Positions 1-28,718 of a stretch of 28,718 bases of DNA are shown in pieces. A program made the translations under genes and the position numbers. The stretch covers positions 1 to 28,718 of IMG/VR virus record IMGVR_UViG_3300034073_001138; one strand, 5' to 3'. This DNA comes from a virus. Below the pieces are notes generated by a model that had not been told where the DNA came from, did no database searches, and saw only the letters and a list, made by a program, of their open reading frames with translations. The first letter of the stretch is position 1. Every line of letters starts with the position of its first letter.

Positions 1-2
1 CA

Positions 3-1280
3 ACCCCCGAAACAGAACCTGAGGTTCCGATGGAAAACACCCCCGACATCTCGGCGGTGCGGGCTGAAGCGGCTGCTGAGGCTGCCAAAGCTGAGCGCGC
101 CCGCATCTCCGGCATCACTGCTCTGACTGAAAAGCACGGCATGGCTGATCTTGGCCGCCAGCTGATCGAGGGTGGCCGCAGCCTCGATGAGGCCCGCGCT
201 GCTGTTCTCGAGAAGATCGGCGCCAAGGTCGAGCCTGTGGCTGAGAAAGCCACCGACATCGGCATGACCGAGAAGGAGGTGCGCAGCTTCTCCTTCCAAC
301 GCGCCATCAACGCACTGGCCAACCCTCAGGATCGCAAGCTGTGGGAAGCCGCTGCCTTTGAGCGTGAGTGCTCTGAGGCTGCTGCTGCCAAGGCTGGCAA
401 GACCGCACAGGGCATCATGGTGCCCAACGAGGTGCTGCGCCGTGATCTGACCGTTGGCACTGCTTCGGCTGCTGGCGATCTGGTCGGTACTGACTTCCGC
501 CCCGGTTCGTTCATCGAGCTGCTGCGCAACCGCTCTGCTCTCGCCGGCCTCGGCGTGACCAGCCTCACTGGCCTGAGCGGCAACGTGGCGATCCCCCGTC
601 AGACCGGCGCTGCTACCGCCTACTGGGTGGCTGAGTCCGGTGCTCCTACCGAGAGCAACCAGACCGTGGATCAGGTGAACATGTCGCCCAAGACCGTGGG
701 TGCCTTCACCGACTACAGCCGTCGCCTGATGCTGCAGTCCAGCATCGACGTTGAGCAGATGATCCGCCAGGATCTCGCCACCGTGCTGGCACTTGAGATC
801 GACCGCGTTGGTCTCTACGGTCTGGGCAACTCCAACCAGCCCCTCGGCATCAAGCTGACCACCGGCATCAACACCGAGGACTTCGGTGCTGCTACTCCCA
901 CCTACGCAGAGGTGGTGAGCATGGAGAGCAAGATCGCTGCCGACAACGCAGACATCGGCGCCATGGCTTACCTGATGAACGCCACCATGCGCGGCGCTCT
1001 GAAGACCAAGGACAAAGGCACCGATACCGGCGCCTACGTGTTCGAGCCTGGCGGCACCGTCAACGGCTACAACGCTGTGGTGAGCAATCAGGTGGCCAGC
1101 GGTGACATCTTCTTCGCCGTGTGGAGCCAGCTGATCATGGGCATGTGGTCTGGCCTGGATCTGACCGTGGATCCTTACACCCACAGCACCAGCGGCACTG
1201 TGCGCGTGGTTGCTCTGCAGGATGTGGACTTCGCAGTCCGTCATCCCGAGGGCTTCTGCCGCGGCAACAACACCCTCTGA
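3..1280 (+). CDS. Phage major capsid protein, HK97 fold (5' end may be off-window)
   Basis: This is the shell-forming capsid protein. From the ATG at 30 it has 416 residues. Residues 11-63 are a charged helical segment (AERARISGI, then SLDEARAAVLEKI). Residues about 127-416 are the HK97-like core: a GT(D)FRPGSFIELLRNRS strand, YWVAESGAPT at 198-207, the DRVGLYGLGNSNQPLGI motif at 258-274 and the C-terminal FAVRHPEGF. The reading frame has no stop between the window edge and the ATG at 30, so the true start may lie upstream. The helical segment resembles the linker seen where a ClpP-like head maturation protease is joined to the capsid protein; a fusion is my inference. An ordinary delta (scaffold) domain is the alternative. 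The capsid identity is secure, the start is not. A GC hairpin follows the stop. Confidence 0.93.
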   Translation, partial: TPETEPEVPMENTPDISAVRAEAAAEAAKAERARISGITALTEKHGMADLGRQLIEGGRSLDEARAAVLEKIGAKVEPVAEKATDIGMTEKEVRSFSFQRAINALANPQDRKLWEAAAFERECSEAAAAKAGKTAQGIMVPNEVLRRDLTVGTASAAGDLVGTDFRPGSFIELLRNRSALAGLGVTSLTGLSGNVAIPRQTGAATAYWVAESGAPTESNQTVDQVNMSPKTVGAFTDYSRRLMLQSSIDVEQMIRQDLATVLALEIDRVGLYGLGNSNQPLGIKLTTGINTEDFGAATPTYAEVVSMESKIAADNADIGAMAYLMNATMRGALKTKDKGTDTGAYVFEPGGTVNGYNAVVSNQVASGDIFFAVWSQLIMGMWSGLDLTVDPYTHSTSGTVRVVALQDVDFAVRHPEGFCRGNNTL

Positions 1281-1292
1281 TCTGATGGAGGC

Positions 1293-1314
1293 GGGGCGGT
1301 CTAACGGCCGCCCC
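1293..1314 (+). terminator. GC-rich hairpin after the capsid gene (attenuator-like)
   Basis: GGGGCGG (1293-1299) pairs perfectly with CCGCCCC (1308-1314) across an 8-nt loop, 13 bases after the capsid stop codon. Only TT follows, so it is a poor full terminator. It could instead act as partial attenuation or as an mRNA 3' stabiliser, keeping capsid transcript above downstream tail transcript. Function is inferred from position. Confidence 0.5.
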
Positions 1315-1322
1315 TTGAATCT

Positions 1323-1547
1323 ATGAAGGTCAAGATCCTGAGTCAGACAAGCATCGCAGGCGTGCCAGCGCGCGTTGGTGATGTCTTTGAGGTGAGCGAT
1401 GCTGATGCCCGGCTGCTGCTGGGCAACGGCAAAGCTGAGCAGGTGGCTGATGCCCCTGTGGTGACTGAAGAGCCTGCGCCTGCGCCGGCAAAACGCAAAC
1501 CCCGCACAAAGGTGACCACCGATGGCGATCTTCCAGCAGACGCTTGA
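1323..1547 (+). CDS. Small post-capsid head protein, hypothetical
   Basis: Seventy-four residues. The N-terminal half (MKVKILSQTSIAGVPARVGD, then VFEVSDADARLLLGNGKAE) looks like a small beta-barrel of the sort often encoded right after phage capsid genes. The C-terminal half is a low-complexity Ala/Pro/Lys tail. No catalytic motif is visible. It starts 42 nt after the capsid stop, just past the hairpin, and its 3' end overlaps the next gene by 26 nt. A role in head completion or decoration is inferred from position only. Confidence 0.7.
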   Translation: MKVKILSQTSIAGVPARVGDVFEVSDADARLLLGNGKAEQVADAPVVTEEPAPAPAKRKPRTKVTTDGDLPADA

Positions 1548-1899
1548 AAAGCTGCAGCACTTCACGCTGCTTGCTACCACCACCATCACCGGCACTGGTG
1601 ATCAGACCGGCGTAGACCTTCTGGAGTACGACGGCGACATCCAGGTGATCCTGTCCGGCACTGCTGCCGGCTCTGGCGCTGATCTGACCTTCCGCCTGGA
1701 AGAGTCCGACGACAACAGCACTTTCACCGCTGTGACCGGCGGCGGCTTCACCGCTATCGGCAACACTGCCGCCAAGCAGGTAAAGACCCTCAACCGCGAT
1801 GAGCTGAAGCGCTACGTGCGCCTGAGCTGCACCGCTGAGACCGGCACCGCATCCAGCGCTGTCACCTGCTTCGGCTACGGCCTGAAGAAGTACGGCTGA
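1522..1899 (+). CDS. Putative head decoration/virion protein
   Basis: One hundred and twenty-five residues, rich in Thr, Ser and Gly, with predicted alternating beta strands (DIQVILSGTA, ADLTFRLEES, KRYVRLSCTAE) and no charged catalytic cluster. This is the composition of a secreted-like or virion-surface beta-sandwich. AAGGTG sits 7 nt before the ATG and supports this start although it lies inside the preceding gene. Position between the capsid and connector genes suggests a head decoration or stabilisation protein; that role is inference. Confidence 0.65.
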   Translation: MAIFQQTLEKLQHFTLLATTTITGTGDQTGVDLLEYDGDIQVILSGTAAGSGADLTFRLEESDDNSTFTAVTGGGFTAIGNTAAKQVKTLNRDELKRYVRLSCTAETGTASSAVTCFGYGLKKYG

Positions 1900-2177
1900 T
1901 GGCGATCACCGAGGATCTAAACCTGTTCCTCGACGACTTCGGCGTCAGCTGCACGGCTGGCGCCGTTTCGGCATTGGGCATTTTGGACATGCCCACGCAG
2001 GTGGTTGCAGGCGAGATGGTGCTGAGCACCGACTACACGCTGACGGCCCGTGCGGCTGATTTCGGCGGGCTCAAGTACGGGGACAGCATCACGGTGGCCA
2101 CGGTGGCCTACACAGTGCGCGAGACGCGGCTCATTGATGACGGCGCGTTCGTTGAAATCGGACTGCAGAAGACATGA
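1899..2177 (+). CDS. Head-tail joining protein, gpFII-like
   Basis: Ninety-two residues. The N-terminal DLNLFLDDFGV is followed by a beta-rich part containing LKYGDSITVATVAYTVRE and a final DDGAFVEIGL strand. This is the layout of lambda gpFII-type connector proteins (a short helix, then a barrel with a GDxxxVxxxxYxVxx strand pair). Such proteins cap the head and receive the tail. It overlaps the previous stop by one base (TGATG) and the next start by four (ATGA), consistent with coupling. The family assignment rests on pattern and synteny. Confidence 0.65.
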   Translation: MAITEDLNLFLDDFGVSCTAGAVSALGILDMPTQVVAGEMVLSTDYTLTARAADFGGLKYGDSITVATVAYTVRETRLIDDGAFVEIGLQKT

Positions 2178-2599
2178 CCACACGCCGCGAGACGATCCTG
2201 GCCGCCGTGCGCACCGCGCTCACTGGCACCACCGGCGTCAGCACCCGGATCTACCGCAGCAGGGTGGAGCCACTTGCACGGGCGGAAAGCCCGGCGATTG
2301 TCGTTGAACCAATCGAGGACGTTGCGCAGCAGAACACCAGCCTGCCGACACTGGACTGGTCACTCACGGTGCGCATTGCAGTGGTGGTCCGCGCCAACAT
2401 CCCAGACCAGGCTGCAGATCCGATTGTGGAATCACTGCACAGCAAATTGATGGCCGACCTTACCCTTGGCGGTCTTGCCATGGACATCCAGCCGCTGCGA
2501 GTAGAATTCCAGATAGTTGAGGCTGATCAACCGGCAGGCGTCGTAACGTGCGACTACCTTGTGCGGTACAGGTCCTCTGTCACCAACTTGGCGGTTTGA
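2174..2599 (+). CDS. Tail terminator / minor tail protein U-like
   Basis: One hundred and forty-one residues: an N-terminal helix (RRETILAAVRTAL), strands (SPAIVVEPIED, WSLTVRIAVVVRA), then a helix (IVESLHSKLMADL) and a C-terminal strand ending VTCDYLVRYRS. This alpha/beta order matches lambda gpU/HK97 gp10-like tail terminators, which stop tail tube growth and bind the head. It lies between the gpFII-like gene and the tail tube gene, the expected place. No enzyme motif is visible. Confidence 0.68.
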   Translation: MTTRRETILAAVRTALTGTTGVSTRIYRSRVEPLARAESPAIVVEPIEDVAQQNTSLPTLDWSLTVRIAVVVRANIPDQAADPIVESLHSKLMADLTLGGLAMDIQPLRVEFQIVEADQPAGVVTCDYLVRYRSSVTNLAV

Positions 2600-2781
2600 T
2601 GATGGCTACCACAATCGATCAATACCATGGGCAAGGAGGCACTTACCTCCTGGACCCTAAGTCCGGCAAGCGGAAGCTCATCGAGCGGACTGAGCCGGCT
2701 GTCACCCCTGCTCACGCAACTCCTGAGGTAACGAGCAATGCCGCTCCTGACTCGCAAGCGCCTGATCCTGGCGAAAGCTGA
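2599..2781 (+). CDS. Small protein upstream of the tail tube gene
   Basis: Sixty residues from ATGATG at 2599, overlapping the previous TGA by one base, which makes this start likelier than upstream in-frame codons. The N-terminus (IDQYHGQGGTYLLDPKSGKR) contains a GQGGxYxxDPxxGKR pattern found in small proteins beside phage tail tube genes. The rest is a Pro/Ala/Glu disordered tail. Its 3' end overlaps the tail tube start by 44 nt. Function unknown. Confidence 0.6.
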   Translation: MMATTIDQYHGQGGTYLLDPKSGKRKLIERTEPAVTPAHATPEVTSNAAPDSQAPDPGES

Positions 2782-3670
2782 ACTAACCTACGGCACAGAT
2801 AACACGCCTACGGGCGCTGATGCTGTTCTCGTTCGCAACCTTGAGGTCACGCCGCTTGAGGCTGACACAGTCAGCCGCGACCTGATTCGCCCTTACCTGG
2901 GCAATTCCAAGCAGCTGCTTGCCAACACTCGCGTGGGCATTACCTTTGAGGTGGAACTGGCCGGTTCCGGCACTGCTGGCACTCCGCCGCGTTATGGCGC
3001 CCTGCTGAGAGCTTGCGGCTTCTCCGAGACCATTGTGGCCACCACCAGCGTGACCTATGCGCCCGTGAGCGCCAGCTTCACCAGCGCGACCATTTACTTC
3101 AACAACGATGGCGTGTTGCACAAGGCCACCGGCTGCCGCGGCACCTTCACGATGACCTGCAACTTGAATGAGATCCCGGTGATCTCGTTTACGATGACCG
3201 GCATCTACAACGCGCCAACCGACACTGCCGCCCCCGCAACGACCTACTCTCTCCAGGCCACCCCGCTGATCTTCAAGAACGGCAACACGTCGAACTTCTC
3301 GATCTTCAGCTACAGCGGCTGTCTGCAGAGCCTGAGCTTCGACGTTGCTAATGAGGTGATCTACCGCGAGCCGGTGGGCTGCAACAAAGAGGTGCTGATC
3401 ACCAACCGCGCACCCAGCGGCACAGCCGTGATTGAGGCGCCCAGTATTGCCACCAAGGACTTCTTCACGATCGCCAACGGTTCAACGACTGGCAGCATCA
3501 CCTTCCAGCACGGCGCTACCGCTGGCAACATCGTGACGTTCACCACAGCTCAGTCCGACATCGGCAGCCCGACCTACTCTGACCAGGACGGGATTCAAAT
3601 GCTGAACCTGCCCTACTTGGCGATTCCGTCCAGCTCGGGCAATGATGAGCTGAGCCTCGCTTTCACCTGA
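2738..3670 (+). CDS. Major tail tube protein
   Basis: Three hundred and ten residues of mostly beta structure. This protein polymerises into the tube of the non-contractile tail. The N-terminus (KRLILAKAELTYGTDNTPTG) and RDLIRPYLGNSKQLLANTRV followed by FEVELAGSGTAGTPPRYGAL are typical of the larger tail tube proteins of siphoviruses. The C-terminal part carries extra Ig-like strands. It lies between the terminator-like genes and the chaperone pair, as in lambda (V before G/GT). A helical connector is unlikely given the absence of long helices. Confidence 0.85.
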   Translation: MPLLTRKRLILAKAELTYGTDNTPTGADAVLVRNLEVTPLEADTVSRDLIRPYLGNSKQLLANTRVGITFEVELAGSGTAGTPPRYGALLRACGFSETIVATTSVTYAPVSASFTSATIYFNNDGVLHKATGCRGTFTMTCNLNEIPVISFTMTGIYNAPTDTAAPATTYSLQATPLIFKNGNTSNFSIFSYSGCLQSLSFDVANEVIYREPVGCNKEVLITNRAPSGTAVIEAPSIATKDFFTIANGSTTGSITFQHGATAGNIVTFTTAQSDIGSPTYSDQDGIQMLNLPYLAIPSSSGNDELSLAFT

Positions 3671-3682
3671 TAGGAGCCCTGC

Positions 3683-4042
3683 ATGGCGTTTGTTCTCAAG
3701 CAGTCCGACACCTACACCTGGCCGGTCGCCTTTGACGTTCCCGTCGATGGCGGCCGCCACGAACGGCAAACATTCGACGGTGAGTTCAAACGCCTTCCGC
3801 AGAGCAAGGTTGGCCCGATGGTGGCTGAGCTGCAGCGCCTAGAGGATCTGGGCGACTTAGACCGCATCACCGAGATCGCTGGCGAGGTGCTGGTCGGATG
3901 GTCCGGCGTCAACGATGACGCAGGCAAAGAGATCCCTTTCAGCCAGAAGGCATTGGAGCAGCTGCTTGAGGTGCCCTTCCTCGCGGTTGCGGTGCTCAAG
4001 GCTTACATGGACAGCCTGAAGGGAGCCAAGAGAAAAAACTGA
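3683..4042 (+). CDS. Tail assembly chaperone, short form (gpG-like)
   Basis: One hundred and nineteen residues, with AGGAG 8 nt before the ATG. The acidic helical protein includes FDGEFKRLPQSKVGPMVAEL and a final ALEQLLEVPFLAVAVLKAYM helix. Position between tail tube and tape measure is diagnostic of the G protein that coats the tape measure before tube polymerisation. It ends GAKRKN-stop, and the last two codons are AAA AAC within a slippery heptamer, so some ribosomes should continue in the -1 frame to make a GT-like fusion. Free chaperone should be the main product. Confidence 0.85.
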   Translation: MAFVLKQSDTYTWPVAFDVPVDGGRHERQTFDGEFKRLPQSKVGPMVAELQRLEDLGDLDRITEIAGEVLVGWSGVNDDAGKEIPFSQKALEQLLEVPFLAVAVLKAYMDSLKGAKRKN

Positions 4043-4359
4043 TCGAGGCCGCTGAGTATTGGGCCGGCGGCGGCGTCATTGATGACACGCAGTCCGATGC
4101 GGCGGCCTTCGGCTTGGCGCTACCAGAGCAGCCGGCCGAGCACTTTGAGGTGTGGGAGGAGAACTGGCCGGTGGTCGAGATGTTCCTGCGATGCCAGACG
4201 CAGTGGCGAACAACGATGAACGGCCTACTCGGCCTCGATTACGGGGCTGTGGCGTGGCTCCTTAGACTGTACGAAGTGAAAGACCCGCGTTCGCTACTGG
4301 AGGATCTGCAGGTCATGGAAGCAGCGGCACTGGTCACGATCAACAGCCGGAGCAGCTGA
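3683..4359 (+). CDS. Tail assembly chaperone fusion (gpGT-like) via -1 frameshift
   Basis: A backward slip of one base at 4033-4039 joins the 119-codon short form to the -1 frame, which is open from the slip (CTG at 4039) to the TGA at 4357-4359. The product would be about 225 residues. The T part begins LIEAAEYWAGGGVIDD and ends LQVMEAAALVTINSRSS, with a W-rich central segment (EVWEENWPVVEMFL, GAVAWLLRLYEVKDP). It has no ATG or Shine-Dalgarno sequence of its own near its beginning, as expected if it is made only by frameshifting. The T domain is thought to recruit tail tube subunits. The stop is followed at once by the tape measure gene. Confidence 0.82.
4033..4039 (+). other. Programmed -1 ribosomal frameshift site A_AAA_AAC
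   Basis: The heptamer AAAAAAC is in exact X_XXY_YYZ register: zero-frame codons AAA (4034-4036) and AAC (4037-4039), preceded by A at 4033, directly before the zero-frame TGA at 4040-4042. Slipping back one base re-pairs both tRNAs and enters the open -1 frame of the T domain. GC-rich sequence downstream (GCCGC at 4048-4052, GCGGC at 4067-4071) could form a stimulatory stem, though this is weaker evidence than the heptamer. Confidence 0.85.
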
Positions 4360-4360
4360 C

Positions 4361-6781
4361 ATGAACCTCGACGCGCTGCTGCGGATCAAGGCGGACGTTC
4401 AGGGCGAGAACAACATTCGCCGGCTGGGTAACTCCATGCAGGGCCTGCAAGGGCAGGTCAAGAACGCAGCATCTGGATTCAGCAACCTGAAAGGCGCTGT
4501 TGCCGGCTTTGGTGCAGCGATTGCAGGCAGCGCGATCGTGGGCGGCCTGTCCGCCATCGTGAAGAAGTCGATCGACGCTGGCGATGAGCTGTTCAACCTG
4601 CAAGCCAAGACTGGCGTAGCGGCCAGCGCACTGATCGGCATCGGCAACGCAGCCAAGCTGGCTGACGTGGACATGGCGACCCTTGGCAAGGGCCTAACCA
4701 AGCTGAACATCAATCTGGTCAAGGCAGCCGAGGGCAACGAGGATCTGGCTCGTAAGTTTCAGGCGCTTGGCGTCGAGGTAAAAGGCGCCGATGGGCAGGT
4801 CGTTTCATCCGACAAAGCGCTGAAGCAGATTGCCGATCGCTTTGCTGACATGCCGGATGGCGCGCAGAAAGCAGCGGCTGCGGTGGCCATTTTTGGCAAG
4901 GCTGGCGCGGATCTGATTCCGCTGCTTAACGAAGGTGCGGCCAGCATGGAACAGTTCACCTACAAGGTGAGCGATGACTTCGCAGCGCGCTCTGATCTGT
5001 TCAACGACACGATCACCGAGCTAGGTATCAAGACGCAAGGCTTTGGGCTTGAGCTGACCGATGCGCTGCTGCCTGCGTTGCAGTCGATCCTTGAGGTGTT
5101 TGGCGAGCTGTTCGACACCAAGCAAGATTGGACAGCCTTGTTCGATGTGATCAAGGTCGGCGTGCGCAGCTTGGCAACTGTGCTGCTTGCGATGATCAAG
5201 CTGGTCGATGAGGCTGTGCGCTTGATTGGCAGCTTCGCCAAACGTGCGCAGCTGGTCTTTTCCGGTGATTTTGCTGGCGCTAGGGCGGAAGCTGATCGTT
5301 TTGGCGATGACTTCATGAAGCGCTTCCAGGCGAGCGTGAACCAGTTTGAGCGGCTATGGAAAGACGCGCCATCACCCGGCACAGGGATGCGTAGCGGCGG
5401 CCGGAGCATGGCGCTGGACACTACTGCTGCTGATCGTGAACGCGAAGCAGCTGCACGCAAAGCAGCGGCTGAAGCCAAGCGTGCCGCCAGCGAGCAGGAA
5501 CGGCTTGAAGAGCGCCGGCGTGATCTGGGACAGCAAGCGCTCGACCTGCAGGAGCAGTTACGCCGCAGCGTGGAAGATGTGAATGCAGCCTATGAAGGGG
5601 TCGGCGCCAATCCGACCACGCAGTTGTTCTTGCAGCGCGACGCAGCGATTACCGACAACAACCGGCAGGTGGATGAGCTGACCCAAAAGGTGGTGGAGCT
5701 GGTGCGCGACGTGAACGCAGCTGGCGGTGAGATCGATGTGAAGCCCTTTGAGGAGCTGATCAAGACGCTGTCAGCCAGCAATGTGGCTTTAGCAGACAAG
5801 GAATACCTGCAGGGCTTGAAAGACCTGCTTCCATCGCTTGATGAGTACGACGCCAAGATTAAAGAAGTCTCGCGCGGCAAGACTGAGCTAACCGAGCTGG
5901 AAAAGCTCAACGCTCAGATCAACCTGCTGCAGCTGGACATCCTTGCTGCCACAAACCCAGCACTGGCTGAGCAAATCAACCTGCTGCGTGAACGCGCCAA
6001 GGCGCTTGATGATGCGACTGCAAAGCAAGAGAAGGAAAGCAAGAGCTTTGGCACACAGTTCAAAGAATCGTTCAAGCAGGCTTACGACGCCGCCACCAAC
6101 CTCGGCGCCAACCTTGCAAGCATTGCTAGCAATGGCATCGACGGTCTGACGAACGCGATTGTTGAGTTTGCATCCACTGGCAAAGCAGCGTTCAAGGAGT
6201 TCGCCTCGTCGGTGTTGAAAGATATCGGCGCGATGCTGATTAAGTTCGCCATCTTCCAAGCCGCAAAAGCTGCTTTAGGTTTTTTTGCCAACGGTGGCGT
6301 TGGCGGCACAGATTCAGCTGGCAATCAAGTGCCTAACATCATGGGCTTTGCCACCGGCGGCGTGATGTCCAACAACGTCGTCCCCATGCGGCGCTACGCC
6401 AGCGGTGGCATTGCACGTTCGCCCGAAATGGCCATTTACGGCGAGCGCGGCCCCGAGGCTTATGTGCCCCTGCCTGATGGTCGCAGCATCCCGGTCAAGC
6501 TGCGCACTGATGCGCTGAACCGCTACCGGCCAGCAGGCGCAATGGGTGGCGCAGCTGCCGATGGTGGCGAAGGCGGCGATGGCATGAGCGCACCACGTGG
6601 CGGCGGATCGATCAGCGTGCGCTACGAAAGCACCGTGATCAACAACGTCGAGTACGTGACCGCTGAACAGTTCCGCGCAGGTATCCAGCGAGCTGCAACC
6701 GAGGGCGCCCAGCGCGGCACGCAGAACACTCTTAAGCGGCTGCAGCAGTCGCCTGCAACGCGCCGGAAGGTTGGCATCTGA
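4361..6781 (+). CDS. Tail tape measure protein
   Basis: Eight hundred and six residues. It sets tail length and is ejected on infection. Visible parts: an N-terminal helical region; a hydrophobic segment at about 45-67 (GAVAGFGAAIAGSAIVGG); the classical stretch DRFADMPDGAQKAAAAVAIF GKAG near 160-185; an Arg/Glu/Ala coiled coil around 350-410; and a Gly-rich C-terminal region with GFATGGV, ASGGIARSPEMAIYGERGPE and AYVPLPDGRSIPV typical of these proteins. At roughly 0.15 nm per residue it predicts a tail near 120 nm, close to lambda's; that is a rule-of-thumb estimate. No lysozyme or peptidase domain was recognised inside it. Confidence 0.93.
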   Translation: MNLDALLRIKADVQGENNIRRLGNSMQGLQGQVKNAASGFSNLKGAVAGFGAAIAGSAIVGGLSAIVKKSIDAGDELFNLQAKTGVAASALIGIGNAAKLADVDMATLGKGLTKLNINLVKAAEGNEDLARKFQALGVEVKGADGQVVSSDKALKQIADRFADMPDGAQKAAAAVAIFGKAGADLIPLLNEGAASMEQFTYKVSDDFAARSDLFNDTITELGIKTQGFGLELTDALLPALQSILEVFGELFDTKQDWTALFDVIKVGVRSLATVLLAMIKLVDEAVRLIGSFAKRAQLVFSGDFAGARAEADRFGDDFMKRFQASVNQFERLWKDAPSPGTGMRSGGRSMALDTTAADREREAAARKAAAEAKRAASEQERLEERRRDLGQQALDLQEQLRRSVEDVNAAYEGVGANPTTQLFLQRDAAITDNNRQVDELTQKVVELVRDVNAAGGEIDVKPFEELIKTLSASNVALADKEYLQGLKDLLPSLDEYDAKIKEVSRGKTELTELEKLNAQINLLQLDILAATNPALAEQINLLRERAKALDDATAKQEKESKSFGTQFKESFKQAYDAATNLGANLASIASNGIDGLTNAIVEFASTGKAAFKEFASSVLKDIGAMLIKFAIFQAAKAALGFFANGGVGGTDSAGNQVPNIMGFATGGVMSNNVVPMRRYASGGIARSPEMAIYGERGPEAYVPLPDGRSIPVKLRTDALNRYRPAGAMGGAAADGGEGGDGMSAPRGGGSISVRYESTVINNVEYVTAEQFRAGIQRAATEGAQRGTQNTLKRLQQSPATRRKVGI

Positions 6782-7248
6782 TGGAACTAGCGATCGGCAA
6801 TTACCTGACGCTCAAGAGCCGCAGCGGTGATCGAGTTTTCAGGTTCCAGAACTTCCACATCAACGCCACTGCCACGCACGCAGGTCAGACCTACAACTTC
6901 CTCCCGTTCGGCTTCTCTGGCGTCAGCATCAACCGCACCGGCGACAACACCGATGCCAGCCTGGTGCTGCCCAACAACAAGCTCAGCCGTGACTGGGCGA
7001 TCAGCGCCGTAAACAACCGCTGGCTGGCAACAGTGCTGGTGATGGCATTGAACCCTGACGACGCAAGCCAGGCCACAGTGATGCACCAGTACGTGGGGCA
7101 GGTTGCGGCGGGCAACTGGGATGAGGCCAGCCTGCAGCTGGCGCTCAACACTGTGCTTGATGCGGTTGGCGCGGATGTGCCGATGCGGCGGCTGACGCAA
7201 TCACTGGTGGGAGCATTGCCGATCAGTAGCAATGTCCGACTGTCTTGA
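6781..7248 (+). CDS. Minor tail protein (gpL/DUF1833-like)
   Basis: One hundred and fifty-five residues. The beta-rich sequence runs from FRFQNFHINATATHAGQTYN through FLPFGFSGVSINRTGDNTDA and SLVLPNNKLSRDW. Location between tape measure and the NlpC-like gene is where lambda encodes its tip proteins M and L. The form suggests a distal-tail or hub-adaptor protein. Lambda gpL carries a Cys-bound Fe-S cluster, but this protein has no cysteine, so an Fe-S role is excluded. The start overlaps the tape measure stop by one base (TGATGG) and the 3' end overlaps the next gene by 17 nt. Confidence 0.6.
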   Translation: MELAIGNYLTLKSRSGDRVFRFQNFHINATATHAGQTYNFLPFGFSGVSINRTGDNTDASLVLPNNKLSRDWAISAVNNRWLATVLVMALNPDDASQATVMHQYVGQVAAGNWDEASLQLALNTVLDAVGADVPMRRLTQSLVGALPISSNVRLS

Positions 7249-7600
7249 TCTGGTCGGCCTGCGATACCGGCTGGGAGCTGACGGGACCGATGGTGAAATC
7301 GACTGCATCCATCTCGTGTATGAAGTGCTGCGGCGGCTTGACATCGCAACGCCGAGGTTCAGACCTGAGTGGTACGAAGCAACGCCGCAGAGCATCGCGC
7401 GCGATCTGTTGCGATGGGGGAACCGTATTGCAGTGCCTGCCTACGATGGTGACGTGCTTCTGCTACGGCAGCAGCGGACAGCCTTTGGTGTGACATGGCA
7501 GACGGGCATCCTCTACATCAACCACCAGCTGGAGAGGGTCGCATGGTGCCCGGTGTCCGCCGTCACCGCTTACCACTGCTTCCGTTCGAGAGGGAGCTGA
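7232..7600 (+). CDS. NlpC/P60-like tail assembly protein (gpK-like), possibly inactive
   Basis: One hundred and twenty-two residues. The motif GEIDCIHLVYEVL places a candidate catalytic cysteine at position 25 ahead of a helix, as in NlpC/P60 peptidases that open peptidoglycan during DNA entry. The strand that normally begins with the catalytic histidine reads TWQTGILYINH, with Gln90 where His is expected. The nearest histidines are His98 and His115, so the active site may be rearranged or lost. Placement directly before the gpJ-like gene matches lambda K. Overlaps at both ends are long (17 nt upstream, 58 nt downstream). Confidence 0.65.
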   Translation: MSDCLDLVGLRYRLGADGTDGEIDCIHLVYEVLRRLDIATPRFRPEWYEATPQSIARDLLRWGNRIAVPAYDGDVLLLRQQRTAFGVTWQTGILYINHQLERVAWCPVSAVTAYHCFRSRGS

Positions 7601-10600
7601 TCAAGGCGCTCGGCTGCACCGAGGAGCAGTATCGATTTTTTGCTGCGCAGGCTGAATGGCGCAGCCGTGTGCGGCCTGCTGGGTATGAGCACATTCCTGA
7701 GGTGCGTGCTGAAGCGGGCACGATCATCGCTGTTATCAGCCTCGTCATTGGTGTTGCCAGCTCGGTAGCGAGCTTCCTGTTGACTCCCAAGCCGCGAATG
7801 CCATCAGCTGATCGCGGTGGCCAGCGGATGCTGTCGGACAGGAGGGGCGCTACGGCATTCGGCGCGACCTCGGGCTTCGATAGTCAGGCCGAGGTGGCGG
7901 ACTACGGCGAGCCTGTGCCGATCATCTTCGGCCGTTACACCGGCGCAACCGGCGGCGTGTTGGCAGCCCCCAAGCTGGTGTGGTCGCGTGCCTTCAGCTA
8001 TGGCACACAGCAGGGCGTCAAGCTGCTGATGGCAGTTGGCGAGGCTGGCCGGCAGGAGTCGGTCAATGGCATCGTCCGACCAGATCTGCAGGGCATCTTC
8101 TTGGGCACTTCACCGCTTGATGCGGCGTTCGCCCACACCTTCGCGTTCTACTGGCGCAGCCGTTCACGCGAGGGCAGCTCACGCCTGCTGGCGGAAACCC
8201 TGCGCTATGGCACCCGAGGTGGTGCCGCCACCGGCGACCCGCAGGACCGCGACGACGTGTTCCTGTGCCCCACCAGCGAAAGCCAGAACGACACCGGCTT
8301 CTGCATGGCGTATTCGCCCAGCGCGAACGTTGAGTTCGGCTGCTATGCACCGATCTACAACGGCACCGACTACCGGGTGAACTTTCGGATCATCCCGCTG
8401 CAGTCAGTTCCTGACGCTGAAGACGATCCTGGCGCACAGATCGGCAGCGAACGCGCCAAGATCACCGGCACCGACAACGACCGCGTTAATCCCACGCAGT
8501 CGGGCGCCATGCAGGATCTTGGCCAGCGTGGTGTTGGCCGCGGCTACAGCCGACGCATGGGACTGGTGGCGCTCAACGGTCAACCCGTGAGCGGCGTCAA
8601 AGACAAGCGCACCGTGGCCGTAGGTGATCGCGTCACTTTCCAGATCTCTGGCAGGCAGATCCCTGAAAACTTCTACTACAACCAGTCCTATCAGACCGTA
8701 AAGGTTGATGACATCAACAACGAGCTGAACAGTCAGCGTGCGGCTGCTGACGGCCAGCTGCAGCTCGGTGAGACCTTCATGATCGGCTACACCTTGTGGA
8801 AGGTGGTCGATCGCACTGCCGGCATCTGGGATGAAGGCCGCGACGTGACGGTGACGCTTGAGTGCATCGAGCTGCTGTCACCGCGTGCAGATCGCAAGCA
8901 GATCGGCCTGATCGGGCCGGACATGCTGACCCGCAATTATCTCAGCGACAACGCAACCAGCTTTCACGCACCGCCGGAGTGGTATCCGCTGGTGAAGGCG
9001 CAGATCGGCATCGTGCGCAATGCCCGGCCGTGTGATGCAACCGAGATCGGCATCAAAAGCCAGGTGTGGAATCAGGCCAACGGGCTGTGCAACTTCTCCA
9101 GCCTGATCTCGCCAAACGATCTTGTCCGCGCCGACAAAAACCGCGTGGCGATCAGCAGCGGCACGATGACGCTGTACTTCCGCCGCACGTCAGTATTCAC
9201 GCTGCAGCTGCGCCCAGCCGGCCGGGATAACGACGGCAACGAATACGAATGGGAGCCGCTGCGGCTTGCCTTCTGCGTGACTGGCGAGCAGCCGGTGGAT
9301 CAGTTCAACTTCATCCGGCTGATGCACCCGCAGCGTGCCAGCTATGAGTTCCGCATGGTGCCACGCAGCGGCGCTGATGTGATCCAGAGCCTCGATGATG
9401 AAGCGGATGTCTGGCAGCTCGATGCACGCTCGGTTACGGGCGAGCGGGCCACGCTGACGCAGGTAATGGACTCGCGTTACGGCACCTTCGTGGTCAACTC
9501 CGTGGGGCGTCTGGTCAGGCGGCAAGAGATCATCTTCAACGAGGAGATGGCAACCGGCCCGGTGAGCGGCGGCGTCATCCAGTCATTCAACACGCCGACA
9601 GCGGCAACGATTGTTGATTACTTGCCGCAATCGAGCGAGTTTGATCAGAGGTTCTACCGCCAGGCATGGAGTTTTGAAGTTTTCGGCAATGCCAACAACC
9701 GATCCATCGGTGCTCAGCGCACGGTCAAGATCAGCGAAACCGTAGGAGCCAAAGGCACGCTGGTGGTATCGGTCACTGCCACCGTCAGGCAGGCTTCTTC
9801 TGGGTTTCCCGACACCGTGAAGAAGATCTGGACGTGGCCCACTGTCGTGGTTTCGCAGGAGGAGTCGACCGGCGTCTGGGTGGTGGGCGACACCGCCCGC
9901 GATTTCGTCAGCATCAGCGCTGAAAACCTGTTTGGTGACCTGATCAACGGTGCAGACCGCGTGGCAGCCGTCTTCAGCATTGATGCACTGAAGAACGTCT
10001 ACGTGTCGCCGGCGCAGTCCGGCGCTCGCATCTTTGAGTCCACCAGCCAGCTGGCTGACGTGAGCCACTACAGCAACCTGATCAACCGATCGAACGCCAG
10101 CTCACCTGAACATCAGATCACCTACGTGAACGAGATGGTGGCGAATGAGCGGACACCCAAGTACGAAAACCTCACGATGGCCGGCCTAGCGCTGAAGGCA
10201 TCACGCACCTACGCCTCGCTCGATCAGATCCGCGTGTGGCTGGCTGATGGCCTGCCCGTGCAGCGCTTCCACCCGGATGAGGCCGGCACATTCGGCCCCA
10301 GCAACCTGTTCTGTGATCTGGTCTACTACCTGCTGACAGACAAGACCGCAGGCGCCGGTGAGCTGATCTCGCCCGAGCTGATCAAGACGGAGGACTTTGC
10401 CGACACAGCCAAGTTCCTGCGCCGCAACGACCTGTTCTTTGATGGCGCCATCAGCGCACCGACAAACATCCGCCAGTTCATTGCGGACACCGCGCCATTC
10501 TTCCTGTGCAACTTCGTGATCGCTGACGGCAAGTTCAGCCTGGTGCCAGCGCTGCCGACCACGCGCGGCGGTAACATCAGCACGGAGGCAGTGCCGATCA

Positions 10601-11307
10601 GCGGCCTGTTCACCAGCGGCAACATCATCGAAGAAAGCTTCGAGATCGAGTACCTCTCCAGCGAGGAGCGCAACGACTTCCAAGCTGTTGTGCGCTACCG
10701 CGAGGAACGCAAAAACCAGCTGCCGCAGGAGCGGACGCTGAATGTGCGGTGGAACAAAGCGCTGGCAGCAGATGACCGCATCGAGACCTTCGACCTCACG
10801 CAGTACTGCACCAGCAAGAATCACGCAGCGCTGGTCGCCAAATACTTCATGAGCCTGCGGCGTCGCGTGACGCACACGGTGCGGTTCAAGACCAGCCCCT
10901 ACGGCCTGCAGCTGGCGCCCGGTTCGTTCATCCGCGTGGTGACAGAGGCCAGCCCCTACTCCGGCGCCAACAACGGCATCGTGGATGAAGAAGGCGCGAT
11001 CACAGCGGCCAATCCGCTGGACGATGGCACCTACTCAGTCATCTACTACAAGCCCGGCGCACCGGACGTGGATGAGGGCTCGCTGGTAGTGGTCAACGGC
11101 CGCACCACGCAGGAGCGGCTCTATGGCGCTGTGTTCAGCGTGGTGAACGCCAGCACCTCCAGCAATGTCTACATGATCGAGCAGCTGACACTCGATCAAG
11201 ATGGCATGGTCCAGATCAGCGCCACCGAGTTCCCGACTGACTCTGGCTACAGTTCCCTTATGGCGCAGGATGTCCTGTCTGGCACTGCTTTTGTCGTGGA
11301 GGGCTGA
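7543..11307 (+). CDS. Tail tip / host specificity protein (gpJ-like central hub)
   Basis: About 1254 residues from ATG 7543, chosen because GGAGAGG lies 5 nt upstream; an in-frame GTG-type start farther 5' would precede no conserved sequence. Residues 10-40 (PLLPFERELIKALGCTEEQY) and a hydrophobic segment at 59-80 resemble a fused gpI-type N-terminus. The body contains YGEPVPIIFGRYTGATGGVL, the gpJ-like hub start, and long beta regions up to LDQDGMVQISATEF near the end. It should form the tail tip that carries the fibres and takes part in receptor recognition or baseplate opening. Family assignment comes from size, motifs and synteny. Confidence 0.85.
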   Translation: MVPGVRRHRLPLLPFERELIKALGCTEEQYRFFAAQAEWRSRVRPAGYEHIPEVRAEAGTIIAVISLVIGVASSVASFLLTPKPRMPSADRGGQRMLSDRRGATAFGATSGFDSQAEVADYGEPVPIIFGRYTGATGGVLAAPKLVWSRAFSYGTQQGVKLLMAVGEAGRQESVNGIVRPDLQGIFLGTSPLDAAFAHTFAFYWRSRSREGSSRLLAETLRYGTRGGAATGDPQDRDDVFLCPTSESQNDTGFCMAYSPSANVEFGCYAPIYNGTDYRVNFRIIPLQSVPDAEDDPGAQIGSERAKITGTDNDRVNPTQSGAMQDLGQRGVGRGYSRRMGLVALNGQPVSGVKDKRTVAVGDRVTFQISGRQIPENFYYNQSYQTVKVDDINNELNSQRAAADGQLQLGETFMIGYTLWKVVDRTAGIWDEGRDVTVTLECIELLSPRADRKQIGLIGPDMLTRNYLSDNATSFHAPPEWYPLVKAQIGIVRNARPCDATEIGIKSQVWNQANGLCNFSSLISPNDLVRADKNRVAISSGTMTLYFRRTSVFTLQLRPAGRDNDGNEYEWEPLRLAFCVTGEQPVDQFNFIRLMHPQRASYEFRMVPRSGADVIQSLDDEADVWQLDARSVTGERATLTQVMDSRYGTFVVNSVGRLVRRQEIIFNEEMATGPVSGGVIQSFNTPTAATIVDYLPQSSEFDQRFYRQAWSFEVFGNANNRSIGAQRTVKISETVGAKGTLVVSVTATVRQASSGFPDTVKKIWTWPTVVVSQEESTGVWVVGDTARDFVSISAENLFGDLINGADRVAAVFSIDALKNVYVSPAQSGARIFESTSQLADVSHYSNLINRSNASSPEHQITYVNEMVANERTPKYENLTMAGLALKASRTYASLDQIRVWLADGLPVQRFHPDEAGTFGPSNLFCDLVYYLLTDKTAGAGELISPELIKTEDFADTAKFLRRNDLFFDGAISAPTNIRQFIADTAPFFLCNFVIADGKFSLVPALPTTRGGNISTEAVPISGLFTSGNIIEESFEIEYLSSEERNDFQAVVRYREERKNQLPQERTLNVRWNKALAADDRIETFDLTQYCTSKNHAALVAKYFMSLRRRVTHTVRFKTSPYGLQLAPGSFIRVVTEASPYSGANNGIVDEEGAITAANPLDDGTYSVIYYKPGAPDVDEGSLVVVNGRTTQERLYGAVFSVVNASTSSNVYMIEQLTLDQDGMVQISATEFPTDSGYSSLMAQDVLSGTAFVVEG

Positions 11308-11309
11308 TC

Positions 11310-11696
11310 GTGGACTTTCCCAACCTCGTGCCATCCAGCAGGGCGTTCGATGCCGGCGACTATCCAGTGAAGACGTTCAAGTCGCAGAACGGCTCTGAGG
11401 TTCGCCTGCTCTACGGCAGCCGGCGCACCGGCATGACGCTGAGCCTCACTTACGACAACATCCCGGACGCAAGGGCCGAGAACTTCGTGCAGCACTACAT
11501 CGAGATGCGCGGCACTTACAAAACGTTTGAGCTGATGGATGAAGTCGAAGGCGTCCGCACTGGCTGGCAGGGTGAGCGCCGCACGCTCGGTGCATTCGCG
11601 TGGGGCAACCTGTGGCGTTATGCAGAGCCGCCAGCACTGCAAAGCGTGAAGCCTGGCCGCAGCAGCGTACAGGTGAAGCTGGTTGCTGTTCTCTAA
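11310..11696 (+). CDS. Tail tip accessory protein (gpM-like), hypothetical
   Basis: One hundred and twenty-eight residues from a GTG two bases after the gpJ-like stop; there is no nearby ATG. The pattern VKTFKSQNGSEVRLLYGSRR followed by LSLTYDNIPDARAENFVQHY and a W-containing C-terminus resembles the fold of lambda gpM-like or DUF2460-like distal tail proteins. Those wrap the tape measure end or build the tip ring. Placement after rather than before gpJ is unlike lambda. The role is inferred. Confidence 0.55.
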   Translation: MDFPNLVPSSRAFDAGDYPVKTFKSQNGSEVRLLYGSRRTGMTLSLTYDNIPDARAENFVQHYIEMRGTYKTFELMDEVEGVRTGWQGERRTLGAFAWGNLWRYAEPPALQSVKPGRSSVQVKLVAVL

Positions 11697-11718
11697 GATG
11701 GCCACAGGAGGCTGACCC

Positions 11719-12147
11719 ATGGCAAAGGCTTACACCGGCAGGGATGGCCGCCTCGTCTTCAAAGGCGATGTGATGGTGAAGGTCGCCAACTGGTCGCTTG
11801 AGACTCAGCTGGAGATGCTGGACATCACCACGCTGGGCGACTCGCACCGCCGGTTCAAGCCGGGCGTGCTGGCCTATTCCGGCAGCGCAACGCTGCTCTA
11901 CTACAAGTCGGCCAGCCGTAACGATGCATCGCGGATCCTGCGCGAGATCATCAACACCGATGCAGATGGCATTGCCGACAACGCAGATGTTGCGATGCGG
12001 CTGCGCTTTGTCGATGGCGACATCCTGAACGAGATTGCCTTCCAGGCTTTCATCACCAGCGCCAGCATCGCTGCATCCGTTGGCGAGGTGGTCTCTGCAC
12101 AGATCTCCTTCCAGGTCGATGGGCCGCTCACAACGGTGACGATCTGA
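11719..12147 (+). CDS. Tail-tube-like (TTP-fold) tip protein
   Basis: One hundred and forty-two residues with AGGAGG 9 nt before the start. The central VANWSLETQLEMLDITTLGD followed by SHRRFKPGVLAYSGSATLLYY corresponds to the D(I/V)TTxxDxxRxxxPGxxxxSGS signature of tail tube proteins. It is well downstream of the real tail tube gene. The next gene contains a second copy of the same pattern. It may form an extra ring at the tail tip or an adaptor for the fibres. The fold is fairly supported; the placement in the virion is inference. Confidence 0.6.
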   Translation: MAKAYTGRDGRLVFKGDVMVKVANWSLETQLEMLDITTLGDSHRRFKPGVLAYSGSATLLYYKSASRNDASRILREIINTDADGIADNADVAMRLRFVDGDILNEIAFQAFITSASIAASVGEVVSAQISFQVDGPLTTVTI

Positions 12148-13049
12148 TGGCGGTCTACCTCGGCAATTTCGGCAGGATCGCGCTGAGGCGCCGCTTCGAT
12201 GAGTCGAAGGGCACGCTGTATTCGATCATCAATCCGAGCGACATCAACACCGACCTCGATCGGTTCAGCTTCGACTTCGACCAGTCCACACTGATCACCG
12301 GCGACCAGCTGCTGCTGTTCACCACTGACGGCACCACGCTCGACTTCGTGGCCGCTTCAGGCTGGAGCAACAACACCCGCCAGAACAGCGGCACATGGTT
12401 CGTGAACGTCGATGAGGTGGGCGGCGTCCGCCTCTACCGAACCTTGGCGCACGCGCTGGCTGGTGGGCAGGCCAATGCCATCCAGCTGTCTTCGATCGCC
12501 CGCAACATCCCGGTGCGCGGCTATGTGGACAACACCGCTCAGCGCACGCTGGGTGAGATCACCAGCTATGAGCTGAACACTACCCGCGAGACGATCGACA
12601 TCACCACGCTGTCGGATGACTTCCGCCAGCAGTATTCGAGCATCATGAGCGGCTCAGGTCGCATCAGCTGCCAGTGGGACTACAAGGACAACTGCGGTGA
12701 TGGCACCTACGAAACACCGCACTACCTGCTGCAGCTGCTGCTCCGCGTGGATGTAGGCAGTGAGTTTGTGGCTGATCTGTACCTGAAACAGGCCAACTAC
12801 AACCCAGCCGGGGTATCAACCTCAGGCGACTCGATCTTCTACCGCGTGATCGGTGTGCTCACGGCCTGCGCGATTCAGGTCGCACCCGGCAACATCCTTG
12901 AGATGACCGCTGAGTTCATCACCACCGGATCCGTCCGGTTGCTCACTGACATCGACAACGAAGACAACCTGCTGCTTGAAAGCGGCGACAAGATCAAGCT
13001 GGAGCAGGATGCCGCATCCTTCCTGGCTGCGCGTGATCGCATTACCTAA
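12147..13049 (+). CDS. Two-part tail tip protein with TTP-like second half
   Basis: Three hundred residues. Residues 1-140 form a beta-rich N-terminal part (MAVYLGNFGRIALRRRFDES). The second half has ITSYELNTTRETIDITTLSD then DFRQQYSSIMSGSGRISCQW, which lines up with the neighbouring 142-residue protein over the DITTL-SGSG core. The C-terminal tail (DIDNEDNLLLESGDKIKLEQ) is a short acidic fibre-like repeat. It starts at the previous stop (TGATGG). Likely a structural link between tail tip and fibres; no enzyme motif seen. Confidence 0.6.
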   Translation: MAVYLGNFGRIALRRRFDESKGTLYSIINPSDINTDLDRFSFDFDQSTLITGDQLLLFTTDGTTLDFVAASGWSNNTRQNSGTWFVNVDEVGGVRLYRTLAHALAGGQANAIQLSSIARNIPVRGYVDNTAQRTLGEITSYELNTTRETIDITTLSDDFRQQYSSIMSGSGRISCQWDYKDNCGDGTYETPHYLLQLLLRVDVGSEFVADLYLKQANYNPAGVSTSGDSIFYRVIGVLTACAIQVAPGNILEMTAEFITTGSVRLLTDIDNEDNLLLESGDKIKLEQDAASFLAARDRIT

Positions 13050-13073
13050 ACTGCTGAGGAGGCACTAGGCGCC

Positions 13074-15491
13074 ATGGCTGATCTCAAGATTTCGGAACTA
13101 GCGGCCCTAGCCGGTGCCGACCTAGCAGCTGGTGACCTGCTGCCGGTTGCGGACATCAGCGCATCCGAAACCAAGAAGCTGACGATCAGCGACGCAATCG
13201 GCTATGGCGTCACTCTGATTGCAGACGCCACAATCCCTGGCGCCAAGATCCTATTCAACGCTGGCGGCATCGCTGGCGATCGCATCGCAGATGGCGGCAT
13301 CAGCGCCACGCAGATCGCTGCTGATGCAGTCACCGGCATCAAGCTGGCTGATGGTTCGACCTGCCAGCTGCTCGGCACGCTGCCGGCCGCTGGCGACTAC
13401 GTGGGCCAGCTGGCGCTCGATACCGACGACAACAAGCTGTACCTCTGGGGCGGCAGCACCTGGATCGGCCTGAAGGCTGCCGGCTCGATCAACACCGTGC
13501 TGGGCAGCACCACCGGCCCGGTCAACGTGGTGGTGGTCACGGCCGGCGATACGGTCACTGTCTCGGCAACGCTGGACGCCAGCACCGCAGCCGGGCAGTT
13601 CCTGGCAGGCCCCACCTCCGGCGCTGGTGCTGTTGAGCTGCGCACCATTGCCGCCACTGACCTGCCGCTGGCCACCACCAGCGCGATCGGCGCTGTGCAG
13701 GTCAACGGCGAGGGCCTCCGCATGGACGGCAACCGCATCGAGATCAACAACGATGTAACCGCCAGCGCGTCCTATCAGGTGGTGACCTATGACGCCAAAG
13801 GTCTGATCACCGCTGGCCGCGCCATCACCAGCGCTGACATCCCTGTCGCCACCTCCGGCGCTGTCGGCTCAGTTCGCCCCGGCACCGGCCTGAGCGTCAC
13901 GGCCGATGGTGACCTGAACCACACCAATGCGGTGACCGGCGCCACGGCCACCAAGATCACCTACGACGCACAGGGCCACGTCACCGCCGGCGCCAACCTG
14001 GTAGAGGCTGACATCCCCAACCTGCCAGCCAGCAAGATCACCACCGGCACGCTGTCGGTCAGCCTGCTTGGCAGCAACAGCATCACCGGCGCCAAGCTCG
14101 GCAATGCCTCGACCGTGCAGTTCGGTGGTGCAGGCAGCACCGCCGGCGTGGTCAGCTTCCCGGTGGCTGAGTTCAAGGGCCAGTATTTCTGGGATGAGCT
14201 AAACGGCGACCTCTACATCTGGTCAGGCTCCGCATGGCTGCCGGTCACGATCACCTCGGGTGAGCTGGTCTACGGCGGCACCTATGACGCCAGCGTGAAC
14301 CAGGTCTCATCGGTGACCTCGGCGGGCTCCGCTGCTGGCCTTGTGGTCGGCGCTGCCCTGCCGGCCGCCAGCACAACCAACAACCGCTATTACGTGGTGG
14401 TGGGTGACGCCGGCACGGGCACCGGCAACGCACCAGCTGAAGCGCTGGCGCCACCCGACATGATCCTGTCCAACGGGGCAACCTGGGACCTGATCGACGT
14501 GTCGAGCGGCATCGGCGGTCAGATCGCAAGCAACATCACATTCACGCCTTACGGCGCGATCGCAGCCACCAACGTGCAGGCTGCACTGCAGGAGTTGGAT
14601 GATGAGAAGCTGCCCAAGGCTGGCGGCACCATCACCGGCGCTGTGCTGGTCGGCACTGGCGGCTCGATCGGTTTCGAGGGCAGCACCGATGACGCCTACG
14701 AAACTTATCTGGCGGTGGTGGATCCAACCGCTGACCGCACCATCACCTTCCCGGACGCATCGGGCACGGTTGTTCTGTCCGGCGCGATCGTTGATGCAGA
14801 CATCGCAGCCGGTGCAGCAATCAGCTTCAGCAAGCTGGCAGCACTGACCAGCGGGCACATCCTGGTCGGCAATGGCAGCAATGCCGCGGCCAGCGTGGCA
14901 ATGAGCGGTGATGTGACGATCAGCAATGCTGGCGTTACCACAGTGGTGACCGGCAGCACCAGCACTGCCGGCAAACTGCAGCTCACGGATTCGACCAGCA
15001 GCACCAGCACCACCACGGCGGCAACACCCAATGCGGTGAAGACCACCTACGACTTGGCCAATGCGGCGCTGGCCAGGTCTGGCGGCACGATGACCGGCAC
15101 GATCACTTTTGCCGCTGGTCAGACGATCTCAGGCTATGCAGCGCTGGCGACCGTTCAGAGCTTCACCGCAGCGCAGCGCGGCGCGATCACAACGCTGACC
15201 GATGGTGCAACGATCACGCCGGACTTTGCCGCAGCCAACAACTACACCGTCACGCTCGGCGGTAACCGCACACTGGCAAACCCGAGTAACCTCACAGCAG
15301 GTCAGAGCGGCGTGATCTACATCGTGCAGGACGGCACCGGATCACGAACACTGGCCTATGGGTCGCAGTATGACTTCGAGGGTGGCACTGCGCCGACCCT
15401 GAGCACTGCTGCTAACTCGGTGGATGCACTGGTCTACACAGTGCGCACCACTGGCTCGATTCTCTGCCGTCTCCTGAAGGCTTTTAGCTGA
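13074..15491 (+). CDS. Tail fibre protein, long repetitive
   Basis: Eight hundred and five residues with AGGAGG 11 nt before the ATG. The N-terminus (MADLKISELAALAGADLAAG DLLPV) is the attachment domain common in aquatic phage fibres. The shaft has repeats: VVTYDAKGLITAGRAITSAD and ITYDAQGHVTAGANLVEADI are two copies of one unit, and DRTITFPDASGTVVLSG is another known fibre element. Composition is Thr/Ser/Ala/Gly with almost no cysteine, as expected for a trimeric beta fibre. The C-terminus (SRTLAYGSQYDFEGGTAPTL) resembles fibre tip domains. It probably adsorbs to host surface polysaccharide. Confidence 0.85.
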   Translation: MADLKISELAALAGADLAAGDLLPVADISASETKKLTISDAIGYGVTLIADATIPGAKILFNAGGIAGDRIADGGISATQIAADAVTGIKLADGSTCQLLGTLPAAGDYVGQLALDTDDNKLYLWGGSTWIGLKAAGSINTVLGSTTGPVNVVVVTAGDTVTVSATLDASTAAGQFLAGPTSGAGAVELRTIAATDLPLATTSAIGAVQVNGEGLRMDGNRIEINNDVTASASYQVVTYDAKGLITAGRAITSADIPVATSGAVGSVRPGTGLSVTADGDLNHTNAVTGATATKITYDAQGHVTAGANLVEADIPNLPASKITTGTLSVSLLGSNSITGAKLGNASTVQFGGAGSTAGVVSFPVAEFKGQYFWDELNGDLYIWSGSAWLPVTITSGELVYGGTYDASVNQVSSVTSAGSAAGLVVGAALPAASTTNNRYYVVVGDAGTGTGNAPAEALAPPDMILSNGATWDLIDVSSGIGGQIASNITFTPYGAIAATNVQAALQELDDEKLPKAGGTITGAVLVGTGGSIGFEGSTDDAYETYLAVVDPTADRTITFPDASGTVVLSGAIVDADIAAGAAISFSKLAALTSGHILVGNGSNAAASVAMSGDVTISNAGVTTVVTGSTSTAGKLQLTDSTSSTSTTTAATPNAVKTTYDLANAALARSGGTMTGTITFAAGQTISGYAALATVQSFTAAQRGAITTLTDGATITPDFAAANNYTVTLGGNRTLANPSNLTAGQSGVIYIVQDGTGSRTLAYGSQYDFEGGTAPTLSTAANSVDALVYTVRTTGSILCRLLKAFS

Positions 15492-17827
15492 TGACCGTTC
15501 CCGGCAACGTCAACGAACTGCTTCTGGCTGCTGATGCTGCGGGCGGCGGCGGCTACACCATCAGCCGTAGCCTGCGGTTTAACTCGGCGGATTCGGCTTA
15601 CCTCAGCCGCACCCCCGCATCAGCCGGCAACCGCAAGACGTGGACCTGGGCGGGATGGGTGAAGAGGAGCAGCGCAAGCGGTTATCAGACTCTTTTTGCT
15701 GCAGATCCTAATGTCGGCTACTTTGACGCTTTGACATTTGGCGGTGAAACTATTTACGCATCTTTTAGTAACGCGACAAACAACGGAGAAGCGGCGAATC
15801 TAATCACTAGCGCTGTGTTCCGAGATTTCTCAGCGTGGATGCACATTGTGTTTGTGGTCGACACAAGCAATGCAACGTCAACAGAGCGTTTGAGACTGTA
15901 TGTTAATGGGTCCCGTATTACAGTATTTTCAACGATAAATTATCCTGCTCAAAATTTTGATTGCGTATATTTTAACACCACTGCCAAACATTTTATAAGT
16001 AGTTCACAAAGGCAGCCGTCTTGGCTTTTAAACGGCTACCTCGCCGACATCCACTTCTGCGATGGCACCGCTTACGACCCCACCAGCTTCGGTGAGTTCT
16101 CCGCCACGACCGGCGTGTGGATGCCGAAGGCTTTCACCGGCAGCTACGGCACCAACGGCTTCAAACTCGATTTCGCGGATAACTCCGCCGCCACTGCTGC
16201 TGCACTCGGTAAAGACACCAGCGGCAACGGCAACAACTGGACCCCGACGAACCTCAGTGTCACCGCTGGCGCAGGCAACGACAGCCTCATCGACGTACCC
16301 GTCAACGGCAGCCAGACCGATACGGGCGTGGGGGGTGAGGTGAGGGGGAATTACTGCACTTGGAATGCGCTGATCAACGGCGACACGGCGGCCAACGGGA
16401 ACCTTGATGTGACCAATGACACCGCCCGCGGCACCCACAAACTGCTGGACTATGACGCCTACTGGGAAATCGCGTCAGCCGGTGGCACCACTACCGCAGG
16501 CATTGTCTCAGACGGAGGCACGACTAACACCACAACAATCGCCACGGGAAAGACTTATGGCTTCAAGCTCAGCACTGCTGGCGCCTTGGAATACAAGAAC
16601 ATCACCGATGCCGGTAACTGGACAAGTATCACCACTGGACTGACGGGCATTCAATTTCCGTATGCCAGCACGGGCGCAGGTGTTACGGCTTCTCTCAACG
16701 CTGGACAGCGAGCCTTTGCTTCGACCGCCCCCAGCGGCTTCAAGGCGCTCTGCACCGCTAACCTCCCCGCGCCCACCATCGTCAAGCCCAGCACGGTGAT
16801 GGATGTGGTGCTCTACACCGGCACCGGCTCCACGCTGACCCCCACCAGTTCGCTCGGTTTCAGCCCCGATCTGGTCTGGATCAAGTCACGCTCTGCCGCC
16901 ACTGATCATGCGTTGTACAACACAGTGCGCGGCGCACAGAGACGGCTTGAGTCAAACACCACCGATGCAGAAGTCAGCAGTGACAACGGACTGACAGCGT
17001 TCGACTCAGCAGGCTTCACGCTTGGCACACTGGCGCAGGTCAATACTAACGCCGCTACCTACGCGGCCTGGTGTTGGGACACCGGTAGTTCCACTGTCAG
17101 CAATACCGCAGGCACTATCACGTCTAGTGTCAGAGCTTCGACCACCAATGGATGCTCTGTACTTACCTACATCAGCAACGGTACAAATGGCGCCACATTT
17201 GGTCACGGACTGGGAGTTGCACCACAATTTATAATAATTAAAAGTTATACAGGAGGCGGTATTGGGTGGGCTGTCTATCATCAAGCACTGGGAAATACTA
17301 AATATCTTTTACTGGAATCCACGGCGGCGGCAGCAACAAGTTCCACAGTTTGGAATAACACCAGCCCCACATCTACGGTTGTCACTTTAGGCACAAATGA
17401 TCTGGTGAACTACAGTAGTGGTGGTTTTGGTTTAGGTTACGTCGCCTACTGCTTTGCCCCAGTCGCGGGCTACAGCGCCTTCGGCAGCTACACCGGCAAC
17501 GGCAGCGCGGATGGGCCGTTTGTTTATACCGGGTTTAGGCCGAGGTGGTTGATGATTAAAAATACGATAGACCCTTATGATAATGGGTCTCTTTACCAAT
17601 CCCATAGCTGGGTTATCAGGGATACTGCGAGGTCTGCATCTAACGCAGCCACTGTTTATCTGGGCGCGAATAAAGCTGATGCAGAAGTGGACGCATGGCA
17701 AGTGGACATACTGTCCAATGGTTTTAAGGTTCGGACAAATACCGGCAGTGATATAAACAAATCCGGGAATACGATGATTTACGCCGCCTTCGCGGAGTCG
17801 CCCTTCCAGTATTCCCGAGCCCGCTAA
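15491..17827 (+). CDS. Tail fibre / receptor-binding protein with LamG-like lectin domain
   Basis: Seven hundred and seventy-eight residues. Residues 20-210 form a concanavalin/LamG-like lectin domain (SLRFNSADSAYLSRTPAS, WTWAGWVKRSS, RLRLYVNGSRITVF, GYLADIHFCDGTAYDPTSFG). A middle SPRY-like or fibre domain follows (YDAYWEIASAGG, GQRAFASTAPSGFKALCTAN). The C-terminal region has VDVVLYTGTGS-like and GFSPDLVWIKSRSA motifs known from marine phage fibres. Base composition is patchy: about 15680-16030 and 17200-17780 are visibly AT-rich inside GC-rich sequence, suggesting exchanged segments. It is the likeliest host range determinant. It begins one base into the previous stop codon. Confidence 0.85.
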   Translation: MTVPGNVNELLLAADAAGGGGYTISRSLRFNSADSAYLSRTPASAGNRKTWTWAGWVKRSSASGYQTLFAADPNVGYFDALTFGGETIYASFSNATNNGEAANLITSAVFRDFSAWMHIVFVVDTSNATSTERLRLYVNGSRITVFSTINYPAQNFDCVYFNTTAKHFISSSQRQPSWLLNGYLADIHFCDGTAYDPTSFGEFSATTGVWMPKAFTGSYGTNGFKLDFADNSAATAAALGKDTSGNGNNWTPTNLSVTAGAGNDSLIDVPVNGSQTDTGVGGEVRGNYCTWNALINGDTAANGNLDVTNDTARGTHKLLDYDAYWEIASAGGTTTAGIVSDGGTTNTTTIATGKTYGFKLSTAGALEYKNITDAGNWTSITTGLTGIQFPYASTGAGVTASLNAGQRAFASTAPSGFKALCTANLPAPTIVKPSTVMDVVLYTGTGSTLTPTSSLGFSPDLVWIKSRSAATDHALYNTVRGAQRRLESNTTDAEVSSDNGLTAFDSAGFTLGTLAQVNTNAATYAAWCWDTGSSTVSNTAGTITSSVRASTTNGCSVLTYISNGTNGATFGHGLGVAPQFIIIKSYTGGGIGWAVYHQALGNTKYLLLESTAAAATSSTVWNNTSPTSTVVTLGTNDLVNYSSGGFGLGYVAYCFAPVAGYSAFGSYTGNGSADGPFVYTGFRPRWLMIKNTIDPYDNGSLYQSHSWVIRDTARSASNAATVYLGANKADAEVDAWQVDILSNGFKVRTNTGSDINKSGNTMIYAAFAESPFQYSRAR

Positions 17828-17851
17828 CCTTCAACCACGGACCTGATCGCC

Positions 17852-18373
17852 ATGTTCATCCTCCCCGACGGCCGCCCCATCTCACCGGACGTGGCGTTCA
17901 CGCTCAACGACATCCAGTACCCCGCCAACTGGTTGCGCCTGTCCACCTTCGAGGAGCGTGCAGCAATCGGCATCTCTGAAGTGCCAGATCCTGCGCCATA
18001 CGATCAGCGCTTCTACTGGGGGCCGAACAACCCCAAGGATCACACCCAGCTGGTGGAGCAGTGGAGCCAGCAGACACGCACCACCGCCGGCACACTGCTC
18101 GCCCCAAGCGACTGGCTGGTGATCCGCGAAACCGACAACGCCACACCTGTGCCCACTGAATGGCGCACATGGCGTGAGTCGATCCGCACCGCAACCGGCG
18201 TCAAGATCGACGCCATCGAGGCCACCACCACCACCGAGGAGCTGGCCGCTTACATCACCGGCGCCGACTACCCCGCATGGCCGGCAGATCCCAGCCAGCC
18301 TGCACCAGCACCAGCTGAGGGTGATGTGATCGCCATCCCTGAGGATGCCATCGCCAGCGGGGGCGCCGTCTGA
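17852..18373 (+). CDS. Fibre assembly-like protein
   Basis: One hundred and seventy-three residues. N-terminal LPDGRPISPDVAFTLNDIQY is followed by PYDQRFYWGPNNPKDHTQLV, LLAPSDWLVIRETDNATPVP and a helical part ending ELAAYITGADYPAWP. The W.VIRE.D...PVP..W..WR..IR pattern is shared by proteins encoded right after fibre genes in aquatic phages and resembles tail fibre assembly chaperones. The C-terminus is an acidic Pro/Ala tail. It probably helps fold or attach the fibre upstream. No Shine-Dalgarno site is evident. Confidence 0.65.
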   Translation: MFILPDGRPISPDVAFTLNDIQYPANWLRLSTFEERAAIGISEVPDPAPYDQRFYWGPNNPKDHTQLVEQWSQQTRTTAGTLLAPSDWLVIRETDNATPVPTEWRTWRESIRTATGVKIDAIEATTTTEELAAYITGADYPAWPADPSQPAPAPAEGDVIAIPEDAIASGGAV

Positions 18374-18510
18374 TGGCTGTTCGCAGCAAAACGGGCACCG
18401 CACGGATCGATCACCAACCAGGCCCACCTAAGACCACACGCCAAGGATTCGGCCAACATTCGCGGCCACGTCGCAGAGGCCGCAAGCCTTTGCGGGGACA
18501 AGGCCGCTAA
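18373..18510 (+). CDS. Small basic peptide ending KPLRGQGR
   Basis: Forty-five residues starting at the ATG that overlaps the previous TGA by one base (TGATGG). The sequence starts MAVRSKTGTARIDHQPGPPK and ends PRRRGRKPLRGQGR. It is strongly basic and Pro/Gly-rich, with no hydrophobic core, so it is probably disordered and may bind nucleic acid. I recall short proteins with the same KTG-ARI start and RGQG(R/K) end in cyanobacterial phages, but no function is established. It is shorter than the usual gene-calling cut-off. Confidence 0.65.
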   Translation: MAVRSKTGTARIDHQPGPPKTTRQGFGQHSRPRRRGRKPLRGQGR

Positions 18511-18582
18511 CTCACGCTTGCCGATACCGCAAGGGTGTGGCCACGTTCGGCCGTTACGATGTGGTCGAGACTGGGCGCCCCG

Positions 18583-18816
18583 ATGTCGGACGATCCCAAA
18601 TCCATCGCCGGTGTCTTTGCAGCGTCCCTTCCCGCTGCGATCGCTGCTGGCCTGGTAGCCATCGGGGCGCTTCTCATCTCGATGCAGGTGCAGTCCGCAC
18701 GCATCGAGGCGACACTCGTGCAAATGGCCAAGTCAGTCGAGGAGCTGAAGACTGACGCGCGCTCAGAATTGGCAGATCTCGACAAGCGCGTGCGTGCGCT
18801 TGAAATGCAGAACTAA
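18583..18816 (+). CDS. Small membrane protein with coiled coil (spanin/holin candidate)
   Basis: Seventy-seven residues from ATG 18583 (MSDDPKSIAG). Upstream in-frame GTG starts would add a non-conserved charged extension. One transmembrane segment (GVFAASLPAAIAAGLVAIGA LLISM) is followed by a heptad-like helix (VEELKTDARSELADLDKRVR ALEMQN). A signal-anchor followed by a periplasmic coiled coil fits an inner-membrane spanin or a small holin. It lies two genes upstream of the endolysin. No lipoprotein partner (outer spanin) was found overlapping it, so the spanin reading is uncertain. Confidence 0.6.
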   Translation: MSDDPKSIAGVFAASLPAAIAAGLVAIGALLISMQVQSARIEATLVQMAKSVEELKTDARSELADLDKRVRALEMQN

Positions 18817-18831
18817 CCTGAGGGAACAAGC

Positions 18832-18984
18832 ATGGATGCCATGAACCCCGAAACCATTGCCGTGATCGCCATCGTGATCGCGGCCGGCAGCGAGATCATT
18901 GCCCTGACGCCTCTCAAGTCCAACAGCTGGATCCAGCTGCTGCTGACTGCTGCTCGGATGGCCTTCCCAAAGCGCAAAGGCTGA
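18832..18984 (+). CDS. Tiny membrane protein, holin candidate (SEIIAL family)
   Basis: Fifty residues with GAGGGA 7 nt before the ATG. It reads MDAMNPETIAVIAIVIAAGS then EIIALTPLKSNSWIQLLL and ends in a basic PKRKG tail. One membrane segment precedes a short amphipathic helix. The SEII(A/G)L-PLK-NS pattern is shared by small proteins of cyanobacterial phages. Immediate placement before the endolysin (2-nt gap) and the basic C-terminus make holin the leading guess. It is too short for many gene callers. Confidence 0.65.
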   Translation: MDAMNPETIAVIAIVIAAGSEIIALTPLKSNSWIQLLLTAARMAFPKRKG

Positions 18985-18986
18985 TC

Positions 18987-20060
18987 ATGGCCAACCCTGC
19001 GCCGATCACGCTGGAGCAGCTGTTTCGGTACTATCGCGGGCTGCCGCATCAGGCTGCTGCCATCCAGCAGCTAGAGCAGGATCTAGCGGTCAACGGCTAC
19101 GCCGCAGCGATGCGCCGTGATCGCGCATGGTTCAACACTTGGAGCCAAGACGGCAAGCAGGCTGACCTTGGCCAGGCACTCAAGCTGATCCAAGATTTTG
19201 AGGGCTGCCACCTCGATGCCTACAAGTGCCCAGCCGGTGTGTGGACAATCGGCTGGGGAACAACGCGCTATGGCGACGGCCGGCCCGTGCAGTCTGGCGA
19301 CAAGATCAACCGGGTTGAAGCCGACATGCTGCTGCGGCAGGAAGTCGATCGCATCGCCGCCAAGCTGCGCGCCACCATCCCCTTCTGGGTAGAGATGACC
19401 GATGCGCAGAAATCGGCGCTGATCAGCTTCGCCTATAACCTCGGCTCAGGGTTCTACGGCGGCAAAGGATTCGAGACGATCAGCAAGCGGTTGCGCGAGA
19501 AGGACTGGGCAGGCGTGCCTGATGCCATGCTCCTGTACCGCAACCCCGGCACTGCATTTGAGGCCGGCCTCAAGCGGCGCCGGATTGCAGAAGGTGACCT
19601 ATGGGGCCGTGAGCGGCAGACCACTGGGCCGATCTCAGCGATGTTCACGCCAGAGTCGCCCTTCAGCTTCAAGATCACCCCACACATCACTTACGGCGAG
19701 TTCGCGCTTAACCAAGAGGCTCGGCGCTTCGATCATCAGCACCAGTGCGATACAGCGCTGAAGCTGGCGCAGTTTTTGGAGAAGGTGCGCGCGCAGTTCG
19801 GTGGTCGGCCGGTGGTGATCACCTCGGGCTATCGGCCAGCAGCGATCAACAAGCTGGTCGGTGGCGCCAGCAGCTCAGAGCACCTTTATGCCGGCATTGG
19901 CGTGGGTGCGGTGGACTTCTACGTTGATGGCGCCGACATCAATGCCGTGCAGGACTGGTGCGACAAGAACTGGCCCTATTCACTGGGATACGGCGCACCT
20001 AAAGGTTTCGTGCATTGCGGCATCCGCAAGGGCAGCCCTAGGGTGCGCTGGGTGTATTGA
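18987..20060 (+). CDS. Two-domain endolysin: GH24 lysozyme + M15 peptidase
   Basis: Three hundred and fifty-seven residues. Residues about 60-210 are a GH24 muramidase: FEGCHLDAYK (Glu72 general acid), CPAGVWTIGWGTT with a Cys (81) where T4 lysozyme has Asp20 and a threonine at the third triad place, then SALISFAYNLGSG. Residues about 225-357 are an M15A peptidase: VITSGYRPAAINKLVGGASS, SEHLYAG (His299), GAVDFYV (Asp310) and GFVHCGI (His343), the usual zinc ligands. It should cut both glycan strands and peptide cross-links for lysis. There is no signal peptide, so export would need a holin. The preceding membrane genes fit that. Confidence 0.9.
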   Translation: MANPAPITLEQLFRYYRGLPHQAAAIQQLEQDLAVNGYAAAMRRDRAWFNTWSQDGKQADLGQALKLIQDFEGCHLDAYKCPAGVWTIGWGTTRYGDGRPVQSGDKINRVEADMLLRQEVDRIAAKLRATIPFWVEMTDAQKSALISFAYNLGSGFYGGKGFETISKRLREKDWAGVPDAMLLYRNPGTAFEAGLKRRRIAEGDLWGRERQTTGPISAMFTPESPFSFKITPHITYGEFALNQEARRFDHQHQCDTALKLAQFLEKVRAQFGGRPVVITSGYRPAAINKLVGGASSSEHLYAGIGVGAVDFYVDGADINAVQDWCDKNWPYSLGYGAPKGFVHCGIRKGSPRVRWVY

Positions 20061-20068
20061 TTAACTAA

Positions 20069-20524
20069 GTGCCACCGCAAGAACGACACGGCCACGCTGC
20101 CAAAGGTTATTCGCCAACCTATCGCTCATGGATGAGCATGAAGGCAAGATGTCTGAACCCCAGCTCAAAGCGCTGGCTTCACTACGGCGGCGCTGGCGTA
20201 AAAGTGTGTGAGTGTTGGATGCTGTTCTCTCATTTCTTGGCAGACATGGGCGATCGCCCTGCCGGCACGACCTTGGGGCGACTTGGCGACCAAGGAAATT
20301 ACGAGCCTGGCAACTGCCAATGGCAGACGACAAAAGAACAGGCGAAGACAGGCTCAAGCAATGGGCGAGCAAAACTGACCGAGGAGCAGGTAGTCTGCAT
20401 CCGCGCCCTTTACAAGGCAAAAGCGCGCAGGGGCTGCTCGGCAAAGAACATGGCAGCAGATCTTGGCGTTAGCTTCGGCACCATCGATCAGATCGTGCGT
20501 GGCGTGACTTGGAGCAAGGCCTGA
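20069..20524 (+). CDS. HNH-like / homing-type DNA-binding protein
   Basis: One hundred and fifty-one residues from a GTG. Residues 17-88 carry the pattern YRSWMSMKARCLNPSSKRW, HYGGAGVKVCECW and TLGRLGDQGNYEPGNCQW, found in free-standing phage proteins often labelled HNH endonuclease. Residues 101-149 (AKLTEEQVVCIRALY ... LGVSFGTIDQIVRGVTW) are a helix-turn-helix like the DNA-binding end of homing enzymes. Nuclease activity is not certain because no classic HNH triad is visible. It sits between the lysis gene and the dCTP deaminase gene and may be a mobile passenger. Confidence 0.65.
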   Translation: MPPQERHGHAAKGYSPTYRSWMSMKARCLNPSSKRWLHYGGAGVKVCECWMLFSHFLADMGDRPAGTTLGRLGDQGNYEPGNCQWQTTKEQAKTGSSNGRAKLTEEQVVCIRALYKAKARRGCSAKNMAADLGVSFGTIDQIVRGVTWSKA

Positions 20525-21042
20525 TGTCTCCTTTGCCTGACTACGAGATTCACGACCTGTGCAAGCGTCACGCCATGGTGGTGCCGTTTGATCCTGATCT
20601 GGTCAACCCCGCCAGCATCGATGTGCTGCTGGGCGATCGCATCATGATCGAGGTGGCCGAGACCCCGCAGCTGCAGATCCACGGCATCAGCGGCCACACC
20701 GCAGATGATCCGTACCTGCTGCAGCCGGGTGAGTTTTGCCTAGCGGAAACACGCGAGATCTTCAACCTGCCGGACTGCATCGCTGCACAGTTTGTGCTCA
20801 AGTCAAGCCGCGCACGCGAGGGCATCGAGCACCTGCTGGCCGGATTTTGTGATCCAGGGTGGCATGGCAGCCGGCTGACGCTAGAGCTGAGCAACGCACG
20901 CCGAATGCACCCGGTGGCAATCTGGCCCGGCATGAAGATCGGCCAGATGGTGTTCCACAAGATGGAAGGCATCCCCGGCCGCAGTTATGCGGTGACTGGC
21001 CGTTACAACGGCGACTTGGCAGTGACCGCTAGCAAGGGCTAA
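20524..21042 (+). CDS. dcd: dCTP deaminase, probably bifunctional DCD/DUT type
   Basis: One hundred and seventy-two residues. Homotrimeric enzymes of this fold turn dCTP into dUTP, and some also into dUMP, feeding dTTP synthesis and keeping uracil out of phage DNA. Motifs seen: NPASIDVLLGDRI (31-40), LQPGEFCLAETRE, the KSSRAREGIE loop (Ser94-Ser95-Arg96), AGFCDPGWHGSRLTLELSN with candidate catalytic Glu121, and WPGMKIGQMVF. The AGF-DPG segment is like bifunctional dCTP deaminase/dUTPases rather than the AHR-DPG of E. coli Dcd. The start overlaps the preceding stop by one base. It is the last gene before a strong terminator. Confidence 0.85.
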   Translation: MSPLPDYEIHDLCKRHAMVVPFDPDLVNPASIDVLLGDRIMIEVAETPQLQIHGISGHTADDPYLLQPGEFCLAETREIFNLPDCIAAQFVLKSSRAREGIEHLLAGFCDPGWHGSRLTLELSNARRMHPVAIWPGMKIGQMVFHKMEGIPGRSYAVTGRYNGDLAVTASKG

Positions 21043-21073
21043 CCTGACGGAGGAGAAATCCGGTGAGAACGCG

Positions 21074-21104
21074 GCCCCGGTCTAGTCAGCCGGGGCTTTT
21101 ATTT
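21074..21104 (+). terminator. Intrinsic terminator of the late operon
   Basis: GCCCCGG (21074-21080) pairs perfectly with CCGGGGC (21090-21096) over a 9-nt loop and is followed by TTTTATTT. It lies 32 nt after the dCTP deaminase stop and ends the long + strand block. The T-run overlaps the stop codon of the convergent - strand gene. No T-run exists on the other side, so it acts only for + strand transcription. Confidence 0.85.
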
Positions 21105-21287
21105 GCGCATCGGATGCTTCAGCGGTGCCATACGCATCCGGTGGATGCGACCCGGTGCCTCAGCCGGATCATCGAGCGGTATCAGAGTGTAGTCGTCGCA
21201 GCCGTGGCTTTCAGCGAAGTGCTGCGCGCCGATGTGGGTGGGGAACGGCCCGACGTGCCACGGGCCGATGCGGAGGATGTATTGCAT
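21099..21287 (-). CDS. Small hypothetical protein
   Basis: Sixty-two residues from the ATG at 21287. Longer in-frame starts add an Arg-rich, unlikely N-terminus. It begins MQYILRIGPWHVGPFPTHIG and continues AQHFAESHG, DDYTLIPLDD, ending in a basic tail with RMRMAPLKHP. It looks like a small alpha/beta domain. No known function is recognised; similar short proteins occur in cyanobacterial phage accessory regions. No clear Shine-Dalgarno site. It follows the next - strand gene by 23 nt, so the two are probably cotranscribed. Confidence 0.55.
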   Translation of the reverse strand: MQYILRIGPWHVGPFPTHIGAQHFAESHGCDDYTLIPLDDPAEAPGRIHRMRMAPLKHPMRK

Positions 21288-21310
21288 GGGTGGAGAGTAG
21301 GGCCGCCGGA

Positions 21311-21508
21311 TCAACCCAGTCCGTAAACGGAGCAGAGCCGATTGAACTCGGCCATGTCGAACTGAGGATGAGCCATCCAGCGGTCGAGGTTTGCGCACCA
21401 GCGGCTGTAGGCGTCCATGTCGGCACCGACAGAAGCGATGCAGGAGGACTGGCAACGCACCGCCATGTTGGTGGGGGAGGCAGGGAGCAGCGAGAGGGGA
21501 GTGAACAT
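21311..21508 (-). CDS. Small hypothetical protein downstream of motif copy A
   Basis: Sixty-five residues, MFTPLSLLPASPTNMAVRCQ then SSCIASVGADMDAYSRWCAN and a W/M-rich helix (LDRWMAHPQFDMAEFNRLCS). An internal start (Met15 or Met31) is possible. It is the first gene after the shared 25-bp motif at 21531, so it is probably transcribed from there together with the next gene. Four cysteines occur but with no standard metal spacing. Function unknown. Confidence 0.5.
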   Translation of the reverse strand: MFTPLSLLPASPTNMAVRCQSSCIASVGADMDAYSRWCANLDRWMAHPQFDMAEFNRLCSVYGLG

Positions 21509-21530
21509 CGGTCCGGTGCGGTTGATGAAC

Positions 21531-21555
21531 TAACTATACCCCGCCAACGGGGCAC
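21531..21555 (-). promoter_or_regulatory. Shared 25-bp motif, copy A
   Basis: The + strand reads TAACTATACCCCGCC followed by AACGGGGCAC. Read on the - strand it is GTGCCCCGTTGGCGGGG then TATAGTTA, with TATAGT like a -10 box. It ends 22 nt before the ATG of the - strand gene at 21508 and matches copy B at 21 of 25 positions. It is interpreted as a promoter or operator, from its repeated position ahead of - strand genes. Confidence 0.55.
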
Positions 21556-21643
21556 ACTGCGCTGATCGGGCAGCCCGTTCACAATCCGTCACAGTGCCTG
21601 TCACTGTTCCCGTCGCTACCGTTGGCCAAGCGGCGGCCAGCCC

Positions 21644-21829
21644 ATGCGGGCGTTTTACCTAGAAATCTCCGCCAAGCTCATCATCCGATCCGACACCGAC
21701 CTCAACGACCTGCCAGCGGAGATCTACTCACGCATGGCCGAGTTCATCCCCTCCGATGACGACATCATCGATATCGAGGTGAACGCTGTCCCCCTGCCGC
21801 CGGACCTCTGTGGATCAGCACCACATTGA
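21644..21829 (+). CDS. Small acidic hypothetical protein
   Basis: Sixty-one residues beginning MRAFYLEISAKLIIRSDTDL, followed by NDLPAEIYSRMAEFIPSDDD and IIDIEVNAV. This reads as a ferredoxin-like strand-helix-strand miniature domain with an acidic patch. It is not a recognised family. It is the first + strand gene after the 135-bp divergent gap and overlaps the HNH gene downstream by 20 nt, suggesting they are made together. Confidence 0.5.
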   Translation: MRAFYLEISAKLIIRSDTDLNDLPAEIYSRMAEFIPSDDDIIDIEVNAVPLPPDLCGSAPH

Positions 21830-22127
21830 TGAGACGCGCCTGGTCACTCGGCGATCGGCGCGTGATCAGATCCACCTCGCATGGAACTACCGCTGCGCCT
21901 ACTGCAACGATCCGCTCGGCCGCAGCCCCACCCTTGACCACGTGGTGCCCAAGGTTCACGGCGGCCTGACTGTGCGCGCAAACCTGGTCAGCTGTTGTTT
22001 GATTTGCAACAGCCAGAAGGGCCATAAAGAATGGATCAGCTGGTATCGGGAGCAGCCCTTCTGGTCTGCACTGGGCGAGTGGGCCATCGCGCAGTGGCTT
22101 GCGGATGGCGCTAATCTTGCGGCCTAG
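21810..22127 (+). CDS. HNH endonuclease
   Basis: One hundred and five residues from a GTG. Zinc-binding CAYC (Cys29, Cys32) and CCLIC (Cys63, Cys66) pairs surround an HNH core: LDHVVPKVHGG (Asp43-His44), RANLVSCC (Asn58), CNSQKG (Asn67, Lys70). This is the compact phage HNH layout, a metal-dependent nicking or cutting enzyme. No terminase small/large pair is near, so it could be a free-standing homing nuclease or a packaging helper. It ends 14 nt from a convergent inverted repeat. Confidence 0.85.
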   Translation: MDQHHIDETRLVTRRSARDQIHLAWNYRCAYCNDPLGRSPTLDHVVPKVHGGLTVRANLVSCCLICNSQKGHKEWISWYREQPFWSALGEWAIAQWLADGANLAA

Positions 22128-22147
22128 ACCTTTTTCGAGGGCTAGGC
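22122..22147. other. Inverted repeat at convergent gene ends
   Basis: GCCTAG (22122-22127) and CTAGGC (22142-22147) are inverted copies separated by 14 nt holding a TTTTT run. The left arm includes the TAG stop of the HNH gene. The right arm lies at the tail of the leftward operon. The stem is short and the T-run lies in the loop, so terminator function is doubtful. Confidence 0.3.
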
Positions 22148-22212
22148 GGTAACGTTGCGCCCGGCAGCGGTAAGGCTGGCACCGCGTGAGGACCAGCTAC
22201 CGGGCACCCCAA

Positions 22213-22299
22213 TCACGGCAGGATCCTGCTGCACACCCACAGCGCGATCAGGCAGGTCGCCCAATACTCCACCGCCAAGATCAGCACGTCGTGGAGCAT
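22213..22299 (-). CDS. 28-residue membrane peptide
   Basis: A 28-codon frame, MLHDVLILAVEYWATCLIAL then WVCSRILP. Its ATG overlaps the TGA of the gene before it by one base (TGATG), as many junctions in this operon do. Nearly the whole peptide is hydrophobic and could span the membrane once, with an acidic/His start and an Arg near the end. It may be real because it keeps the overlapping organisation, but size makes this tentative. It could act as a toxin-like or holin-like peptide; no family known. Confidence 0.4.
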   Translation of the reverse strand: MLHDVLILAVEYWATCLIALWVCSRILP

Positions 22300-22469
22300 C
22301 ACTGGGCGAGCAGGTGGTTGAGATACAGCTCGGCCTGCCACAGGTCGCTCGAATACCGGCAGGTGCCACCCACGCAGCTGCGGTAGTACACCTCACCCTT
22401 CACGGGCATGATCGTCTCGATGCTGCCGCCATCGCGCTCGGTGCGGCTGATCACTTCAGGCCCGAACAT
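22299..22469 (-). CDS. Small hypothetical protein
   Basis: Fifty-six residues: MFGPEVISRTERDGGSIETI, then MPVKGEVYYRSCVGGTCRYS and a helix SDLWQAELYLNHLLAQ. The start overlaps the upstream gene by 14 nt. A CVGGTC pair could form a disulfide or bind metal, but is not a known finger. It belongs to the continuous leftward polycistron. Function unknown. Confidence 0.55.
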   Translation of the reverse strand: MFGPEVISRTERDGGSIETIMPVKGEVYYRSCVGGTCRYSSDLWQAELYLNHLLAQ

Positions 22470-22779
22470 ACAGATCACACCTGGCCGCGAAACGGCCGCC
22501 GCTTCTCTTCGATTCTGGCAACTCATACCCGCAGCGCTGCTGGTTCATCTCCCAGAAGCGACAATCCCAACACATTGGCGGCCCACCAGCTGGCCGCAAG
22601 CTGGTGACAGCCGCTCGATAGATCGACTGCGCGCGCAGCAGCGCTTTCTGCAGCTGCACCGTGCCGGTATCAATCTCGATCTGCAGTTCAGGCTTAGGAC
22701 CGAGCACAATGCGCGCGTGCCAGTTTCGATCGGAGCGGCTGCACACCAGCAGCAGGCGGCCGGCGTGCAAACTGATCAT
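22456..22779 (-). CDS. Hypothetical protein with C-terminal four-cysteine motif
   Basis: One hundred and seven residues. The N-terminal part has strands (RLLLVCSRSDRNWHARIVLG, ELQIEIDTGTV) and a helix. The C-terminal 40 residues carry Cys70-x2-Cys73, Cys83 and Cys101 in CWDCRFWEMNQQRCGYELPE and RFAARCDLYV, a pattern seen in short phage proteins and likely to bind zinc or an Fe-S cluster. ATGA overlap with the gene upstream. No enzymatic signature. Confidence 0.6.
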   Translation of the reverse strand: MISLHAGRLLLVCSRSDRNWHARIVLGPKPELQIEIDTGTVQLQKALLRAQSIYRAAVTSLRPAGGPPMCWDCRFWEMNQQRCGYELPESKRSGGRFAARCDLYVRA

Positions 22780-23006
22780 TCGTCTTCGCCGTAACTCGGT
22801 TGATGGAAGATGCGCTCGAACTGCATCGACAGCGGCTCAGGCTCACCAGCGGTGACGTGTGCCGCTACCGGATCAGCTGGGTTGGCCGCCACGAACACGG
22901 TCGGCCAGTGCAGCTCCTTCACAACCACCAAGCTGGTACGAGGGCTGTGCACCAGCACCCACAGCGCAGCGCGCTCAAGCAGGTTCAGGCCGGGCAGGTG
23001 CATCAT
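22776..23006 (-). CDS. Small hypothetical protein
   Basis: About 76 residues from ATGATG at 23006. It starts MMHLPGLNLLERAALWVLVH, then SPRTSLVVVKELHWPTVFVA, an AANPADPVAAHV linker, and ends in an acidic QPSYGEDE tail. The first 40 residues look like an amphipathic helix followed by strands, typical of small cyanobacterial phage proteins. The start overlaps the DUF3310 stop by four bases. Function unknown. Confidence 0.55.
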   Translation of the reverse strand: MMHLPGLNLLERAALWVLVHSPRTSLVVVKELHWPTVFVAANPADPVAAHVTAGEPEPLSMQFERIFHQPSYGEDE

Positions 23007-23215
23007 TGCTCCAGTTTGCCGAGCAGACGGCGGATATACCAGGCGGCCTTGGCCAGCGACACCGCCTCCCCCTTGTGGCGCTCGCGCCATGTGTACTTGA
23101 TGATGTTGCCCTTGCAGTAGCCGCGAAACTCCTCCGGCGTGAGGGCAGCTTCGATCGCATCAATGCACTCGATGCCGCCTTGCTTGTAGTGGTCCGGGTT
23201 GATCTGGTCACTCAT
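23003..23215 (-). CDS. DUF3310 family protein (nucleotide kinase-like)
   Basis: Seventy residues with the full family signature: NPDHYKQGGIECIDAIEAAL, then EEFRGYCKGNIIKYTWRERH KGE and AAWYIRRLLGKL. DUF3310 proteins are widespread in phages and sometimes annotated as nucleotide kinases, but no activity is proved. ATG 23215 overlaps the previous stop in the 8-nt ATGAGTGA arrangement. Family call is secure, function is not. Confidence 0.85.
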   Translation of the reverse strand: MSDQINPDHYKQGGIECIDAIEAALTPEEFRGYCKGNIIKYTWRERHKGEAVSLAKAAWYIRRLLGKLEQ

Positions 23216-23411
23216 CGAGCCAACTCCATGCGATGCGTTTGCAGATACGCCATGCGTGTTTTTCGTCAACATCAAACTCAGCCGCCAGCTGGCGGTAACT
23301 CCACCCCTCGGTGCGAAGCTGGCGCAGCTTGCGCACCAGCTCAGGCGTCAGGATTGCGGCGATGTTCTCCTCGCCAGCCTTAAATGGCCGGCCGCGCGGG
23401 ATCACCTCCAT
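23208..23411 (-). CDS. Small helix-turn-helix protein
   Basis: Sixty-seven residues. A basic start (MEVIPRGRPFKAGEENI) leads into ILTPELVRKLRQLRTEGWSY RQLAAEF and DVDEKHAWRICKRIAWSW, a helix-turn-helix like that of resolvases and small regulators. It may control this operon or bind DNA in another role. The ATG overlaps the previous gene's end by 10 nt. Confidence 0.65.
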   Translation of the reverse strand: MEVIPRGRPFKAGEENIAAILTPELVRKLRQLRTEGWSYRQLAAEFDVDEKHAWRICKRIAWSWLDE

Positions 23412-23668
23412 TTATCACCCAGCAGCTGTTGGCGGCACACCTCGATCGCCTGCTGCGCCTGCTTCTGCGTCATCACCGACTCAGTGGCATCCATGGCTCG
23501 CACAACACGAGCAAGCATTTCGGGGTAGCTGGTGTCGCGGAAGTTAGCGGCGATGTCGCGGCAAAACTCCTCCCACAGGCCGGTGTAGGTGCTGCAGGTA
23601 CGGCCGCTGCGTTCGTACAGCGCGTCCATCATGTCGGCGCGTTGCTGGTCAAGCTGGACTGGGTTCAT
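23402..23668 (-). CDS. Helical hypothetical protein
   Basis: Eighty-eight residues, MNPVQLDQQRADMMDALYER then STYTGLWEEFCRDIAANFRD and a C-terminal helix (QKQAQQAIEVCRQQLLGDKW). The Q..RADMMDALY...GR.......YTGLW pattern is known to me from cyanobacterial phages, without function. ATGA overlap upstream. All-helical, soluble. Confidence 0.6.
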   Translation of the reverse strand: MNPVQLDQQRADMMDALYERSGRTCSTYTGLWEEFCRDIAANFRDTSYPEMLARVVRAMDATESVMTQKQAQQAIEVCRQQLLGDKWR

Positions 23669-23862
23669 GGTTCAAGCAGTTGGCGGATGTGAAGCAGCTC
23701 AGCGCAGAGCTGCTGGCGGTTGCGGATCCCGGTGATGCCGTGCAGCTCATCGATTCTGATGTCGATCAGCTGGCGGATGCGCCGGCGCTCCTCAGTCTGA
23801 CCAGCGGAGAAAGCGCTGGTGTCGCTGAGCAGCTGCTCGATGCGGTGACGGATGTCGGTCAT
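23665..23862 (-). CDS. Helical hypothetical protein
   Basis: Sixty-five residues, MTDIRHRIEQLLSDTSAFSA then GQTEERRRIRQLIDIRIDEL and RNRQQLCAELLHIRQLLEP. Highly charged, predicted coiled coil; it could dimerise. It overlaps both neighbours by ATGA. No recognised family. Confidence 0.55.
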   Translation of the reverse strand: MTDIRHRIEQLLSDTSAFSAGQTEERRRIRQLIDIRIDELHGITGIRNRQQLCAELLHIRQLLEP

Positions 23863-24044
23863 GGCAACAGCCTCACCTCATGACGCATAGCCAAACCTTG
23901 CCCATAACCATCGGCGCGGTCAAAGACGATCAAGCGATCATTGACGTTCTCTTGGCCTTCAAGAACAATTGCCTCGCCTTGCCAGCCACCAACGGTAGGC
24001 ACCTTGAGGCGAATGCGATCGCTAGCGCGCAAAAGTCTTGGCAT
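23859..24044 (-). CDS. Small beta-barrel-like hypothetical protein
   Basis: Sixty-one residues from ATG 24044 (a GTG one codon upstream is also possible); GGAGGTG precedes it. It begins MPRLLRASDRIRLKVPTVGG and continues WQGEAIVLEGQENVNDRLIV FDRADG, ending RHEVRLLP. The alternating strands suggest an SH3-like or OB-like mini-barrel. It is coupled to the previous gene by TGATG. Function unknown. Confidence 0.5.
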   Translation of the reverse strand: MPRLLRASDRIRLKVPTVGGWQGEAIVLEGQENVNDRLIVFDRADGYGQGLAMRHEVRLLP

Positions 24045-24280
24045 CACGCCACCTCCACCGTGGCACCAGGCCAGCGTGCTTGTGCATAACGGATCGCGTG
24101 CTTTTTCGATTCAGCGCGCGTGATCCACGTCATCGGCTGGGCACCCTGCGGATAAACGATCAGCCGGAACTCCTTGGTGCGTGTCTTGGGCCGCGGCCGG
24201 CTGATGCCATCGCCGTGCTTGCTGGTGGTTGGTTCCTCGCGCCACTGCCAAGGCAGCATGGCGCCAACAATTTCAGACAT
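24044..24280 (-). CDS. Small hypothetical protein (W/aromatic domain)
   Basis: Seventy-eight residues. After a disordered start (MSEIVGAMLPWQWREEPTTS) comes EFRLIVYPQGAQPMTWITRA and ESKKHAIRYAQARWPGATVE. The last part is a strand-turn-strand-helix unit faintly like the neighbouring 57-residue protein (RRFYFQIR ... EAVAIAAESW). Its ATG sits in the 8-nt overlap ATGTCTGA. No family known. Confidence 0.55.
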   Translation of the reverse strand: MSEIVGAMLPWQWREEPTTSKHGDGISRPRPKTRTKEFRLIVYPQGAQPMTWITRAESKKHAIRYAQARWPGATVEVA

Positions 24281-24446
24281 GGCAGTTGGGGTCAGTGACG
24301 GTATCAGGGTTGAGCCATTCCAGCTCGTGCCACCACGGCAGCCAAGACTCGGCCGCAATGGCGACAGCTTCGGTAAACGTGTGCGCTGTGATCGACTCGA
24401 TCACATTGGCGCTGCGAATCTGGAAGTAGAAGCGGCGTTCAGTCAT
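24273..24446 (-). CDS. Small hypothetical protein
   Basis: Fifty-seven residues: MTERRFYFQIRSANVIESIT, AHTFTEAVAIAAESWLPWWH, ELEWLNPDT. A strand then a helix and a Trp-rich end. Its ribosome binding site (GGAG, 7 nt upstream) and ATG lie inside one copy of a 25-bp repeat and inside the end of the preceding gene. It may be a distant relative of its 78-residue neighbour. Function unknown. Confidence 0.55.
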   Translation of the reverse strand: MTERRFYFQIRSANVIESITAHTFTEAVAIAAESWLPWWHELEWLNPDTVTDPNCHV

Positions 24447-24744
24447 CGAGCTGCTCCAGTGCGCGGCGAATGATGTCGGCGGATTCTTTCTTGAGGTACC
24501 ACCTTTCAAGGCTGAGGTGTAGCTCGTCCAACGCCTGCTCCTTCAAGCTCGGCGGCTTGGGCTGGGCCAGCACGGCGCGGGCTTCCTCGGCTTGAGCATG
24601 GATCCTGGCAACATTGCCAGAAAGATCGTGCTTCTCTTGGAAGTAGCTAGAGGCGTGATTGCCCCAGCCTTCAACATCATCGGCGGCATCGTGCAGCGCA
24701 TCAGCCAGCCGCTGGATCAAGTCGCGTGGGTTTGCGTCAGTCAT
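24439..24744 (-). CDS. Helical protein with shared C-terminal module
   Basis: One hundred and one residues. N-terminal helical part (DLIQRLADALHDAADDVEGW), then a linker VLAQPKPPSLKEQALDEL and a final IIRRALEQLDD. The PPS-KEQAL...IRRALEQLDD end is nearly the same as that of the 162-residue protein upstream at 25377-25865, and the DNA there is a perfect 25-bp repeat. It overlaps its neighbours by eight bases on both sides (ATGACTGA). Confidence 0.6.
   Translation of the reverse strand: MTDANPRDLIQRLADALHDAADDVEGWGNHASSYFQEKHDLSGNVARIHAQAEEARAVLAQPKPPSLKEQALDELHLSLERWYLKKESADIIRRALEQLDD
24441..24465. repeat. 25-bp direct repeat, copy 1
   Basis: The + strand reads AGTCATCGAGCTGCT followed by CCAGTGCGCG, identical to 25379-25403. 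On the - strand it encodes the end of one gene (RALEQLDD) plus the GGAG site and ATG of the next. The same reading phase applies to both copies. Recombination between them would delete 938 bp and leave intact genes. Confidence 0.85.
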
Positions 24745-24967
24745 GGGCTTCAAGCTCGACGGCAATGGCCAAAAGTTCGGCGCGTATTGCTGCTGCGCTT
24801 ACATCACAGCAAGAGTCATACGGAAGATGTGGTACTGGAACCACCTGATCCGCAGCAGCTCGCAGGGCGGCGGCGGTGACCCACTGAACGTGACGACGCG
24901 GGGCGTAGTCCATTTCTCGGTATGCGGCATCTAGCACCGCCTGTGCAGCGGGGGAAAGTTTAGTCAT
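24737..24967 (-). CDS. LSPAA-family small protein, paralogue 2
   Basis: Seventy-six residues, MTKLSPAAQAVLDAAYREMD then TAAALRAAADQVVP and AELLAIAVELEAHD. It is a tandem paralogue of the next gene upstream (24964-25212): both share LSPAA.AVLDA, an ALR/VLR helix and (L/I)LAIA.ELE at the end. Such proteins are frequent in Synechococcus phages, of unknown function. ATGA overlap with the preceding gene and an 8-nt overlap with the following one. Confidence 0.65.
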   Translation of the reverse strand: MTKLSPAAQAVLDAAYREMDYAPRRHVQWVTAAALRAAADQVVPVPHLPYDSCCDVSAAAIRAELLAIAVELEAHD

Positions 24968-25212
24968 TGGTTTTCTAGTTCGGCAGCGATGGCGAGGATG
25001 TCGCCGTATATAGCAGTGCACGCAGCAACAAAACCAAGATCCCATTGGCTATCAGGATCTACCTGCTCTGGTGACGCCACTATCTCCACAACAGTCCGCA
25101 AAACGGCAGCAACGCATTGATAATCCCTCTGCAGAGGGCCATCTGGCCAGCCGCAGTTATCCATGTAGGCATCTAGGACTGCATTTGCAGCGGGTGAAAG
25201 TTCAGTCGTCAA
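24964..25212 (-). CDS. LSPAA-family small protein, paralogue 1 (TTG start)
   Basis: Eighty-two residues from TTG 25212, chosen because GGAGGA lies 4 nt upstream, the codon overlaps the preceding gene's end, and the resulting start (MTTELSPAANAVLDAY) lines up with the MTKLSPAAQAVLDAA start of its paralogue. Longer in-frame starts read into the neighbour's coding sequence. Central part WPDGPLQRDYQCVAAVLRTV, end ILAIAAELENQ. Function unknown. Confidence 0.62.
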   Translation of the reverse strand: MTTELSPAANAVLDAYMDNCGWPDGPLQRDYQCVAAVLRTVVEIVASPEQVDPDSQWDLGFVAACTAIYGDILAIAAELENQ

Positions 25213-25384
25213 GGAGTCCTCCGTCAACAAGACCGTCGCACCACTCCTTGAACGGTGCTTCAATCTGAGCCATGGCTTTGTTGTCGATAGTCTCAGGCTT
25301 GCGGATTATGCTGATTGCCAAGCCCAAAGCATCGCCAAGGCGATTTTCCAGCGTGTCCAGTGGCACAAACTTGTAGTCAGTCAT
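25202..25384 (-). CDS. Small hypothetical protein
   Basis: Sixty residues: MTDYKFVPLDTLENRLGDAL, GLAISIIRKPETIDNKAMAQ, EAPFKEWCDGLVDGGLLDD. Acidic and mostly helical. Its ATG and GGAG site are inside repeat copy 2, the same context as the 57-residue gene at 24446, although the two proteins differ. It begins the stretch that the repeats flank. Confidence 0.55.
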   Translation of the reverse strand: MTDYKFVPLDTLENRLGDALGLAISIIRKPETIDNKAMAQIEAPFKEWCDGLVDGGLLDD

Positions 25385-25865
25385 CGAGCTGCTCCAGTGC
25401 GCGACGGATGGTGTCTGCACCAAGTTGAGTAGAGCTGTTATTGAGAATGTGAGCTAACGCCTCTAGCGCCTGCTCCTTCACGCTTGGCGGCGTGGGCTGC
25501 GCCAGGCGCTCTAAGAGATCAGCGATGCGATGGAAACGTTTAAAAGTCGCAGTAGCGGCCTTCTGTAAGGAGTAGTCAGCATTAGTTCTCAACCACGCCA
25601 CCAGCTCAGCCACCTCCCCATCAACGGGCGGCTCATGCTGGGCCAGAGCGGCGCGGAGTAGCTCAATCAGCAGCTCGGGATGCTCTAGTCCGTGCCAGAC
25701 AGAGATCCAGTCGATGCACGCCTCCAGCTCTTGGTCTGCGCCCCATTGGGCGGCGCGAGCAGCAAAAGCCGCAGTCCACGAAGACGCAGCTTCTCGGCCG
25801 GTCGTGGCGTCTACTTCCCACTGCCGCACCAGCTCCGGCGGTGGGGTTATGGGGTGCTCAGTCAT
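25377..25865 (-). CDS. Hypothetical protein with shared C-terminal module
   Basis: One hundred and sixty-two residues: MTEHPITPPPELVRQWEVDA at the start, a W-rich helical centre (CIDWISVWHGLEHPELLIEL, VAELVAWLRTNADY) and the tail PTPPSVKEQALEALAHI ... DTIRRALEQLDD that matches the 101-residue gene. The HPI-PPPELV start is common in cyanobacterial phage proteins of unknown role. The 8-nt ATGACTGA overlap joins it to both neighbours. Confidence 0.62.
   Translation of the reverse strand: MTEHPITPPPELVRQWEVDATTGREAASSWTAAFAARAAQWGADQELEACIDWISVWHGLEHPELLIELLRAALAQHEPPVDGEVAELVAWLRTNADYSLQKAATATFKRFHRIADLLERLAQPTPPSVKEQALEALAHILNNSSTQLGADTIRRALEQLDD
25379..25403. repeat. 25-bp direct repeat, copy 2
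   Basis: Perfect match to 24441-24465, 938 bp away in direct orientation. It covers the last eight or so codons of the 162-residue gene on the - strand and the ribosome binding site and ATG of the 60-residue gene. Confidence 0.85.
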
Positions 25866-25989
25866 GCCGCACCACCTGCTGCGTGCCGGAGTGGGTGGGC
25901 TGGTGGTGGGCACCGGACTCGATGCCGATCATGGCGAACACGCTTGCGGCAATCAGGCAGCAGATGGCGTTGTTGATGTGGTTGATCAT
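25858..25989 (-). CDS. 43-residue membrane peptide, His-rich tail
   Basis: A 43-codon frame: MINHINNAICCLIAASVFAM then IGIESGAHHQPTHSGTQQVV RHD. The first half is one membrane segment with a CC pair, the second a hydrophilic tail with three histidines. The start overlaps the previous stop by ATGA and the end overlaps the next start by eight bases, the operon's usual pattern, which argues it is translated. No family recognised. Confidence 0.5.
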   Translation of the reverse strand: MINHINNAICCLIAASVFAMIGIESGAHHQPTHSGTQQVVRHD

Positions 25990-26180
25990 GATGCGAGCGC
26001 CACACGGACGCGGTAACGGGTGATGTTGAGACGGTCGGCGATCTGTCGCTGACTGAGACCGGTGCGGTGCAGAACGCGGACGCGGCGATCGTCGCTGGCG
26101 GTCAGCCAGTCGATCACTGCGATCACAAGCAGCAGCGGCAGGAACAGCTTCCAGATCAGCAGCAGGGTGGTGGCGATCAT
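25986..26180 (-). CDS. Membrane-anchored helix-turn-helix protein
   Basis: Sixty-four residues from ATG 26180. Residues 4-26 (TTLLLIWKLFLPLLLVIAVI) form one membrane span. Residues 27-64 are basic: ASDDRRVRVLHRTGLSQRQI, ADRLNITRYRVRVALAS, a clear helix-turn-helix at 42-61. A DNA-binding head on a membrane anchor is unusual in phages; similar short proteins occur in cyanobacterial phages. It could tether DNA or sense the membrane. No Shine-Dalgarno site is evident, so a downstream start without the anchor cannot be excluded. Confidence 0.62.
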   Translation of the reverse strand: MIATTLLLIWKLFLPLLLVIAVIDWLTASDDRRVRVLHRTGLSQRQIADRLNITRYRVRVALAS

Positions 26181-26194
26181 GGCTGGAGGGAAGA

Positions 26195-26218
26195 AAGGGG
26201 AGAGCCCCGAAGGGCTCA
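26195..26218 (-). terminator. UUCG-loop hairpin terminator
   Basis: On the - strand GAGCCC-TTCG-GGGCTC (26217 to 26202) forms a very stable hairpin, followed by TCCCCTTTCTT. It includes the TGA of the 73-residue gene (26216-26218). The pyrimidine tail is not a pure T-run, so partial termination or 3' stabilisation is likeliest. It separates that gene from the long polycistron. Confidence 0.5.
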
Positions 26219-26437
26219 GGCGGCAGACCAGCCGCAGCTCAGCCGATCGCGGTACATGATTCGAGCGTTGCCGAGGAAGTGGTAGCCCTGCCATAGGGCG
26301 TACCAGCTGCCGTTTGCTGCAGTCACCCAACGAGTGACCTTGACCGCCTTGGGATCGTTGGCGTCGGAGTTTTGAGGTGCGAACTCCCAGCGCTCGGCGC
26401 CGTATTTGGTGGTGGTGCCAGTGATGGAGAAGGTCAT
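26216..26437 (-). CDS. Small Trp-rich hypothetical protein
   Basis: Seventy-three residues: MTFSITGTTTKYGAERWEFA, NSDANDPKAVKVTRWVTAAN, GSWYALWQGYHFLGNARIMY. A compact beta domain rich in aromatics. It is transcribed alone, with motif copy B 35 nt upstream and a hairpin at its end, so it is a monocistronic unit. No known family or enzyme motif. Confidence 0.55.
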   Translation of the reverse strand: MTFSITGTTTKYGAERWEFAPQNSDANDPKAVKVTRWVTAANGSWYALWQGYHFLGNARIMYRDRLSCGWSAA

Positions 26438-26471
26438 CTGTCGGGAAGCTGTGGCCTCGTCGGCCGTGAGC

Positions 26472-26496
26472 TAAGTATGCCCCGCCCACGGGTCAC
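26472..26496 (-). promoter_or_regulatory. Shared 25-bp motif, copy B
   Basis: The + strand reads TAAGTATGCCCCGCC then CACGGGTCAC. On the - strand: GTGACCCGTGGGCGGGG followed by CATACTTA, with CATACT like a -10 box. It ends 34 nt before the ATG at 26437. It differs from copy A at only four of 25 positions. Confidence 0.55.
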
Positions 26497-26520
26497 CCTG
26501 CCAACCGCTGTGACAGTTCT

Positions 26521-26754
26521 TCACACGGCATTAGTGCCGACCGCCAGCTCAACAGGCAACCGCAGAACGGGCACGCTCTTATTCGTGTCCGGCGTGCGCG
26601 CCCAGCCGATCGCTACCAAGCTCACCGGCAGCTCGACCGTGTACCAGACATGACGGCAGTCCACGCACCTCCGCTGACGGGTCACCTTGTCAGGCTGCTT
26701 CCCGTTCGTTGCGATCGCTCTGATCTCACCGCTACCGCAGCGTGGGCACTCCAT
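26521..26754 (-). CDS. Zinc-ribbon protein, NrdR-type N-terminus
   Basis: Seventy-seven residues. MECPRCGSGEIRAI and RQRRCVDCRHVWYTVEL give a four-cysteine zinc ribbon (Cys3, Cys6, Cys30, Cys33) like the front of NrdR. The ATP-cone that completes NrdR is absent, so this is a stand-alone ribbon, perhaps DNA- or protein-binding. The ATG at 26754 has AGGA 5 nt upstream and is preferred over a longer start at 26781, which would overlap motif copy C. Confidence 0.65.
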   Translation of the reverse strand: MECPRCGSGEIRAIATNGKQPDKVTRQRRCVDCRHVWYTVELPVSLVAIGWARTPDTNKSVPVLRLPVELAVGTNAV

Positions 26755-26764
26755 AGGTATCCTG

Positions 26765-26789
26765 AACCTGTACCCCGCCACTATGGCAC
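26765..26789. promoter_or_regulatory. Shared 25-bp motif, copy C (divergent)
   Basis: The + strand reads AACCTGTACCCCGCC then ACTATGGCAC. It keeps the CCCCGCCA core and GGCAC end and agrees with copy A at about 18 of 25 positions. It lies between a leftward gene (start 26754) and a rightward gene (start 26809), so it may serve either or both. The - strand -10-like TACAGG is close to the ATG, so an operator role is as likely as a promoter role. Confidence 0.45.
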
Positions 26790-26808
26790 AGTGAACTTCG
26801 GTCAGTGG

Positions 26809-27015
26809 ATGGCGGTCGAGCTATCGCCAGAACAACAGTTCGAGATCGAAAAACAAGCCCGCACCCTGCTCAACAGCAAGGATGCGGGCGCTATGGCTGC
26901 TGCTCTACTCAAGCAAGCCTGCTACCAGCAACAGCTACTGCAGCAGGCCGTTCACGAGATCGCTCGTCTTGAGTGCGAGCTGATGGGCTTCCCTAGAACA
27001 GATCCGCCTCAGTGA
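26809..27015 (+). CDS. NblA-like small helical protein (tentative)
   Basis: Sixty-seven residues: MAVELSPEQQFEIEKQART then LLNSKDAGAMAAALLKQACY and QQQLLQQAVHEIARLE. The opening L-S-x-E-Q-Q-F followed by two helices and a Q-x-x-x-Q-x-L-L-x-Q stretch is the layout of NblA proteins, the roughly 60-residue adaptors that direct phycobilisome breakdown and are carried by some freshwater cyanophages. It is the only + strand gene inside the leftward region and overlaps the 3' end of the - strand gene at 26993 by 23 nt. Helical cyanobacterial proteins of other function can look similar. Confidence 0.5.
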   Translation: MAVELSPEQQFEIEKQARTLLNSKDAGAMAAALLKQACYQQQLLQQAVHEIARLECELMGFPRTDPPQ

Positions 27016-27319
27016 TCTCCGTCACCACGCCATCGGTCGCTTGCGCCAGGCTGGCAGCTGCGCTCTGAGCAGTCACAGGCGGCACCCAGTCGCGCGGCGG
27101 CTGGGCCACTGCGCTCACATACGCAGTGCCATTGCTGCTCTGCTTTTTCCAGCCGCTCACCGGCACCTGCACACTGCCGTACTGATCCACCGGCTGGCTC
27201 AGCACGAACGCACACAGTGCATCCAGCTCCTCCGGCTTGATGTTCATCCGGCCGCTGAAATCCACTTTTGAATCAGGCTTGGTGGACTTGAAGATCGCCA
27301 GGTTCAGCTTGAAGGTCAT
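26993..27319 (-). CDS. Putative ssDNA-binding protein of the recombination module
   Basis: One hundred and eight residues. The first 80 form a strand-rich domain (MTFKLNLAIFKSTKPDSKVD, QYGSVQVPVSGWKKQSSNGT, YVSAVAQPPRDW) with aromatic and basic residues. A disordered Ala/Gln linker follows and the end is ITEADLF, an acidic-hydrophobic tip like that of SSB proteins. Location one gene from RecT fits an ssDNA-binding role. This is inference; no family is recognised. It is joined to the HTH gene upstream by ATGA. Confidence 0.45.
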   Translation of the reverse strand: MTFKLNLAIFKSTKPDSKVDFSGRMNIKPEELDALCAFVLSQPVDQYGSVQVPVSGWKKQSSNGTAYVSAVAQPPRDWVPPVTAQSAAASLAQATDGVVTEITEADLF

Positions 27320-27546
27320 GGTCTGGGTTGGGTAGGTGGATGGTTGGGGATCCCGCGCAGGTTCCGAAGCTCATACGCCTCGACCTCCGCCACGGGATAC
27401 AAGACACGGCCGCCGATCTTCACGAACCTTGGCCCGCGGTTCTGACTGCGCCAGTTGTCGAGCGTGCTCAGCGTGACGACACCGCGCCAACGCTCAGCAA
27501 GCTCTCGCGGCTGGAGGTATCCAGCCTCAGAAGATTTCATCGTCAT
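27316..27546 (-). CDS. AlpA/excisionase-like helix-turn-helix protein
   Basis: Seventy-six residues. GYLQPRELAERWRGVVTLST, LDNWRSQNRGPRFVKIGGRV and LYPVAEVEAYEL make a MerR/Xis-type winged helix at about 10-60. AGGAGG 9 nt upstream confirms ATG 27546. It could be an excisionase or a regulator of the recombination operon. No integrase is in the window, so the regulator reading is equally good. The start overlaps the RecT gene end by 20 nt. Confidence 0.75.
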   Translation of the reverse strand: MTMKSSEAGYLQPRELAERWRGVVTLSTLDNWRSQNRGPRFVKIGGRVLYPVAEVEAYELRNLRGIPNHPPTQPRP

Positions 27547-28204
27547 CAGTAGTTACCTCCTGCACGGGTTCGGGTTTCTTGGTGATCTTCTGGTTCAGAT
27601 CCTCGATGCTGGCCTTAGGCGCCGGCGCCTCGCTCACGGTCACCGGCTCGACATCGAGCACCTCCTCCTGCGTCTGGATGCCGACCAGCAGCTCGGGGAT
27701 ATACAGCCGGCCCCAGAACGCTGCGCTGCGGTAGCGGATCATCAGCTCCGGCATGGTCGCCCACTTGCTGCCGGCCTTGGTGGCCCAGCCTTCACGCTTG
27801 GCCATTGCCATGCTCACCTCAGGGCCGCGCAGCTCTTCGCCGGTGGCAAGCTCAGTTGCCACTGCAATGCAGGCCAGCGTGTCGCCCTTGCCGCTGATCT
27901 CATACCGCAGCGGGCTGAACCGGCCGCAACCATTGATCAGGGCAATGATGAACTGGCTCGACCAGCTGGGGCGGCCGTGAACGACATGGAGGTTCTGGAC
28001 AACCATCAGCGGGTCCAGGTTCATGCGGCGCGCGATGTTTAACGCCACCAGGCAGTTGGCATAGCCAGCCTGCCCCTGGAACTGCTGCGGGATCAGCGTG
28101 CTGCTGGCGAGAGCTTTGGCAAAGCGTTGAGCCTCGTCAAATGCAGCAGTGCTGGAGAAGACTCCTCCGTGCTGTTGTGTGGTCAGTGCTGTTGATTCGG
28201 TCAT
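27527..28204 (-). CDS. recT: RecT family ssDNA annealing protein
   Basis: Two hundred and twenty-five residues from ATG 28204 (MTESTALTTQQHGG). Residues 22-180 have the RecT pattern: FAKALASSTLIPQQFQGQAG, NCLVALNIARRMNLDPLMVV, NLHVVHGRPSWSSQFIIALI, NGCGRFSPLRYE, and the end AAFWGRLYIPELLVGIQTQE. It anneals complementary strands after exonuclease resection. The C-terminus is TTDDDEIF, like the acidic SSB tip. It lies next to an exonuclease fragment, the usual RecE/RecT-type pair, with an HNH gene between them. The start overlaps the HNH stop by ATGA. Confidence 0.88.
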   Translation of the reverse strand: MTESTALTTQQHGGVFSSTAAFDEAQRFAKALASSTLIPQQFQGQAGYANCLVALNIARRMNLDPLMVVQNLHVVHGRPSWSSQFIIALINGCGRFSPLRYEISGKGDTLACIAVATELATGEELRGPEVSMAMAKREGWATKAGSKWATMPELMIRYRSAAFWGRLYIPELLVGIQTQEEVLDVEPVTVSEAPAPKASIEDLNQKITKKPEPVQEVTTDDDEIF

Positions 28205-28518
28205 TGGTGTAACTCTTGATGGCAGGTTTGACATACAAGCATGAGGGCATTGAGGTGTTTCATCTCCGTCCCGCGAGGCGGATACCAAAGATGATGAACC
28301 TGCAAATGATCCGTGGCGGCGCACCTTTCGCACCGCTGCTTTGCCCTTTGATGAACAGCGGCGACCACCTTCTCCCAATACGAGGAACTTAAAAACCAGT
28401 CGTAATCTTCGCGGCGTTGCAGTTGCTCGTGTTCCAGTGATGAAACAAAGGCCCCAATGTCCTGCTCTGGATCCATCAGGAATGGCTGATCAGACAAAAC
28501 ATCCCAAGATGCTTTCAT
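28201..28518 (-). CDS. HNH endonuclease-like protein inside the recombination module
   Basis: One hundred and five residues from ATG 28518, two bases after the exonuclease stop; a longer frame runs back into that gene. CERC (Cys63, Cys66), HHLWYPPRGTE (His75-His76), HLNALMLVC (Asn90, Cys96) and CHQELH (Cys99, His100) make a zinc-stabilised HNH fold. The N-terminal 50 residues are helical and variable. Insertion between exonuclease and annealase genes suggests a function in recombination or a homing insertion. Confidence 0.75.
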   Translation of the reverse strand: MKASWDVLSDQPFLMDPEQDIGAFVSSLEHEQLQRREDYDWFLSSSYWEKVVAAVHQRAKQRCERCAATDHLQVHHLWYPPRGTEMKHLNALMLVCQTCHQELHQ

Positions 28519-28520
28519 GG

Positions 28521-28718
28521 TCAGAACGCCTCGATCTCGGTAGGTGTTGTGGGCATGGATCCATCCGGCCGCGGCCGCATCCATGCAGGCAGGCTGATCA
28601 TCTCGATCTGCTCGCTGTAACCGGGCCAGCTGTTGGCGGCCTTGCAGGTGGCGAGCACCTCTAAGTCACGCGCTGCAGTCTGCGCACCGAGCGCGATCAT
28701 CTCGGCATCAGCCGCATA
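28521..28718 (-). CDS. C-terminal part of a PD-(D/E)XK (RecE/DUF3799-like) exonuclease
   Basis: The last 65 residues of a gene whose start lies beyond the right edge. The end reads ATCKAANSWPGYSEQIEMIS LPAWMRPRP. The W-PGYS-(E/D)-(Q/E)I...I-LPAW pattern is typical of the C-termini of phage RecB-like exonucleases with a DUF3799-type domain. Its catalytic part is outside the window. Proximity to RecT supports the call. Confidence 0.65.
   Translation of the reverse strand, partial: YAADAEMIALGAQTAARDLEVLATCKAANSWPGYSEQIEMISLPAWMRPRPDGSMPTTPTEIEAF

Follow-up and report, generated by a model that had tools for sequence, protein, structure and literature searches.

A siphophage gene that is near-core in its lineage fairly probably encodes a small helical hairpin of a picocyanobacterial NblA-like family and acts as an NblA-type Clp adaptor; we hold this reading with moderate confidence. 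The gene lies in a 28.7 kb stretch of viral DNA, here called the window (IMG/VR virus record IMGVR_UViG_3300034073_001138, positions 1 to 28,718). Phage NblA is already known from freshwater and marine phages, and viral NblA proteins were reportedly treated by Nadel in 2019 and again in 2025 (Nature 648:434). Viral NblA is an active topic because it shows that viruses curtail the light capture of their hosts in the course of infection. NblA itself is a small dimeric adaptor whose C-terminal part binds phycobilisomes and which also binds ClpC of the Clp protease (PMC7760959). Expression of phage nblA genes takes place during infection, and cyanobacteria made to express them lose phycobilin (summarised in PMC9602691).

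Gene boundaries and selection

A preliminary description of this DNA reported a protein of 67 residues starting at an inner ATG, but that ORF encodes 68. Viral contigs were scanned for relatives; 178 came to light, and 80 of them were retained. In these 80, the 18 bases located 5' of the inner ATG are kept in frame, with changes mostly at third positions. The six upstream codons read M/V-N-F-G-Q/E-W (MNFG[E/Q]W) and change synonymously, the start codon being GTG in the window and ATG in most relatives. This in-frame conservation points to the GTG as the probable natural start, giving a protein of 74 residues (Table 1). The LSxEQQF motif that had been noticed near the start is indeed present, as LSPEQQF at residues 11-17 of this longer form.

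The codon-position information among the relatives is 1.80, 1.93, and 1.19 bits at positions 1, 2, and 3. The median dN/dS against the relatives is 0.052, and of the six frames only the NblA-like one is stop-free in 80/80 relatives. Judging from these three measures, the ORF is a real gene under strong purifying selection. It is short and opposes the strand of its surroundings, as a chance ORF might; however, the low dN/dS, the sole open frame, and its presence in 67/80 recT-sampled loci make a chance origin hardly credible.

Table 1. Features of the NblA-like locus (positions in the window)
Feature	Position	Strand	Length	Basis or remark
NblA-like gene, probable start GTG 26791	26791..27015	+	74 aa	Upstream in-frame conservation, dN/dS
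ORF of the preliminary description, inner ATG	26809..27015	+	68 aa	Sequence MAVELSPEQQFEIEKQARTLLNSKDAGAMAAALLKQACYQQQLLQQAVHEIARLECELMGFPRTDPPQ
Helix 1 (predicted), residues 13-27	26827..26871	+		AlphaFold2; begins just after LS of LSPEQQF
Helix 2 (predicted), residues 32-65	26884..26985	+		AlphaFold2
Motif copy C, upstream element, TGTACMCCNCCACTATGGCAC in relatives	26768..26793	+		Repeat family D3; near-invariant in relatives
Small zinc-ribbon protein (MECPRCGSG...), divergent neighbour	26521..26754	-		Pfam zinc-ribbon up to 5e-6, just under cut-off
Convergent neighbour, no assigned function	26993..27319	-		ORF list; 3' end overlaps the 3' end of the NblA-like gene by 23 bases

Locus, lineage and isolates

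The window capsid is 63-64% identical to the capsids of S-CBS3, S-LBS1, and S-CBS1, which are siphophages of estuarine and freshwater Synechococcus. Structural genes occupy the plus strand up to approximately 20 kb, and the early genes are mostly on the minus strand. The order of the minus-strand block is exo, recT, an HTH gene, the convergent neighbour, the NblA-like gene on the plus strand, and the zinc-ribbon gene. As had been pointed out earlier, the NblA-like gene stands alone on the plus strand among minus-strand genes in the ORF list, and this arrangement is repeated in the relatives' loci listed. The zinc-ribbon gene is found in 79 and the convergent neighbour in 75 of the relatives' 80 loci.

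Among the loci listed, identity to the window is 82-100% for the NblA-like gene, 57 to 99% for recT, and 45 to 100% for the kinase-like gene, a comparison biased in favour of the NblA-like gene, by which the loci were chosen. Sampling was also read in reverse: the gene is present in 67/80 loci collected through recT and in 77/80 collected through the zinc-ribbon protein. The three zinc-ribbon loci that lack it all end at a contig edge. Several of the 13 recT loci that lack it do so as well, and the others have room yet no gene. The reverse sampling indicates that, as far as these loci represent it, the NblA-like gene is near-core in the S-CBS1/S-LBS1-like siphophage lineage of picocyanobacteria (Synechococcus/Cyanobium) and is no sporadic passenger.

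Two isolates of the same lineage carry homologues, namely S-CBS1 gp26 (ADP06631.1, E 5.5e-11) and S-LBS1 A32 (ATS93204.1, E 0.033); none was detected in S-CBS3. S-CBS1 gp26 retains the xxWM and EIEKxAR features of the window clade, whereas S-LBS1 A32 is a distant copy. Both genes adjoin a sigma factor gene, a genome position unlike that in the window, and both are annotated as hypothetical. A tblastn search with the NblA-like protein in the phage collection gave no match, the glutamine-rich part possibly being masked, and a scan of genome contigs with the phage alignment confirmed nothing. No prophage was found in 251 Cyanobiaceae genomes searched with the tail protein of the window.

Two other genes of the region were noted. 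A dCTP deaminase-like gene (20509-21042, plus strand; phrog_1663, 1e-48) lies at the edge of the early region and is present in 52/80 relatives' loci. An HNH endonuclease gene (28201-28584, minus strand), situated between recT and the exonuclease gene, occurs in only 2/80 and is probably a recent insertion.

Relationship to a picocyanobacterial protein family

When the phage profile was run against 14 and then 201 picocyanobacterial genomes, matches were mostly at E 0.001-0.05, and most fell on one family of small picocyanobacterial proteins. This family, termed C, is described by the consensus LSVGQQFEIERFSRAIDATADxxxLRxLAKQLLQAWHTQKAATxWV. Conversely, when 15,040 viral ORFs were ranked by a C profile built from cellular genes only, the window protein and its 80 relatives took the top 81 places, at E 1.3e-6 to 1.4e-4, with the next ORF at 0.9; these 81 amount to about one observation because they are close homologues of one another. 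Direct comparison of the phage and C profiles gave a match probability of 96% with 18 phage sequences and 95.8% with 27. With 33 diverse phage sequences it gave 96.4% over 42 columns, and none of 150 column shuffles reached this score. A wider C set gave 96.1% over 49 columns, the match covering both helices.

Like the phage protein, members of family C have 60-70 residues, an LSxxQQFEIE motif opening helix 1, a similar KQLL/LLKQ stretch, and exactly the same distance between the LS motif and the Asp with which helix 2 begins. The phage protein differs in its N-terminal MNFGEWM, in a turn approximately three residues shorter, and in a longer helix 2, where LQQAVNEIARLE replaces the WHTQKAATxWV stretch of C. 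Given the shuffled comparisons, homology of the phage protein to family C is firm at the level of profiles.

These comparisons also bear on the idea that the gene encodes an unrelated small helical phage protein, for example an early-transcription regulator at a divergent promoter, with a convergent LSxEQQF motif. The protein has no curated family match and no PDB fold match, and its gene adjoins a conserved shared promoter region and the zinc-ribbon gene, all of which would suit such a regulator. The absence of any shuffle reaching the phage-C score (0/150) and the first rank of the NblA-like gene among 15,040 ORFs in the reciprocal search make it improbable. Extra phage-profile matches at two loci had been considered as paralogues and were rejected as low-complexity reading frames.

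Across 201 sampled Cyanobiaceae genomes, the presence of family C was set against the number of PF00502 (phycobiliprotein) genes, the genomes being counted by hand from tables. C is present at E<=1e-3 in 117/119 genomes that have at least three PF00502 genes and in 25/82 that have no more than two, all of the latter being weak matches. Since the low-PF00502 genomes are probably Prochlorococcus, the association of C with phycobilisomes is confounded by shared ancestry. Among 194 genomes sampled across the phylum, C was found in 8 genomes and above-cut-off PF04485, the Pfam NblA family, in 75, with an overlap of 0. Of the genomes having a full-strength C gene, one shows a PF04485 match below the cut-off (E 3.9e-4), and the matching gene is a C paralogue. 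The C and canonical NblA profiles matched with a probability of 91.5-92%, with 0/200 and 0/150 shuffles as high, over 26 columns of helix 1 only; homology between these two families is thus probable. In view of the non-overlap and the distribution among phycobilisome genomes, family C appears to be the NblA counterpart of picocyanobacteria, and we infer that it may be the picocyanobacterial nblA.

Family C is multi-copy, with up to seven copies per genome. In the three genomes concerned, some copies lie approximately 1-3 kb apart on opposite strands. At three loci read by eye, the cellular C gene is near a gene for a putative metal ABC transporter binding protein.

Relationship to canonical and marine viral NblA

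The resemblance to NblA proposed in the preliminary description holds beyond chance by way of family C, but its direct form is weak and unstable. The profile search suggested there gave no PF04485 match at E<=10, and hence none above 25 bits, nor was a family match found in NCBIfam, PHROGs, or Pfam as a whole. The PF04485 miss is weak evidence against a relationship because PF04485 also misses the published S-SCSM1 NblA. The phage profile matched that of canonical NblA with a probability of 40%, then 73% with 27 phage sequences, then 18% with 33 diverse sequences, when 2/150 column shuffles scored as high. The fall to 18% came when divergent members that carry IPPEKLF in place of LSPEQQF were added. 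Direct membership in canonical NblA was dropped upon this fall from 73% to 18%, and direct homology of the phage protein to canonical NblA is not established. A profile of canonical NblA only still has 68 window-clade ORFs in its first 68 places among 15,040 viral ORFs, at E 0.19-8.

Canonical NblA (PF04485; PDB 1OJH, 3CS5, 2Q8V) shares with the phage protein its size, an (L)SxEQQF motif opening helix 1, and the two-helix layout. In the window protein, this motif takes the form LSPEQQF. In contrast, helix 2 and the binding residues of NblA are not recognisable in the phage protein. For the C-terminal phycobilisome-binding residues, which we take to be Leu51 and Lys53 of Anabaena NblA, the phage alignments offer no clear Leu/Lys counterpart, the equivalence of positions being uncertain. 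"NblA-like" is a fair description of the phage protein.

The S-SCSM1 and S-TIM5 proteins have been named viral NblA (PMC9602691). Searches with the C profile retrieve S-SCSM1 NblA as well, together with proteins from S-TIM5, PSS2, and S-CRM01. S-SCSM1 NblA (QFG06501.1) and the S-TIM5 protein score 26.5 and 22.6 bits, against approximately 27 bits for the window protein. They are T4-like myovirus proteins without the EQQF motif, and a direct profile match between them and the window clade is not significant. Recovery of both groups by the C profile places them in the same superfamily.

Predicted structure

An AlphaFold2 model from 27 sequences consists of two helices with a mean pLDDT of 83, and the helical protein that had been expected from the sequence is thus predicted to be a two-helix hairpin. 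Known NblA proteins have helix 1 starting from the EQQF motif, a turn, and then a longer helix 2, with which the predicted layout agrees. Foldseek against the PDB returned no NblA among the fold matches, very short hairpins being hard for this program. Against viral models, its best matches were two viral proteins (D6PIK3, E 4.8e-3, TM 0.69-0.71). When PDB sequences were searched with the phage profile, the sole match was a beta-lactamase helix at E about 0.3, judged spurious.

Proposed function

In the mechanism that we favour, the NblA-like gene would be transcribed from its own promoter and would yield an adaptor of small size, probably a dimer, with a phycobilisome protein as its binding partner. 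The adaptor would deliver this protein to the host ClpC-ClpP protease, which would take the antenna apart, freeing amino acids and limiting light input during infection. The distant relationship to NblA suggests that the siphophages probably dim host light harvesting through this gene. The effect of the protein on host light harvesting put forward in the preliminary description is plausible.

The unmatched helix 2 leaves room for another client. A member of the NblA-like superfamily could redirect or block the degradation of another host protein, either as a Clp adaptor or as a decoy partner of a host C protein. Besides the divergence of helix 2 from NblA, the canonical match fades with more sequences, the presence of up to seven C copies per genome suggests several roles, and genomes poor in phycobiliprotein genes contain weak C matches too. 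However, strong C matches track phycobilisome-bearing genomes, and the C profile picks up viral proteins that have been called NblA; we regard another client as rather unlikely, less so than an unrelated protein.

Adaptor activity on phycobilisomes would fit a wider picture, which we offer tentatively as somewhat short of an even chance. Picocyanobacteria would have their own multi-copy NblA family, C, of which the siphophage lineage keeps a highly conserved, near-core copy; phycobilisome dismantling would be a trait that these siphophages generally share, and C the missing bleaching factor of picocyanobacteria. Canonical NblA is hardly found in picocyanobacteria. Family C could explain antenna degradation in those reported without nblA, such as Synechococcus CS-601 (PMC6337551).

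The clade in S-CBS1/S-LBS1-like siphophages appears so far unannotated because it is hypothetical in both isolates, the S-LBS1 paper leaves nblA unmentioned in its main text, and the clade is absent from the libraries searched. According to a figure legend in PMC9602691, the published trees include some cyanosiphovirus sequences and so may overlap with this clade. To viral NblA, the clade adds a near-core, apparently unannotated group in picocyanobacterial siphophages. Since the cultured phages S-CBS1 and S-LBS1 carry it, the effect on phycobilisomes is directly testable there.

Upstream element and repeated DNA

The NblA-like gene shares its gap with motif copy C, as first described. This element extends into the corrected start codon and lies in the gap toward the divergent zinc-ribbon gene, which starts at 26754. 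Counted from the inner ATG, non-coding positions -40 to -20 are nearly invariant in the relatives. A scan of the gap upstream of the NblA-like gene found no sigma-70 match. Motif copy C is one of three related intergenic elements in one orientation that make up repeat family D3, the others being at 21534-21559 and 26475-26500. At matching places in relatives, the other D3 copies vary in a paired manner toward the palindrome TGCMCCGNNNNCGGKGCA. The D3 elements can reasonably be read as a phage operator or promoter used in common, and motif copy C itself is likely to be a promoter or operator.

Repeated DNA of another kind links two minus-strand genes, at 24439-24765 and 25377-25913, which have families D2 and D5 in common at 82-90% identity. 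Both genes match phrog_32006; the pair represents a partial duplication.
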